The notes below the pieces were generated by a model. It did not search any database, had not been told where the DNA came from, and worked only from the letters and a program-made list of their open reading frames with translations. Below, piece by piece: positions 1 through 51,714 of a stretch of DNA of 51,714 bases. The DNA lies in contig JAIBBF010000021.1 of NCBI GenBank assembly GCA_019694795.1, positions 1 to 51,714 of the forward strand. Direction: 5' to 3'. How positions within the stretch are numbered: the first letter of the stretch is position 1; the number at the start of each line of letters is the position of its first letter. The DNA is from Flavobacteriales bacterium (GTDB taxonomy: Bacteria; Bacteroidota; Bacteroidia; Flavobacteriales_D; UBA2798). The position numbers and the translations under genes are program-made.

Positions 1-2
1 CC

Positions 3-983
3 GGAGAAAAACAATCGGTGCAAATGCCGGAAACGGCCGATGCAATTAAAGTAATGACCATTCATAAGTCGAAAGGATTACAATTCCCGATTGTGATTAT
101 GCCTTTTTTAAATTGGACCAGCTCGAAAAACGGAAAAGATAAATTGTGGATTGATCTGGATGATCGTTTCAACCCCTTAAAATCTGCATTGATTTCCGGT
201 GGCGAAGAGGTCTTTAAAAACATTGGTCAGGCAGCGGTTTTAGCCGAGGAAAAAAACAGAACATTGCTCGATACCATGAATCTGTTGTATGTCGGTTTTA
301 CACGACCCGAAGAGCGTTTGTATTTGTTAACGGCTACTACACGGAATAGTTTTATCGGAAAACTCATTTCCGATAACATGCAACTCGAAATAAGTGGTTC
401 AGGAAATGTTTCCTACGGTACAAAAACTTCACCGGTGCGAAAAAGTAAAAAACACGGCGAAGAATGGCCTTTGCAATCGAAACCATGGCAACGCTGGCAG
501 GATAAATTGCGCATCAGTTACGAATCGCAAAAGCAATGGGGAGAGAGCGAGGGATTAATCAGTGCCCGCTTCGGGAATTTGGTGCATGAAGTGTTATCGC
601 AATTAACTTCTGTGCGCGAATTGGAGCAGGTGCTACAAAAAGTAAGCATCGATTTCCAATGCAATACGGAAACAGCACTTCGGCTTAAACAGGAAGTGGA
701 ACGTGTACTATCACATGAATTCATGCAGCGAATGTTTGATGAACAGGTACAGTCCAAAACAGAAGCTGAGATTGTCGATGCATCCGGAATCAGTCACCGA
801 CCCGATCGTTTGGTGTTTTTTCCTGACGAAACCATTGTGATCGATTTTAAAACAGGAACAGAGCGCGATTCACATCAACATCAGATTCGCTTGTATGGCG
901 AATTACTGACTCAGATGAATTGTCCCTCCGTAAAAAAATATTTATTTTACACGAAAGATTCTAAACTGCAGGAGGTGCATTAA
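3..983 (+). CDS. RecB/AddA-like UvrD-family helicase with C-terminal PD-(D/E)XK nuclease, 5' truncated
   Basis: The frame is open to the left edge, so only the C-terminal ~326 residues are present. Seen: a superfamily 1 helicase motif (TIHKSKGLQFPIV, nt ~58-98) and motif VI (LLYVGFTRPEERLYLL, nt ~285-332) with its arginine. After these comes a RecB-type nuclease module with FGNLVHEVL (the GxxxH element), RPDRLVFF and VIDFKTG, which supply the conserved D and D-x-K of the PD-(D/E)XK fold. By family knowledge such proteins unwind and degrade DNA ends during double-strand break repair; in Bacteroidota they are often paired with an AddB-like subunit, which would lie outside this window. The GTG at 18 is an internal codon, not the start. 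The rhomboid gene follows after 2 bases, so they may be co-transcribed. Confidence 0.88.
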   Translation, partial: GEKQSVQMPETADAIKVMTIHKSKGLQFPIVIMPFLNWTSSKNGKDKLWIDLDDRFNPLKSALISGGEEVFKNIGQAAVLAEEKNRTLLDTMNLLYVGFTRPEERLYLLTATTRNSFIGKLISDNMQLEISGSGNVSYGTKTSPVRKSKKHGEEWPLQSKPWQRWQDKLRISYESQKQWGESEGLISARFGNLVHEVLSQLTSVRELEQVLQKVSIDFQCNTETALRLKQEVERVLSHEFMQRMFDEQVQSKTEAEIVDASGISHRPDRLVFFPDETIVIDFKTGTERDSHQHQIRLYGELLTQMNCPSVKKYLFYTKDSKLQEVH

Positions 984-985
984 TT

Positions 986-1738
986 ATGTTTTCCGAAATA
1001 TACAGATACCGGATGCCTGTTGCCTGGCAAAGTTTTTCCATCATGCTCTGTGCTTCGGTAGTTACCATCGCAACCATTGTATTTCCAAACCTGCAACATG
1101 TATTCGGGAGCTATAACGAAAACACCGATTTCATGCAGCGCCTTACCATCGCTTTTCAACATGGCTTCGAAGCAAAATCGGCCGTCGTTCATTTGCTGGT
1201 CGATATCGTTTTGCTGGCGTTGGTGGGAACCTATGTAGAAAAAATCATGGGCAGTTATTTGTTTTTCCTGCTGAATCTAGTAGCCATTGCGCAGTATATT
1301 TTTATTCACGCTTTGTTGGGTATGACGGGTCACGGCGGTTCCGGTCTCATCTGGGCTTATGCTCCCATGTTGTTTTATTCGCTCAATGAGGGACGCTTAC
1401 TGAAAACCAGAAGTCAGTTCGATGAAATGTATTTTACTTTCCGCACGGTTTTGGTCATCATGTACACGATCATACCGCTGCTCATGTCCATCATCCCCAT
1501 TTATTTCGATTCCGAATCGCCGATGTTGCAAGCGGTTTTCTTCGGAAATATATTTCATCTATCGGCAACCTTAACGGGAATCGGATTTGTGGTGCTCTAC
1601 CGCGAAAAAGTGAGGACCCGCATGAAACAATTCGCTAAAAAGAAAAAATTTGAAGAGGATAACTACGATAAAATGTCATTTTATTTCGCTTTGTTTTATC
1701 CCTTGTTAATCATAATCGGATTTTTCTTTACACGATGA
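986..1738 (+). CDS. Rhomboid-family intramembrane serine protease
   Basis: A 250-aa polytopic membrane protein with about six hydrophobic segments. Seen: an HLLVDIVLLALVGTYVEKIMGS segment like the rhomboid H-x-x-x-N/D region, GGSG at residues 117-120 (the GxSG motif, catalytic Ser119), and FHLSATLTGIGFVVLYR with His191 followed by spaced small residues as in the last rhomboid helix. Ser/His spacing fits a working catalytic dyad, so I call an active protease in the cytoplasmic membrane; substrates are unknown. The usual asparagine of the second helix appears replaced by Asp73. It overlaps the next gene by ATGA, indicating translational coupling. Confidence 0.8.
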   Translation: MFSEIYRYRMPVAWQSFSIMLCASVVTIATIVFPNLQHVFGSYNENTDFMQRLTIAFQHGFEAKSAVVHLLVDIVLLALVGTYVEKIMGSYLFFLLNLVAIAQYIFIHALLGMTGHGGSGLIWAYAPMLFYSLNEGRLLKTRSQFDEMYFTFRTVLVIMYTIIPLLMSIIPIYFDSESPMLQAVFFGNIFHLSATLTGIGFVVLYREKVRTRMKQFAKKKKFEEDNYDKMSFYFALFYPLLIIIGFFFTR

Positions 1739-2187
1739 TCAGCTGGAATTTTTCATCCTGGAAAAGCATTTCACTCAATGATTTTCATGACATGATCGCT
1801 TTGCGCATCGCCGTATTTGTGGTGGAGCAGAATTGTCCTTACCCCGAGTTGGATGGAAAGGATAAAAAAGCAGATTTTGTTTTTGGACGTAACGCATCGG
1901 GAGAAATGGTTGCATGCGCGCGTATTCTTCCTGCGGGAATTTCGTATCCGGAGGTTTCCATCGGAAGGGTAGCGAATGCAGCAAGTGTTCGCGGAACCGG
2001 TGCTGGCAAGGAGTTGATGCGTGAAACCATGCAGCACATTGAATCGCTGTATGGCAAGGTTCCAATCCGTATTTCGGCGCAGGAATATTTACTGCAGTTT
2101 TATATGTCCTTCGGATTTAAACCCGTCAGTGAGAGCTATCTCGAGGATGATATTCCGCATGTGGAAATGCTTTACCTTCCCGCCTGA
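1735..2187 (+). CDS. ElaA-like GNAT family N-acetyltransferase
   Basis: A 150-aa protein. The N-terminal half has the ElaA pattern (ALRIAVFVVEQNCPYPELDG, with LR..VF..EQ.C.Y.E.D). The acetyl-CoA binding region follows (VSIGRVANAASVRGTGAGKEL; the R-G-x-G-x-G/A signature). By family it would transfer an acetyl group from acetyl-CoA to an unidentified amine. The start ATG overlaps the stop of the rhomboid gene by 4 bases, so it is the last gene of the unit that begins with the helicase-nuclease. Length is normal for the family. Confidence 0.86.
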   Translation: MISWNFSSWKSISLNDFHDMIALRIAVFVVEQNCPYPELDGKDKKADFVFGRNASGEMVACARILPAGISYPEVSIGRVANAASVRGTGAGKELMRETMQHIESLYGKVPIRISAQEYLLQFYMSFGFKPVSESYLEDDIPHVEMLYLPA

Positions 2188-2277
2188 GCGCTGGTCAGCC
2201 TCATTTTCCGTTCATACCATTCGCGCGAATTAATTTTTCGCGACTAAAATCTTTTCTTATTTTGGTAGTATCAATCT

Positions 2278-4401
2278 ATGTGTATGAATAAGTATTTCGG
2301 ATTTTCATTTGTAACGGCAAGCGCAGTTTTAGCAGTGGCTTGTCATCCTAAATCCTCCACCCAAAACAATGAAGTGGCAGGTAAGGATATCAACACCTAT
2401 AGCACACCCGTTCAGCCTGTAAGTAATTTTAGTTTTACGCCGGTACCGGGAACAGTCGATTTTCAGGATATGGATCCTACCATCGATCCTAAAACGGATT
2501 TCTATTCATTCGCCAATGGCACCTGGGTGAAAAACAATCCCGTTCCCAGTACAGAAAACCGCTGGAGTAACTTTAATATTCTTCAGGATAATAACAATAA
2601 AAAACTAAAAGATATCCTCGAACGCAGTGCAGTCATGAATGCGGCAAAGGGTGATCATCACCAATTGATTGGTGATTATTATTTCACCTTTATGGATAGC
2701 ACCAAACGCGATAAAGAAGGCATCTCTCCGATTAAGGATGAACTGAAACGTATCGATGGTATCAAAACGAAAAATGATATTGCAGCTGTATTAGCCTATT
2801 ACCACAATTACGGAATTACGCCACTATTTGGCATCGGTATCGATCAGGATTTGAAAGATATTAATGTCCATAAGGCATTTATTTCACAGGGTGGACTCCT
2901 CCTCCCCAATAAAGATTATTATTTCAAAAGCGATTCTTCATCCGTAAAACTGCGTCAGAATTATGTGGCGCATTTATCTAAAATGTTTGGCTTTTTAGGA
3001 TATGAAAAATCAAAAGCCGAAAAATCTGCCGCATCTGTTCTGGCATTCGAAACTAAACTGGCAGAGGCATCGATGGGACCCGTAGAACTGCGTAACATCG
3101 AAGCACAATACAACCTTAAACCCATTGTCGATTTTAAAAAATCAGTTCCGAATTTCGACTGGAACGTTTATTTAAAAGCACGCGGATTAAGCAGCATCAA
3201 CGACATCGTTGTTGGTCAACCCGAATTTTTCAAACGCATGAACACGATGCTCACCGATGAGCCGATGGATGTTTGGAAGGACTATATTAAAATCCATTTC
3301 TTCGAAGCAGCAGCAACCAAACTGAGTTCAGAAATCGAACAAGAAGTATTTGCATTCTTCAGCACGCAATTACGTGGTACCAAAAAAATGAAACCACGCT
3401 GGGAAAGAGCCGTTGGAGCAATTGGTTGGACCGCCGTTGGAGAGGCATTAGGTCGTGCATTCGTAGAAGAGAACTTTAAACCAGAATCCAAGAAAAAAGT
3501 GAACGAGATGGTCGATAATATCATGGCCGTTTTCCGTACACGTTTGGATAAACTCGAATGGATGGGTGCCGATACCAAAGTTCGTGCATTGGAAAAACTG
3601 GCTTCGTTTACGCGCAAATTAGGTTATCCGGATAAGTGGACCGATTATTCCTCACTCAACATCACCCGCGAATCGTATTTTAAAAACTGGATGGAGCAGG
3701 GGAGATTCAACACCAAACAAAACATCGATAAATACGGTAAACCCATCGATCGCAGTGAATGGCAAATGGCACCGCACATTGTAAATGCCTATTACAATCC
3801 GCTGTGGAACGAAATCGTTTTCCCTGCAGGAATCATGCAACCACCATTCTTCGATCCGCAGGCAGAAGATGCCGTAAACTACGCGCGAATGGGAGCGGTA
3901 ATCGGACATGAATTCTTACACGGGTTCGATGATCAGGGTGCACAATTTGATGCTTCAGGTAAATTTGTGAATTGGTGGACCTCCGACGATTCACTGAAGT
4001 TTGCTTCCCGTACGAAAAAATTAGTTGACCATTTTAATTCCTTCGAAGCATTACCGGGCGTATTTGTAAACGGAGAATTAACCCTGGGAGAAAACATCGC
4101 CGACCTCGGTGGATTAACCATGGCCTATTATGCCTACCAACGTTCCATTGAAGGAAAAGAAAGAAAATCCATTAACGGATTCTCTCCTGAACAACGCTTT
4201 TTCATCGCTTTTGCGCAAGTGTGGAAAGAAAATCATACCGACAATAGCATGAAGCTCCAGGTGTTCACCAATCCGCATTCTCCGGGTAAATACCGCGTGC
4301 TCGGACCATTAAGCAATATGCCTGAATTCTTTAGTGCATTCGATGTGAAAGAAGGTGATCCGATGCGCAGGAATGCAGATAAAATTTCACTCATCTGGTA
4401 A
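2278..4401 (+). CDS. M13 family (neprilysin/PepO-like) zinc metallopeptidase lipoprotein
   Basis: A 707-aa protein with a lipoprotein signal peptide (lipobox LAVAC near residues 18-22), so it is expected at the outer membrane or in the periplasm. The C-terminal half carries the zinc site: GHEFLHGFDDQG gives HExxH at His544-Glu545-His548, and ENIADLGG gives the third ligand Glu605 and Asp609. The N-terminal M13 domain (DPKTDFYSFANGTW) is also evident. M13 enzymes cleave oligopeptides of limited size. A second ATG two codons on (2284) is an alternative start. A 7-of-8 match to TAnnTTTG lies at 2257-2264. It stands alone, followed by a strong terminator. Confidence 0.93.
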   Translation: MCMNKYFGFSFVTASAVLAVACHPKSSTQNNEVAGKDINTYSTPVQPVSNFSFTPVPGTVDFQDMDPTIDPKTDFYSFANGTWVKNNPVPSTENRWSNFNILQDNNNKKLKDILERSAVMNAAKGDHHQLIGDYYFTFMDSTKRDKEGISPIKDELKRIDGIKTKNDIAAVLAYYHNYGITPLFGIGIDQDLKDINVHKAFISQGGLLLPNKDYYFKSDSSSVKLRQNYVAHLSKMFGFLGYEKSKAEKSAASVLAFETKLAEASMGPVELRNIEAQYNLKPIVDFKKSVPNFDWNVYLKARGLSSINDIVVGQPEFFKRMNTMLTDEPMDVWKDYIKIHFFEAAATKLSSEIEQEVFAFFSTQLRGTKKMKPRWERAVGAIGWTAVGEALGRAFVEENFKPESKKKVNEMVDNIMAVFRTRLDKLEWMGADTKVRALEKLASFTRKLGYPDKWTDYSSLNITRESYFKNWMEQGRFNTKQNIDKYGKPIDRSEWQMAPHIVNAYYNPLWNEIVFPAGIMQPPFFDPQAEDAVNYARMGAVIGHEFLHGFDDQGAQFDASGKFVNWWTSDDSLKFASRTKKLVDHFNSFEALPGVFVNGELTLGENIADLGGLTMAYYAYQRSIEGKERKSINGFSPEQRFFIAFAQVWKENHTDNSMKLQVFTNPHSPGKYRVLGPLSNMPEFFSAFDVKEGDPMRRNADKISLIW

Positions 4402-4421
4402 CAGTAATCGATTTAGTAAAG

Positions 4422-4448
4422 GTCCCGCACATTGCGGGACTTTTTTTT
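4422..4448 (+). terminator. Rho-independent terminator after the M13 peptidase
   Basis: Eight-base stem GTCCCGCA / TGCGGGAC with a CAT loop, directly followed by eight T. It ends the peptidase transcript. Confidence 0.9.
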
Positions 4449-4473
4449 GGAATAAAGTTTGCCGGCGAAACAC

Positions 4474-4481
4474 TAAATTTG
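4474..4481 (+). promoter_or_regulatory. TAAATTTG -7 box very close to the start of the 181-aa lipoprotein gene
   Basis: Perfect TAnnTTTG match lying just downstream of the previous terminator. Only four bases separate it from the ATG at 4486, so the transcript would have almost no leader. A TTTG at 4446-4449 is 24 bases upstream, which is longer than the usual spacing. Confidence 0.5.
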
Positions 4482-4485
4482 AATT

Positions 4486-5031
4486 ATGAAAAAGGGAATG
4501 ATGGTGTTATTGGTAGTGCTGATAAGTGCATGCCACAAAGGGAAAAATAATCCGGAAGCTTGCAACGGAAATACACGCCGCGAATTAAAAGTGGCTATCG
4601 ATGATAAAATTTCACTGGTAAATTTCACACCCGTTTTTAGTACCATCGATTCCATCGGAAATATTACCGTGCCCGAAGTGGATAAAGAAACGCCTCGTCA
4701 GAATGTAGAAATGCAAGTGTACACGGTGCGTGCTAAAGTGGATAAACTGAAAAAAGAACGCGATGGCGATTATCATATCCGCTTAATCGATAACAACGAG
4801 AATTACCTCATTTGCGAATCGGCTAATCCCGGTTGCTCCTATGCCGAACAATCCAATTACCTGAATCAATTTAAAACCGTTCGCGATTTTATAAAGGTAA
4901 ATGAAGATCATTTAGAAGGACAATACGTCACCATCACCGGAATCGCCTTTATCGATATCGATCACCATTATGCGCGCAAGCAGGCGAAGAATAATATGGA
5001 GTTGCATCCCATTTTAGAAATATCCTATTAA
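4486..5031 (+). CDS. Hypothetical lipoprotein with an OB-fold-like domain
   Basis: A 181-aa protein with a lipoprotein signal (lipobox LISAC, Cys16). The mature part holds a beta-rich stretch (VYTVRAKVDKLKKERDGDYH, IRLIDNNENYLICES, VTITGIAFIDIDHH, then MELHPILEIS). This resembles small secreted OB-fold proteins whose ending is G…D…H…ELHP. The function is not known; similar folds bind nucleic acid or oligosaccharide. A start at 4498 or 4501 would remove the lysines of the signal peptide, so 4486 is preferred. It is monocistronic and convergent with gldD only 4 bases away, with no clear terminator between them. Confidence 0.72.
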   Translation: MKKGMMVLLVVLISACHKGKNNPEACNGNTRRELKVAIDDKISLVNFTPVFSTIDSIGNITVPEVDKETPRQNVEMQVYTVRAKVDKLKKERDGDYHIRLIDNNENYLICESANPGCSYAEQSNYLNQFKTVRDFIKVNEDHLEGQYVTITGIAFIDIDHHYARKQAKNNMELHPILEISY

Positions 5032-5035
5032 AGGA

Positions 5036-5611
5036 TTATTTCCATTGTGTGCTTTCAATAAAACGAATAACGTCTTCACGCACGTATTCTAAAACCGGAC
5101 GAATAGAATCGTAATTTGGTTTTGCTTCGAAATACAATGCGCCGCGAATAAAATGTTTTACGGAATCCGTAACATAAAATTGTAAAGGAGAAGCAGCATT
5201 GCCCTGTATATCGTAAATCAATCCGTAAACCTTAGTGGTGTCGTTAATGAATTGTTTACGGTTAATGGCTGTTGCTTTTATCGCATGATCGTAGGCTAAT
5301 TGGTGACATTCATCAATGTAATTGCCAACATCGTTTTTTAAATCTTTATACGTTAAATGCAGCGTTCCTTTAAAGGGCGTAAAACGAACATTTTTATAGC
5401 AGTGATTCAAACTATCGGCAGGAACATCTTCCACTTGCGCGTAGGTGGGAATATCGAAGGAGTAAGGACAATCGCTGGTAAACGTGATGTAGCTTTTCTC
5501 CGGGAAATCGGTCCGCATAAAACCACGCGGTTTGGGAACGGCAATTTCATTGTCGACACACGAAGAAAATGCGGTTAAAATCAGAAAGCCGTATAAAAGG
5601 TTTTTTATCAT
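5036..5611 (-). CDS. gldD: Gliding motility lipoprotein GldD
   Basis: A 191-aa lipoprotein (lipobox FSSC, Cys17) with the GldD hallmarks PKPRGFMR and CPYSFDIPTYA near the mature N terminus. GldD is an essential accessory lipoprotein of gliding motility and T9SS function in Bacteroidota; its biochemical role is not settled. Its ATG overlaps the gldE stop (ATGA), giving the conserved order mutY–ssb–gldE–gldD. It is the last gene of that minus-strand unit. Confidence 0.9.
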   Translation of the reverse strand: MIKNLLYGFLILTAFSSCVDNEIAVPKPRGFMRTDFPEKSYITFTSDCPYSFDIPTYAQVEDVPADSLNHCYKNVRFTPFKGTLHLTYKDLKNDVGNYIDECHQLAYDHAIKATAINRKQFINDTTKVYGLIYDIQGNAASPLQFYVTDSVKHFIRGALYFEAKPNYDSIRPVLEYVREDVIRFIESTQWK

Positions 5612-6939
5612 GCTACTTCTACAATACTCATTTTAATTTGGGTAATCCTGCGCTTGTCGGCTGCTTCGATGGTAAAAATATAACGACCAAAACGGATTTT
5701 GTCACCCTGCTGCATCATTTTTCCTGATTGCTCCAGTAAAAATCCCGCCAGTGTATCACTTTCTCCTTTGGCGTCTTCAAATTCATTGCCTTCAATATCC
5801 AGCACTTTATAAACATCAATCAGCGAGGTCTTACCTTCAAACACAAAATTCGAATCATCAATTTTTGTATAGGTTATTCCTTCATCATCAAATTCATCGG
5901 TAATATCGCCAACAATTTCCTCAATCACATCTTCCAGCGTTACAATTCCCTGCGTACCGCCGTATTCGTCCACCACAATAGCTAAATGAATTTTTGCATC
6001 CTTAAATTCCTTCAGCAGATCATCAATTTTTTTATTCTCCGGAACAAAAAACGCATCACGAATCAGTGATTGCCAGTTAAAATCATCGCGTTCGTTCAAA
6101 TGGGGAATTAAATCTTTGATATATAAAACCCCTTTTACCTGATCGAAATTCGATTCGTATACCGGAATACGTGAAAAACCCGATTCAATAATGCGCGAAA
6201 TGAGTGTGGTAAATTTCAATGAAATATCAACGGCCACAACATCCATCCTTGGCTTCATGATTTGTTTTACATCGGTATTTCCGAATTTCACAATGCCTTC
6301 AAGAATCTTTTTCTCACCGTTGTGCGATTCCTCATCACTCAGTGTAATTTCCAATGCATGTCCAAGTTCATCCACCGTCATGCTCGACGATTTTTTCTTG
6401 ATGCGTTTGTCAATGACCGAAGAACTTTTAATCAGCATCTGAGAAATGGGCCAGAGCATTTTTCGCAATACAAGAATGGGGTTCGACATAAACCCGGCAA
6501 CAAGGCGCGAATTTTTGTTGGCGTAAATTTTGGGAATTACTTCACCAATCAGCAATAACACAAAAGTGACACCCACCACCTGCACCAAAAAAGGTAACCA
6601 GCTCGGGTCGCCCTCAAAATTCATGGTGCCGTCTACAACCGACGACGACAAAATAACAATGGCAACATTAACCATGTTATTGGCAATTAAAATGGTTGCC
6701 AGTAAGCGTTTTGGTTTTTCAAGAATGCTCAGGATACGCTGATCCGTTGCACTTTTCGAATTGCGAATATCTTCCAGGTCTTTGGCGGGAAGAGAAAAGA
6801 ATCCTACTTCGGAGGCAGAAATTAATCCCGACATGATCAGCAAAATGCAAATCACAATGATGGATACAATTGTACCTGCACCAGGACTGGTAAAACTAAA
6901 AAGGAGTAATTGCGAAAATTCTAAAGAGGGAGGTTCCAA
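5608..6939 (-). CDS. gldE: Gliding motility-associated CBS-domain membrane protein GldE
   Basis: A 443-aa protein with three parts. The N-terminal DUF21/CNNM-like membrane domain has about four hydrophobic segments (residues ~15-180). A CBS pair follows (MKPRMDVVAVDI, ESGFSRIPVYES, LAIVVDEYGGTQGIVTLEDV). A C-terminal CorC/HlyC domain (FEGKTSLIDVYKVL…GESDTLAGFLLEQ) ends the protein. The CorC/hemolysin-like layout next to gldD identifies GldE. In F. johnsoniae GldE is known to support gliding, possibly by stabilising GldD; relatives handle Mg/Co ions. It sits 21 bases downstream of ssb and overlaps gldD by 4 bases. Confidence 0.92.
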   Translation of the reverse strand: MEPPSLEFSQLLLFSFTSPGAGTIVSIIVICILLIMSGLISASEVGFFSLPAKDLEDIRNSKSATDQRILSILEKPKRLLATILIANNMVNVAIVILSSSVVDGTMNFEGDPSWLPFLVQVVGVTFVLLLIGEVIPKIYANKNSRLVAGFMSNPILVLRKMLWPISQMLIKSSSVIDKRIKKKSSSMTVDELGHALEITLSDEESHNGEKKILEGIVKFGNTDVKQIMKPRMDVVAVDISLKFTTLISRIIESGFSRIPVYESNFDQVKGVLYIKDLIPHLNERDDFNWQSLIRDAFFVPENKKIDDLLKEFKDAKIHLAIVVDEYGGTQGIVTLEDVIEEIVGDITDEFDDEGITYTKIDDSNFVFEGKTSLIDVYKVLDIEGNEFEDAKGESDTLAGFLLEQSGKMMQQGDKIRFGRYIFTIEAADKRRITQIKMSIVEVA

Positions 6940-6960
6940 GTTTTATTCTTTGGTTCAACA

Positions 6961-7410
6961 TTAAAAAGGGAGATCATCAGCAACATCACTGTTGTCGAAA
7001 GGACTCGGCTCGTTTTGTCCGCCGTAATTTCCTCCCTGATTAGCTCCTCCCGAATTGGTGTTTTCGCCGGCATTGCCCCGACTTAACATCACCATGTTAT
7101 CGGCAACAATTTCAGTAATATATTTCGTTGCACCGTCTTTATCCTGGTACGAACGCGTTTTCAATTTTCCTTCAACATAAACCTGCATTCCTTTACGCAG
7201 ATATTTTTCTGCAACATCAGCAAGTCCTCTCCATAAAACCACATTGTGCCAATCGGTAATGGTTTTTTCTTCATTGGTATTTCTGTCGCGGTACGATTCA
7301 CTCGTGGCCAATGTAATAGAGGCCTTTCCAATACCGTTTTCCATTCTTCTGATTTCAGGATCCTTTCCCAGATTGCCGATCAGGATCACTTTATTTACAC
7401 TTCTTGCCAT
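6961..7410 (-). CDS. ssb: Single-stranded DNA-binding protein
   Basis: A 149-aa protein with an N-terminal OB fold ([20 protein letters not shown], then [20 protein letters not shown] and [20 protein letters not shown]). A Gly/Asn-rich linker precedes the acidic tip DVADDLPF, which recruits partner proteins. It coats single-stranded DNA in replication and repair. It has its own TATATTTG box in the 35-base gap after mutY, although it belongs to the mutY–ssb–gldE–gldD cluster. Confidence 0.97.
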
Positions 7411-7426
7411 GATTTAAGCTATTGCA

Positions 7427-7434
7427 CAAATATA
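7427..7434 (-). promoter_or_regulatory. TATATTTG -7 box of ssb
   Basis: Perfect TAnnTTTG on the minus strand, 16 bases upstream of the ssb ATG and within the gap after the mutY stop. No good TTTG -33 element was seen. Confidence 0.55.
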
Positions 7435-7445
7435 ACGAAATAGTT

Positions 7446-8489
7446 TCAGCGAAAAGAACCGAAATCTTCTTCAATATAACGTTCAACCAGACGCGAAATA
7501 GCAAGGTCGGGAGCATCACCCAGTGATACAGGCAACCAGGAAGCAGGTATTTTTCCCTTTTTCCACCTCCGGTGATGAAATACTGCAATAATGTTTCGGT
7601 GACTCAACACATGTTTTTTGGTCACTTTTCCAAGCTCATCTGCTTCTCCGTTAAAAGCAAAATCGGTGTTTTTTATGCTGCCTTTAATATCCTTATCCTC
7701 AGAAAAAACGGAAGGGAATTCCCACATGTTTTTCCAAATGGAGGAATCATCACGCTGCGTGAAAAACCACTGATTATTTTTTTCCAGAACCAGGTAATGA
7801 ATGAATAAATTCCTGACCAGCGTTTTTTTATTTTTTACAGGCAATTCAGTCACTTTTCCCTTGCGAAACGCATAACATGAATCGTGTAACGGACAAGCCG
7901 TACAATTTGGATTTTTCGGTACACATTGCAAGGCGCCAAATTCCATGATGGCCTGGTTAAAAGTTGCAGGATCTTTATCCGGAATCTGATCATTTACAAT
8001 TTCCTGTATCGCATTCTTTCCGGCACTGCTGTCAATACCTTCTTCCATGCCAAAATACCGCGCAACAACACGATTTACGTTTCCATCCACCACCGCTTTT
8101 TTTTCTCCGAATGCAAAGGATGAAATAGCGGCTGCGGTATAGGGACCAATCCCTTTTAATTGCAATAATTCATTGTAGGAATTCGGAAATTCACCTCGAA
8201 ATTCATTTACAATCAGCTTCGCCGTTTGATGCAGATTTCGTGCACGGGAATAATAACCCAATCCCTGCCACGATTTTAATACTTGTTCTTCACTGGCATT
8301 AGCTAAATGAAGTACACTGGGATAGTTCTCCAGGAAATGATAATAATATTTCATCCCTTGGTCCACCCGGGTTTGTTGTAAAATAACCTCAGAAAGCCAG
8401 ATTGGATAAGGATTTTTGGTCCTTCTCCAGGGCAAATCCCGGGCATTTTTACGGTACCAGGCAGTAATTATGGAGGCAAAATCTGGCAT
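7446..8489 (-). CDS. mutY: A/G-specific adenine DNA glycosylase MutY
   Basis: A 347-aa glycosylase that removes adenine mispaired with 8-oxoguanine. Seen: the catalytic glutamate region (WLSEVILQQTRVDQ, Glu34), the helix-hairpin-helix (LLQLKGIGPYTAAAI), the catalytic Asp region (VVDGNVNRVVARYFG) and a complete 4Fe-4S loop (CVPKNPNCTACPLHDSC; C-x6-C-x2-C-x5-C). A NUDIX-like C-terminal domain (~residues 230-340) recognises 8-oxoG. It is the first gene of the mutY–ssb–gldE–gldD block. Confidence 0.96.
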   Translation of the reverse strand: MPDFASIITAWYRKNARDLPWRRTKNPYPIWLSEVILQQTRVDQGMKYYYHFLENYPSVLHLANASEEQVLKSWQGLGYYSRARNLHQTAKLIVNEFRGEFPNSYNELLQLKGIGPYTAAAISSFAFGEKKAVVDGNVNRVVARYFGMEEGIDSSAGKNAIQEIVNDQIPDKDPATFNQAIMEFGALQCVPKNPNCTACPLHDSCYAFRKGKVTELPVKNKKTLVRNLFIHYLVLEKNNQWFFTQRDDSSIWKNMWEFPSVFSEDKDIKGSIKNTDFAFNGEADELGKVTKKHVLSHRNIIAVFHHRRWKKGKIPASWLPVSLGDAPDLAISRLVERYIEEDFGSFR

Positions 8490-8568
8490 TCAGGCGCAAA
8501 ATCGGTATTTCCGTCTAAAAATTAAGGGTTTCGGACGGGACTTCTTGCAAGTTGTTGGTTTCAAAGGG

Positions 8569-8576
8569 TATATTTG
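8569..8576 (+). promoter_or_regulatory. TATATTTG -7 box of the HU gene
   Basis: Perfect TAnnTTTG match 53 bases upstream of the HU ATG, with a TTG at 8545-8547, 21 bases further upstream. It lies in the divergent gap shared with mutY. Confidence 0.55.
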
Positions 8577-8629
8577 TAGAACTGACAATCAGAGAGGTCA
8601 GGTTCAAGTAACCATCTAAAAGAACTGTT

Positions 8630-8917
8630 ATGACAAAAGCAGACATCGTTGCAGACATCGCCGAAAAGACCGGTGTAGAAAAAGTTGCGGTACAGGTAAC
8701 TGTAGAAGCATTCATGAATTCCATTCGTGAGGCATTGGAAAAAGGTAACAACGTTTATCTCCGTGGGTTCGGAAGTTTCATCGTAAAAAAACGCGCTGAA
8801 AAAACCGGACGTAACATTTCCAAAAATCAGGCGATCATCATCCCTGCACATTACATCCCTGCATTTAAACCTGCAAAAACCTTTACCGATCGCGTAAAGG
8901 CAAAAGTAAAGGCATAA
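8630..8917 (+). CDS. HU/IHF family DNA-bending protein
   Basis: A 95-aa nucleoid protein with the standard HU layout: helical N-terminal half (MTKADIVADIAEKTGVEKVA), then VYLRGFGSFIVKKRAEKTGRN and a beta arm ending AFKPAKTFTDRVKA. It binds and bends DNA as a dimer. Start ATG follows a ~50-base leader from a clear -7 box. The next gene starts one base after its stop, so the HU transcript likely continues into the TPR gene. Confidence 0.95.
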   Translation: MTKADIVADIAEKTGVEKVAVQVTVEAFMNSIREALEKGNNVYLRGFGSFIVKKRAEKTGRNISKNQAIIIPAHYIPAFKPAKTFTDRVKAKVKA

Positions 8918-8918
8918 A

Positions 8919-9401
8919 ATGAATCCGAAGAAGCAACGCATCATTCAATGGATCGCGATTGCTTCCTCGGCTTTTTTGGTCTTCTTTATTCTCGTTGCGC
9001 CACGCAGTCGAGCAGATAAACGATTCTCCCAAATGAGCACCGAGGAAGCTGAGGTTACCCTGGCGCTCAATTATATGGGGAATGGGGGCGGACCCATGAA
9101 AGGGATTAAAATCCTGACCCGCATCGCCGAATTACATCCCAAAAATGTCATTGCCATTTCCCAATTGGCCGAATTCTCCATGCAGACCGGTCAATATGAA
9201 AAAGCAATAGCCCGCTATCAAAATTTGGTCGACATTACTTCTGGAAATGAGAAGATTAATGCGCAAATCGGACTCTCCAATGCTTATTTTATGATGGGTG
9301 ATACCCTAAAAAGTGTAGCTGAGTTGCAAAAGGTCTTTCAAATGTCGCAGGATTCATTACTTTTGCAGTCCGTTAAAGAAAAAATCAACGAATTACAATA
9401 A
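8919..9401 (+). CDS. Membrane-anchored tetratricopeptide-repeat protein
   Basis: A 160-aa protein with one hydrophobic N-terminal segment (residues ~9-26, IIQWIAIASSAFLVFFILV) and a soluble region with at least two TPR-like units (HPKNVIAISQLAEFSMQTGQ, YEKAIARYQNLV, and INAQIGLSNAYFMMGD). It probably acts as a protein-protein scaffold facing the periplasm; no enzymatic motif is seen. It is almost contiguous with the HU gene. Confidence 0.75.
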   Translation: MNPKKQRIIQWIAIASSAFLVFFILVAPRSRADKRFSQMSTEEAEVTLALNYMGNGGGPMKGIKILTRIAELHPKNVIAISQLAEFSMQTGQYEKAIARYQNLVDITSGNEKINAQIGLSNAYFMMGDTLKSVAELQKVFQMSQDSLLLQSVKEKINELQ

Positions 9402-9418
9402 CTTAAAATTACATTATC

Positions 9419-9511
9419 ATGCCCTGCGGTAAAAAGAGAAAGCGTCACAAGATGTCTACCCACAAGCGTAAGAAACGTCTTCGTAAGAATCGTCATAAGA
9501 AGAAGAAGTAA
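9419..9511 (+). CDS. 30-aa very basic protein, probably a bS22/mS38 (COX24)-like small-subunit ribosomal protein
   Basis: ATG at 9419, stop TAA at 9509-9511. The peptide begins MPCGKKRKRHKMSTHKRKKR and ends in four lysines; about two thirds of its residues are Lys, Arg or His. This matches my memory of short Bacteroidota proteins of the AURKAIP1/COX24-like group, which correspond to mitochondrial mS38 and actinobacterial bS22 on the small ribosomal subunit. Placement between HU/TPR and RNase G fits a translation or RNA role. Assignment is by composition and pattern only. Confidence 0.65.
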   Translation: MPCGKKRKRHKMSTHKRKKRLRKNRHKKKK

Positions 9512-9540
9512 TTCTTTTTCTGATTGAAACTTTTATCCGG

Positions 9541-9559
9541 GGCACAGTAACACTGTGCC
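9541..9559 (+). promoter_or_regulatory. RNA hairpin in front of the RNase G gene
   Basis: Perfect 8-base stem GGCACAGT / ACTGTGCC with an AAC loop, followed by only TTT. It is 42 bases before the RNase G start. It could be a weak terminator for the basic-protein gene or a 5'-leader structure used in feedback control, since RNase E/G leaders are known targets of autoregulation in other bacteria. The sequence does not decide between these. Confidence 0.5.
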
Positions 9560-9601
9560 TTTCGGTGCTTTATAGGTTTCATCGGTCTAAAGCTAACGGT
9601 T

Positions 9602-11146
9602 TTGAACATCGACCTCATCATTGATGCGGGTCCCAACGAAGTGATGATTGCCCTGCTGCAAGACAAACGTCTTGTAGAACTCCATCGCGAGAAAAGCAAT
9701 AATTCATGGTCGGTTGGCGACATCCACCTGGGAAAAGTTAAACGCGTTGTTCCCGGGCTGAATGCTGCGTTCGTAAATGTAGGGTACGAGAAGGATGCTT
9801 TCCTTCATTATCTGGACCTTGGACCTCAATTTGCATCGCTTACAAAATTTACAAAACGTACACTCGCACGCAAGCAAAACACCTCCCATCTCGATCAGTT
9901 CGAAATGGAGAAGGATATCGATAAAGAAGGGAAAGTCAATCAGGTCATTTCGGCAAACCAAAATATTCTGGTGCAAATTGCCAAAGAACCGATTTCTTCT
10001 AAAGGACCGCGCTTAAGTAGTGAAATTACATTGGCCGGACGATACCTGGTTCTGGTTCCTTTCAGCAATAAAGTTTCTGTTTCAACAAAAATTAAAGATG
10101 ATGAAGAGCGCAAACGCTTAAAGAACATCATCGAATCTATACGTCCTAAAAATTTCGGTGTAATTATCCGCACCGTTGCAGAGAGTAAAAAACTTTCAGA
10201 ACTCGATCAGGATCTCACCACTTTAATGGGGAAATGGGATCAGTGTTATAAAGCACTCAAAGATTCCGAGCCGCCAAAAAAAGTATTGGGAGAACTCGAT
10301 CGCACCGCTGCTTTATTGCGCGATTTACTCAATGAGAAATTCAATACCATTCACGTTAATGATGCCACACTCTGTGATGAAATAAAAACCTATGTGCGCA
10401 AAATTTCTCCGGGTAGCGAAAACATCGTTAAGTTATATTCCGGCGGAACCAACATTTTCGATCAGTTTGGTATTCATAAACAAATTAAAGCAGCATTCGG
10501 TAAACAGGTCATGCTTCCTTCTGGCGGCTATCTCATCATTGAGCATACCGAAGCGATGCATGTTATCGATGTAAACTCCGGTAACCGCCGCAGTTCAGAT
10601 CAGGAGGCAAATGCTTTACAGGTTAATCTCGAAGCGGCCGACGAAATTGCGCGTATTCTTCGCCTGAGAGATATGGGAGGAATTGTTTGTGTCGATTTCA
10701 TCGATATGGGCGATCGGGAGAATCAGAAGAAGTTATTCGAACACCTGCGCAGTATCATGAAAGCGGATCGCGCAAAACACAATGTATTGCCGCCTTCAAA
10801 ATTTGGTGTGGTAGAAATTACACGTCAGCGTGTTCGTCCCGAAACGGCCATTTCCACCACCGAAAAATGTCCTTGCTGCCTTGGTTCCGGAGAGGTAGAA
10901 GCAACCATTCTTATTACCGACGATATCCAGAATCAATTGCGCTATATTCTTGAAGAGAAAAAAGCTTCAAAAATTACCTTATCCGTGCATCCTTTCCTTC
11001 ATTCGCATTTTACCAAGGGATTATTTTCTATTCGTTTTAAATGGTGGATGAAGTATAAAAAATGGATACGGATTAAAGGTGTGACTTCACATCACATGCT
11101 CGAATTCCATTTTACGGATCAGTACGGAGAAGAAATTGTTGATTAA
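9602..11146 (+). CDS. rng: Ribonuclease E/G family endoribonuclease
   Basis: A 514-aa enzyme for rRNA maturation and mRNA decay. Seen: N-terminal S1-like domain (DIHLGKVKRVVPGLNAAFVN), the catalytic metal-binding aspartates in MHVIDVNSGNRR and GGIVCVDFIDMGDREN, and the CPCC zinc-link motif (TEKCPCCLGSGE). There is no long C-terminal degradosome scaffold, so it is RNase G-like in size. The reading frame is open only back to 9551 and has no ATG before the conserved N terminus; TTG at 9602 gives the expected start (MNIDLIIDAG). Confidence 0.93.
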   Translation: MNIDLIIDAGPNEVMIALLQDKRLVELHREKSNNSWSVGDIHLGKVKRVVPGLNAAFVNVGYEKDAFLHYLDLGPQFASLTKFTKRTLARKQNTSHLDQFEMEKDIDKEGKVNQVISANQNILVQIAKEPISSKGPRLSSEITLAGRYLVLVPFSNKVSVSTKIKDDEERKRLKNIIESIRPKNFGVIIRTVAESKKLSELDQDLTTLMGKWDQCYKALKDSEPPKKVLGELDRTAALLRDLLNEKFNTIHVNDATLCDEIKTYVRKISPGSENIVKLYSGGTNIFDQFGIHKQIKAAFGKQVMLPSGGYLIIEHTEAMHVIDVNSGNRRSSDQEANALQVNLEAADEIARILRLRDMGGIVCVDFIDMGDRENQKKLFEHLRSIMKADRAKHNVLPPSKFGVVEITRQRVRPETAISTTEKCPCCLGSGEVEATILITDDIQNQLRYILEEKKASKITLSVHPFLHSHFTKGLFSIRFKWWMKYKKWIRIKGVTSHHMLEFHFTDQYGEEIVD

Positions 11147-11956
11147 TCAGCAACCACTGGTCATTAATTCCGCTGCCTTTCTCAAGCGAAATCCTGCTTC
11201 AGTTTTTTCACTCACCATTAAGGTGTAGGTAATGATGTTGTAATGCAAATGCGAATCGTAAACGAAATCCATCCATCCATCACCGTTTAAATCGCCAATG
11301 TAAAACAAACGCGCAGAGAGTTCGGGATTGTTTTTTTCGTTGAACAAAACGATACTTCCTTCATCGTATTTGTACTCCACTTTCCACAAGGTAAATCCAA
11401 TGTTGGCATCATGACTCTCCTTCACCGTGGTGATGATTTCACCTTGAATTTGATCATTAACACGAATTTTCCGGTGATTGGTAAAATTACTTTGCTCTCC
11501 GGTTAGGGGTTGACCACTCCCACTTGAAACAAAAGAATTTATCGAGGAGTTTTCCAGAATAAAAATCAGCGAATCTTTACTGTTTACCATTAATTTTTTG
11601 CCGGTAGCAGGAGCGCCTTCCATATCCACAATCGGATCGGGAACGGTTTCGATTTTTACTTCAACAGGAACAAAACGGAAATGATTTTCGCCATCAAACA
11701 CCAATCCCAAAAATGGAGAATGTTCGCATCGCTCCGGAATTTCATCACCGTGATAATCGGTATTGGGGACAACAATGATCGGATAGGAAATGGTGTCGCC
11801 TTCCGGTAATTCGTCAATAGAATCCAGCGCTGAGGAATCTGCTTCTACTATGGAAGAGTCGGATGGATTGCTGTGTTGTTCCTCCGGATTTTTATTGGTG
11901 GAACAAGCCAAAACGTGTAGGCCAATTAGTACAGCAAAGAATCCCCGTTTCTTCAT
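11147..11956 (-). CDS. Hypothetical lipoprotein with an NGDG calcium-loop-like motif
   Basis: A 269-aa lipoprotein (lipobox HVLAC, Cys18), then a Ser/Asp/Glu-rich linker (residues ~20-55) and a beta-rich C-terminal region. DLNGDGWMDFVYD near residue 220 resembles calcium-binding loops of FG-GAP/VCBS-type repeats. No enzyme signature was recognised. Its ATG overlaps the kmo stop (ATGA), so it is the third gene of the kynurenine unit, though its part in the pathway is unclear. It is directly adjacent to the convergent RNase G gene. Confidence 0.72.
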   Translation of the reverse strand: MKKRGFFAVLIGLHVLACSTNKNPEEQHSNPSDSSIVEADSSALDSIDELPEGDTISYPIIVVPNTDYHGDEIPERCEHSPFLGLVFDGENHFRFVPVEVKIETVPDPIVDMEGAPATGKKLMVNSKDSLIFILENSSINSFVSSGSGQPLTGEQSNFTNHRKIRVNDQIQGEIITTVKESHDANIGFTLWKVEYKYDEGSIVLFNEKNNPELSARLFYIGDLNGDGWMDFVYDSHLHYNIITYTLMVSEKTEAGFRLRKAAELMTSGC

Positions 11957-13323
11957 GCAAGTAATTCCAGAATTTTATTTTCCACTTCAGCACTATCCCA
12001 TTTGCTTTCAATATCCGGCATGCGCATCACTCTCTCCATGATCGATTCTTGTCTTAAACCTTCTCGTAATGCCTCAGAATAGCGTATTTGTGGCGAGTAG
12101 GTAACCATGGTGTAAAGCGGAATCCATTTGTCGGGATGTTTCTGGCTGAATTTCGCTTCAATTTTTTTCTGAAGTAAAAATTTAGGATCCGCAGTGCGGT
12201 CGCGCATTTCTACAAAGTTCATTACTGCTAAATCAGCAATGGCATCGCCATCGGGTTTGCGCGATAATTGATATTCGCCGAATACTTTTTTAAAGATTGC
12301 ATCATCGTCCTTCAGATTGGCATCTAATCCGTATTTCGACATCAACTCATCCAGCACCACACAATCTTCAAAACCGCAATTCATGCCCTGGCCGTAGAAT
12401 GGAACAATGGCATGTGCAGAGTCGCCAACCATTGCCATCTTGTCTTCATAGGTCCAAGGAAAACATTTTACAATCATCAACGATGAAGTCGGATTTTCAA
12501 AATAATCTTTTTCCAATGTTGGCATTAATTCCACGGCATCCGGGAAAGTTTCTTTAAAGAAGGCCAGCATTTTTCCTGGTGTATTCAAAGCCTCAAAACT
12601 TTTTTCTCCTTCAAAAGGGAAAAATAAAGTACAGGTGAAACTCTTGTCCATATTCGGAAGTGCAATCAGCATAAACTGTCCACGCGGCCAGATGTGCAAA
12701 CTGTTCGGATCCATCGCAAAGTCACCATCCTTGGTGGGTGGAATCGTCAATTCCTTATACCCGTGTTCCAAATAAGTTTGCGAATAATTAAAGCGGTCGG
12801 TATGTGTTTGCATTTGCATTCTTCCCGAAGAAAACGCGCCATCGGTAGAGAAAACGCGATCGCTGTTTACCGTGCTTATTTTTCCGCTCTCCGTATTTTC
12901 AAACGTAACTTTTGCTGTTTTTAAATCGATATCTACACATTTTTCATTGTAAATAATTTTCACACCGTGTTTTTCGGCGAGATCCATCAGTACGCAATTC
13001 AATCCGCCACGAGAAACGGAATAGATGGCTTGTGCATCGGTACCATAGGGTTGAAACGTAAGTTTACTGTCGATGGCATGCATCATTCTTCCTTTCATGG
13101 GAATGGCCACTTTCATAATATCTTCTGCAATACCAACACCGTTTAATCCTCTCCATCCGCGATCACTTAATGCAAGGTTAATGGAGCGGCCCGCAGAAAT
13201 GCGGTTCTTGCGAAGGTCGGGTCGACGTTCATAGGCGGTAACCTGGTAACCCCGCTTGGCAAGGTAAATCGACAATAATGAACCTACAAGACCGGCTCCT
13301 ACAATGGTAATTTGTTTACTCAT
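11953..13323 (-). CDS. kmo: Kynurenine 3-monooxygenase
   Basis: A 456-aa FAD-dependent aromatic hydroxylase that converts L-kynurenine to 3-hydroxykynurenine with NADPH and O2. Seen: the N-terminal FAD-binding GAGLVGS motif, SAGRSINLALSDRGWRGL, and the second FAD motif GDSAHAIVPFYGQGMNCGFED. Length and motifs match KMO closely. Kynureninase is the next gene upstream (137-base gap) and the NGDG lipoprotein overlaps its 3' end. Together with kynureninase it points to NAD synthesis from tryptophan. Confidence 0.95.
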   Translation of the reverse strand: MSKQITIVGAGLVGSLLSIYLAKRGYQVTAYERRPDLRKNRISAGRSINLALSDRGWRGLNGVGIAEDIMKVAIPMKGRMMHAIDSKLTFQPYGTDAQAIYSVSRGGLNCVLMDLAEKHGVKIIYNEKCVDIDLKTAKVTFENTESGKISTVNSDRVFSTDGAFSSGRMQMQTHTDRFNYSQTYLEHGYKELTIPPTKDGDFAMDPNSLHIWPRGQFMLIALPNMDKSFTCTLFFPFEGEKSFEALNTPGKMLAFFKETFPDAVELMPTLEKDYFENPTSSLMIVKCFPWTYEDKMAMVGDSAHAIVPFYGQGMNCGFEDCVVLDELMSKYGLDANLKDDDAIFKKVFGEYQLSRKPDGDAIADLAVMNFVEMRDRTADPKFLLQKKIEAKFSQKHPDKWIPLYTMVTYSPQIRYSEALREGLRQESIMERVMRMPDIESKWDSAEVENKILELLA

Positions 13324-13404
13324 GATAAAAATGCATTTGTTGCAAAATAAGAAATAGAACCCAAAAACGAAAAATCAATCTGCGAGGCAAGAATCAAATT
13401 TTCG

Positions 13405-13421
13405 TCACCGAAAATCGGTGA
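13405..13421 (-). promoter_or_regulatory. Short hairpin in the kynU–kmo gap
   Basis: Inverted repeat TCACCGA / TCGGTGA with a three-base loop. On the minus strand no T-run follows, so it is not an obvious terminator. It may stabilise or modulate the kynU–kmo message. Confidence 0.35.
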
Positions 13422-13460
13422 TAAGCAAAAACGGAATTATGAGCAAAATCAGAAATCCAT

Positions 13461-14744
13461 TTATTTTTTAAGCAGTTCACTCAGAATAGCACCAAACTGG
13501 TACATGTCCTCAAAACTATTGTACATCGGAACCGGAGCCAGGCGAATTACATTTGGTTCTCTCCAATCGGGAATTACACCTTTGGCAACGAGTTGATTGA
13601 ATAATTCTTTTCCAAAACCATGGGCAATAATAGAGAGTTGTGCACCACGTTCTTTCCAATCGCGCGGTGTAATAATTTCCAGCGGATAATTATCTTTTCC
13701 ACTGAGGGAACGGTTAATTTCTCCAATGATAAATTCAAGATATCCGCTTAATTTTTTCGATTTTTCAATGAGCTTTTCCATTCCAGCCTGATCAAATAAT
13801 TCAAGCGAAGCTTTATAAGCTGCCATGGATAAAACAGGTGCGTTACTTAATTGCCATCCCTCTGCACCCGGAATGGGATGAAAGCCTTTTTCCATTTTAA
13901 AACGGACCGATTTATCATGTCCCCACCATCCTGCAAAACGAGGTAAGTTGGAATGCGCATGTTTTTCGTGAATGAAAACGCCCGACACACTTCCGGGTCC
14001 GGCATTCATGTATTTATAACTGCACCAGGCTGCAAAGTCCACCTCCCACTCGTGCAATTTCAATTCAATATTTCCTGCCGCATGTGCAAGATCCCATCCT
14101 GCATAAGCACCTGCTTCGTGAGCGGCTTTGGTAATGGTTTTCATATCGAAAACCTGACCCGAATAATAATTCACTCCGCCAATCATCACCAATGCCAATT
14201 CGTTTTTATTGGCTTCAATCGCAGTTAAAACATCTTCCGTGCGAATCACATGTTCTCCTTCACGCGGCGAAATTTCAATGATGGCGTCTTGCGGACGAAA
14301 TCCATGCCACTCCACCTGTGTCTCCAGTGCATATTGATCAGAAGGAAACGCTTTTGCTTCACAGAGAATTTTGTAACGCTGAGGTGTGGGACGATAAAAC
14401 GAAACCATTAATAAATGCAGGTTCACCGTAAGCTGATTCATGCAAACGACTTCTATCGGTTTTGCACCAACAATTCGTGCGCAGGACGCAGTAAGCAATT
14501 CGTGGTAAGAGAACCATGGATTTTTTGCCAGAAAGTGACCCTCAACGCCGTATTTCGCCCAATCATCCAGTTCCTGTTGCAAATGTGCGGCAGTGCTTTT
14601 GGGTTGAAGTCCTAATGAATTCCCCGTAAAATAAATCACATCTTTTCCTTCGTGTTGTGGGAATAGAAATTTACTTCTGAAATCCTTCAGTGAATCCTGT
14701 TGATCCGCCTCGCGGGCGTAGCTGAGGGTGTTTTGGTACGACAT
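13461..14744 (-). CDS. kynU: Kynureninase
   Basis: A 427-aa PLP enzyme that cleaves kynurenine or 3-hydroxykynurenine to anthranilate or 3-hydroxyanthranilate plus alanine. Seen: YFTGNSLGLQPKS near residue 38, AGWDLAHAAGNIELKLHEW, and the PLP-lysine region WCSYKYMNAGPGSVSG. The N terminus at ATG 14744 gives the usual family length. The promoter box TATGTTTG is close upstream, in a gap shared with divergent hemL. Confidence 0.96.
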   Translation of the reverse strand: MSYQNTLSYAREADQQDSLKDFRSKFLFPQHEGKDVIYFTGNSLGLQPKSTAAHLQQELDDWAKYGVEGHFLAKNPWFSYHELLTASCARIVGAKPIEVVCMNQLTVNLHLLMVSFYRPTPQRYKILCEAKAFPSDQYALETQVEWHGFRPQDAIIEISPREGEHVIRTEDVLTAIEANKNELALVMIGGVNYYSGQVFDMKTITKAAHEAGAYAGWDLAHAAGNIELKLHEWEVDFAAWCSYKYMNAGPGSVSGVFIHEKHAHSNLPRFAGWWGHDKSVRFKMEKGFHPIPGAEGWQLSNAPVLSMAAYKASLELFDQAGMEKLIEKSKKLSGYLEFIIGEINRSLSGKDNYPLEIITPRDWKERGAQLSIIAHGFGKELFNQLVAKGVIPDWREPNVIRLAPVPMYNSFEDMYQFGAILSELLKK

Positions 14745-14763
14745 GTATTCTTGTTTTGCCCGA

Positions 14764-14771
14764 CAAACATA
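14764..14771 (-). promoter_or_regulatory. TATGTTTG -7 box of kynU
   Basis: Perfect TAnnTTTG on the minus strand, 19 bases from the kynU ATG. No good TTTG -33 element was found. Confidence 0.5.
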
Positions 14772-14830
14772 TAAAAATCTCTGTTTTTTGCACCGAAAAT
14801 GATAAGAGTCAGTTTCAAAAGGATGAGTAT

Positions 14831-14862
14831 TTTGACAATGCTTCTTCTTTCAGTTACATTTG
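14831..14862 (+). promoter_or_regulatory. Bacteroidota-type promoter of hemL
   Basis: TTTG at 14831-14834, 20 bases of spacing, then TACATTTG at 14855-14862. Both elements match the primary sigma consensus of this phylum. Transcription should start about 7 bases on, leaving a very short leader before ATG 14882; this also argues against the upstream TTG at 14756. Confidence 0.75.
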
Positions 14863-14881
14863 CAACAAATTAGAGGTCATT

Positions 14882-16177
14882 ATGAAACGTGAGCGTTCTG
14901 CGAAATTATTTGAAAAAGCAAAAACTTATTTCCCCGGTGGAGTGAATTCTCCGGTGCGTGCATTCCGTAGTGTGGGTGGAACACCTTTGTTTATCGAGCG
15001 GGGAAAAGGTTCGCATATCTGGGATGCGGATGGCAATGAGTTTATTGATTACTGCTGCAGTTGGGGACCTTTGATTTTGGGTCATGCTCACCAGGATGTG
15101 GTGAATGCCGTAAAAGAATCAGTAGAAAAAGGAAGTTCATTCGGAGCGCCTACGGCATTGGAAAATGAATTGGCAGAATTGATTTTATCGAACAATAAAT
15201 TCATTGAAAAAATTCGTTTTGTTTCTTCCGGCACCGAAGCGGTGATGAGTGCCATTCGCCTGGCACGAGGTTATACGGGAAGATCTAAAATTTTAAAATT
15301 TGAAGGATGTTATCACGGTCACTCCGATTCACTCCTTGTTAAAGCAGGGTCAGGGTTGGTTACGTTTGGTAATACATCCTCCGCAGGTGTTCCGAAATCG
15401 TTTGTGGACGAAACCATTGTGGTGAGTTTAAATAATCGCGAGGCCGTTGAAAAAGCATTTTCAGAATTTCATCAGCAAATAGCTTGTGTAATAATTGAAC
15501 CGATTCCTGCTAATAATGGATTATTACTACAGGATAAATCCTATCTCGAATTTTTACGTGAGGTGTGTACCCGCAACGGAGCGTTGTTGATTTTTGATGA
15601 AGTCATCTCCGGTTTCCGTGTAGGATTTACGGGAGCTGCCGGCTATTATAATATTCAGCCGGATATCATTACCTATGGAAAAATTATCGGAGGTGGATTA
15701 CCTGTGGGTGCTTATGGAGCATCTGCAGAAATCATGGCGAATATTTCACCCGAAGGAAATGTATATCAGGCAGGAACTTTATCCGGAAATCCGGTTGCGA
15801 TGTCGGCTGGTATCGCTCAGTTAAACGAATGCCTCAAACCCGGTTTTTATATTGAACTGGAACGTAATACCAAATTTCTCATTGAGGAAATAATTCGTCT
15901 CTCGGGCGATCTATCCTCTCGTTTTCGTTTTTTTACCATCGGAAGTATTTTCTGGATTGCATTTACCGATAAAAATTCCATTAAAACAGCAGAAGAAATT
16001 GATCCCGATAGCATGATTCATTTCCGTAAACTGCATGCTGAATTACTTGAGCATGGAATTTATCTTGGTCCTTCAGGTTATGAAGTCGGTTTTATCAGTG
16101 ATGCACATACAGTAGAAGATATCATACACACCGCTAAAGTTTTTGCTGAGGCGTTAAAAACGACATTTTCTGAATGA
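14882..16177 (+). CDS. hemL: Glutamate-1-semialdehyde 2,1-aminomutase
   Basis: A 431-aa PLP aminotransferase of the C5 heme pathway making 5-aminolevulinate. Seen: FPGGVNSPVRAFRSVGG at the N terminus, RFVSSGTEAVMSAIRLARG, FDEVISGFRVG, and the PLP lysine in TYGKIIGGGLPVGAYGA. The frame is open back to a TTG at 14756, but the family N terminus (MKRERSAKLFEKA) starts at ATG 14882, just after the promoter and a GAGGT element. Its stop overlaps the next gene's ATG by 4 bases. Confidence 0.96.
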   Translation: MKRERSAKLFEKAKTYFPGGVNSPVRAFRSVGGTPLFIERGKGSHIWDADGNEFIDYCCSWGPLILGHAHQDVVNAVKESVEKGSSFGAPTALENELAELILSNNKFIEKIRFVSSGTEAVMSAIRLARGYTGRSKILKFEGCYHGHSDSLLVKAGSGLVTFGNTSSAGVPKSFVDETIVVSLNNREAVEKAFSEFHQQIACVIIEPIPANNGLLLQDKSYLEFLREVCTRNGALLIFDEVISGFRVGFTGAAGYYNIQPDIITYGKIIGGGLPVGAYGASAEIMANISPEGNVYQAGTLSGNPVAMSAGIAQLNECLKPGFYIELERNTKFLIEEIIRLSGDLSSRFRFFTIGSIFWIAFTDKNSIKTAEEIDPDSMIHFRKLHAELLEHGIYLGPSGYEVGFISDAHTVEDIIHTAKVFAEALKTTFSE

Positions 16178-17109
16178 AAAAAGCGGGAATAATTTGGTCG
16201 GTTTTATTACTGTTTTTTTTCTCCTGCAGAAAAGATGCGGCCATTTTCCCTTTAGAAAATACCAGATATCTTGTTGTCGTTATAATTGATGGTCCACGTT
16301 ACTCAGAAACATTCGGCGATAGCACTTTACAGAATATTCCACAATTAAATCGTATTCGCCAGGAAGGTGTATTGTATACCAATTTTCGCAATACCGGGGT
16401 AACGGCAACAACTTCCGGACATACCTCTTTACTTACCGGAGTGGATCAGGTGATTGATAATTCAGGAAATGAATTACCCGATCAGGTTTCATTTCTTCAG
16501 GTGTATGGTAAGACGTATAACGATGCAAAAAATGTGTGGTTAATTACTTCTAAAGATAAACTGGAAGTATTGGCCAATTGCAAAGATCCCAATTGGAATA
16601 ATACCTATTTACCCAATACCAATTGCGGAGTAAGCGGAAGATTTTCGGGTTATAGAGAAGATTCGACCACCTTCCGTATTGCTTCCGAAATTTTAAGAGA
16701 TAAGCATCCGCATGTCTGTTTCATCCAGTTTAAACAACCCGATGCTGCGGGACATGCCGGTATTTGGCAGGATTATATCCTTGGTTTAAAAAAATCAGAT
16801 GAATACACCGGATTATTATACGACCAGGTGATGAATGATCCTTTTTACAAAGGGAAAACGGCATTTATTATCACAAGTGATCATGGCCGGCATTTAGAAC
16901 CACCCTATGGAGCAGGATTTCAAAATCACGGAGATAATTGCGAGGGATGCAGAAGAATTTCATTGATCGCCTGCGGTGCGGATTTTAGAAGAAATGTGAT
17001 AGATACCCTTGCTTATTCCCAACGCGATTTTGCTGTAACAGTAGCGCATATTTTCGGATTAAAAATGCCGGCAGCGAATGGGAATGTAATGCACTCGATG
17101 TTCAAATAA
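16174..17109 (+). CDS. Alkaline phosphatase/phosphodiesterase superfamily lipoprotein
   Basis: A 311-aa predicted lipoprotein (FFFSC, Cys18). The fold signature of the alkaline phosphatase superfamily is visible: VVVIIDGPRYSE (first metal Asp), TATTSGHTSLLTG (likely nucleophile Thr/Ser region), QPDAAGHAG (Asp and His), ITSDHGRH (Asp-His) and QNHGDN (His). It resembles type I phosphodiesterases/nucleotide pyrophosphatases and sulfatases; the substrate cannot be read. Coupled to hemL by ATGA. It converges with, and overlaps by 8 bases, the UbiA-like gene. Confidence 0.78.
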   Translation: MKKAGIIWSVLLLFFFSCRKDAAIFPLENTRYLVVVIIDGPRYSETFGDSTLQNIPQLNRIRQEGVLYTNFRNTGVTATTSGHTSLLTGVDQVIDNSGNELPDQVSFLQVYGKTYNDAKNVWLITSKDKLEVLANCKDPNWNNTYLPNTNCGVSGRFSGYREDSTTFRIASEILRDKHPHVCFIQFKQPDAAGHAGIWQDYILGLKKSDEYTGLLYDQVMNDPFYKGKTAFIITSDHGRHLEPPYGAGFQNHGDNCEGCRRISLIACGADFRRNVIDTLAYSQRDFAVTVAHIFGLKMPAANGNVMHSMFK

Positions 17110-17932
17110 TACTGAACACAGCAATTAAAATGGCATTCAGAAGAATGATTCCATCCGTAAAAAATCCAAACAAAATTTCTTTTTCTTCTTTTTGCAAGCG
17201 TAAAAAAATAATAACGGCGAACAGAAAAGTAATCGATTCCGAAATTAGTAAGGCGAAGTTTTCATAAAGTACTGCTAAGAAAATATTAACTCCAAGTAGC
17301 GATAAGCTAAGTAAATAACTGTTTCGTTTTCCAAGCAATTGTGGAATTGTTTTCATTTTCGGATCATCAAAAAGCAAATCGCGGATGTCAAATATAATGG
17401 CAAGTGAAAAAATCAGAATGAAAAACCGAATGAAAAGTGGGTATTCATTCATCGTAGTATTGGTATTAAAAACAGGAATCGTAACACAAATGATACTCCA
17501 CGAAAGTGCGACTAAAAAGGCTTTGGTGTAGGGTAATACACGCAGACCTTTGAAGGGTGTTTTTGGAATTCCGGTATAAAAAATTCCAATGCTTCCTGCT
17601 AAAAATAGCCATGCAATTTGCTTCTGATTTAGAAAATAGAAAACCAATATCCAGGTAGAACAAAATGCCGCGATGGAAATGAATATTAATAGCGATTTAT
17701 GTGCTTCAATCCATTGATGCCGGATTGATTTTTCATCGTTTCCTATTTCTGCATTTTTAATTAAACGCTGAAAATTATAAAGGAACATTGTTCCGGAAAG
17801 AACAAGGAAAAAGTAGAATAGGGGAGGACCGCTGTGTACCAGCTGTGCAGAAATATAGGCTTGTGCTCCTGCTGCAATTCCGATCCATGCATTTGTGAAT
17901 ACTAAAAAATGCAGGAATCTTTTTTGCATCAT
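17102..17932 (-). CDS. UbiA-superfamily-like membrane protein with a degenerate first Asp motif
   Basis: A 276-aa protein with about eight or nine membrane segments. The second UbiA motif is intact (FDIRDLLFDDPKMKTIPQLLG; D-x-x-D-x-x-x-D followed by KTIPQLLG). The position of the first NDxxDxxxD motif instead reads FLYNFQRLIKN, without acidic residues. Classical members transfer prenyl groups to ubiquinone, menaquinone or heme; loss of the first Mg-diphosphate site makes that activity doubtful. Overlaps the upstream gene by 4 bases (ATGA). Confidence 0.65.
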   Translation of the reverse strand: MMQKRFLHFLVFTNAWIGIAAGAQAYISAQLVHSGPPLFYFFLVLSGTMFLYNFQRLIKNAEIGNDEKSIRHQWIEAHKSLLIFISIAAFCSTWILVFYFLNQKQIAWLFLAGSIGIFYTGIPKTPFKGLRVLPYTKAFLVALSWSIICVTIPVFNTNTTMNEYPLFIRFFILIFSLAIIFDIRDLLFDDPKMKTIPQLLGKRNSYLLSLSLLGVNIFLAVLYENFALLISESITFLFAVIIFLRLQKEEKEILFGFFTDGIILLNAILIAVFSII

Positions 17933-18600
17933 TGAATTGCTTTACCAAGAAAGTACAATCCTAATCCGGTGGCCGATCCTAATAAGGAGAATTTTAAACC
18001 TCCGAATTTTCGTTTGTTTTTAACCACACGGATATATCCTTCGCGATAGGCATCTTCCATTAAATAAGTTCTGTTACTCACTTTAGAAAGATCAAATGTG
18101 ATGCCCGGAATTCCGGCGATGATGGTGTATAAAAATGGACTTAATAAATGAACAATCCCCGGGTCGGAACGGAAAAATCCTTCGAAGAATCCATCGGTCG
18201 GGCCGGTCTGTTTTTTATAGGTATCGAACAATGAAACACCCAGCGCAAATGCAAATCCTCCGGCATGGGTTAAATGTGGATGAAAACCAGTCCAGGCATC
18301 TTGTTCGCCATGCACCATGTACATCGCTTCGGTGGGGGTCCAAATGTTTCCGGTGATGGAATCCTGACGGTAAAGGATGGTCTCTTTTCCGGTAGAATCG
18401 GTTAAACTATACAAGCGGTAGGTTTCGAACTTTTCGGTGCGCAGTTTGTTTCTTTTGTTGAACTGAAATTGAACATAGGAAGTGTCGTACCCCAAGCTGT
18501 GGCCTTCCATGGTTCTGCCGTTTAAAAAAGTCAGTTTGTCCTGAGCCTGAACAAGAAAGGGAAATAAAAGGCTGGCAAGAAAAAGGGTAAACCTGTTCAT
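17929..18600 (-). CDS. Hypothetical secreted/membrane protein
   Basis: About 223 aa from ATG 18600, which begins a clean signal peptide (MNRFTLFLASLLFPFLVQAQ); the longer frame from 18657 adds 19 unlikely residues. The mature part starts KLTFLNGRTMEGHSLGYD, like envelope proteins that respond to a named 'gene of change' in Bacteroidota, then has two C-terminal hydrophobic stretches (HLLSPFLYTIIAGIPGI and FSLLGSATGLGLYFLG). Function not recognised. It forms an ATGA-coupled pair with the UbiA-like gene. Confidence 0.6.
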   Translation of the reverse strand: MNRFTLFLASLLFPFLVQAQDKLTFLNGRTMEGHSLGYDTSYVQFQFNKRNKLRTEKFETYRLYSLTDSTGKETILYRQDSITGNIWTPTEAMYMVHGEQDAWTGFHPHLTHAGGFAFALGVSLFDTYKKQTGPTDGFFEGFFRSDPGIVHLLSPFLYTIIAGIPGITFDLSKVSNRTYLMEDAYREGYIRVVKNKRKFGGLKFSLLGSATGLGLYFLGKAIQ

Positions 18601-18686
18601 AGATCTAAAATTCAAGTCTAAAGATAGACTAAAAAATCTTTTTAATGCGCAATTCACCGTTGTTGAAAAATACAGTCACCCCTGCT

Positions 18687-18706
18687 TACATTTGTAGCTA
18701 TATTTG
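18687..18706 (+). promoter_or_regulatory. Tandem -7 boxes upstream of gcvP
   Basis: TACATTTG at 18687-18694 and TATATTTG at 18699-18706, 12 bases apart, both perfect TAnnTTTG matches. The second is 27 bases before ATG 18734. Two start sites are possible. Confidence 0.55.
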
Positions 18707-18733
18707 TCACCCGAATTTTATTCAATTTTTCCC

Positions 18734-21601
18734 ATGAAAAAAGACCGCTTCAGCGACCGACATATCGGTCCATCCGAAAAGGAAACTGCTCAAATGCTAT
18801 CTCGTATTGGTGCTGCTTCCGTGGATGCATTAATTGAACAAACCGTTCCTGCCAACATCCGCCTCAAGCAAGCCTTGCGAATCGATAAGGGGATGTCGGA
18901 ATTCGATTACCTGCGCCATTTGCGTTCGGTTGCGGCTAAAAATAAAGTGTTCCGTTCGTATATCGGTCTCGGTTATTACAATACCATTTTACCTTCGGTT
19001 ATTCAGCGTAATATTTTAGAAAATCCGGGTTGGTATACCGCCTACACGCCATACCAGGCAGAAATTGCGCAGGGTCGACTCGAAGCAATTTTGAATTTCC
19101 AAACCATGGTGATGGATTTAACCGGAATGGAAATAGCCAATGCTTCATTGCTGGATGAAGGAACAGCCGCTGCAGAAGCAATGGCTATGCTGTTCAACAA
19201 CCGCGATCGCGATGCGGTTAAGCGCAATGCAAATGTGTTTTTCGTTTCGGATGAAGTTTTTCCGCAAACGATCGACATTTTAAAAACACGTGCAATTCCA
19301 ATGGGGATTGAATTGCAAATTGGAAATTTCAAAGAATTAAAATTTAACGATAAAATTTACGGGACTTTATTGCAATATCCTGCTGCCAATGGTAGCGTGC
19401 ATGATTATGCGGATTTTGTAAGCAATGCAAAATCTAATCATTGCGGAGTAGCTGTTGCCGCCGATTTATTATCGCTTGCACTGCTCACCCCTCCGGGTGA
19501 ATGGGGCGCAGATGTTGTTGTTGGAAATACACAGCGTTTTGGTGTACCAATGGGATTCGGTGGACCTCATGCTGCGTTCTTTGCGTGTAAGGAGGATTTC
19601 AAACGATTAATTCCAGGTCGTATCATTGGTGTTTCAGTGGATAGTCAGGGTAATCCTGCTTTGCGTATGGCCTTGCAAACACGCGAGCAACATATCCGTC
19701 GCGAAAAAGCGACTTCCAATATTTGTACTGCGCAGGCATTGTTAGCCATCATGGCGGGAATGTATGCAGTGTATCATGGTCCCGACGGAATTCGCGGTAT
19801 TGCCGAAGAGATTCATGCTTTGACCAGCACATTGGCAACTGAATTAACGAAAGCCGGATTTACGGTAGAAAACAACGTTTGGTTCGATACGATTTCGGTT
19901 ACCGGTTGCGATATAGAAAAAGTAAAATCTGCTGCACTTGCATCCGGAATTAATTTCCGCTACGAAGGAAAATCGGTAATCATTGCCTTAGATCAAACCA
20001 CCTCATTGACCGATATCAATGATATTTTGGTTGTTTTTGCACAATCCAAAGGAGCAAAGCACAATGAGATTTCTGCCCTTAGTGAAACATCTCCTATTAG
20101 CGGAATTCACCAGCGGAAATCGGCTTATTTGCAACACCCTGTTTTCAATTCCTACCATAGCGAATCGGAAATGATGCGATACATTAAGCGTCTCGAAAAT
20201 AAAGATCTTTCATTGGTGCATTCCATGATTTCTCTGGGTTCTTGCACCATGAAATTAAATGCCGCTTCAGAACTTCTGCCACTCACCTGGCCGGAATTTG
20301 CCAATCTGCATCCATTTATCCCGGCTAATCAGGCGGCGGGATATCACGAAGTGTTTACCCAACTTGAAAAAGATTTGTGTGAGGTTACCGGTTTCGCTGC
20401 GATGAGTTTCCAGCCTAACTCCGGAGCACAAGGTGAATATGCTGGATTAATGGTAATTCGTGCTTATCACATTTCACGTGGCGACACCCATCGTAATATC
20501 GCTCTCATTCCATCTTCGGCACATGGTACTAATCCTGCCTCTGCTGCTATGGCGGGAATGGATATTGTCATTGTAAAATGCGATGAAAACGGTAATATCG
20601 ATATCGCCGATTTAAAAGCGAAAGCAGAACAACATAAAGATAAATTGTCCTGCCTCATGGTTACCTACCCATCTACACACGGTGTATTTGAAGAGGGAAT
20701 TATTGAGATTACAAATATTATCCATGCCAATGGCGGACAAGTCTACATGGATGGTGCAAATATGAATGCGCAGGTTGGATTAACTTCTCCGGGTAATATC
20801 GGCGCGGATGTTTGTCACCTGAACCTTCATAAAACATTTGCCATTCCACACGGCGGTGGCGGACCTGGTATGGGTCCAATCGGTGTAGCCGCACATTTGG
20901 CTCCGTTTTTACCTGGACATTCAATGGTAAAAACCGGTGGCGAAAAAGCTATTCCAGCAGTATCTGCTGCACCATGGGGAAGTGCATTGATTTTGTTGAT
21001 CAGTTATGGTTACATCAAAATGCTCGGTGGTGAAGGTCTAACCCTCAGCACCAAGTACGCAATACTTAATGCGAACTACATTAAAGAACGTTTAAAAGAT
21101 CATTATCCGATTCTCTATGTAGGGAAGAATGGAAGAGTGGCGCATGAAATGATTTTGGATTGCAGAGAATTCAAAAAAACTGCGCATGTTGAAGTAGCGG
21201 ATATTGCAAAACGTCTGATGGATTTTGGATTCCATGCTCCAACCGTAGCATTCCCGGTTGTTGATACCCTGATGGTAGAACCAACCGAATCGGAATCGAT
21301 TGCAGAATTGGATCGTTTTTGTGATGCGATGATTACAATTCGCAATGAAATACGTGAAATTGCAGATGGCGTTTATGCACAGGATAGCAACGTGATTAAA
21401 AATGCGCCTCACACATCTAAAGTTTGTGTCGGAGATAAATGGAACTATGCTTATTCCCGCGAAAAAGCTGCTTTCCCATTGAGCTGGGTACGCGAAAATA
21501 AATTCTGGCCAAGTGTTAGTCGTGTCGATAATGCCTACGGGGATCGTAACCTGGTGTGCAGTTGTCTGCCAATCGAAGCTTACGAAACATCTGAAGCCTG
21601 A
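18734..21601 (+). CDS. gcvP: Glycine dehydrogenase (decarboxylating), P protein of the glycine cleavage system
   Basis: A 955-aa PLP enzyme releasing CO2 from glycine and passing the aminomethyl group to the H protein. Seen: N-terminal [12 protein letters not shown], the first half-domain ([20 protein letters not shown]), and the second half-domain with [20 protein letters not shown] and the PLP lysine in [21 protein letters not shown]. It is the single-chain (GcvPA+PB fused) form. The open frame continues back to TTG 18704 inside the promoter, so ATG 18734 is the start. Monocistronic, closed by a strong terminator. Confidence 0.97.
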
Positions 21602-21624
21602 TTTGATATCCATATTGAATGAAG

Positions 21625-21654
21625 AAGGTCCGGTTTCGCCGGACCTTTTTTTTT
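21625..21654 (+). terminator. Rho-independent terminator of gcvP
   Basis: GGTCCGG / CCGGACC stem (extended by AA/TT) with a TTTCG loop and nine T. Confidence 0.92.
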
Positions 21655-21934
21655 ATAGAATACTTTAAAAAATTCCGGCCATTCCGTTAAAAACAGGGAT
21701 TGTTTTTGGAGGATTGAAAACAATGCAAATTTTTCTAAACAAAATTAAAAGGTTTAGAATCTTGATTTAAGGGGTAATGTTCTGTTTTTCAAGTATTTAA
21801 TGTTTAGCCGTTCCCGTTAAAAAAATAACCTTTCCTTCATTTCATGTGAGGCGAGTCTCTTTTGAGTAAAATCTTTGTTAATTTGCAGGATAATTCAACT
21901 AAACAAATAATCTAACCATAAACCTATCAATCCA
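21655..21934 (+). other. Intergenic upstream region of the first T9SS cargo gene
   Basis: AT-rich, no ORF or RNA gene seen. It contains AAGGGGTAATG at 21769-21779 and a 7-of-8 -7 box TTAATTTG at 21878-21885, about 50 bases from the start codon. This is probably the promoter region of the next gene, with a 5' leader of about 40 bases. Confidence 0.4.
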
Positions 21935-23815
21935 ATGAAAAAAGTTTACTTACTCGCAGGGATGGTATTGATTGGTGGCGTAAGCTTCGCGCAGGTGCGT
22001 AACAACGTAAATGCTCCTCTGAAGAAGTTCGCTATCGACAAGAACTTCTCAGAAATCGTTACTCCTGCTCAAAACTCAGGAAACCGTGCAGTGATTGTTT
22101 CAGATGACTTCAGCAACGCTGGAAACTGGAATATCGCTACTACAGGTCAAGGTACCTGGGAAATTGTTACCACTATGCCTACTCAACAAGGTCAGTATAT
22201 GGGTAACATGGCTTCAACTACTGCTGCTAATGGATTCGCTACTTTTAACGGAGTACAGTATCTTATCAATGGTGTTGTAGATCCACAAAGTACTACATTA
22301 ACTTACGGTACTGTGATCGACCTTTCTGCTCATGCAGCAGTAACTGTTGATTTCGAACAACGTTACCGTCCGTTCAACTCCGACCAAACGTTTGTTGAAG
22401 TATCAACTGATGGTGGTACTACCTGGACATCATTCGAATTGAATACGCAGTACGCTGTAAATGCAACTGCAGTTCAGAACACCATTTCACAAAACATCTC
22501 TGCTGTTGCCGGTAACAATGCAACAGTTACAATCCGTTTCCGTTGGGAAGAAACTTCTGGTGATGACCAATACGGATCAGGATACGGATGGTGTGTAGAT
22601 GATTTCTCTGTAAACACTGCTCCAAACGATAACCTCGTTTTAACAGCTTCTGCTTACATGGATCCTACTTCTTACAACACCTGGGGTTATGGAATCGGTT
22701 ACGGAATCATGCCAATCAGCCAAATCGCTTCAGTTCAATTTGCTGGTACAATGGAAAACCAAGGTTCTGCCAACCAAGCTAACGCTCGTTTAACTGCAAC
22801 TGTAGTTAACAGCGCTGGTTCTACTGTATTCACCGGTAACGGTGCAGGTGCAACTCTTCCTGCATTAAGCTCAATGAACGATACTACACTTACTGCTTTC
22901 ACACCTGCAGCTGCTGTAGATACATTCGACATCACCTTCCGTGCGAACTACGATAACTTCGCTACTGATGCAACTCCTGCCAACAACGACATGATGAACA
23001 CCTTCTACGTTTCAGCTAACCAATATGGTCGTGATGATAACGTTTACACTGGTGGTGGTCTTTGGAATGGTGAAACAGGTGGTGTTTCTGATGCATTCGT
23101 TCTTGCTAACCTTTTCGAAGCGAAAAACGATATGGACATCAACCGTATCCGTGCTGCATTCACTTCTTCTACTGATGCAGGTGTAATTGCTTGTGCTCAG
23201 ATTTATGAAGTAGATCCTTCAACTGGTGACTTTAACCTGGTTGCTGAAAACTGCGGTGGTGCAGATGAAATCACAATTGCTTCGAATCAAATTTCAACTG
23301 GTGGTACAATCACTTGGGTTGACTTTGTTCTTTGTCACACTTTAACTGCTGGTAACTACTACCTCGCAGGTATCAATCACTACGGTGGTGCACAAGCATT
23401 AGTTGTAATGTCTTCACCTAACGTAACTGCAGAACAACAAACTGTATTCCTTTTAGACGGTACTAACGCTACTTGGTACTACCTCACTTCAGTTCCTAAA
23501 ATCCGTATGGTAGAAGGTGCTTGTGATATCAATGTTGCTGAAGTTGCTTCAGAAAACTTTGTTCTTTCACAAAACATTCCTAACCCTGCAAACGGAACTA
23601 CTACTATCCGTTACTCCATCAACGAAAACGCAAACGTTACTTTCGAAATCGTTGACGTAACCGGTAAAGTAATTAAAAACGAAAACTTCGGTACTCGTTC
23701 TGCTGGTGACTACCAAATCAATCTTGACACTGATGCATTTGCTGCTGGAGTATATTTCTACTCTGTAACTGTAAATGGTGAGCGTCAAACTAAGCGTATG
23801 ATCATCAACAAATAA
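21935..23815 (+). CDS. T9SS type A sorting-domain secreted protein (first tandem copy)
   Basis: A 626-aa secreted protein: signal peptide (residues 1-20, ending SFAQ); a jelly-roll/anchor-J-like region (~50-230) with DDFSNAGNW, STDGGTTWTSFE and GYGWCVDDFSV; a middle beta region; a block GLWNGETGGVSD…HYGG…TVFLLDGTNATWYYL (~370-530); and a C-terminal type A sorting domain (~545-626, FVLSQNIPNPANGTTTIRYS … GVYFYSVTVNGERQTKRMII). The sorting domain directs T9SS export and surface attachment. Codons are biased to GCT, ACT, AAC and TTC, unlike neighbours, suggesting high expression. Paralogous to the next gene. Confidence 0.9.
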   Translation: MKKVYLLAGMVLIGGVSFAQVRNNVNAPLKKFAIDKNFSEIVTPAQNSGNRAVIVSDDFSNAGNWNIATTGQGTWEIVTTMPTQQGQYMGNMASTTAANGFATFNGVQYLINGVVDPQSTTLTYGTVIDLSAHAAVTVDFEQRYRPFNSDQTFVEVSTDGGTTWTSFELNTQYAVNATAVQNTISQNISAVAGNNATVTIRFRWEETSGDDQYGSGYGWCVDDFSVNTAPNDNLVLTASAYMDPTSYNTWGYGIGYGIMPISQIASVQFAGTMENQGSANQANARLTATVVNSAGSTVFTGNGAGATLPALSSMNDTTLTAFTPAAAVDTFDITFRANYDNFATDATPANNDMMNTFYVSANQYGRDDNVYTGGGLWNGETGGVSDAFVLANLFEAKNDMDINRIRAAFTSSTDAGVIACAQIYEVDPSTGDFNLVAENCGGADEITIASNQISTGGTITWVDFVLCHTLTAGNYYLAGINHYGGAQALVVMSSPNVTAEQQTVFLLDGTNATWYYLTSVPKIRMVEGACDINVAEVASENFVLSQNIPNPANGTTTIRYSINENANVTFEIVDVTGKVIKNENFGTRSAGDYQINLDTDAFAAGVYFYSVTVNGERQTKRMIINK

Positions 23816-23832
23816 TTAAGGATTTCTCCTTG

Positions 23833-23862
23833 AAAAGCGGGCCTTGTGCCCGCTTTTTTTTT
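23833..23862 (+). terminator. Rho-independent terminator after the first T9SS cargo gene
   Basis: AAAAGCGGGC / GCCCGCTTTT stem, CTTGT loop, T-run to 23862. Confidence 0.93.
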
Positions 23863-24013
23863 ACCCTGTTTTTCTGACCTTTTCTACATTTCCCCCTTGT
23901 GAACAATGGATTTCCCTTGTTTGTTACTAAATTTAGAGTCGAATTTCCTTGCCAAAATTGGATTTTCTTTATTTTTAAAACCGCAAATCATTTATTAATC
24001 AATCAAAACTGCT

Positions 24014-25894
24014 ATGAAAAAACTCTCTACTCTAGTATGCGTTTTGCTTGCCGGTGGTTTTGCGAATGCTCAGAATACGGGCGTTCCTGCAAAATCTCCA
24101 GCTATGGTCAACGTAAAGAAGACTGCTGTTATGGAAAAACGTGATGTTGTAAACGGAGCATCGCATTCGGGTAACCGCGCCATCATTTGGAGCGATGATT
24201 TCGATAACAACCCAACTACAGTTTGGACACGTACCAACACTTCAGTTCCTGCTCAGGACTGGGTTTTTGGAACTGCTCTTCCAAATTCACTCGTAACTCA
24301 AGGATTTGATGCTGTGTTAAACTCTGCTTCAGGCGGAACTTTCGCTTATGTGGATTCTGATGGTGCTGGTGGAACTGCTACACAAAACTGTAACCTGACA
24401 ACTACTGCTGCAATTGATATGTCGGCTGCTGCATCTTGCCAGTTAACTTTTACTAACTATCACCGTCGTTACCTCGAAACTCATACGATTCAGATTTCTA
24501 CGGATGGTGGTTCTACTTGGACCGACTTCGTAGTTAACAGCCAATACCCAACCAGCACTACTTCACCAAATGGTGAAATAGTATCGGTTAACATCGGTTG
24601 TGTTGCTGCTGGTCAGTCTAACGTATTAATCAATTTCAACTATCAAGGTGCTTGGGACTGGTTCTGGGCTATTGATGATGTTGTAGTTGAAGATGCGCCT
24701 GCTGATGAAGTAAACATCGTTTCTGGTGGATTCCAGTGCGACGATATGAATATCTTCGGATTCCATAACCGTTACACTATTTTCCCAAGTAATGAGGTTC
24801 GTCCAATGAGACATTATGGTGTTATTGGTAATGGTGGTGCAAATGCTCAAACCGGAGCAAAAGTTGTGGCTCAGGTTACAAATTCAACCTTTACTGTTCT
24901 TTACACAGGAATGGGTGCTGGTCAGAACTTAGGTACCTGCGCTAGTGCTACTTTAAACGATACTACAACTACTGTTTATACTTCTGCCGGAACACCTGGA
25001 ACATACAACAACATCATCGCTGCTGCTTATAACAATATTGCGAATGATGCTGATTTGACCAATAACGCTGATACTATTCAGCATTGGGTGAACAATACAC
25101 TGATCGGACAAGATGATAATACTTACCGTGGAAATGGTCTTTGGAATGGTGAAACTGGTGGAGTTTCCGATCCATATGTAATGGGTAACCTGATTGAGTT
25201 GTTAAGCAACCAAACGGTTTATGCAATTGATGTTGCATTAACCGGTAACACCGATCCAGGAGTGCTTCTTTGTGCTCAGATTTACGAAGTAGACCAAACT
25301 ACAGGTGACTTCAACATTGTTGACGAAACTTGCGGAGGTGCTGCTGAAATTACTGTAAACAGTGGTCATATTTCTTCTGGCGGAACCATCACTTGGGTTC
25401 ACAACATTTTCCCTGCTCCAGTTTCTTTAGCTGCTGGTGGGTCTTACATCGCTGCAGTTAATCACTACGGTGGTAACGAAGCATTGGTAGTAATGCAAGG
25501 TGGTACAGGAGCAGATCAGCAAACTGTATTCTTATTGGATGGTACGAATGCTACATGGTACTACATGACATCAATCCCAATGATCCGTTTCAACTTTGAT
25601 GCTTCAATCGGTGTAAACGAAATCACTAACGGTAACCTTGAGCTTTTCCAAAACGTTCCAAACCCTGCAAATGGTACAACTTCTATCCGTTTCAACCTTT
25701 TAGACAATGCGGATGTAGCATTTGAAATGGTTGATGTTACTGGTAAAGTTGTTGCTACTGCTGACCTTGGTAACAAAGGAATCGGAAACCACACTATGAC
25801 TTTAGACGTTACAAAATTTGCTACTGGTATCTACTACTATAGCATTATTGCTAACGGAAACCGCATGACCAAGAAAATGGTTATCAGCGAATAA
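24014..25894 (+). CDS. T9SS type A sorting-domain secreted protein (second tandem copy)
   Basis: Also 626 aa, with a signal peptide (KLSTLVCVLLAGGFANAQ). The layout matches the previous protein: anchor-J-like N-terminal domain (WSDDFDNN, STDGGSTWTDFV, DWFWAIDDVVVED), shared block GLWNGETGGVSDPYV…CAQIYEVDQTTGDFN…NHYGGNEALVVM…TVFLLDGTNATWYYM, and C-terminal type A sorting domain (ELFQNVPNPANGTTSIRFN … MTKKMVIS). Identical length, colinear domains and shared codon bias point to tandem duplication and high expression. Their N-terminal domains differ more than the block near residues 370-530, so ligand specificity may have diverged. Own terminator, own upstream region. Confidence 0.9.
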   Translation: MKKLSTLVCVLLAGGFANAQNTGVPAKSPAMVNVKKTAVMEKRDVVNGASHSGNRAIIWSDDFDNNPTTVWTRTNTSVPAQDWVFGTALPNSLVTQGFDAVLNSASGGTFAYVDSDGAGGTATQNCNLTTTAAIDMSAAASCQLTFTNYHRRYLETHTIQISTDGGSTWTDFVVNSQYPTSTTSPNGEIVSVNIGCVAAGQSNVLINFNYQGAWDWFWAIDDVVVEDAPADEVNIVSGGFQCDDMNIFGFHNRYTIFPSNEVRPMRHYGVIGNGGANAQTGAKVVAQVTNSTFTVLYTGMGAGQNLGTCASATLNDTTTTVYTSAGTPGTYNNIIAAAYNNIANDADLTNNADTIQHWVNNTLIGQDDNTYRGNGLWNGETGGVSDPYVMGNLIELLSNQTVYAIDVALTGNTDPGVLLCAQIYEVDQTTGDFNIVDETCGGAAEITVNSGHISSGGTITWVHNIFPAPVSLAAGGSYIAAVNHYGGNEALVVMQGGTGADQQTVFLLDGTNATWYYMTSIPMIRFNFDASIGVNEITNGNLELFQNVPNPANGTTSIRFNLLDNADVAFEMVDVTGKVVATADLGNKGIGNHTMTLDVTKFATGIYYYSIIANGNRMTKKMVISE

Positions 25895-25912
25895 TTGATT
25901 ATTATCAATGAG

Positions 25913-25943
25913 AAAAGCCCCGCGAAAGCGGGGCTTTTTTTTT
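25913..25943 (+). terminator. Rho-independent terminator after the second T9SS cargo gene
   Basis: AAAAGCCCCGC / GCGGGGCTTTT stem with a GAAA tetraloop and nine T. Confidence 0.94.
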
Positions 25944-26033
25944 AACTATACCGTTCACTTGTTCATTACCCCCTTTCAATCGTTAAACTCATCCGATGCC
26001 TAAACCACGTAAATATTGGGCTTACTCTTGCGT

Positions 26034-26041
26034 TAAATTTG
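26034..26041 (+). promoter_or_regulatory. TAAATTTG -7 box of the 48-aa gene
   Basis: Perfect TAnnTTTG, 20 bases before ATG 26062. A TTG at 26016-26018 is only 15 bases upstream, so the -33 element is weak. Confidence 0.45.
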
Positions 26042-26061
26042 TAAAAGAAAGAGAAAGCAAT

Positions 26062-26208
26062 ATGAGAAGGATGATAGAATATATTTTTAAGTGGAGCATG
26101 AGTGAAAACAACAACACCGTTGCCGAAAGCTCCAGAAATGAAAAAGTAGAAAAACTCTTTCAGAAAAGTACCGGTGGATTATCGCCAAGTCCCTGGTTTA
26201 TGATTTAG
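26062..26208 (+). CDS. Small 48-aa hypothetical protein
   Basis: The peptide begins MRRMIEYIFKWSMSENNNTV and ends SPSPWFMI. The frame extends back to ATG 25996, but that start would lie upstream of the -7 box, so 26062 (with a purine-rich GAGAAAG upstream) is preferred. It has an amphipathic aromatic N-terminal helix, a polar middle and an aromatic tail; no known family recognised. A plus-strand-specific terminator about 70 bases downstream supports a real transcript. It fills most of a 417-base gap between the T9SS cargo gene and mlaF. Confidence 0.5.
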   Translation: MRRMIEYIFKWSMSENNNTVAESSRNEKVEKLFQKSTGGLSPSPWFMI

Positions 26209-26280
26209 GCTCTTTTTTGTCCTCAATACATGTGTCGCTACACGCGATAAAGAGTAATGCTTATTTGGTTTTGTTTGGGA

Positions 26281-26314
26281 AAAAAGTCCTCGTCGAAAGG
26301 CGGGGGCTTTTTTA
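26281..26314 (+). terminator. Plus-strand terminator after the 48-aa gene
   Basis: Stem of nine pairs including three G·U pairs (GTCCTCGTC / GGCGGGGGC) with a GAAA loop, preceded by A6 and followed by T6. On the minus strand the G·U pairs become A·C mismatches, so it works only for plus-strand transcripts. Its T-run overlaps the mlaF stop codon. Confidence 0.75.
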
Positions 26315-27070
26315 TTGCGCCAGTTTGTCCTTCAACGTTTTCATGAATTTGGATGCGTACACAAAATCGTTGATTTCTTTATTGTCGGTACGTATAATAT
26401 CTTCCTTCGTTCCCTGCCACCATTTCTGGCCTTTGTAGAGGAAAATAATATTTTCTCCAATCTCAATTACGGAGTTCATGTCATGGGTAATCACCACCGT
26501 GGTGATGCCATATTCTTTCGTAATTTCTTCGATGAGGTTATCGATTACAATCGATGTTTGCGGATCGAGACCAGAGTTGGGTTCGTCGCAAAAGAGGTAT
26601 TTGGGATTCATGGCAATGGCACGTGCAATACCCACACGTTTTTTCATACCACCCGAAATTTCCGAAGGAAACAAATGATTTTTATTTTCAATGTTAACGC
26701 GCTTGAGGCAAAAGTTGACCCTGTCGAGCATTTCTGATTTGCTCATTTTGGTAAACATTTTAAGCGGGAACATTACATTTTCTTCTACGGTTAATGAATC
26801 AAAAAGCGCGCTGTACTGGAAAAGAAATCCGATATCCTGACGAATTTCCAATCGTTGCTTTTCGCTCATATTGGCGAAGTCCTTCCCATTGTATAAAATG
26901 GATCCTTTATCGGGATTTAATAGTCCAACCACACACTTGGTAAAAACCGATTTACCACTTCCGCTCTGACCAATAATCATATTGACCACTCCCGGGTGAA
27001 AATCGACGGAGATGTCGTTCAACACCTGAACCCCACTGAATGCTTTCGATATGTTTTTAATTTCAATCAT
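26312..27070 (-). CDS. MlaF-like ABC transporter ATP-binding protein
   Basis: A 252-aa ATPase with a complete set of motifs: Walker A GQSGSGKS, Q-loop (FLFQYSALFDSLTVEENV), signature ISGGMKKRVGIARA, Walker B YLFCDEPNSGLDP and switch His in VVITHDM. The F-x-SALFDSLT and ISGGMKKR features are typical of MlaF, which powers phospholipid or lipid transport between the membranes. ATG 27070 overlaps the permease stop as ATGA; the GTG at 27082 is less likely. Confidence 0.9.
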   Translation of the reverse strand: MIEIKNISKAFSGVQVLNDISVDFHPGVVNMIIGQSGSGKSVFTKCVVGLLNPDKGSILYNGKDFANMSEKQRLEIRQDIGFLFQYSALFDSLTVEENVMFPLKMFTKMSKSEMLDRVNFCLKRVNIENKNHLFPSEISGGMKKRVGIARAIAMNPKYLFCDEPNSGLDPQTSIVIDNLIEEITKEYGITTVVITHDMNSVIEIGENIIFLYKGQKWWQGTKEDIIRTDNKEINDFVYASKFMKTLKDKLAQ

Positions 27071-27816
27071 AACAACAGCCACTGAGTGAGCAGGTAATTG
27101 GCCAGAAGAATAAATATGGATGAGATCACTACAGCGCGGGTACTGGAACGTCCCACTTCAACGGATCCTCCCGAAGTATGATAACCATAGTAGGATGCAA
27201 TGCTGGTGATTAAAAATGCAAATACCACTGTTTTGGTAAGGGCGTACTGAATGGAATAGGGGTCAAACCAATATTGTATTCCGTAAACATATTCGTGGGT
27301 GGTGACTTCCCCGGTCATTACTCCAAACATCCATCCTCCAAAAATGCCAAGGAACATGGAAATAATAATGACAAATGGGAACATGAACATTGCTCCTAAT
27401 ACTTTTGGCAGCACCAGGTACCCGGCCGAATTCACGCCCATAATGTCGAGGGCATCAATTTGCTCCGTTACCCGCATGGATCCGATTTCGGATGAAATAT
27501 TCGAACCCACGATTCCGGCCAGAATCAGTGAAATAATGGTAGGGGAGAACTCTAATACAATGGATTGCCGCGCGGTAAATCCCACGGTATACAAGGGGAT
27601 AAAAGGCGAGTCGATGTTGTACGAAGTTTGAAGGGTAATTACTGCTCCAATAAACAGCGACATGATGGATACGATACCCAGGGAATTAATTCCCAGTGCA
27701 ATGCATTCGTCGATAAACCGATGATAATAGATACGCAGTTTTTCGGGACGACGAAAGGCCGACCGCATAAACAAGAAATACCTGCCTATTTCATAAAAAA
27801 ATCCCTGCAGAAACAT
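27067..27816 (-). CDS. MlaE family lipid-transport permease
   Basis: About 249 aa, five or six membrane helices, with the MlaE core: LFIGAVITLQTSYNI, a TARQSIVLEFSPTIISLILAG segment, GSNISSEIGSMRVTEQIDAL and a late ASYYGYHTSGGSVEVGRSST loop. It is the membrane subunit paired with the following MlaF-like ATPase. The frame opens at TTG 27849, but ATG 27816 gives a family-like N terminus. No MCE (MlaD) gene is next to the pair in this window. Confidence 0.9.
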   Translation of the reverse strand: MFLQGFFYEIGRYFLFMRSAFRRPEKLRIYYHRFIDECIALGINSLGIVSIMSLFIGAVITLQTSYNIDSPFIPLYTVGFTARQSIVLEFSPTIISLILAGIVGSNISSEIGSMRVTEQIDALDIMGVNSAGYLVLPKVLGAMFMFPFVIIISMFLGIFGGWMFGVMTGEVTTHEYVYGIQYWFDPYSIQYALTKTVVFAFLITSIASYYGYHTSGGSVEVGRSSTRAVVISSIFILLANYLLTQWLLL

Positions 27817-27895
27817 GATGTGGCACGAAATTACGATTTTCCCCGACAATTATCTCCTCCTTGCGTTAATGCTTATGTTTTCGTATATTTACACT

Positions 27896-28051
27896 ATGAA
27901 AATGATTGGAAAACGCCCTCTGATTACCTTGCTATTAGCAGCTATGGTGCTTTCTTCTTGTGGCTTGTTCAGAAAGAAAAATAAATGCCATACTTGTCCA
28001 ACCTGGAGTATGGAAATGAAAGCCGAACAGCAGGACGAAGTACGTTCCTGA
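27896..28051 (+). CDS. Small (51-aa) lipoprotein
   Basis: Begins MKMIGKRPLITLLLAAMVLS with lipobox LSSC (Cys22); the mature part is only about 30 residues and carries a CHTC pair. Similar tiny lipoproteins with KKNKCHTCP-type sequence occur in Bacteroidota, but no function is known to me. An upstream box TATATTTA (27884-27891) lies 4 bases from the ATG, with TTG at 27861-27863 20 bases before it. The SprT-like gene follows after 14 bases, so they may be co-transcribed. Confidence 0.62.
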   Translation: MKMIGKRPLITLLLAAMVLSSCGLFRKKNKCHTCPTWSMEMKAEQQDEVRS

Positions 28052-28065
28052 TAAATTCTTGATTC

Positions 28066-28680
28066 TTGATTAGCGAAAGAGAACTTGAGCACAGGTTATC
28101 TCCCTATTTGCCTTCCGGAACTGCAGATACCATTGCGCGTTGGATTGTAAAATCGGGTGTGCATTTTAGAATTACCATGCCTCGTAATTCGGTGTATGGC
28201 GATTATCAGCATCCGTATGGTGGCAAGGGACATCGCATTACCGTGAATGGAAATCTCAATGCATTTTCATTTTTGGTAACCACTGTTCATGAATTTGCGC
28301 ATTTAGAGTGCTGGCTTAAACATGGAAACTGGGTTAAACCACATGGTGATGAATGGAAATGGGAATATAAAAACCTGATGCGTCCATTCTTAGAACGTCA
28401 CGTTTTTCCTGATGATATTGAAAAAGCATTACGGAAATACATGGCTGATCCCGGGGCCTCGAGTTGTTCCGACGGAGATTTGATGCGTACATTAAAGCGC
28501 TATGACCGTATTCGTCAGATTTTACTGGAAGAAATCTCCGAAGGTGTTGCTTTCCGCTTATCGGATCGTGACTTTATTCGGGGTAAAAAACTGAGAACCC
28601 GCTATGAATGCAAGGAAATAGGTACGGGTCATGTTTATTTAATCAACGGAACGGCCGAAATTGTCCTCTTAGAGCCTTAA
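28066..28680 (+). CDS. SprT-like zinc metalloprotease domain protein
   Basis: A 204-aa protein with HEFAHLECW (HExxH) near residue 85, then KPHGDEWKWEYKNLM, as in SprT/Spartan-like domains, and GHRITVNGNLNAFSFLVTTV before it. Spartan proteins act on DNA-protein crosslinks; bacterial SprT function is poorly known. An in-frame stop at 28060-28062 leaves TTG 28066 as the first possible start (MISERELEHRL), and no ATG precedes the conserved region. A C-terminal mixed region (TRYECKEIGTGHVYLINGTA) follows the domain. Confidence 0.8.
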   Translation: MISERELEHRLSPYLPSGTADTIARWIVKSGVHFRITMPRNSVYGDYQHPYGGKGHRITVNGNLNAFSFLVTTVHEFAHLECWLKHGNWVKPHGDEWKWEYKNLMRPFLERHVFPDDIEKALRKYMADPGASSCSDGDLMRTLKRYDRIRQILLEEISEGVAFRLSDRDFIRGKKLRTRYECKEIGTGHVYLINGTAEIVLLEP

Positions 28681-28722
28681 TTCTTCTTCCTTTTTTTACC
28701 TTCGCGAAAATTCTTTTAACCT

Positions 28723-30009
28723 ATGCAAAGCTCTTTGGAAAAAGCACGAACTCTTAAGGTTTCCCACATGGCCGAAAATCTGATTGGTTCAGAAATTATT
28801 AAACTGGCCGGTGAGATCCGCGAGAAAATGGCAAAAGGTGAAAAGATTTACAATTTCACCATTGGTGATTTTAACCCGAAAATATTTCCGATTCCTGTAG
28901 AATTGAAGCAGTACATCGTAGAAGCTTACGATGAAAACGAAACGAATTATCCCGAAGCAAATGGAATGGGAGCATTGCGTAAAGCAGTTGCATCATTCAC
29001 AAATAGCCGGATGGGATTAAATTATTCCGAAAATGAATTTCTGATTTCGGGAGGTGCCCGTCCGATTATCTATGCCGTATACCGCACTATCATCGATCCG
29101 AAAGATAAAGTGGTATTCCCTGTTCCTTCCTGGAATAACAATCACTATGCACATCTTACTTCATCGCAATGTGTAATGATTGAAACTACACCGGAAAATA
29201 ATTTTATGCCTACTGCAGATGAAATTCGTCCTCATTTACACGATGCAGCAATGGTGGCTTTATGTTCTCCGTTGAATCCAACAGGGACCGTTTTTTCTAA
29301 GGAAGGTTTGGAAGAAATCTGCGATTTAATTCTGGAAGAAAATAAACGAAGAAGTCCGGAACAAAAACCGTTATACCTGATGTATGATCAGATATACTGG
29401 ATGCTCACCTATGGCGAAACCAAACATTTCGATCCGGTAACGCTTCGTCCGGAGATGCGCAATTACACGATTTTTATTGATGGAATTTCCAAATCATTTG
29501 CTGCTACCGGTGTTCGTGTTGGATGGGCTTTTGGTCCGGAACGTGTTATTGAAAAAATGAAATCGATTTTATCGCATGTAGGAGCTTGGTCGCCCAAAGC
29601 GGAACAAATGGCTACGGCGAAATACCTGAATAATGCGGCAGCGGTAGATCACTACATGGCCGATTTTAAAAATGAAATTCAATTCCGCCTCGAAGGTTTT
29701 TACAATGTATTTAAGCGTTTGAAAAGTGAAGGATTCAATGTTGATGCCATTGCTCCCCAGGCGGCTATTTATTTAACGGTTCAAATTAATTTATTGGGCA
29801 AAAAAACGGCAAGCGGAGAAGTGTTGGATACCACAGCAAAGGTGACCTCCTACATTCTGAATGATGCGAAAATTGCTCTTGTTCCATTTTATGCATTTGG
29901 CGCGTCGGTTGAATCGAACTGGTATCGTTTATCGGTGGGAACTTCACAGAAAAGTGATGTGGAAGCGGTTTATGATGCATTGAAAACCTCACTCTCCAAA
30001 TTACAATGA
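28723..30009 (+). CDS. Class I/II PLP-dependent aminotransferase
   Basis: A 428-aa fold-type I aminotransferase, aspartate-aminotransferase-like. Seen: TNYPEANGMGALRKAVASF, SPLNPTGTVFSKEG, YDQIYWMLTYGE (Asp and Tyr contacts to PLP) and the PLP lysine in DGISKSFAATGVRVGWAFGP. The amino donor cannot be read from the sequence. A TACCTTCG box (28697-28704) lies 18 bases upstream. ATGA overlap with manC. Confidence 0.87.
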   Translation: MQSSLEKARTLKVSHMAENLIGSEIIKLAGEIREKMAKGEKIYNFTIGDFNPKIFPIPVELKQYIVEAYDENETNYPEANGMGALRKAVASFTNSRMGLNYSENEFLISGGARPIIYAVYRTIIDPKDKVVFPVPSWNNNHYAHLTSSQCVMIETTPENNFMPTADEIRPHLHDAAMVALCSPLNPTGTVFSKEGLEEICDLILEENKRRSPEQKPLYLMYDQIYWMLTYGETKHFDPVTLRPEMRNYTIFIDGISKSFAATGVRVGWAFGPERVIEKMKSILSHVGAWSPKAEQMATAKYLNNAAAVDHYMADFKNEIQFRLEGFYNVFKRLKSEGFNVDAIAPQAAIYLTVQINLLGKKTASGEVLDTTAKVTSYILNDAKIALVPFYAFGASVESNWYRLSVGTSQKSDVEAVYDALKTSLSKLQ

Positions 30010-31103
30010 GTTCTATCAACAAAAATAATTATGTAGTCATTATGGCCGGCGGAATCGGAAGCCGTCTATGGCCGATGAGCAGAACTGCCAACCCGAAGCA
30101 ATTTCACGATGTATTGGGTGTTGGTCGCACGCTTATTCAAATGACCTTCGATCGTTTTAAAGACATTTGTTTACCGGAGAATATGCTGGTTGTTACCAAT
30201 GCTCAGTACAAAGAGCAGGTGATGAAACAACTTCCGGAGATTCCTGAGAAAAACATTTTGTTGGAGCCCGATCGCAGAAATACTGCACCATGTATTGCTT
30301 ATGCTTGTTTTCGGATTGAAACGGAAAATCCGGATGCGCGCATTGTAGTTGCTTCTTCGGATCATTTGATTTTAAAAGATGATGTTTTCCGCGAGACAAT
30401 TTTACTTGCACTCGATCAGGCCTCTGCTAAAGATTGTTTAATTACGCTTGGAATAAAACCGAGCAGACCGGATACCGGTTATGGCTATATTCAGTTTGAA
30501 GATGATGCTGACACCATTGATCCGCAAGTAAAAAAGGTAAAAACATTTACTGAAAAACCCGATTTAGAAATTGCAAAACAATTTATTGAAAGCGGAGATT
30601 TTTACTGGAATTCCGGAATTTTTATCTGGAGTTTGAAATCGATTTTAAAAGCATTTGAAAAACATATGCCGCATACCAACGGATTATTCGTTGAGGGCAG
30701 AGGTAAATATGGAACAGATGCCGAAGCGGGGTTTATTCAGGATACCTATCAGCAATGCAAAAATATTTCCATCGACTATGGTGTGATGGAAAAAGCAAAA
30801 AATGTATTTGTGGTTTTGTCGGATTTCGGATGGTCGGATCTGGGCACCTGGGGTTCATTGTATACCCATGTGAAACAGGATGAGAATAAGAATGCGGTAG
30901 TTGGAAGATCCGTTAAACTTTACGACAGTTCCAATTGCATGGTGAATGTGCCTAAAAATAAATTGGTGGTTATTCAGGGACTGGAAGATATGATTGTAGT
31001 TGAATCGGATAATATTCTGCTCATCTGCAAACGATCTGAGGAGCAAAAAATAAAACAATTTGTAAATGATATTAAAGTTGAAAAGGGCGATAAGTTCGTT
31101 TAA
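30006..31103 (+). CDS. manC: Mannose-1-phosphate guanylyltransferase
   Basis: A 365-aa nucleotidyltransferase making GDP-mannose from GTP and mannose-1-phosphate for surface glycans and protein glycosylation. Seen: signature MAGGIGSRLWPMSRTANPKQ, LLEPDRRNTAPCIAYA, VASSDHLI, VKTFTEKPD and DFYWNSGIFIW. The C-terminal isomerase domain of bifunctional ManC/AlgA is absent, so it is monofunctional. Its terminator lies in the end of the convergent gene. Confidence 0.94.
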   Translation: MSSINKNNYVVIMAGGIGSRLWPMSRTANPKQFHDVLGVGRTLIQMTFDRFKDICLPENMLVVTNAQYKEQVMKQLPEIPEKNILLEPDRRNTAPCIAYACFRIETENPDARIVVASSDHLILKDDVFRETILLALDQASAKDCLITLGIKPSRPDTGYGYIQFEDDADTIDPQVKKVKTFTEKPDLEIAKQFIESGDFYWNSGIFIWSLKSILKAFEKHMPHTNGLFVEGRGKYGTDAEAGFIQDTYQQCKNISIDYGVMEKAKNVFVVLSDFGWSDLGTWGSLYTHVKQDENKNAVVGRSVKLYDSSNCMVNVPKNKLVVIQGLEDMIVVESDNILLICKRSEEQKIKQFVNDIKVEKGDKFV

Positions 31104-31123
31104 TTTCTTTTCAATTTTTTCTC

Positions 31124-32380
31124 TTAACGGGGTTTATAGAATATTTCTATAGCCCCGTTTTTTCCTTTATCGGAAACCACATCTACGCTTTTCTTTTTAG
31201 ATCCGTAATCGATATCCACCGCTGAGGTATTGGGAGGTTGTGAGCCCATGTTTTCGGCGACTACCACCACATAGTTTTCGCCGGGTTCGAGATGAAGCGT
31301 GACTTTCTTTTTCTCCCGTGCAAGCGTGAAATTGTCGAGAATCAATTCACCGTTGAGATAGACCGATACAATATCACCATCAATCATTCCCCGATCGTAA
31401 ATTTCGAGTACAACTGAATCATCACGTGTGGTGATGGAGGTTTGAATATCTAGATCACGTTCGTTCACTTTATGGTGAGAGGCAATGGCATTGGAATTAC
31501 GTTCCCGTTTAACTTTTTCCTTTTTGGGTTTGCGGGGTAAACCGAAATTGTAACGGGCATTCAGCATAATGGTGCTGCCCTGAAAAATTACCTCACTTTT
31601 TCCAACCGAATTTCCATGTTTGAAAAATTCATATTCCTGCACGTATGAAGGCGACATCGGTAAATAAACCATGATGGCAAATTCGGTGGATCTGGTTTTG
31701 TCTTCATTAAACTGACGAAATCCAAATTCGAAATTCATCACATAGGTGTTTTTATTGGAACGGATGGTTTTAGTAGTAAATCCAGTATCGGAAGTGTTTA
31801 ACCAATTTTCTGTTTTACCGGTCTCAATTCGTGTAAATCCATTGCGGTGAAAAGAGCTTTGTCCGAATGTACTTCGCAGATACAAGAATTTGTCGCCGCC
31901 TAAAACGGAATTGCTGTTCAGGTATCTTCCGTATTGGAGTCCGCCCGAATACAAAAAATACTTATCCATTTCCACCCAATAACCGATGAGTTGTCCGTTG
32001 TACACATATTGAAACGGTGGAAGAAACTGATAGATGCATCTTCGGATTTGAAACTCACCGTAGAGTCCGATAAAATTATTTCCATCTCCGAAAAACCAGC
32101 TGTGTCCGGCATTCACTCCCATACTTGTATTGGCCAACAAACTCGGATAAGTTCTTCCCTGGTTATCGGATAATGAACCGAATCCTTTACTGGGTACCCG
32201 GACGAAATGCTCCGTTCCTGTTTCGCGGTGAATCGTGGTTGGCGACCATCCGATAATTCCAAAATTCCCACCGAAATTCCAGAATCGGGTAGTGGGGGCA
32301 TTCTCTTCTTCCTGGGCATGGAGATTCGACATGAACACGCATGTAAATAGAATAAGGAGGAAGCAGAAGCGGAAGTTCAT
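31124..32380 (-). CDS. Hypothetical secreted beta-rich protein
   Basis: About 418 aa from ATG 32380, which starts a signal peptide (NFRFCFLLILFTCVFMSNLHAQ); the frame from 32449 adds 23 residues without a signal. The middle is rich in alternating aromatic/hydrophobic strands (GIIGWSP, FGLYGEFQIRR-like runs), suggesting an outer-membrane beta barrel. A separate C-terminal domain (~300-418) has DIQTSITTRDDSVVLEIYD, IVSVYLNGELILDNF and GENYVVVVAENMG, a module I have seen in other Bacteroidota secreted proteins. Function unknown. Divergent from the Crp-like gene. Confidence 0.65.
   Translation of the reverse strand: MNFRFCFLLILFTCVFMSNLHAQEEENAPTTRFWNFGGNFGIIGWSPTTIHRETGTEHFVRVPSKGFGSLSDNQGRTYPSLLANTSMGVNAGHSWFFGDGNNFIGLYGEFQIRRCIYQFLPPFQYVYNGQLIGYWVEMDKYFLYSGGLQYGRYLNSNSVLGGDKFLYLRSTFGQSSFHRNGFTRIETGKTENWLNTSDTGFTTKTIRSNKNTYVMNFEFGFRQFNEDKTRSTEFAIMVYLPMSPSYVQEYEFFKHGNSVGKSEVIFQGSTIMLNARYNFGLPRKPKKEKVKRERNSNAIASHHKVNERDLDIQTSITTRDDSVVLEIYDRGMIDGDIVSVYLNGELILDNFTLAREKKKVTLHLEPGENYVVVVAENMGSQPPNTSAVDIDYGSKKKSVDVVSDKGKNGAIEIFYKPR
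31126..31163 (+). terminator. Terminator of manC embedded in the opposite gene
   Basis: Two stacked stems: AACGGGG / CCCCGTT outside and TATAGAA / TTCTATA inside a TAT loop, then six T. On the minus strand it is followed by A-rich sequence, so it stops plus-strand transcripts only. The hairpin lies in the last ~12 codons of the minus-strand gene. Confidence 0.85.
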
Positions 32381-32453
32381 GTTAAATCCCATTGCAGAAA
32401 TTGTGCCTTTTATATTCGGACTCAAGTTCGTAAATTTATTGCAATTCATAAGA

Positions 32454-33062
32454 ATGAATATTAAGCAGTCGGATAAAGAAAAATACCTGGAAGAATTTCG
32501 CTCGGTGATCGAGAAGAAGGTGAAACTGCGCGATGAGGAATGGGAAGAAATTCGAAAGCTGACGGTTTTTCGTTCCTTTAAAAAGGGAGCAACTGTGGTT
32601 AGCGAACATGATGTTGAACAATGGATCAGTTATGTAGGAACGGGTTTTTTGCGGGGATATTTTTTAAAGGAGGGAATTGAACATACCATTGCCTTTACCT
32701 ATTCGAAGAATTATTGTGCATCATTGGGCTCCTTTGTTTCGAGAAGAGCTTCTAAATATTATATCGAGGCATTGTCTGATGTCGTGTTGTTGTCGATATC
32801 CTACGACAATATGCAGTTGCTGTACGATCAATTTAAATCGGTAGAACGCTGGGGCAGATTGGCAGCGGAGGAGGTATTGACCGGATTTGAATGGCGACAA
32901 GCGGAGTTGATGTCCTTCACCGCAGAAGAACGCTATCAGCTTTTTGTAGCGCGGAGTCCGGAACTGATTGCAAAAATTCCACAAAAATATTTAGCCTCGT
33001 ATTTGGGAATGACACCCGAGACATTTTCCAGACTAAGGAAATTAACACTTAAAAATTCTTGA
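32454..33062 (+). CDS. Crp/Fnr family transcriptional regulator
   Basis: About 202 aa. N-terminal cyclic-nucleotide-binding-like beta domain (FRSFKKGATVVSEHDVEQWI, GFLRGYFLKEGIEHTIAFT) without an Fnr cysteine cluster. A helix-turn-helix region ends the protein (IPQKYLASYLGMTPETFSRLRK). It likely senses a small ligand or none. The frame is open far upstream inside the opposite gene, but ATG 32454 gives the normal length and follows a TAAATTTA box (32431-32438). It may regulate the DinB gene and the divergent gene; this is inference. Confidence 0.85.
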   Translation: MNIKQSDKEKYLEEFRSVIEKKVKLRDEEWEEIRKLTVFRSFKKGATVVSEHDVEQWISYVGTGFLRGYFLKEGIEHTIAFTYSKNYCASLGSFVSRRASKYYIEALSDVVLLSISYDNMQLLYDQFKSVERWGRLAAEEVLTGFEWRQAELMSFTAEERYQLFVARSPELIAKIPQKYLASYLGMTPETFSRLRKLTLKNS

Positions 33063-33074
33063 TATAGATCAATT

Positions 33075-33102
33075 TTTGCACTTAAAACACGGAATAGATT
33101 TG
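33075..33102 (+). promoter_or_regulatory. Promoter of the DinB-family gene
   Basis: TTTG at 33075-33078 and TAGATTTG at 33095-33102 (16-base spacing, a little short); ATG 33117 is 14 bases on. Confidence 0.6.
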
Positions 33103-33116
33103 TCGAAAAAACAATC

Positions 33117-33671
33117 ATGACCAATCAAGAACTTATCCTCGATCTGAAACAAGATGTTGAACAGCTCATTGCTGAAACGCAAACGCGGTTTTCGGTCCTG
33201 AACAAAGAAATGGTGCAGCGTAAACCGGAAGAGCATTCATGGTCCATTGAACAATGTTTTGCGCATCTCTGCTCGTACAATGCCCATTATAATGCTGCAT
33301 TTAGAAAAGCGCTGCAACATGCAAAATCGGGGAGTCCCCAGTCACTTCATCGCCGTACTTTTCTTGGTAAACTCTGTATTAAAGCAGTGCATCCGGATAA
33401 TATCGGAAAAAAGATGAAAGCCATTGCGCGGCATAATTATATTGACAAACCCATTGACGGGAATGTGATTGAACGTTTTCTTGCTTATCAGTACGAATTA
33501 TTGGAATTGCTGGATTTGGCGAAAGACAAGGACCTGCAAAAAACGAAGGTGAATATTGAAATTGCCAAATGGTTAAAACTGAATCTTGGCGATTTCTTTT
33601 ATTTTTTGATTTACCATGAAAAACGACACGTGTTGCAGGCGAGTCGCGTTTTAGAAAAAATCAATCGTTAA
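33117..33671 (+). CDS. DinB family protein
   Basis: A 184-aa four-helix protein. Metal-site residues typical of DinB/YfiT proteins are visible: His in SIEQCFAHLCSYN and HxxxH in IYHEKRHVLQASRVL. Such proteins are putative metal-dependent hydrolases or thiol-transferases; the substrate is unknown. It follows the Crp-like gene by 54 bases with its own promoter. Its 3' end overlaps the convergent S4-domain gene by 11 bases. Confidence 0.83.
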   Translation: MTNQELILDLKQDVEQLIAETQTRFSVLNKEMVQRKPEEHSWSIEQCFAHLCSYNAHYNAAFRKALQHAKSGSPQSLHRRTFLGKLCIKAVHPDNIGKKMKAIARHNYIDKPIDGNVIERFLAYQYELLELLDLAKDKDLQKTKVNIEIAKWLKLNLGDFFYFLIYHEKRHVLQASRVLEKINR

Positions 33672-34032
33672 AAAACCGAATCATATCCCGGCGATCTTTT
33701 TTTGTTGGACGTCCCGTTCCTGATTCACGGAAAATCCCGCTGTTCATTTTAATGGTTTTCCATTTTTCAATTTCGGCCGGATCTGTTTTTTCTGCGCGAT
33801 AGGTTTCTACTTCCTTAGCCGCAACACGCGATTTGGGGAAATCCAGTACCTCGTATTTTCGGATGATGGATTGAATTTTTACTTCCAGCAGATCTCCCTT
33901 TTTTACTTCATAGGAAGCTTTTAAGGGCTGACCACCAATCTTTATTTTACCTCCCTTACAGGCATCTGCAGCCAATGTGCGGGTTTTGTAAACCCGAATG
34001 CACCAGAGGTATTTATCGATTCGCATGGCCAT
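33661..34032 (-). CDS. S4-domain RNA-binding protein, Hsp15/HslR-like
   Basis: A 123-aa protein: S4 domain (MRIDKYLWCIRVYKTRTLAA, GGKIKIGGQPLKASYEVKKGD) then a basic tail (GTGRPTKKDRRDMIRF). Hsp15 binds stalled 50S subunits with attached nascent chains. ATG 34032 and ATG 34026 (in MAMRID) are both possible starts. The 3' ends of this gene and the DinB gene overlap. Confidence 0.88.
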   Translation of the reverse strand: MAMRIDKYLWCIRVYKTRTLAADACKGGKIKIGGQPLKASYEVKKGDLLEVKIQSIIRKYEVLDFPKSRVAAKEVETYRAEKTDPAEIEKWKTIKMNSGIFRESGTGRPTKKDRRDMIRFFND

Positions 34033-34114
34033 TGATGTTCAAATATCGCGCTTTCTTAACAAATGAATGCGGATTTCATTTTTCCTCTGCTCATTTTTAT
34101 TTCTTTCTGCCGGA

Positions 34115-34122
34115 TATATTTG
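34115..34122 (+). promoter_or_regulatory. TATATTTG -7 box of tsaE
   Basis: Perfect TAnnTTTG. The first in-frame ATG (34128) is only five bases downstream; ATG 34143 is 20 bases downstream with AAAGG before it, which favours the later start. Confidence 0.55.
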
Positions 34123-34142
34123 CATCCATGGAAAGGCACATC

Positions 34143-34556
34143 ATGGAATTAAATCGTTTGGAAGACCTGAACATGGTTTCCGAATCGATGATTGCCTTAT
34201 TAAAAAACTATCCGCATTGGGCCTTTTACGGCGAAATGGGAGCGGGCAAAACCACCTTGATCAAATCGATTTGTCGTCATTTAGGCTATGAGGGTCCCAC
34301 CGCCAGTCCCACCTTCGCTATTGTGAATGAGTATCCCTTAAATTCAGGTAAACGCATTTTTCATTTCGATTTTTATCGTCTCCGCAATGAAAGAGAGGCC
34401 TTGGATATTGGTCTGGAAGATTATCTAGATAGTGGTGATTATTGCCTGATGGAATGGCCCGAAAAGATTTTAAACCTTTTGCCTGCCGATTGCGTAAACA
34501 TTAAGATTGTGGCAAAGTCTCAAACAGAACGTATTATTTCAATAGAAATACCATGA
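34143..34556 (+). CDS. tsaE: tRNA t6A synthesis ATPase TsaE
   Basis: About 137 aa with Walker A GEMGAGKTT, then GPTASPTFAIVNEY and HFDFYRLRNEREALDIGLEDYL and a C-terminal LMEWPEKI, all characteristic of TsaE. It cooperates with TsaB, TsaC and TsaD to make N6-threonylcarbamoyladenosine on ANN-decoding tRNAs. ATG 34128 (five codons earlier) is an alternative. The stop overlaps the alanine dehydrogenase ATG by 4 bases. Confidence 0.93.
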   Translation: MELNRLEDLNMVSESMIALLKNYPHWAFYGEMGAGKTTLIKSICRHLGYEGPTASPTFAIVNEYPLNSGKRIFHFDFYRLRNEREALDIGLEDYLDSGDYCLMEWPEKILNLLPADCVNIKIVAKSQTERIISIEIP

Positions 34557-35773
34557 AAATTTCACAGGAAGCACTTAAGTCTTTAGCAATGGAAGCGGTA
34601 ATGATGCCGCAGGAAGAAATGCTTGAAATCGGGCGAAAGAAAAAGAGCTTGTACATTGGAATTCCCAGAGAGACATCGTTTCAGGAAAATCGTGTGGCGC
34701 TGGTGCCGGATGCGGTCCAGTTGTTGGTGAGCAATGGGCATAAAGTAGTGGTGGAGACCAATGCGGGAAAAGCAGCCAATTTCTCGGATAACGAATACAG
34801 CGAGGCAGGAGCCATGATCGCTTACGATACTTCTGAAGTGTTTAAGGCCGATATCATCATGAAAGTGGCACCGCCGAGTCACGATGAAATTAACCTGATG
34901 CATCCTCGTCAAACCCTCATCTCTGCATTGCAGTTGAGTGTTCAGCCAAAGGATACGCTGAAGAAATTAATGGCCAAAAAAATCACTGCCATAGCATGGG
35001 AACACATTCGTGATGAAGAAGGTATTTTTCCGGTGGTTCGTTCCATGGGAGAAATTGCGGGCACCACCAGTATTTTAATTGCTGCGGAATACCTCAGTAA
35101 ATCCAATAACGGAAAAGGAATGATTATGGGAGGCGTTGCAGGAATTACTCCCACAGAAGTATTAATCCTTGGCGCCGGTACGGTAGGTGAATACGCAACC
35201 CGAAGCGCATTGGGCTTGGGTGCATCCGTAAAAGTGTTTGATAATTCATTGTATCGCTTGCGTCGTTTACAAAACGATTTGGGAATGCGCATTAATACCT
35301 CCATTATTCAGCCACGCGTTTTGGAAAAAGCGATGAAATCGGCCGATGTGGTTATTGGCGCCATTCGTGCTAAAGCAGGGAGAACGCCTTGTGTTGTGAC
35401 AGAAACCATGGTTGAAGGAATGAAAGAAGGATCGGTACTGATTGATGTTTCCATTGACCAGGGAGGTTGTTTTGAAACTTCGGAAGTTACCACCCACACC
35501 AATCCCGTTTTTGTGAAACATGGCGTAATTCACTATTGCGTTCCGAATATTGCATCCCGCGTTCCCCGTACGGCCTCTTATGCACTGAGTAATATTTTTG
35601 CGCCGGTATTAATTAATCTTGGCGACAAAGGTGGTGCTGAGCGACTGATTAAATCGGATTTCGGATTTAGAGGTGGTGTTTATATTCTGAATGGAACACT
35701 CACAAATCCTCTTTTAGGTGAGGCGTTTGGACTCCCGTATAAAGATATTGACTTGCTTTCTGCCGGACTCTGA
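34553..35773 (+). CDS. ald: Alanine dehydrogenase
   Basis: A 406-aa NAD-dependent enzyme interconverting L-alanine and pyruvate plus ammonia. Seen: YIGIPRETSFQENRVALVPD, a substrate-region YSEAGAMI, the nucleotide-binding LILGAGTVGEYATRSALG, and DVSIDQGGCFETSEVTTH. It has an N-terminal extension of about 30 residues (KISQEALKSLAMEAVMMPQE) usual for this phylum. ATGA-coupled to tsaE. Confidence 0.95.
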   Translation: MKISQEALKSLAMEAVMMPQEEMLEIGRKKKSLYIGIPRETSFQENRVALVPDAVQLLVSNGHKVVVETNAGKAANFSDNEYSEAGAMIAYDTSEVFKADIIMKVAPPSHDEINLMHPRQTLISALQLSVQPKDTLKKLMAKKITAIAWEHIRDEEGIFPVVRSMGEIAGTTSILIAAEYLSKSNNGKGMIMGGVAGITPTEVLILGAGTVGEYATRSALGLGASVKVFDNSLYRLRRLQNDLGMRINTSIIQPRVLEKAMKSADVVIGAIRAKAGRTPCVVTETMVEGMKEGSVLIDVSIDQGGCFETSEVTTHTNPVFVKHGVIHYCVPNIASRVPRTASYALSNIFAPVLINLGDKGGAERLIKSDFGFRGGVYILNGTLTNPLLGEAFGLPYKDIDLLSAGL

Positions 35774-35786
35774 TTATTTTTGAAAC

Positions 35787-36488
35787 ATGAAATTCTGGCA
35801 ACGTTTTCGTTATTATCTCATTGGTGTTTCCATTGGATTAATTGCATCTGTATTCTTTTTTCAAAACCGTGGATGTGGATGGTTACCACAAAATCGGGTA
35901 TTAGATAAAATTTCCAATAGCGTAATTACACGCACCGATTCGATGAAATGCGTAATGGAATGTCACGGAATTACCGATGAAGATGTTTTCCATTTGTTGC
36001 AGTACGGCGATGTATTGTTTTCGGAAAGTAATGTGCAAACCACACCACGTATGTACGTCATCAGCGCAGAGCGATTGAACGATGAAAAGGAATATAAGCT
36101 TGCATTTATATTGCACGACACAACCACGTTGATCAGTGGAGTAATCAGTTCCGAGAAGTGTAATTGTGGAGATAAAGACGATAAGGATGCGCATATATTA
36201 TATATGCCCGATGAAATGGTGAAAAAAATGTTTTTGAAAAAAGATATTTCCATCACCGAAACCGGAAACTGTAAAATGAATCATTATGGTTTACATCCGG
36301 ATACTGTTGTAAATTATTTAAAAAGCGGAACAATTGATAACGTTCTCAGCACTCCCTTATCGGAGCCTCATCCACGTTATTTTGTAAGGAAGAAAAATGT
36401 CCTGCTACAGGTAGAAATGGCAGAAAAGAAAAACCGAATCATCGATGTAATTGTGGAAGGCGATACGACCACGATGAATTGCGAGTAA
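35787..36488 (+). CDS. Membrane-anchored protein with two DUF4258-like repeats
   Basis: A 233-aa protein with one N-terminal transmembrane segment (YYLIGVSIGLIASVFFF). Two tandem modules share a pattern: KCVMECHGITDEDVFHLLQY … RMYVISAE … LISGVIS (~residues 55-125) and NCKMNHYGLHPDTVVNYLKS … RYFVRKK … IIDVIVEGD (~155-230). They resemble DUF4258 domains (toxin/RelE-like small beta proteins), but the membrane anchor argues against a classic toxin. Fourteen bases after ald. Confidence 0.65.
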   Translation: MKFWQRFRYYLIGVSIGLIASVFFFQNRGCGWLPQNRVLDKISNSVITRTDSMKCVMECHGITDEDVFHLLQYGDVLFSESNVQTTPRMYVISAERLNDEKEYKLAFILHDTTTLISGVISSEKCNCGDKDDKDAHILYMPDEMVKKMFLKKDISITETGNCKMNHYGLHPDTVVNYLKSGTIDNVLSTPLSEPHPRYFVRKKNVLLQVEMAEKKNRIIDVIVEGDTTTMNCE

Positions 36489-36489
36489 T

Positions 36490-36912
36490 TCAATGATTTA
36501 ATATTTCATTTAATTGCATACCTAGCCATTGTGAAGCAACTTCTTCATTTCTGAAAACTTTAGATGGAATGGGTGGTTTAAAAATTTTCAGGTAGAAATT
36601 TGCAGCAATTTGAATGGCGGAATTGTCGACCAATATCGCTTCTGCTACTCTGTGTTCGTTAAGGCGACTACTTTTTGATGCAAATTGACGAGCTTCTTTG
36701 CTGAAGTAAACTCGTTTTCCGCGCAAGTCAACCAGAGATACAACTTTTCTGTCTCCAATCATCGACAGGCAGCCTTCATGTAATTCTTTGTACTCTTCGA
36801 GTGTGACCGGTTTATCTGAATCACGAAAGGTGACAATAAAGACATCTTCCGAAATAAATCGGGCTGAGGCAATTTTGCAATTGAAAATTAATTCCTGCGC
36901 AAAGGGAATCAT
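36490..36912 (-). CDS. STAS-like (DUF7793-type) small cytoplasmic protein
   Basis: A 140-aa soluble protein: DVFIVTFRDSDKPVTLEEYK, KVVSLVDLRGKRVYFSKEAR, AEAILVDNSAIQIAANFYLK and FKPPIPSKVFRNEEVASQWL. This pattern matches a Bacteroidota STAS-like family. Related STAS proteins work in signalling and partner switching; the function here is unknown. Its ATG overlaps the PorP stop as TAATG, so it is translationally coupled to the adhesin–PorP operon. Confidence 0.72.
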   Translation of the reverse strand: MIPFAQELIFNCKIASARFISEDVFIVTFRDSDKPVTLEEYKELHEGCLSMIGDRKVVSLVDLRGKRVYFSKEARQFASKSSRLNEHRVAEAILVDNSAIQIAANFYLKIFKPPIPSKVFRNEEVASQWLGMQLNEILNH

Positions 36913-37949
36913 TACAAGAAACGGCTTGAACGGATTTTAGAACCTGAAGAAGGATATACAAAGCGAAGCGCAATTTCCATTCCGCCTCTTCCAGTACTTG
37001 CCTGTGTTAAATCCGAAACATTAAGATCATAACTGAATCCGACTGCATATCCTCCAAATTGCAATAGGGTGGTTAAAATTACCGCATCTTTATTCCGGTA
37101 AAAACATCCTAATGAAATAGAAGAACCGGTTACAAATCCGGTGAAATGTGCATCCTCCACAAGGCGATACCGGACATTTGTTCCCATTACTAATTCTCTT
37201 GATCCTCCCTGTAAACTATAACTCAATCCCGGAACAATGCTAATGCGTGAATGCGGGATTCCGAACAAAGCATTTCCATATAAAACATATTTACGATACA
37301 AACGTTCTGAACCATCTCCTAAAAATGAATAATCAGGTTTGTGAACGTGGAAAACAGCGAGTCCACCTGTTGCCATAATCTGATTGTTACCGGTCAGATT
37401 TTTTTCGCCTTGTTTATAGGTGTACGCGATTCCTGTTCCTAAATCAAGAAATGATTTGGTGAAATTACCAGATGCAGATTCTCCTGTTGGTAAAAGCGGA
37501 TTATAAGCCGTTCCATCATACTGTGCACCCCATTGCAGATTGGTAGTATTTACGGATCGTTGCGCATAGCCACCCATTACACCCAGACCAAGCGTTTGTC
37601 CGTCTGCAATTTTCAAGTGATAGGCTACATTCAGATTTCCTTGCATCACACCCATTTTTGCATCGCCTGCACGATCTGAATAAAAGAAAATACCTCCGGC
37701 CCAGAATCCGTTTTTATTTTCACCAAAACGCATGTCGTAAGATGCACCGATGGTTTTATAAGGTGAAGCAACGCTTTTCCATTGTTCCTTATAATTTACG
37801 TTAGCACGAATCTCAGATTCATTCCCTGCATTACCGGGATTAAGCTGCATGGGAGCCATGTAGAATTGAGAAAAGTGAATGTCCTGTCCGAATACCACGG
37901 AAGGAATAATGATTGTCAGAATCGCAACTGTTTTTTTCATGATCATCAT
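36912..37949 (-). CDS. PorP/SprF family T9SS outer-membrane protein
   Basis: A 345-aa predicted beta-barrel protein with signal peptide (MKKTVAILTIIIPSVVFGQ) and the family N terminus DIHFSQFYMAPMQLNPGNAG, then NVNYKEQWKSVASPYKTIGA. PorP/SprF proteins help dock T9SS cargo with gliding-type C-terminal domains at the surface. It is coupled to the upstream 1453-aa adhesin by a TAATG overlap. ATG 37949 is chosen by that overlap; 37946 and 37940 are also possible. Confidence 0.9.
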   Translation of the reverse strand: MMIMKKTVAILTIIIPSVVFGQDIHFSQFYMAPMQLNPGNAGNESEIRANVNYKEQWKSVASPYKTIGASYDMRFGENKNGFWAGGIFFYSDRAGDAKMGVMQGNLNVAYHLKIADGQTLGLGVMGGYAQRSVNTTNLQWGAQYDGTAYNPLLPTGESASGNFTKSFLDLGTGIAYTYKQGEKNLTGNNQIMATGGLAVFHVHKPDYSFLGDGSERLYRKYVLYGNALFGIPHSRISIVPGLSYSLQGGSRELVMGTNVRYRLVEDAHFTGFVTGSSISLGCFYRNKDAVILTTLLQFGGYAVGFSYDLNVSDLTQASTGRGGMEIALRFVYPSSGSKIRSSRFL

Positions 37950-40900
37950 TATTTAAAGAGCGTTACATTTCCTTGTTTTTCTATTTTTTCACCATTGGTG
38001 AGTGTAGCAGTGAGGTAGTAAAAGAATACAGCACCGTTCATTGGCTTATCGCGAATGGTTCCATCCCAGGATTCTGCCGGATTGGTGGTTTCAAATACTT
38101 TTTCTCCCCAGCGGTCGAATACAGCGAAGTATAATTCCTGTATACAATTACCATAAACTTTTAACGTATTGTTCGAAGCATCACCATTGGGTGAGAAGGC
38201 TGTTGGAACAAACAATTCGCCGCATGGCATATCTACAATTACTATTACGGTATCACTTCCAAAACATCCATTTGCATCTGTTCCGTTAACGATATAGGTG
38301 GTAGTTGTATTTGGCGAAGCATAAGGATTAGCGCAATTGCTGCAACTTAAACTTGAGGTTGGTGTCCATGTGTAAACAATTCCTCCTGTTGCAGAAAGCT
38401 GCACGCTGTCGCCCTGCAAAATAATTTGATCTGCACCGGCAGAAATATTCGCTGTACCAATGGTAGAAATAGTTCCACTTGCACTTGCCGTACATCCATT
38501 GGCATCTGTTACGGTTACTGTATAATTTCCTGCTGCAAGATTAGTTGCAGTTGTTCCGTTTTGCGATGGAACACTATTCCAGGAATATCCAAAAGGATTT
38601 GTTCCTCCACTCACCGTTGCAGTTGCTGAACCATCATTCGCACCACAGTTGGCACTTGTTGTTGTTACCGTTACTGCAAGTGCAGCAGGTTCAATGATCG
38701 TTACGTTGATGCTGGCGCTACAACCGGATGCATCGGTTACGGTGGCAGTGTAAGTTCCTCCTGCTAATCCACTCGCGGTGTTTCCACTTTGTGCTGGTGT
38801 TGTATTCCATGTAACGGAAGTTGGTGGCGTTCCTCCGCTGGTAGTTACGGTTGCTGTTCCGTCGGCATCACCGTTACAGGTGACATCCGTTTGCGTGCTT
38901 AATGTAATGGTTGGTGCTCCAACGTTACTGATGTTTGCACTGGCAGTTGCAGTACATCCATTCGCATCCGTTGCAGTTACGGTATAAGATCCTGCAGCAA
39001 GTGCTGTGGCAGTGGCTGTATTTTGTGCGGGACTCGTATTCCACGAATACGAAATTGCACCTGTACCTCCAGTTCCATTGGCAGTAGCTGTTCCATCACT
39101 TGCTCCGCAGTTAGCAGGTGTTGTAGTGGTGGTGACACTTACTGCAGTGGCCGGTTGCGTAATAGTGATGGTAGTTGATCCTACACAGTTGTTGTTATCA
39201 GTAACGGTTACCGTATAAGTTCCTGCCGCAAGCGAAGAGAAATTTTGTGATCCTGCTACATTGTTAAATGTGGCAACTGTGTTTCCTCCGAGAGTTAAAA
39301 CATAATCATAAGGCGATGATCCTCCACTAGCTGTTGCTGTAAAACTACCGGTGGACTGACCAAAACATAATACATTCACTTGTGCACTAGTAGTAACGGT
39401 TGGTCCACCCGAAGAGGTAATTGTTGTACTTGCGGTTGCGGTACATCCATTTGCATCGGTTGCTGTAACAATATAATTTCCTGCACCGAGTGATGTTGCT
39501 GTTGCTGTGTTCTGCACCGGTGATGAATTCCATGAATAACCAAATGCACCTGTTCCTCCACTCGCTAATGCAGTTGCAGATCCATTGTTATTTCCGCAGG
39601 TTGCAGGAGTGGTAGAACTCACCGTCACCGAAGGTGCAGAAGCGGGTTGTGTAATGGTTACCGTAGTTGTTCCCGTACAGTTATTGTTATCGGTTACGGT
39701 TACCGTATAAGTTCCGGCTGCCAATGAAGAAAAGGCTTGTGATCCTGCTACATTGTTAAAGGTTGAAATGGTATTTCCACCCAATGTTAAAACATAATCG
39801 TAAGGAGAAGCTCCTCCTGATGAACTGGCAGAAAAACTTCCGGTGGATTGTCCGAAACAATTCACGTTTACTTGCGATGAAGTGCTAATGGTTATTGTTG
39901 GACATGCAGTACATGCCGGAATGGTTGCAAGATTAAAATACGTAATGGTTGTTCCATTGGCGTCCACCACCTGAATACTATCTATACCTGCACCGGGGGT
40001 GACATTGGTTCCGGTGTTAAAATTAATCCAGGTTAAAGCAGGCGGACCAGCAACTTGACCAAAGTTTCCACCGCAAAGTCCTAATCCCGCAACGCAAGTT
40101 GAAACCATTGTTCCATTTTGCCAGGTATAAGGACCTGTTCCTCCCGACACGGTATAACTTCCGTTTGTTTCATGACATAAACTTAATGGTGCGCAAGAGG
40201 AAACAACAATCGATTGTGTTGATGATCCACATGGTAATGTATACGTCACTGTATAAGTACCCGGACTTGCACTTGCCGGAGTAAATACACCAGTACTGGA
40301 ATTAAATGCAACTGTTGCAGGAGATACGCTCCAGGTTCCACCTGCTGTTCCCGGTGTTAAAGTAATAGGTGAATCGGATGTACAAAGATTTCCGGGAGGA
40401 CAAATTGTTGGATCGCAACATGTGGTAGCAATTTGCGCACATGCAGAAGCAGCGAATGATTGAACGGATCCTGTTCTTGAACTGCTTCCTGAATTTCCGG
40501 TAGAACCTGCAGCAATTAAATCGCCGGTGGATGTAATAGCAACATCATATACATTAAATGTAGTAGCGAAGAATTGCAATTGATTTAAATTCTGATCGAA
40601 TTTGTAAACGCCGGTTTTTGATCCTACATAAATATTTCCGCAGTTGTCGATAACAATCCCGCTGTTTTGCGTTTGGTTTTGTCCGAGTGTTGCCGTAAAT
40701 CCTCCTCCGGGAATGGTGGCAGATGCAATGATTGCGGCGGTGTTAAAATCACGTTTATCTAAACGTGTTCCTCTGTTTACAAATACAAAATTATTGTAAT
40801 AGGCAATCGCTTCAATTCCTGTATTATCATATCTCCAGTTTTCACATTTATAGGAGAAATTATATCCGCCGTTTTCAACGTGAAATGGACCGCTTTGTCC

Positions 40901-42310
40901 TGGACAGTTACTTAAATCCTGCGCAACGTATCCGATGGAGTCGTGCGTAAGGAAATAATATTTTTCATTTGTAGTTGCAGTAATGGAACGAACCTCTTGT
41001 GTGTTTGGTGGAATCCCTGCAATGGTGGAACCTGTTACCTGAACACTGGCAGTTACATTTCCGGTATTCATATTGATATCATAGATATAGGGAAGGGGAG
41101 GTAAAACTCCACCTGTTCCGCCAATTACTAATTTGGTTTGATCGCAATTGAATGCAATATTCCAAAATTCGGTACTGGAAAATAATCCACCTGGATTCGG
41201 GTTATTCCACACGACTGTTCCTGATGTATTTACTTTTACAATGGCTGCGCTTGATCCATTAGTTACATATGAATTCCCTGCATCATCCACGGCGAATGTC
41301 CCCAACCATGAAGTCGTATCGTATGGTGTATTATACACCCATTGTTGCACACCGGCTGAATTGTACTTAATTAATTGCAATGGCATTACTCCTCCAATGA
41401 TGTATGCATTTCCTGCAGCATCCGATTCACATTCCCAGATACAATCCCAGTTGGTATTGAAGGCAGGGGATTGAGTCCATGGATCGATTACAATTGTTTT
41501 TGTTGCATCGTAATTTTCGAGTGAAAAGGAAATGGTATTGTTATCGACTTTATAAACCGATTTTATTTTCTGGCTTTCGTTGTTTTGGTAGAAAGTAACC
41601 GGAGCATGGTCGATGATATCTCCGAATGAAGTAGAAGTCCGGATTGTTCCGTCTTCCATTAATTGAATGTTTTTAGAATAATGCAGTTTTACATCTTCAA
41701 CCTTGGCACCCGGGTGAAGAATGACTGAATATTTTACACCGCTTTCAGGGTGAAATTCATACACCACATCAATATTCTTATAGAGATTTTTGTAGGTGAT
41801 TTTTTTATAAGAAGGGATATTGTTTGCGTCCGTCAATTTCCCCTTTGCATCGTAGAAACTATAGGTATGCGTAAAATTATTTTTTTCTGAAGAAACAATT
41901 TCAGCATTTGGATTAGCATTGATCCAGTTACAGTAAACTATCTCGGTATTAAAATCTAAACGGTTTCCTTCTTTTTCAAAAACCTGCCAGTCCTTTAACG
42001 AATTAAATCCTTGTTCTTTTCTGGCATTTCTCGCAGCTTTTTCTTCATCCGATTTTTTTCGTTTGGCTTGCGATTCCAAAACAATGGCCATACCACTGGG
42101 TGTGAAAAAATAATTTTCATAGTGACCATCATGTCCGAATACCACATGATTATTAAATCCATTTTGGGCCGGAAGGATAAACTGACCTTTATTTTCAATA
42201 AATGCTTTCGACTCGAATGGATTATGCTTCCATTTTTCAGATTGTGATTTCGCGAATAGTGGCGCAATCAGAAGAGAAAATACAGAAAACAATTTCAAAG
42301 AGAATTTCAT
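37949..42310 (-). CDS. Giant gliding-type T9SS adhesin with SprB repeats (1453 aa)
   Basis: Signal peptide (1-22). An N-terminal DUF7948-like domain (~36-275: AFIENKGQF, NIDVVYEFHPESGVKYSVIL) comes first. A beta-propeller-like section (~285-620) is followed by an Ig-like/PKD region (~640-800). Six SprB-type repeats in three long-short pairs (~805-1284: NCFGQSTGSF…GTYTVTVTDNNNC and CG..DG.A.A…ATDANGC) follow. An Ig-like domain precedes the gliding-motility C-terminal sorting domain (~1365-1453: FVPTAFSPNGD … FDRWGEKVFE). By family it is exported by T9SS and retained on the surface with PorP. A TTGAGGGG-type promoter lies upstream. Confidence 0.92.
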   Translation of the reverse strand: MKFSLKLFSVFSLLIAPLFAKSQSEKWKHNPFESKAFIENKGQFILPAQNGFNNHVVFGHDGHYENYFFTPSGMAIVLESQAKRKKSDEEKAARNARKEQGFNSLKDWQVFEKEGNRLDFNTEIVYCNWINANPNAEIVSSEKNNFTHTYSFYDAKGKLTDANNIPSYKKITYKNLYKNIDVVYEFHPESGVKYSVILHPGAKVEDVKLHYSKNIQLMEDGTIRTSTSFGDIIDHAPVTFYQNNESQKIKSVYKVDNNTISFSLENYDATKTIVIDPWTQSPAFNTNWDCIWECESDAAGNAYIIGGVMPLQLIKYNSAGVQQWVYNTPYDTTSWLGTFAVDDAGNSYVTNGSSAAIVKVNTSGTVVWNNPNPGGLFSSTEFWNIAFNCDQTKLVIGGTGGVLPPLPYIYDINMNTGNVTASVQVTGSTIAGIPPNTQEVRSITATTNEKYYFLTHDSIGYVAQDLSNCPGQSGPFHVENGGYNFSYKCENWRYDNTGIEAIAYYNNFVFVNRGTRLDKRDFNTAAIIASATIPGGGFTATLGQNQTQNSGIVIDNCGNIYVGSKTGVYKFDQNLNQLQFFATTFNVYDVAITSTGDLIAAGSTGNSGSSSRTGSVQSFAASACAQIATTCCDPTICPPGNLCTSDSPITLTPGTAGGTWSVSPATVAFNSSTGVFTPASASPGTYTVTYTLPCGSSTQSIVVSSCAPLSLCHETNGSYTVSGGTGPYTWQNGTMVSTCVAGLGLCGGNFGQVAGPPALTWINFNTGTNVTPGAGIDSIQVVDANGTTITYFNLATIPACTACPTITISTSSQVNVNCFGQSTGSFSASSSGGASPYDYVLTLGGNTISTFNNVAGSQAFSSLAAGTYTVTVTDNNNCTGTTTVTITQPASAPSVTVSSTTPATCGNNNGSATALASGGTGAFGYSWNSSPVQNTATATSLGAGNYIVTATDANGCTATASTTITSSGGPTVTTSAQVNVLCFGQSTGSFTATASGGSSPYDYVLTLGGNTVATFNNVAGSQNFSSLAAGTYTVTVTDNNNCVGSTTITITQPATAVSVTTTTTPANCGASDGTATANGTGGTGAISYSWNTSPAQNTATATALAAGSYTVTATDANGCTATASANISNVGAPTITLSTQTDVTCNGDADGTATVTTSGGTPPTSVTWNTTPAQSGNTASGLAGGTYTATVTDASGCSASINVTIIEPAALAVTVTTTSANCGANDGSATATVSGGTNPFGYSWNSVPSQNGTTATNLAAGNYTVTVTDANGCTASASGTISTIGTANISAGADQIILQGDSVQLSATGGIVYTWTPTSSLSCSNCANPYASPNTTTTYIVNGTDANGCFGSDTVIVIVDMPCGELFVPTAFSPNGDASNNTLKVYGNCIQELYFAVFDRWGEKVFETTNPAESWDGTIRDKPMNGAVFFYYLTATLTNGEKIEKQGNVTLFK
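38459..39898 (-). repeat. SprB-type tandem repeats in the 1453-aa adhesin
   Basis: Three long-short repeat pairs with a period of about 163 residues (~490 bases). The first two pairs are closely alike also at the DNA level (compare 39158-39368 with 39650-39860). Confidence 0.8.
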
Positions 42311-42337
42311 AGTACTTGGGTTTAGAAATCTTCGTTA

Positions 42338-42384
42338 CAAAATTACCCAGCAGGAATTTTCTGTTATGGGGGCTGCCCCCTCAA
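42338..42384 (-). promoter_or_regulatory. Promoter with TTGAGGGGGC motif for the 1453-aa adhesin operon
   Basis: Minus strand: TTGAGGGGGCAGCCCCC at 42384-42368; 39 bases from its start is TAATTTTG (42345-42338), a perfect TAnnTTTG; the ATG is 27 bases beyond. No TTTG -33 element is present; the inverted G/C motif sits just upstream of where it would be, as an activator site would. Confidence 0.7.
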
Positions 42385-42425
42385 AGGCTATTTTGTTTTA
42401 TTCTATACAGAAAATGGTGAGATGG

Positions 42426-42492
42426 AAAAAAAATCCCGTCGATAATGATGAAAACCTACTTGCCAAAATTTTCAGAAAGGAATCGACGGGAT
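42426..42492 (-). terminator. Terminator of the candidate small RNA
   Basis: Perfect 11-base inverted repeat followed on the minus strand by eight T. The 38-base loop is long for a standard terminator but is internally AT-rich. It stands 41 bases before the motif of the adhesin promoter. Confidence 0.6.
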
Positions 42493-42504
42493 CCTGAATT
42501 ATTT

Positions 42505-42543
42505 TCAGGGACGGATGACCGGTTCTATGATGATTCGGATCAT
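42505..42543 (-). CDS. Possible 12-codon leader peptide
   Basis: Reads MIRIIIEPVIRP, ATG at 42543 and TGA at 42507-42505. Its distance from the -7 box (22 bases) equals that of the two adhesin start codons (27 and 19), and its stop codon overlaps the first hairpin arm, as in attenuator leader peptides. It could be chance. Confidence 0.3.
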   Translation of the reverse strand: MIRIIIEPVIRP

Positions 42544-42564
42544 GGTCTTTTTTTGCTTGCTGAA

Positions 42565-42612
42565 CAAATGTAGTAGGTCAACTAAATCGAATTTGGTGGG
42601 CTACCCCCTCAA
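42565..42612 (-). promoter_or_regulatory. Promoter with TTGAGGGGGT motif for the candidate small RNA
   Basis: Minus strand: TTGAGGGGGTAGCCCACC at 42612-42595, and TACATTTG at 42572-42565, 40 bases apart start to start. Same layout as the two adhesin promoters. Confidence 0.65.
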
Positions 42613-42708
42613 TGTTTATCTCGCTGTTTTTCAGAATAAAGTGTATTGGGAAAAGGACTAAACCAATTAGATTTGTTTAAAAAATAACCTGATTTAAATG
42701 TTGAGGTT

Positions 42709-42794
42709 AAAAAAAGAATGCTGCAAGGCGGAAAACTACGTCGGAAAAAAGAACGAAAATGAGGGTGACGTTGTTGGAAAGGTGCCTTGCAGCA
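42709..42794 (-). terminator. Long-loop terminator-like inverted repeat after the OmpA-like gene
   Basis: Perfect 11-base inverted repeat TGCTGCAAGGC / GCCTTGCAGCA with 54 bases between, five bases after the OmpA-like stop. On the minus strand the second arm is followed by TTCTTTTTTT. The long loop is unusual; it may be a terminator with an internal structure or a small inserted element. Confidence 0.5.
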
Positions 42795-42799
42795 AAAAA

Positions 42800-44740
42800 T
42801 TATAGGAATTTAACTTCTACGCGACGATTAATGGCGTGTTGTTCTTCCGGACAATCGTCCTTTTTACGACAATTGTTTAATAGTTTCTTTTCACCATAAC
42901 CAACCGGAACTAATCTGTTCGGAGAAATTCCTTTTGATACCAGGTAGTCGAAACACGATTGCGCTCTTTTTTTGGAAAGCGTAAGGTTATATGCGTCATT
43001 TCCCACTGCGTCGGTATGAGCGCTTAATTCGATACGCGCTTCCGGATTTTCTTGCAGGAATTTTACAATGTTATCGAGAATGGGAAAGGAAGAAGGTTGG
43101 ATACTTGCTTTGTCGAAATCGAAATAGATATTATCAATACGGACCACATTATCTTTTTTAACAATGGGTTTCATGTAAACCGGACTCAATTTCTTTTTTT
43201 CTTCGTTGCGTTGTAGTTCTCCAACCGACTGAATATCGGATACGGTGCGATTCTCCGTTTCATATCCGTCTAGCGTATAACGCACACGGTATTTTTTTTC
43301 AGGATCGATTAAAAATTCCCATTTACCATCTTTACCTGTAATTACGGAATTAACCACCGATTCACTTCCATCTGCTGCTACCAGAAGTAATTCTACTTTT
43401 ACTCCGGTTACAGGTTTATCGGTAATCTTATCCATAACTACACCCCGAAGTGTATCCGGAACAAATCGCTTTTTAAAATAATAAATATGATCGTAGCCGG
43501 TTTCACCATCGCGATTGGAACTGAAATATCCGTCCTTCGCACCGGGGTGAATGGAAAATGCAAAATCATCTTTCGAAGAATTAAATGGTTTACCCATGTT
43601 ATTTGCATTTGAGGGCATACCATTTTTTAATTCTGCTACATATATATCACTTCCTCCAAATCCGGGTAAACCACGGGAGGAGAAATACAATTTTCCATCA
43701 CAAACAATCGGATAAAATTCATCACGATCCGTGTTCACGCTTGTCCCCAGATTTTTGGGTTGCGACCAATTTCCATCATTTGTTTTTGTAGATGAATACA
43801 AATCGAAACCTCCAAATCCTCCGGGCATATCCGATGCAAAATACAAGGTATTTCCATCTGAAGATAAACTGGGGAATGCACATGAATATTCATTCGAATT
43901 CAGCGATAATTCTTTTACATTAACCCAACTACCGTTTACGTTTTCTGCTTCATACATGTGCAACACATTTAATCCGCTGGTACTGATTCCGGATTTCCCT
44001 GCTTTTTTGGTGTTGTATTTTACAGTTTCAGTTGCATTGGAGGTAAAGAATAATTTTTTTCCGTCACTGCTTAAAAATGGAGTCCCTTCATAAAAAGAGC
44101 GATTCGTTTCGCCGGGTAAAACAAGCGGTGCGCCAAAATTGATGGAATCTGCAGCTTGAGCATAGGCTAAATCATAATAGGTAGTCTTTACCTGAAAATC
44201 CTGATTTTGCGGAAGTGCATAAATTAATCCGTTGTTGTAAAGACAATGCCCCATGCTTCGTCCACCCGTTTCAATATTTGTTTTGTAAGTGATGTAATCC
44301 TTTTTTAATGAACTGTTATCTTTTGGCCATTTGCACAGCGCAGCATATTTATTGCTGAGTTCGGGTCGACCCGATTTTTCGCAATAGGCTTTAAATATTT
44401 CTGCAGCTTTATCGTATTGCTCCAGATTCATTAATATTTCCGCATACTCAAACATGTTTTCTGCTGAGTTCTCATTTTTAAACTCCATCAGTTTTCCATA
44501 CCATTCGGCCGCGTTTTTATAGTCGAACAATCGCTTATACGTTTTAGCAATTTGCTGGGTCATGTAAAACTTTTTTACCACCACATTTTCCTGCAGCGCC
44601 ATTTTGTACGATGCAATGGCTTCGAGGTACATTCTGCGCTTATAAAAATCGTCGCCTTCTTCCAGGTGTTTTCGTTGGGCAGAAGCAAAAAGTGTTATGC
44701 TGCTCAAAGCAATGAGCAATACAATCCGAAGTGATTTCAT
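42800..44740 (-). CDS. OmpA-family envelope protein with TPR, propeller and CarboxypepD_reg domains (PorE-like)
   Basis: A 646-aa protein with signal peptide (1-22). TPR-like repeats follow (~23-170: MYLEAIASYKMALQ, AAEWYGKLMEF, YDKAAEIFKAYCEKSG). Next is a PD40/WD-like propeller (~190-425: FTSNATE, LYFASDMPGGFGGFDLYSS, LYFSSRGLPGFGGSDIYVAE). A carboxypeptidase regulatory-like domain (~430-510) precedes the OmpA C-terminal peptidoglycan-binding domain (~540-646: FDFDKASIQP, ELSAHTDAVGN, NRRVEVKFL). This order is that of PorE, the T9SS component linking the machine to peptidoglycan. Third gene of the 1505-aa adhesin operon. Confidence 0.9.
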   Translation of the reverse strand: MKSLRIVLLIALSSITLFASAQRKHLEEGDDFYKRRMYLEAIASYKMALQENVVVKKFYMTQQIAKTYKRLFDYKNAAEWYGKLMEFKNENSAENMFEYAEILMNLEQYDKAAEIFKAYCEKSGRPELSNKYAALCKWPKDNSSLKKDYITYKTNIETGGRSMGHCLYNNGLIYALPQNQDFQVKTTYYDLAYAQAADSINFGAPLVLPGETNRSFYEGTPFLSSDGKKLFFTSNATETVKYNTKKAGKSGISTSGLNVLHMYEAENVNGSWVNVKELSLNSNEYSCAFPSLSSDGNTLYFASDMPGGFGGFDLYSSTKTNDGNWSQPKNLGTSVNTDRDEFYPIVCDGKLYFSSRGLPGFGGSDIYVAELKNGMPSNANNMGKPFNSSKDDFAFSIHPGAKDGYFSSNRDGETGYDHIYYFKKRFVPDTLRGVVMDKITDKPVTGVKVELLLVAADGSESVVNSVITGKDGKWEFLIDPEKKYRVRYTLDGYETENRTVSDIQSVGELQRNEEKKKLSPVYMKPIVKKDNVVRIDNIYFDFDKASIQPSSFPILDNIVKFLQENPEARIELSAHTDAVGNDAYNLTLSKKRAQSCFDYLVSKGISPNRLVPVGYGEKKLLNNCRKKDDCPEEQHAINRRVEVKFL

Positions 44741-44757
44741 AATGTAAATTCTTTCGT

Positions 44758-45699
44758 TTAGAATCGTGGTGATTCTAAAATAGCATGTGATTTTTGTTGA
44801 ATCATGTTAAATACAACCATGATTTCGTGACTTCCATTGGAATAATTTCCAATTTTAGAAAAATTGAAATCGTAGGCATAACCAATTTTCCAGGATGGTG
44901 ATAGCTGGAAATTTAATAATGCAACGGCTTCCTTGCTGGTGCGGTACGATAATCCTACTCCAAATTTTTTATTGAATACAGCTGTGCTGTTAAAATCAAT
45001 TTGTAATGGAGCTCCGGAAATGTTTTTGATCATCGTTGAAAAATTCAGATCAAACGATTGGTTCACTTTCCAGCTATAACCTGCATTGATGTACATATGC
45101 ATGGCATTAAAATTAAATTTCGTTTCACCTTTGTATTCCGATGCGTAAATGATTTTGTTCTGCAAAATATTCGGAATGGAAATTCCCGCGTAAAAATTAC
45201 TGCTGAAATAATAAGCGCCAAACTTAAAATTGGGCATGGCAAACATGGGTGTGTTTGCTGTGAAAATCGGATCGTTAGGTTGGGTGGTTTCTACCTGACT
45301 GAAATCGCTCTGCAATAATGAAAGTGTAGCTGCTGCACCTAAAGATAAATATTGGTTACGCGAAACTTTCATGCGATAAGCGTAGGTTCCCGTAATTTCA
45401 ATATCGCGGTTCACACCAATCTGATCATGTAAAATGGTAATTCCCGCAGCGTTGTTTCCATCACCAAAAGGTGTGTTGAAATTGAGACCTTGTAATACCG
45501 GTGCTCCTGAAAATCCGGTCCACTGCGTGCGGTAAAACGCCGCTCCACTCATACGATTGGTATTGGCAATAGCAGCAGGATTTACAAATCCGTGGTGTAA
45601 CATATACTGACTCACCAAATACTGATTTTGAGCACTGGCATTGGTTTGTATTCCTAAAATAAGGACAACAACAGCAATTGTATATTTAAAAGTTTTCAT
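44758..45699 (-). CDS. PorP/SprF family T9SS outer-membrane protein
   Basis: A 313-aa predicted beta-barrel protein with signal peptide ending NASAQ and the family opening QYLVSQYMLHHGFVNPAAIA, then MSGAAFYRTQWTGFSGAPVL. It is the second gene of the operon adhesin–PorP–PorE-like, 24 bases after the adhesin and 17 before the OmpA gene. By family it likely anchors the neighbouring adhesin at the outer membrane. Confidence 0.9.
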   Translation of the reverse strand: MKTFKYTIAVVVLILGIQTNASAQNQYLVSQYMLHHGFVNPAAIANTNRMSGAAFYRTQWTGFSGAPVLQGLNFNTPFGDGNNAAGITILHDQIGVNRDIEITGTYAYRMKVSRNQYLSLGAAATLSLLQSDFSQVETTQPNDPIFTANTPMFAMPNFKFGAYYFSSNFYAGISIPNILQNKIIYASEYKGETKFNFNAMHMYINAGYSWKVNQSFDLNFSTMIKNISGAPLQIDFNSTAVFNKKFGVGLSYRTSKEAVALLNFQLSPSWKIGYAYDFNFSKIGNYSNGSHEIMVVFNMIQQKSHAILESPRF

Positions 45700-45723
45700 A
45701 TGCTTCAGATAAAAATTCTACAA

Positions 45724-48700
45724 TTATTTTCTTCTTAATTCCAATGATCCGCGTAATGGTTCCAACGTGTCGTTTAATTTCAACACATAGAAATAGGTTC
45801 CATCCACTACGTCTTCACCAAATAAAATGCGATTGGTATTGGATTGTCCGTTCCAGTTATTGGTATATGGCTTCGCCTGAAATACCAACTCTCCCCAGCG
45901 GTTGTAGATGTATAATTCGTTCTCCGGATATTTTTCCAATCCTGTAATCACAAAGTTGTCATTGATGCCATCACCATTTGGTGAGAATCCTCCGGGTACA
46001 TTGATTATTATTTCTTCAGTTACGCGGAATACAACGATTGCTGTATCGCAGAAATCGGAACAGAATGCATCACAAATCACATAGGTGATGGTATCATAAC
46101 CAATGAAATTATCATTCGGATCGTAGGTGATGGTGGTCCCATTTACGGTGTAGGTTCCGTTGGATGAATTATTAATAATTCCAATAGTTCCGGGATTACC
46201 TATATCATTCAATGAAGTATTGATGCTTACGCTGGATGTGTTCTCTACATAAGTAGAATCGTTATTGGCATCTATACTTCCTGCATTGTAAATAGAAACC
46301 AAAACACTGTCGCTTGCGCTACATCCTTGTGCGTTGGTAACGGTAACGGAATAATACGTGTTACTTGTAGGATTTACACTAATACTTGCAGTTGTTTCCC
46401 CGGTTTCCCAATTATAGGTTCCGCCTCCGCTTGCTGTAAGTATAGTAGAGGTATTCGGACAAATTTGTACGTCGTTACCAGCACTTGCATTTGGATTTGC
46501 ATTTACGGTAATGGAAATTTGTTCTTGTCCACCAAGATTCGTACAACCATTTTGATTAACAGCTTCCACAAAATAATTTGTTGTTCCAACAGTTGGTGTA
46601 ACCGTTAATGGAGATGTTCCCAATAAATTTCCGGAAGCATCATAAATGTTGTACGTAATATTTGCACCGGATCCACTTGCGGTAATAGTGCTTGTTTCTC
46701 CGTTACAAATTGTGCTGCTGCTTGCGTTTACGGTAGGATCTAAAGGTGATGCATTTACTAAAATGGAATTGGTAACAGCATCCTGACAAGGCGCTACTCC
46801 TACAGTATAGGTGATGTTCACCGTACCTGATAATCCTGTTGGATCGAATGTATTTCCACTCACACCAGTTCCACTCCATGTTCCACCAGCAGTTCCGGTA
46901 ATAAGCGGATTAAGATTTAACACACCATCCGATTCACACATGGTGCCTGGACTATTCCATGTTGCAGTAATAGTTGCCTGCACGCTGATGCTTTGTGTCA
47001 AAGTTTGTACGCAAGGTGAGGTTCCAACCGTATAGGTTATGTTAATGATTTGTCCTGCTAAACCGGTTGGATCAAAAATATTTCCGCTAACGCCAGTACC
47101 ACTCCATGTTCCTCCGCTTGTTCCGGTAATAAGTGTGTTTAAATTAATCGGACCTGCTTGTATACATGTTGCGCCGGGACTCGTCCAGGATGGATCTGCA
47201 ACCGGAATTACAGTAACAGTGATAGATTGTCGTCCTGCTAAATCTCCGCAACCATTGCTGTTTGCCGCTTCGATATAATAGGTGGTGGTTGCACCGGGTG
47301 ATACATTCAATGGTGTTGCGCCTAACAATGTGCCACCGGTTGGAGCATCATATACATCGAACGAAGTTGCGCCGGTACCACTTGCATTTAGCGTTGTGGA
47401 TTGTCCCGCACAAATAGTTGTATTACTTGCTGAAACTCCTGTTAGATCTGGTGTAACATTAACGGTAATTGTAACAGTAATTGGACTTCCATTACATGAA
47501 TTTGCAGTTGGTGTTACTGTATAAGTTGCAGTGCCTGGATTTGTTCCGCTTGTACTTAATGTTTGCGCAATGGATGATCCTGAATTAGTGGTTCCACCTG
47601 TTACACCACTTTGTGATACGGTCCAGTTAAATGCTGTTCCTCCAACATTCGATCCCAATGCAATGGATGTTGCATTTCCTGAACAAATGGTTTGTGTGGA
47701 TGGTGTTGCAGTTGCAACCGGTGTTGGATTTACAGTTACGGTAGCAGTGATGGGTGAACCATTACAACCATTAGCAGTTGGTGTAACTGTATAAGTTGCA
47801 GTTCCTGATGTTGTTCCCGAATTGCTGATGGTTTGTGCAATACTGCTTCCACTACCATTGGAGGCACCGCTTATTCCTGCAGTTTGAGAAACGGTCCATG
47901 CGTAAGTGGTATTTGCCGTGTTCGAACTTAATGCAATTGAACTTGCATTGCCGGAACAAATAGTTTGTGTGGATGGTGTAGCTGTTGCAACTGGTGCAGG
48001 ATTTACGGTGATGGTTGCAGTAATTGCAGTTCCGCTGCAACCATTTGCAGTTGGTGTAACTGTATAGGTTGCTGTTCCTGCTGTTGTACCGGAATTGGAT
48101 AAGGTTTGCGAAATACTCGAACCACTACTGTTGCTTCCTCCACTTATTCCCGCTGTTTGAGAAACGGTCCAGGCAAATGTTGTTCCGCTTACATTCGAAG
48201 TTAATGCAATTGATGGTGCATTTCCTGAGCAAACAGATGTTGATGATGGAGTAGCTGTTGCTGTAGGAATTGGATTTACAGTTACGGTAACGGTTGCTGT
48301 ACTTCCTGTACAACCATTCGAAGTGGGCGTAACGGTATACGTCACCGTTCCCGGTGTAACACCGCTTGCAGTTAATGTTTGATTGATGGTTGATCCGGAT
48401 CCATTACTTGCTCCTGTTGCACCCGATTGAGTAACGGTCCATGCAAATGTGGTGCTTGATGTTGTACCCGGCACTGTAGATGAAAGCGAAATATTCGGTC
48501 CATTACCGGAGCAGACGCTGGTTGGGGATGGACTCGCAACTACATTGGGTAATGGATTTACGGTAACGGTAACCGAAGTTCGCGACGAAACACATCCCGG
48601 ATTGGTATTGTCTTCCGCTTCTACATAATAGGTAGTGGTAGTGGTTGGACTAACAACGGTAGATGCTGAATTTGAAAATGCAGTTCCTCCCGACGATACA

Positions 48701-50241
48701 GTGTACCAGTGATAGGTCACATTCGTTCCGCCACTTGCGGTTAAAGTTACAGATGCTCCCTGACAGATGGTAGCTGGACTAGGATTAGTTGAAACGGTAG
48801 GAGCTACCGGTGGGGTACAAATTACATTTAAGCAATGTGAATTTACGGTTGGCGTTAAATTGTTAACCACCGGCGTGAAAGTTCCTTCGGATGCTAGGTT
48901 GAAATTCGAACTGGTTGGAGTAGAAAATGACATCGTGTAATTTCCTAGTGAAGGAGTTCGGGTGGTAGGTGGACAACCTGCATCAGGATCGTTCATGTTT
49001 CCGGATGCATCGGTTCGAATGAGATTATAATTAAATCCGGTAATTTGCTGATCCGTCATTACCATATAATAACCCTGGTCACTACATAATCCACCTTCCG
49101 GTAATATGGAAGAAAGTCCGATTGGTGAATATCCTCTTCCGAAAATCAATGCTCCGGTTGAACTGTTCAATTTAAAAATGGTCGAATAAAAAGTGGGAAA
49201 CAAACCGGAAATTTCTGTTCCGATTACGGAATAGTTTCCATCGGAATTTTCCATCAGATCCTGTACAATAAATGTTGCAGGCGGAAATGCTGATCCATTG
49301 ATTTTGCGAGAAAAACTTCCAACGGTTGGTGTAGATCCTGTTCCTTGTAGTTTTACAATGATAGCATCGAGGTTATCATAACCTCCAACTAAAATATCGC
49401 CGGTAGATAGTCGTAATGCGGCATTTAATCCCTGGCTGTTTCCACTACCTCCAAACCTTCTTATATAAGTGAGGTTTCCGCTTAAATCGGTTTTAATGAT
49501 TAATCCATTGCGTGGGTAGTCACCATCTGAATCTAATGTTCCTGTTCCTTCAGATGATTCACCAACAAAGAAATATCCGTCGGCCGATTCTGCAACATCG
49601 TTGATGTAATGTTCATCCGGATTAGCAGTGGAGATGGTCCACACTCTGCTCCATTGTAAAACACCTGCCGAATTCACTTTAAATCCGAATGCAGAAGTAG
49701 TATCAACTGTATTGGCACTTACTCCGTCCCAGAAATAATCCACACTTCCTCCCACAAGAAATCCGCCGTCGGAAGTTTCTATAATAGAGTTCGCTGTTTC
49801 TACGGAGGCGTCATCGGAGGGACGATTAGGTAATGAATAGCGTTTGGCCCAAATCAGATTTCCGTTATCGTCGATACGCACAAGTACTGCACCATTACTA
49901 TCCGAACCACCTGCTGCGATGTACCCTCCGGTGCTTACTTTTTTGAGATCGTTAAACTGTGTTGCAATTCCCCCAACAAATGCCTTACTCCAAATTACGT
50001 TACCTGTACTGCTCACCTTGGTGATGTTACCATAAAGTGGCAAGAACGATGTATTGGTTCCGGCAAAAACAAAATCGCCCGTTGGTGTTTCCACCATTCC
50101 ACCTGCAATATCTAATGCCGCAATATCGTAGCTGGTACGAAAGGTGGTTTGAGCTTTGTTTACTAAAGTGCTGGTAAGAAGTCCTAAAAGAACGATAGTC
50201 CTTCTCCCGAAAATTTTCATTTTCTGAATGTTGATTTTCAT
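45724..50241 (-). CDS. Giant gliding-type T9SS adhesin with PKD/Ig-like repeats (1505 aa)
   Basis: Signal peptide (1-31, ending VNKAQ). A propeller-like section (~35-470: repeats of GGFLVGGS / TGDILVGG) is followed by an Ig-like domain at ~475-560. Four ~91-residue PKD/Ig-like repeats (~566-928: PSTQTICSGN…AWTVSQ…GTATYTVTPTANGC…TVTVNP) come next, then further Ig-like modules including two TWSGTGVSGN repeats (~1015-1160) and one more at ~1250-1320. The gliding-type C-terminal sorting domain closes it (~1412-1505: VPGGFSPNGDGINDNF, YIYNRWGELVFQ). First gene of its operon. ATG 50220 is an alternative start. Confidence 0.92.
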   Translation of the reverse strand: MKINIQKMKIFGRRTIVLLGLLTSTLVNKAQTTFRTSYDIAALDIAGGMVETPTGDFVFAGTNTSFLPLYGNITKVSSTGNVIWSKAFVGGIATQFNDLKKVSTGGYIAAGGSDSNGAVLVRIDDNGNLIWAKRYSLPNRPSDDASVETANSIIETSDGGFLVGGSVDYFWDGVSANTVDTTSAFGFKVNSAGVLQWSRVWTISTANPDEHYINDVAESADGYFFVGESSEGTGTLDSDGDYPRNGLIIKTDLSGNLTYIRRFGGSGNSQGLNAALRLSTGDILVGGYDNLDAIIVKLQGTGSTPTVGSFSRKINGSAFPPATFIVQDLMENSDGNYSVIGTEISGLFPTFYSTIFKLNSSTGALIFGRGYSPIGLSSILPEGGLCSDQGYYMVMTDQQITGFNYNLIRTDASGNMNDPDAGCPPTTRTPSLGNYTMSFSTPTSSNFNLASEGTFTPVVNNLTPTVNSHCLNVICTPPVAPTVSTNPSPATICQGASVTLTASGGTNVTYHWYTVSSGGTAFSNSASTVVSPTTTTTYYVEAEDNTNPGCVSSRTSVTVTVNPLPNVVASPSPTSVCSGNGPNISLSSTVPGTTSSTTFAWTVTQSGATGASNGSGSTINQTLTASGVTPGTVTYTVTPTSNGCTGSTATVTVTVNPIPTATATPSSTSVCSGNAPSIALTSNVSGTTFAWTVSQTAGISGGSNSSGSSISQTLSNSGTTAGTATYTVTPTANGCSGTAITATITVNPAPVATATPSTQTICSGNASSIALSSNTANTTYAWTVSQTAGISGASNGSGSSIAQTISNSGTTSGTATYTVTPTANGCNGSPITATVTVNPTPVATATPSTQTICSGNATSIALGSNVGGTAFNWTVSQSGVTGGTTNSGSSIAQTLSTSGTNPGTATYTVTPTANSCNGSPITVTITVNVTPDLTGVSASNTTICAGQSTTLNASGTGATSFDVYDAPTGGTLLGATPLNVSPGATTTYYIEAANSNGCGDLAGRQSITVTVIPVADPSWTSPGATCIQAGPINLNTLITGTSGGTWSGTGVSGNIFDPTGLAGQIINITYTVGTSPCVQTLTQSISVQATITATWNSPGTMCESDGVLNLNPLITGTAGGTWSGTGVSGNTFDPTGLSGTVNITYTVGVAPCQDAVTNSILVNASPLDPTVNASSSTICNGETSTITASGSGANITYNIYDASGNLLGTSPLTVTPTVGTTNYFVEAVNQNGCTNLGGQEQISITVNANPNASAGNDVQICPNTSTILTASGGGTYNWETGETTASISVNPTSNTYYSVTVTNAQGCSASDSVLVSIYNAGSIDANNDSTYVENTSSVSINTSLNDIGNPGTIGIINNSSNGTYTVNGTTITYDPNDNFIGYDTITYVICDAFCSDFCDTAIVVFRVTEEIIINVPGGFSPNGDGINDNFVITGLEKYPENELYIYNRWGELVFQAKPYTNNWNGQSNTNRILFGEDVVDGTYFYVLKLNDTLEPLRGSLELRRK
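47458..48546 (-). repeat. Four PKD/Ig-like tandem repeats in the 1505-aa adhesin
   Basis: Period about 91 residues (~272 bases) at residues ~566, 656, 747 and 838; the later repeats share near-identical stretches such as ATATPSTQTICSGNA. Confidence 0.8.
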
Positions 50242-50260
50242 GATTCGTAGTTTTCCGCTG

Positions 50261-50309
50261 CAAATGTATCGTAGCCGAATCCCCGGAAAGAAGAGGGGTG
50301 GCCCCTCAA
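50261..50309 (-). promoter_or_regulatory. Promoter with TTGAGGGG motif for the 1505-aa adhesin operon
   Basis: Minus strand: TTGAGGGGCCACCCCTC at 50309-50293 (palindromic GAGGGG-N3-CCCCTC), and TACATTTG at 50268-50261, 41 bases start to start; ATG 50241 is 19 bases beyond. No -33 TTTG. It lies in the 124-base gap after the response regulator gene. Confidence 0.7.
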
Positions 50310-50365
50310 AAAATGGGGCTAAATCGATAAAAAGTAAAGTTTAACAGGATTAATTCATCGACGAA

Positions 50366-51028
50366 TTAAAATTCACGGATGGTCGACAAAAGCTCTCTGT
50401 TTTCGCTTACCCACAGCAATAAGCTATTGTTCCGGGCATCGAGTTCGAGCTTTTTACAAATTCGCGAACGGTAATTTTCTACGGTTTTAACCGAAACAAA
50501 AAGCAATTCAGAAATTTCTTTACTGGAGCGGTTTTGACTAACCAGCTTGAGGGTTTTTAATTCAGCCTGTGTTAGCGTTGAAAGAAGATCCTGGATTTTT
50601 TCTTTTTTCTTATCCGCCTCGCGATATTTATTAAAAGCAGATTGGAGGGATTGGCCGATAAATTTTTTACCCAGCATCACTTCCTTAATGCAATCTACAA
50701 TTTCGATTACTGAATTATCCTTTACAACATAACCGGAAGCTCCGGTGAGGAATGCTTTGTTAAACATTTCTTCCTCTTTGTACATGGTGAGGATAATTAC
50801 TTTAGTCGGAATGTTTTCTGAATAAATTTTCTGGCAGATTTCCAGTCCGTTCATTTCCGGCATATCAATATCCAGAATGGCAACATCGGGTTGAATGCTT
50901 CGGATTGATTCCAAGGTAATATTGCCCGAATCACACTCAGTAATTTCGGCATTCGGAAATGAATTAAGGACAATATCCTTTAATCCTTTTCTGAAAATCG
51001 GGTGATCATCGGCAATGAGTAGCTTCAT
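50366..51028 (-). CDS. NarL/FixJ-type response regulator
   Basis: A 220-aa protein: receiver domain with phosphorylation site ILDIDMPEMNG (Asp53), acidic pair (ADDHP), conserved Thr (ILTMYKEEE) and Lys (GYVVKDNS); C-terminal LuxR-type helix-turn-helix (~150-212: LTQAELKTLKLVSQNRSSKE, ISELLFVSVKTVENYRSRIC). ATGA overlap with the upstream kinase. It is immediately upstream of the adhesin operon, so it is the best local candidate to act at the TTGAGGGG motif; this is inference. Confidence 0.93.
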   Translation of the reverse strand: MKLLIADDHPIFRKGLKDIVLNSFPNAEITECDSGNITLESIRSIQPDVAILDIDMPEMNGLEICQKIYSENIPTKVIILTMYKEEEMFNKAFLTGASGYVVKDNSVIEIVDCIKEVMLGKKFIGQSLQSAFNKYREADKKKEKIQDLLSTLTQAELKTLKLVSQNRSSKEISELLFVSVKTVENYRSRICKKLELDARNNSLLLWVSENRELLSTIREF

Positions 51029-51714
51029 GAATTAGAAATCCTTTCCAGGTTAAATTTAATAATTAATCGGAAACCCTTGCCTTGATTATCGCTCAACTGC
51101 AATTCTCCTTTTAACATTTTAACCCTTTCGCGGATACTTAAGAACCCAATCCCCCGAATCTCCTCTTGATTTCCAATACCTTTTCCATTGTCTCTATAAG
51201 TAAATAAACAATGTTCTCCACTCTTCTCAATGGAAATTTTTAATGCACTTGCACCGGAGTGACGCGTGGTATTGGTTACACATTCCTGAATAATACGATA
51301 CAAATGCGTTTTATTTTCGGGAGATATTTCTTCTATTTCATTGCACACATCAAAACTGCATTCTATTCCGGTTCCGGATTGCGTCATTTCCATTAAGCGG
51401 GCAATACTTCGTATTAATCCGATTTTTTCTAAATAGGAGGGATATAAGTTCCGTGAAATTTCGCGGGTTTGCTCAATTACTTTTCCAACTTCTTCTTCGA
51501 GCGATTGCAAATTTTCTTCCCCATTTCTTCCTAAAATATTTAAGCGCGATTTTACGGCAGAGAGACTTTGTCCGATATCATCATGCAAATCGCGGGCAAT
51601 GCGACTCCTTTCCTTTTCGAGGTTGGCAATTAATTGCTGACTAAAACGCTCTTGTTCCTTGCGGATGTTCCGCTGATTACGGATGTAGAAAACAATAAAC
51701 AACAAAATTAATAT
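51025..51714 (-). CDS. NarX-type sensor histidine kinase, 5' truncated
   Basis: The frame is open to the window edge; the TTG at 51705 is not the true start. Visible: end of a transmembrane helix, coiled linker, HisKA_3 dimerisation box with the phospho-acceptor His (RIARDLHDDIGQSLSAVKSR), N box (IIQECVTNTTRHSGA) and G boxes (YRDNGKGIG, GIGFLSIRERVKMLKG, NQGKGFRLII). It should phosphorylate the following response regulator. The sensor part lies outside the window. Confidence 0.9.
   Translation of the reverse strand: MLILLFIVFYIRNQRNIRKEQERFSQQLIANLEKERSRIARDLHDDIGQSLSAVKSRLNILGRNGEENLQSLEEEVGKVIEQTREISRNLYPSYLEKIGLIRSIARLMEMTQSGTGIECSFDVCNEIEEISPENKTHLYRIIQECVTNTTRHSGASALKISIEKSGEHCLFTYRDNGKGIGNQEEIRGIGFLSIRERVKMLKGELQLSDNQGKGFRLIIKFNLERISNS

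Follow-up and report, generated by a model that had tools for sequence, protein, structure and literature searches.

A conserved inverted repeat upstream of adhesin promoters as the probable operator of an adjacent NarL-type response regulator in Flavobacteriales

Two-component systems of the NarL type are numerous in Bacteroidota, and their target sites are mostly unknown. Within the NarL family, the NreC and ComA boxes are inverted repeats of the GGG-N4-CCC type with a four-base centre, and the partner kinases carry a HisKA_3 domain. PorX, another two-component regulator, lacks a GerE domain. Type IX secretion in Bacteroidota is under two-component control by PorX-PorY-SigP (PMC4800418, PMC8265659), and the remFG-sprCDBF promoters of Flavobacterium psychrophilum depend on sigma-54 and a TAnnTTGY motif (PMC9723704). 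The solved structure nearest by sequence to the regulator described here (3c3w, E 2e-32) is that of DevR/DosR, a NarL-family protein of Mycobacterium tuberculosis whose palindrome has outer TTSGGG and the consensus TTSGGGACTWWAGTCCCSAA (PMC2275270). GacA, also a NarL-family regulator, turns on small RNAs in the GacA-RsmY/Z regulons.

The locus analysed here resembles the DevR/DosR system in having a palindromic site and a putative compact regulon, but differs from it in operator core, spacing, phylum, promoter type and target genes; the DosR core GGGACT-N2-AGTCCC is not matched by the operator consensus found here, TTGAGGGG-N4-CCC. With the NreC and ComA boxes it shares the GGG-N4-CCC type and the HisKA_3 kinases, whereas half-sites and targets differ, and we treat this likeness as a lead. 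As with PorX-PorY-SigP, a two-component system is associated with type IX-related genes in Bacteroidota; that pathway, however, acts on genes of the secretion machine through an ECF sigma factor, whereas here the regulator is NarL-type, the targets are secreted cargo and the promoters have a standard -7 box. Both the GerE domain of the regulator and the sigma-A type of the box place the system outside the PorXY-SigP pathway. The remFG-sprCDBF case is similar in that transcription is regulated for an operon encoding an SprB adhesin together with SprF, although the operator described here is not involved in it. Small RNAs would belong to the regulon as they do to that of GacA, but operator, targets and RNA sequences differ, and we found no evidence of a CsrA-like partner here. 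As a protein, the regulator is a standard member of the NarL family, and the GGG-N-CCC type of its putative operator is known in that family while the operator sequence is its own. A search of open-access papers returned no earlier report linking these adhesins to the operator or to the regulator, and the system is apparently a conserved regulon of a known kind that had not been described before.

The window, that is, the whole analysed stretch of 51,714 nucleotides (contig JAIBBF010000021.1), contains an adhesin island with the following features, in which the operators are those proposed below.
36490..36912, minus strand: DUF7793 (SpoIIAA-like) protein, last gene of operon 2
36912..37949, minus strand: PorP/SprF-like protein, operon 2
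37949..42310, minus strand: adhesin 2, 1453 aa (DUF7948, SprB repeats, CHU_C), gene 1 of operon 2
42338..42345, minus strand: -7 box for adhesin operon 2 (TAATTTTG; operator A starts 39 nt upstream)
42365..42384, minus strand: operator A, TTGAGGGGGCAGCCCCCATA, before adhesin operon 2, aligned with the sister species
42424..42560, minus strand: predicted short RNA of ~135 nt, with a terminator hairpin at ~42433-42492 and a T run at its end
42505..42543, minus strand: possible 12-codon frame MIRIIIEPVIRP within the short RNA (MKRIIIDPVILP in the sister species)
42565..42572, minus strand: -7 box for the short RNA (TACATTTG; operator B starts 40 nt upstream)
42593..42612, minus strand: operator B, TTGAGGGGGTAGCCCACCAA, before the short RNA, kept in the sister species
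42800..44740, minus strand: OmpA/PD40 outer-membrane protein, last gene of operon 1
44758..45699, minus strand: PorP/SprF-like protein, operon 1
45724..50241, minus strand: adhesin 1, 1505 aa (Ig_7, PKD_5, CHU_C), gene 1 of operon 1
50261..50268, minus strand: -7 box for adhesin operon 1 (TACATTTG; operator C starts 41 nt upstream)
50290..50309, minus strand: operator C, TTGAGGGGCCACCCCTCTTC, in the stretch that separates adhesin operon 1 from the response-regulator gene, kept in the sister species
50366..51028, minus strand: NarL/FixJ-type response regulator (Response_reg and GerE, Pfam domains), the putative activator
51025..51714, minus strand: histidine kinase (HisKA_3 and HATPase_c), gene cut by the contig end

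The response regulator consists of a receiver (Response_reg, E 3e-24) and a C-terminal GerE helix-turn-helix (E 3e-10). The kinase gene adjoins the regulator gene and overlaps its start, as expected of a HisKA_3 partner, and its full-length copy in the sister species encodes 670 aa with N-terminal TPR repeats. A PorP/SprF-like gene lies behind each adhesin gene in the window, and a terminator-like inverted repeat (~42709-42797) follows the OmpA/PD40 gene.

An earlier sequence-only reading had described three minus-strand pairs of an inverted G/C motif and a perfect TAnnTTTG box, and we recovered each of them exactly: TTGAGGGGGCAGCCCCC (42384-42368) with TAATTTTG (42345-42338), TTGAGGGGGTAGCCCACC (42612-42595) with TACATTTG (42572-42565), and TTGAGGGGCCACCCCTC (50309-50293) with TACATTTG (50268-50261), at distances of 39, 40 and 41 nt. 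The inverted repeat itself stood, whereas the centre of one to three bases did not: compared with related sites, the symmetry is 8-4-8, TTGAGGGG-N4-CCCCTCAA, with a centre of four bases. The pattern GAGGGG-N2-7-CCC gave seven overlapping matches in the window, all of them at the three operators (expected 0.75), and the arrangement of motif plus box occurred three times in the window and not at all in 300 Markov shuffles.

TAnnTTTG is the -7 box of Bacteroidota sigma-A and is present at the window promoters, but the accompanying TTTG -33 element is not found at any of the three; as the sequence-only reading had noted, neither TTTG nor TTG stands at the -33 place. A Flavobacterium transcriptome places the sigma-A box at -12 to -5 (PMC9723704), so that the operator would lie at about -52 to -33 with its centre near -42.5; operator A, reckoned from its own box, falls at about -51 to -32. 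The right half-site thus covers about -40 to -33 and overlaps the sigma contact region. A centre near -41.5, a fixed spacing and an overlap with the sigma contact, the marks of class II activation, are all found here when transcript starts are reckoned from the position of the box. TTG occurred at -33 in 2 of 36 operator promoters compared with 19 of 67 other boxes (p 0.009), and TTTG in 1 of 36; since the operator itself fixes the bases at -33, this scarcity is weak evidence of activation. Because the operator lies over the -33 place and TTG is rare there, we read the regulator as an activator whose own contact stands in for the one at -33.

Our main reading, to which we give a probability of roughly 0.85, is that the adjacent NarL-type regulator uses the inverted repeat as its operator and turns on a conserved surface-adhesin regulon by class II activation. 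A phosphorylated dimer would bind TTGAGGGG-N4-CCCC(T/C)C with its centre some 42 bp before the transcription start, covering the position of a -33 element that the housekeeping sigma factor would otherwise contact. It would thereby hold RNA polymerase on a promoter with only a good -7 box, turning on the two adhesin-PorP operons of the island and the short RNA, and probably a third adhesin operon elsewhere. Binding, its dependence on phosphorylation, the direction of the effect and the transcript starts are points that we infer from the DNA. The system supplies an operator, its promoter position, a regulator with marked DNA-contact residues and the targets, which would be giant type IX-secreted adhesins with PorP/SprF partners together with a small RNA. 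By means of the operator site the regulon can be read from sequence alone, and both decisions on an adhesive surface and the action of an activator on the unusual -7/-33 promoters of the phylum become directly testable.

We examined the distribution of the arrangement across the order. The pattern TTGAGGGGN1-5CCCN14-28TAnnTTTG was present in 25 of 299 order genomes, compared with three for the backwards pattern. The taxa bearing it were the window's own genus and genera of Crocinitomicaceae, including Fluviicola and Brumimicrobium. The consensus of the non-redundant sites collected was TTGAGGGG-(G/C)(T/C)A(G/C)-CCC(C/T)(C/T)(T/C), and the distance from repeat to box was exactly 40 nt in 30 of the 35 order-wide matches; the variation of 39 to 41 nt within the window counts against the main reading. 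The near-constancy across the order bears on the foremost alternative, in which the regulator represses from the same operator by blocking RNA polymerase at the -33 region until it is released. The overlap of the right half-site with the sigma contact region would suit a repressor, but a spacing that hardly varies across genera is what activators need and repressors do not, and the near-universal lack of a -33 element leaves little promoter to repress; we consider repression unlikely.

The link between site and regulator was assessed from both sides. Regulator homologues at E<=1e-50 were present in 33 of the 299 order genomes. The spacing was near 40 in 23 of the 25 motif genomes, and all 23 encode the regulator (Fisher p ~ 2e-24, an upper limit of strength, as with all our co-occurrence p-values, because the genomes share ancestry); the other two have odd spacings and no regulator match at that threshold. 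Sites with at most two mismatches occurred in 30 of 33 regulator-positive genomes compared with 8 of 33 regulator-negative ones, and the exact site was absent from those 33 regulator-negative genomes. An independent search seeded with the regulator protein alone yielded 80 loci, in which sites were found at 22 of 40 regulator loci with at least 47% identity, compared with 1 of 40 below it and none for the reversed control. The remaining 18 of the 40 closer loci had no site at that strictness, several of them carrying variant sites. In several genera the operator often lies within 1.5 kb of the regulator gene. The suggestion that the adjacent response regulator is the activator is thus supported by its co-occurrence with the operator across the order and by their adjacency in other genera.

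The recognition helix gave a further correlate: ENYRSR or ENYRSK defines the site-bearing clade of regulators, and distant relatives with ENHR-N mostly lack this operator. In a clade at 58-60% identity, a variant, AAGGGGG-N-CCCCCTT, precedes the kinase gene in L137 and L143 and an adhesin in L138. Different palindromes, ATGAGGG-N4-CCCCTAT or ATAGGGG-N4-CCCTCAT, were seen near the ENHR-N relatives L173 and L185, which suggests that the operator changed along with the recognition helix. These associations also bear on a second and still less probable alternative, namely that the repeat is recognised by another DNA-binding protein co-inherited with the regulator, or by an alternative sigma factor. 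The regulator has been identified through association only, which leaves room for such a protein, but a perfect palindrome points to a regulator acting as a dimer, the regulator gene is often no more than 1.5 kb from the site, and the presence of the site tracks the helix residues of that regulator; an alternative sigma factor is opposed by the -7 box, which is the standard sigma-A box.

Intergenic palindromes of the variant type (AAGGGGG-N-CCCCCTT or similar) in L136, L138 and L143 have box-like sequences on both sides, one of them facing the kinase gene, and may possibly each serve as a single operator for two divergent promoters. A looser pattern in relatives, GGGGN1-6CCC plus box, gave mostly chance matches, the control being similar, and was set aside.

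We compared the island with that of the sister species (G001), which has the same gene order and a DNA identity of ~68% across the island. The operators are kept at all three orthologous promoters inside otherwise much diverged intergenic DNA. When the three intergenic regions were aligned, conservation against the diverged background was seen in the repeat, in the RNA-promoter box and in stretches of the leader and of the RNA; the adhesin 2 box of the sister species is TATTTTTA, with one mismatch to the consensus. That both adhesin operons and the short RNA belong to one regulon, as first proposed from the window, agrees with the conservation of the arrangement at every one of the three promoters.

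Genome-wide statements rest on pattern searches of the assembly (3,449,023 bases in 124 contigs). Exact TTGAGGGGN4CCC occurs at only four sites in this 3.45-Mb genome, three of which are the window operators, and all four precede adhesin operons or the RNA, so the motif does not occur just as often outside promoter regions. Sites with one mismatch were no commoner than the reversed control (13 vs 20), and GGGGN1-6CCCN16-30TAnnTTTG matched the three window sites plus one that apparently lacks the full inverted repeat. The fourth exact site (G000:C36:4967; L230:4967) is intergenic, 94 bp upstream of a gene for a secreted-looking protein of 146 residues, which is followed by one whose product, 2190 residues long, carries 12 SprB repeats and CHU_C. 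The sister species likewise has exactly four exact sites, three in the island and one (G001:C76:13624; L229:4120-4139) in the intergenic region orthologous to that of the fourth site; in each species the gene for the 146-residue protein is followed by one for a CUB-containing protein, which in the window species is the 2190-residue SprB/CHU_C adhesin. The distance from the fourth site to the start codon is 94 bp in the window species and 233 bp in the sister, so the promoter distance is not conserved. No good box lies 40 nt from the fourth operator in either species; 58 nt downstream of it the window species has a weak box, TATTTTTC, which would put the centre at about -60.5. This site is probably a further target and would mark a third adhesin operon of the regulon.

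It is very improbable that the repeats act in RNA, as terminator or attenuator hairpins, rather than as DNA sites, since, although GC-rich inverted repeats look terminator-like and other matches to the pattern are terminators (L001; a T run also follows L011), the window sites have no T run and lie upstream of a box at a fixed spacing in many genera, and the true terminators of the upstream genes are located elsewhere; a terminator was accordingly rejected for the window sites, while it explains L001 and could explain L011. The sequence-only reading had preferred a DNA site on the ground that the centre was too small for an RNA loop; with a centre of four nucleotides that reasoning is weak, and the DNA site is still favoured by its position upstream of the inferred transcription start.

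Among the candidate targets of the activator, the readable first downstream genes mostly encode large secreted proteins with a CHU_C-like sorting domain at the end, and start codons mostly lie 20-30 nt past the box, as expected of a real promoter. Pfam searches of the downstream genes from L132, L145 and L152 found CHU_C in all three. The first downstream genes tested were CHU_C adhesins or histidine kinases, and short RNAs also lie behind some operators.

The short RNA of the window has a hairpin loop, GGCAAGTAGGTTTTCA, that is the same in the sister species, and the fold z-scores are -4.3 (window) and -3.3 (sister). It gave no Rfam match at the gathering score. Its possible 12-codon frame is conserved in the two species (42505-42543 of the window; L070; L131:18506-18544), and changes in the frame favour third positions (7/11 vs 2/22, p 0.002, from one two-species comparison). 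In other genera, too, RNAs lacking long frames lie behind operators, both near the regulator and away from it (L047, L050, two in L051, L072, L073, L113, L155 and L160). In Crocinitomicaceae, most of the operator-driven RNAs end with a terminator hairpin, and most such RNAs have in common a block TTTAACTTA(C/G)TACTA before the terminator.

Two antisense readings of these RNAs were rejected. The loop sequence GUAGGUUUUC looked complementary to a conserved leader sequence, GGAAAACUAC, but by duplex energy adhesin 1 came only 11th, and adhesin 2 only 15th, among 30 gene starts. Against the regulator's own start the short RNA ranked 2nd of 30 in the window species and 4th of 12 in the sister, which is not convincing. 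The reverse complement of the Crocinitomicaceae block, with at most one mismatch, occurred at about the control frequency and mainly in the RNAs themselves. In the same orientation, the block scored barely differently against adhesin leaders (means of 9.0 vs 8.5), although ACTAC was enriched in these leaders (5/26 vs 10/384) and a few of them match the block well (L061, L054). Leader mimicry by the block may be regarded as a lead. It is conceivable, though we think it improbable, that the regulator-driven short RNAs belong to the normal working of the adhesin switch, acting as leader mimics or, in this genus, through a conserved 12-residue peptide; if so, surface adhesins would be under two-level control.

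In the Fluviicola loci L053, L056, L057 and L058, the operator stands before frame-broken remnants of a secreted protein (MTRNNLLLLFF...), a relative of which has an open frame of 1098 residues in L052 and L161. The remnants appear to be a decaying target whose promoter is intact. L161 (CP034120.1) is titled Glaciecola amylolytica THG-3.7, and its regulator, operator and target are near-identical to those of Fluviicola, so that the title looks wrong.

Follow-up and report, generated by a model that had tools for sequence, protein, structure and literature searches.

A Candidate Small RNA Gene Sharing a Palindromic Promoter Type With T9SS Adhesin Operons in a Flavobacteriales Genome

Introduction

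The question raised by this locus is what is encoded in the gap that separates an OmpA-like gene from a downstream adhesin gene in a Flavobacteriales genome. To our knowledge, little work has addressed how Flavobacteriales regulate their T9SS adhesins or how small RNAs exert control in this order. In the window, i.e., the whole 51,714-nt stretch of DNA analyzed here, the minus strand carries in order a histidine kinase, a LuxR-type response regulator, adhesin 1, a PorP/SprF gene, the OmpA-like gene, the gap of 489 bases, adhesin 2 and a second PorP/SprF gene. On balance, positions 42426–42612 within the gap probably constitute an independent gene for a ~130-nt regulatory RNA which is activated by a response regulator and contains a micro-ORF. 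Its neighborhood of T9SS, SprB and CHU_C genes is what suggests a possible link to gliding.

The adhesin 2 operon is closed by a DUF7793/SpoIIAA-like protein (36490–36912). Elsewhere in the window, two adjacent ORFs for secreted proteins of 626 aa (21935–23815 and 24014–25894) are equal in length and similar in sequence, apparently a tandem duplication.

A Predicted Transcription Unit in the Gap

The first-pass annotation had described a complete transcription unit inside the gap, a description that is borne out by the parts found there: a palindrome, a −7 box, a transcription start predicted around 42558 and, last, an intrinsic terminator (Table 1). The terminator arms ATCCCGTCGAT...ATCGACGGGAT form an 11-bp stem followed by eight T, 116 bases before the ATG of adhesin 2. 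A strict hairpin scan overlooked this terminator because it permits loops of at most 8. The predicted RNA folds with −39.5 kcal/mol (z −4.4) and is stabler than all 200 of 200 dinucleotide shuffles. With its own promoter, its own terminator and no long ORF, the unit has the makeup of a bacterial intergenic small RNA. No further copies were found within its own genome, and Rfam searches of the window region at gathering and relaxed thresholds returned nothing real, with no family above its gathering score. The statement that no gene lies inside the gap applies to genes of annotated size, but it overlooked a conserved ORF of 12 codons (42543–42505).

Table 1. Features of the locus, in window coordinates; G001 is the sister species.
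Feature	Positions	Strand	Remarks
Histidine kinase	51025..51714	(-)	HisKA_3, HATPase_c; cut by window edge
LuxR/NarL-type response regulator	50366..51028	(-)	Response_reg + GerE; predicted palindrome binder
Third palindrome, adhesin 1 promoter	50292..50309	(-)	−7 box 50261–50268
Adhesin 1	45724..50241	(-)	Ig_7/PKD, CHU_C T9SS signal
Gap between OmpA-like gene and adhesin 2	42311–42799		489 bases
OmpA-gene terminator, long loop	42719..42794	(-)	First element of gap; small unit comes after
Palindrome of small unit, TTGAGGGGGTAGCCCACC	42595..42612	(-)	Predicted activator site; 13/18 identical in G001
−7 box of small unit, TACATTTG	42565..42572	(-)	TAnnTTTG, Bacteroidota sigma-A; 8/8 identical in G001
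Predicted ~130-nt transcript of small unit	42426..42558	(-)	Start predicted near 42558
12-codon ORF, MIRIIIEPVIRP	42505..42543	(-)	G001: MKRIIIDPVILP
Intrinsic terminator hairpin of small unit	42433..42492	(-)	Long conserved loop (TCTGAAAATnnnGGCAAGTAGGTTTTCA)
Terminator T-run (U8)	42426..42433	(-)	First base closes stem
Second palindrome, adhesin 2 promoter (separate)	42367..42384	(-)	15/18 identical in G001
−7 box of adhesin 2 promoter, TAATTTTG	42338..42345	(-)	TATTTTTA in G001
Adhesin 2	37949..42310	(-)	SprB repeats, CHU_C T9SS signal

A Promoter Type Shared With the Adhesins

The pattern TGAGGGG..CCC..TAnnTTTG occurs at exactly three places in the whole 3.45-Mb genome, namely before adhesin 1, the small unit and adhesin 2, as opposed to none for the reversed pattern used as control. 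This agrees with the earlier claim that the unit and the adhesins have a common promoter type. The sister species has the pattern at two of the corresponding places (control 0). The adhesin 2 promoter (42384–42338) sits between the terminator of the unit and the adhesin 2 ATG. A search of 399 genomes of the order located the promoter 56 times, spread over 41 genomes (three times in the reversed control). Most sites lie directly before CHU_C/SprB-type T9SS adhesins or PorP genes, and a conserved LuxR-type response regulator is a repeated neighbor. Of the 49 TAnnTTTG-linked matches whose loci were retrieved, 43 have one and the same overall length, 48 nt. The predicted promoter type is common to both adhesin operons, widespread in the order and also present before other small terminated RNAs.

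The response regulators of eight genomes with a site nearby are 48–79% identical to that of the window, and their recognition-helix region VENYRSRICKKL is invariant. Furthermore, TTGGGGGGGTAGCCC is kept before the adhesin 2 homologue in a genome of family f11 (G012), beside a histidine kinase and response regulator. From this association we infer that the response regulator may bind the palindrome. A palindrome scan of the loci of OmpA homologues in Christiangramia, Flavobacterium and Salegentibacter found none.

Conservation in the Sister Species

The sister species (G001; UBA2798), the only other genome of the genus compared, has the same gene order, with flanking proteins 76–82% identical. 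Fourfold-degenerate sites are 28–34% identical between the two genomes and hence saturated, so that functionless sequence should be lost. Within the gap, identity is 100% in the −7 box, 79% in the terminator, 74% in the ORF and 72–83% in the palindromes, as opposed to 42–48% in the two gap spacers, where shuffled controls give 38% (maximum 43%). The small unit itself is recovered in the sister species with an E-value of about 1e-32. Despite saturation at neutral sites, its putative promoter and start region have been kept, as have the 12-codon ORF and the terminator.

The terminator stem still pairs in the sister species, with a G-C in place of an A-U (by eye), a U-G and an extension of two pairs; an automatic alignment of the two genomes counted no changes on both sides of the stem. 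Covariation within the predicted unit is slight, because only two genomes carry it. A covariance model of the unit (R3) scores 152–153 bits in both and had no match outside them among 378 genomes, and a search for relatives by the ORF pattern likewise returned the sister species only. Two stems had been put forward for comparison in relatives; the terminator was kept, but a comparison of folds showed that the upstream hairpin was not.

The ORF aligns without gaps from start to stop. Its ten differences fall at codon positions 2, 3, 3, 3, 3, 3, 3, 2, 3 and 2, i.e., none at first, three at second and seven at third positions. The flanking genes show the same distribution, as in the OmpA gene, where identity is 0.83, 0.89 and 0.47 at first, second and third positions, respectively. 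Randomly placed differences preserve the ORF with such similarity in 0.3% of trials. The micro-ORF therefore looks coding, although two sequences are too few to settle this. In both genomes it ends with Pro-stop shortly 5′ of the terminator arm, and its peptide begins like a signal peptide. Kozak-like adenines (A at −3 and −6) precede the ATG in this genome and are absent from the sister species; adenines upstream of the ATG favor initiation in Flavobacterium (PMC6847099).

Similar Small RNAs in Other Genomes

At least three other lineages have the same promoter before ORF-less RNAs of ~90–140 nt with terminators, as predicted from sequence. Class A comprises five genomes: G114 (two units), G281, G195, G135 and G203. 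In G114, two tandem promoters lie beside the kinase and regulator genes, each followed by an RNA of ~95 nt that lacks an ORF and has a terminator at its end. Kinase and regulator genes and a DUF3817-like gene adjoin the unit in the retrieved stretches of G114, G281 and G203; in several genomes, this DUF3817-like gene has the response regulator on one side and the class A RNA on the other (L152:4549-4884, L154:3307-3621, L155:3570-3881; Pfam match tested for L152 only).

Class B comprises seven genomes: G275, G347, G388 and G313 together with G283, G342 and G158, the latter being strong new matches to a model built without promoter sequence. All three have a palindrome upstream, which slight changes had hidden from the pattern search. 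Seven of the nine pairs of the first stem show compensatory changes, and UUAGG repeats, tandem and variable in number, are located 3′ of this stem. At L147, L156, L157, L224, L225 and L226, the covarying stem is separated from the terminator by GGTTTAGG/GGTTAGG repeats, whose number varies. Class C is known from two genomes, G317 (directly after the response regulator gene) and G308.

An Rfam scan of seven class A–C loci (L108, L111, L112, L125, L128, L129 and L132) gave no match. These analogous RNAs have no noted ORF and no adhesin directly downstream. Promoter and layout are common to classes A, B, C and D, but sequence is not, so common descent is not demonstrated. A class A model match at 25870 of the window was rejected as an ordinary terminator.

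A wider RNA type lacking the palindrome was observed in several genera of family f9 (L195, L196, L198, L203, L206, L210, L212 and L217), with TTGTTGTTA..ACTACTAC..AAATTAACTTACTACT directly 5′ of a terminator. A gene encoding a protein with the C-terminal end ..APFENDAAPSRPVLY lies convergent to it, and no Rfam match was found at six of its loci (L195, L196, L198, L203, L206 and L212).

Independent RNA, Attenuator or Short mRNA

Both a regulatory RNA and a leader controlling readthrough into adhesin 2 had initially been considered. The former fits the conservation of promoter and terminator in the sister species and the presence of this promoter before terminated, ORF-less RNAs in other genera. 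The latter part is weaker. As an attenuator, a translated 12-codon leader peptide and the terminator would decide whether transcription from an upstream promoter continues into adhesin 2. The textbook order of peptide, terminator and gene is present, as in leader-peptide attenuators of the trp and tna type, the substitutions are coding-like, and the Pro-stop lies near the terminator arm in both genomes. Attenuation is nevertheless rather unlikely, chiefly since a conserved palindrome promoter of its own serves adhesin 2 behind the terminator, so that, judged by sequence, the gene would not depend on readthrough. In the folds compared, no antiterminator common to the two genomes was seen: with the 3′ arm removed, most of the 5′ arm stays unpaired in this genome, as opposed to 0.7–0.9 paired in the sister species. 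The start context favorable in one species and not in the other (cf. PMC6847099), and analogous RNAs that neither contain a noted ORF nor precede adhesins, also speak against it.

That the unit is a short mRNA which serves solely to make the conserved 12-aa peptide, the RNA itself having no function, would agree with the coding-like substitutions and with the loss of the upstream hairpin. It is improbable given that conservation of the terminator loop greatly exceeds what termination requires, that counterpart units elsewhere show no ORF and that the sister species lacks the favorable upstream A (rule from PMC6847099). Slightly less probable still is a remnant of a third adhesin operon lost by deletion, idle or acting as an insulator, in which a promoter and first codons were fused to a 3′-end terminator: the terminator loop does resemble its OmpA-gene counterpart (CCTTTC...GTAG(G)TTTTC) and the peptide has its signal-peptide-like start, but an idle scar would be unrecognizable at saturated neutral divergence.

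For an independent RNA gene, the adjacent histidine kinase and LuxR-type response regulator would turn on the adhesins and the small RNA together, the regulator binding the palindrome. The RNA might then tune surface-protein mRNAs post-transcriptionally via its exposed conserved loop, and the 12-aa peptide might be a further product or might act as a switch coupled to translation. Of these steps, joint activation with the adhesins and a separate termination of the transcript have the best support, whereas loop action and peptide are the least certain.

Comparison With Known Systems

A close parallel is drawn with GacS/GacA-RsmY/RsmZ (BarA/UvrY-CsrB/C), where a LuxR-type regulator acts through a palindromic activating site on small RNAs of ~118–133 nt (PMC4353343). 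The likeness covers the two-component LuxR-type regulator, the upstream palindrome and the size of the RNA, and here the regulator and the palindromic site before the RNA are linked by association. A further likeness is that, in class B relatives, UUAGG repeats in tandem separate the stem from the terminator. In contrast, the palindrome is GAGGGG..CCCCTC instead of TGTAAG..CTTACA, the sequence and fold of the window's RNA have no repeated GGA motifs in loops, and the promoter also drives the adhesins directly. Since no CsrA/RsmA gene was found in 17 genomes searched and the GGA repeats are missing, the small unit is not assigned to Gac/Rsm.

In Flavobacterium psychrophilum, adhesin and protease mRNAs are predicted targets of the sRNA Rfp18 (PMC9723704). 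Both Rfp18 and the unit are flavobacterial sRNAs; compared by description, they have no established shared sequence, and the description used gives no palindrome promoter for Rfp18 (PMC9723704). FopS/GibS, which act with RbpB in Bacteroides thetaiotaomicron, have intrinsic terminators and control surface-protein mRNAs at their starts (PMC11697453); they differ in having the seed in a 5′ single strand and mostly plain sigma-A promoters, and the window region has no Rfam match. As far as these accounts go, Rfp18 and FopS/RbpB indicate that such RNAs act on surface or secreted proteins in the phylum (PMC9723704, PMC11697453).

Candidate RNA Targets

The terminator loop of the small unit carries GUAGG, the antisense form of a UACUAC motif. 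Near start codons after the palindrome promoter, sRNAs included, UACUAC occurs 17 times where two are expected, and class A RNAs also carry it, which suggests a decoy or a shared binder. Leaders with the motif were noted at L109, L114, L116, L126, L150 and others, and in places it takes the form of leucine codons (CTA) within the signal-peptide sequence. Pairing of the small-unit loop with adhesin 1 mRNA was reached by 2 of 300 shuffles in this genome and by 27 of 300 in the sister species, and pairing with the adhesin leaders was rejected as inconsistent between species. The complement of the loop was not over-represented relative to a reversed control in the genomes searched. No candidate target of the predicted RNA is convincing, and its targets are unproven.

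A broader model for Flavobacteriales, offered tentatively, is a Gac/Rsm-like circuit without CsrA. A LuxR-type two-component system would co-activate T9SS adhesins and fast-evolving sRNAs via a TTGAGGGG-N3-CCCC palindrome with constant spacing to TAnnTTTG, and the sRNAs would act on adhesin mRNAs with UACUAC near their start codons, or titrate an RNA-binding protein from them. The order-wide promoter signature, the candidate cognate regulator and the several sRNA classes make up a directly testable regulon, which includes one strongly covarying class and an enriched leader motif pointing to an uncharacterized RNA partner. The recurrence of this design in distantly related flavobacteria suggests an uncharacterized RNA layer controlling surface proteins.

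GGAAAACTAC was rejected as a genome-wide element, the reversed control giving more matches (17 versus 11). Within the OmpA-gene terminator loop lies a 13-nt perfect complement (CGTAGTTTTCCGC, 42740–42728) to the adhesin 1 5′UTR (GCGGAAAACTACG, 50258–50246), which is conserved in the sister species with a flanking base changed on both sides. When the whole hairpin is used as query, none of 300 shuffles reaches the energy of this duplex in either species; for the loop alone, 1 and 10 of 300 do. Due to these shuffles and the matching flank changes, the putative pairing between the 3′ and 5′ ends of the OmpA/adhesin 1 operon is better supported than any RNA interaction of the new unit. In the sister species, the loop of the OmpA-gene terminator fits the adhesin 2 leader as well.
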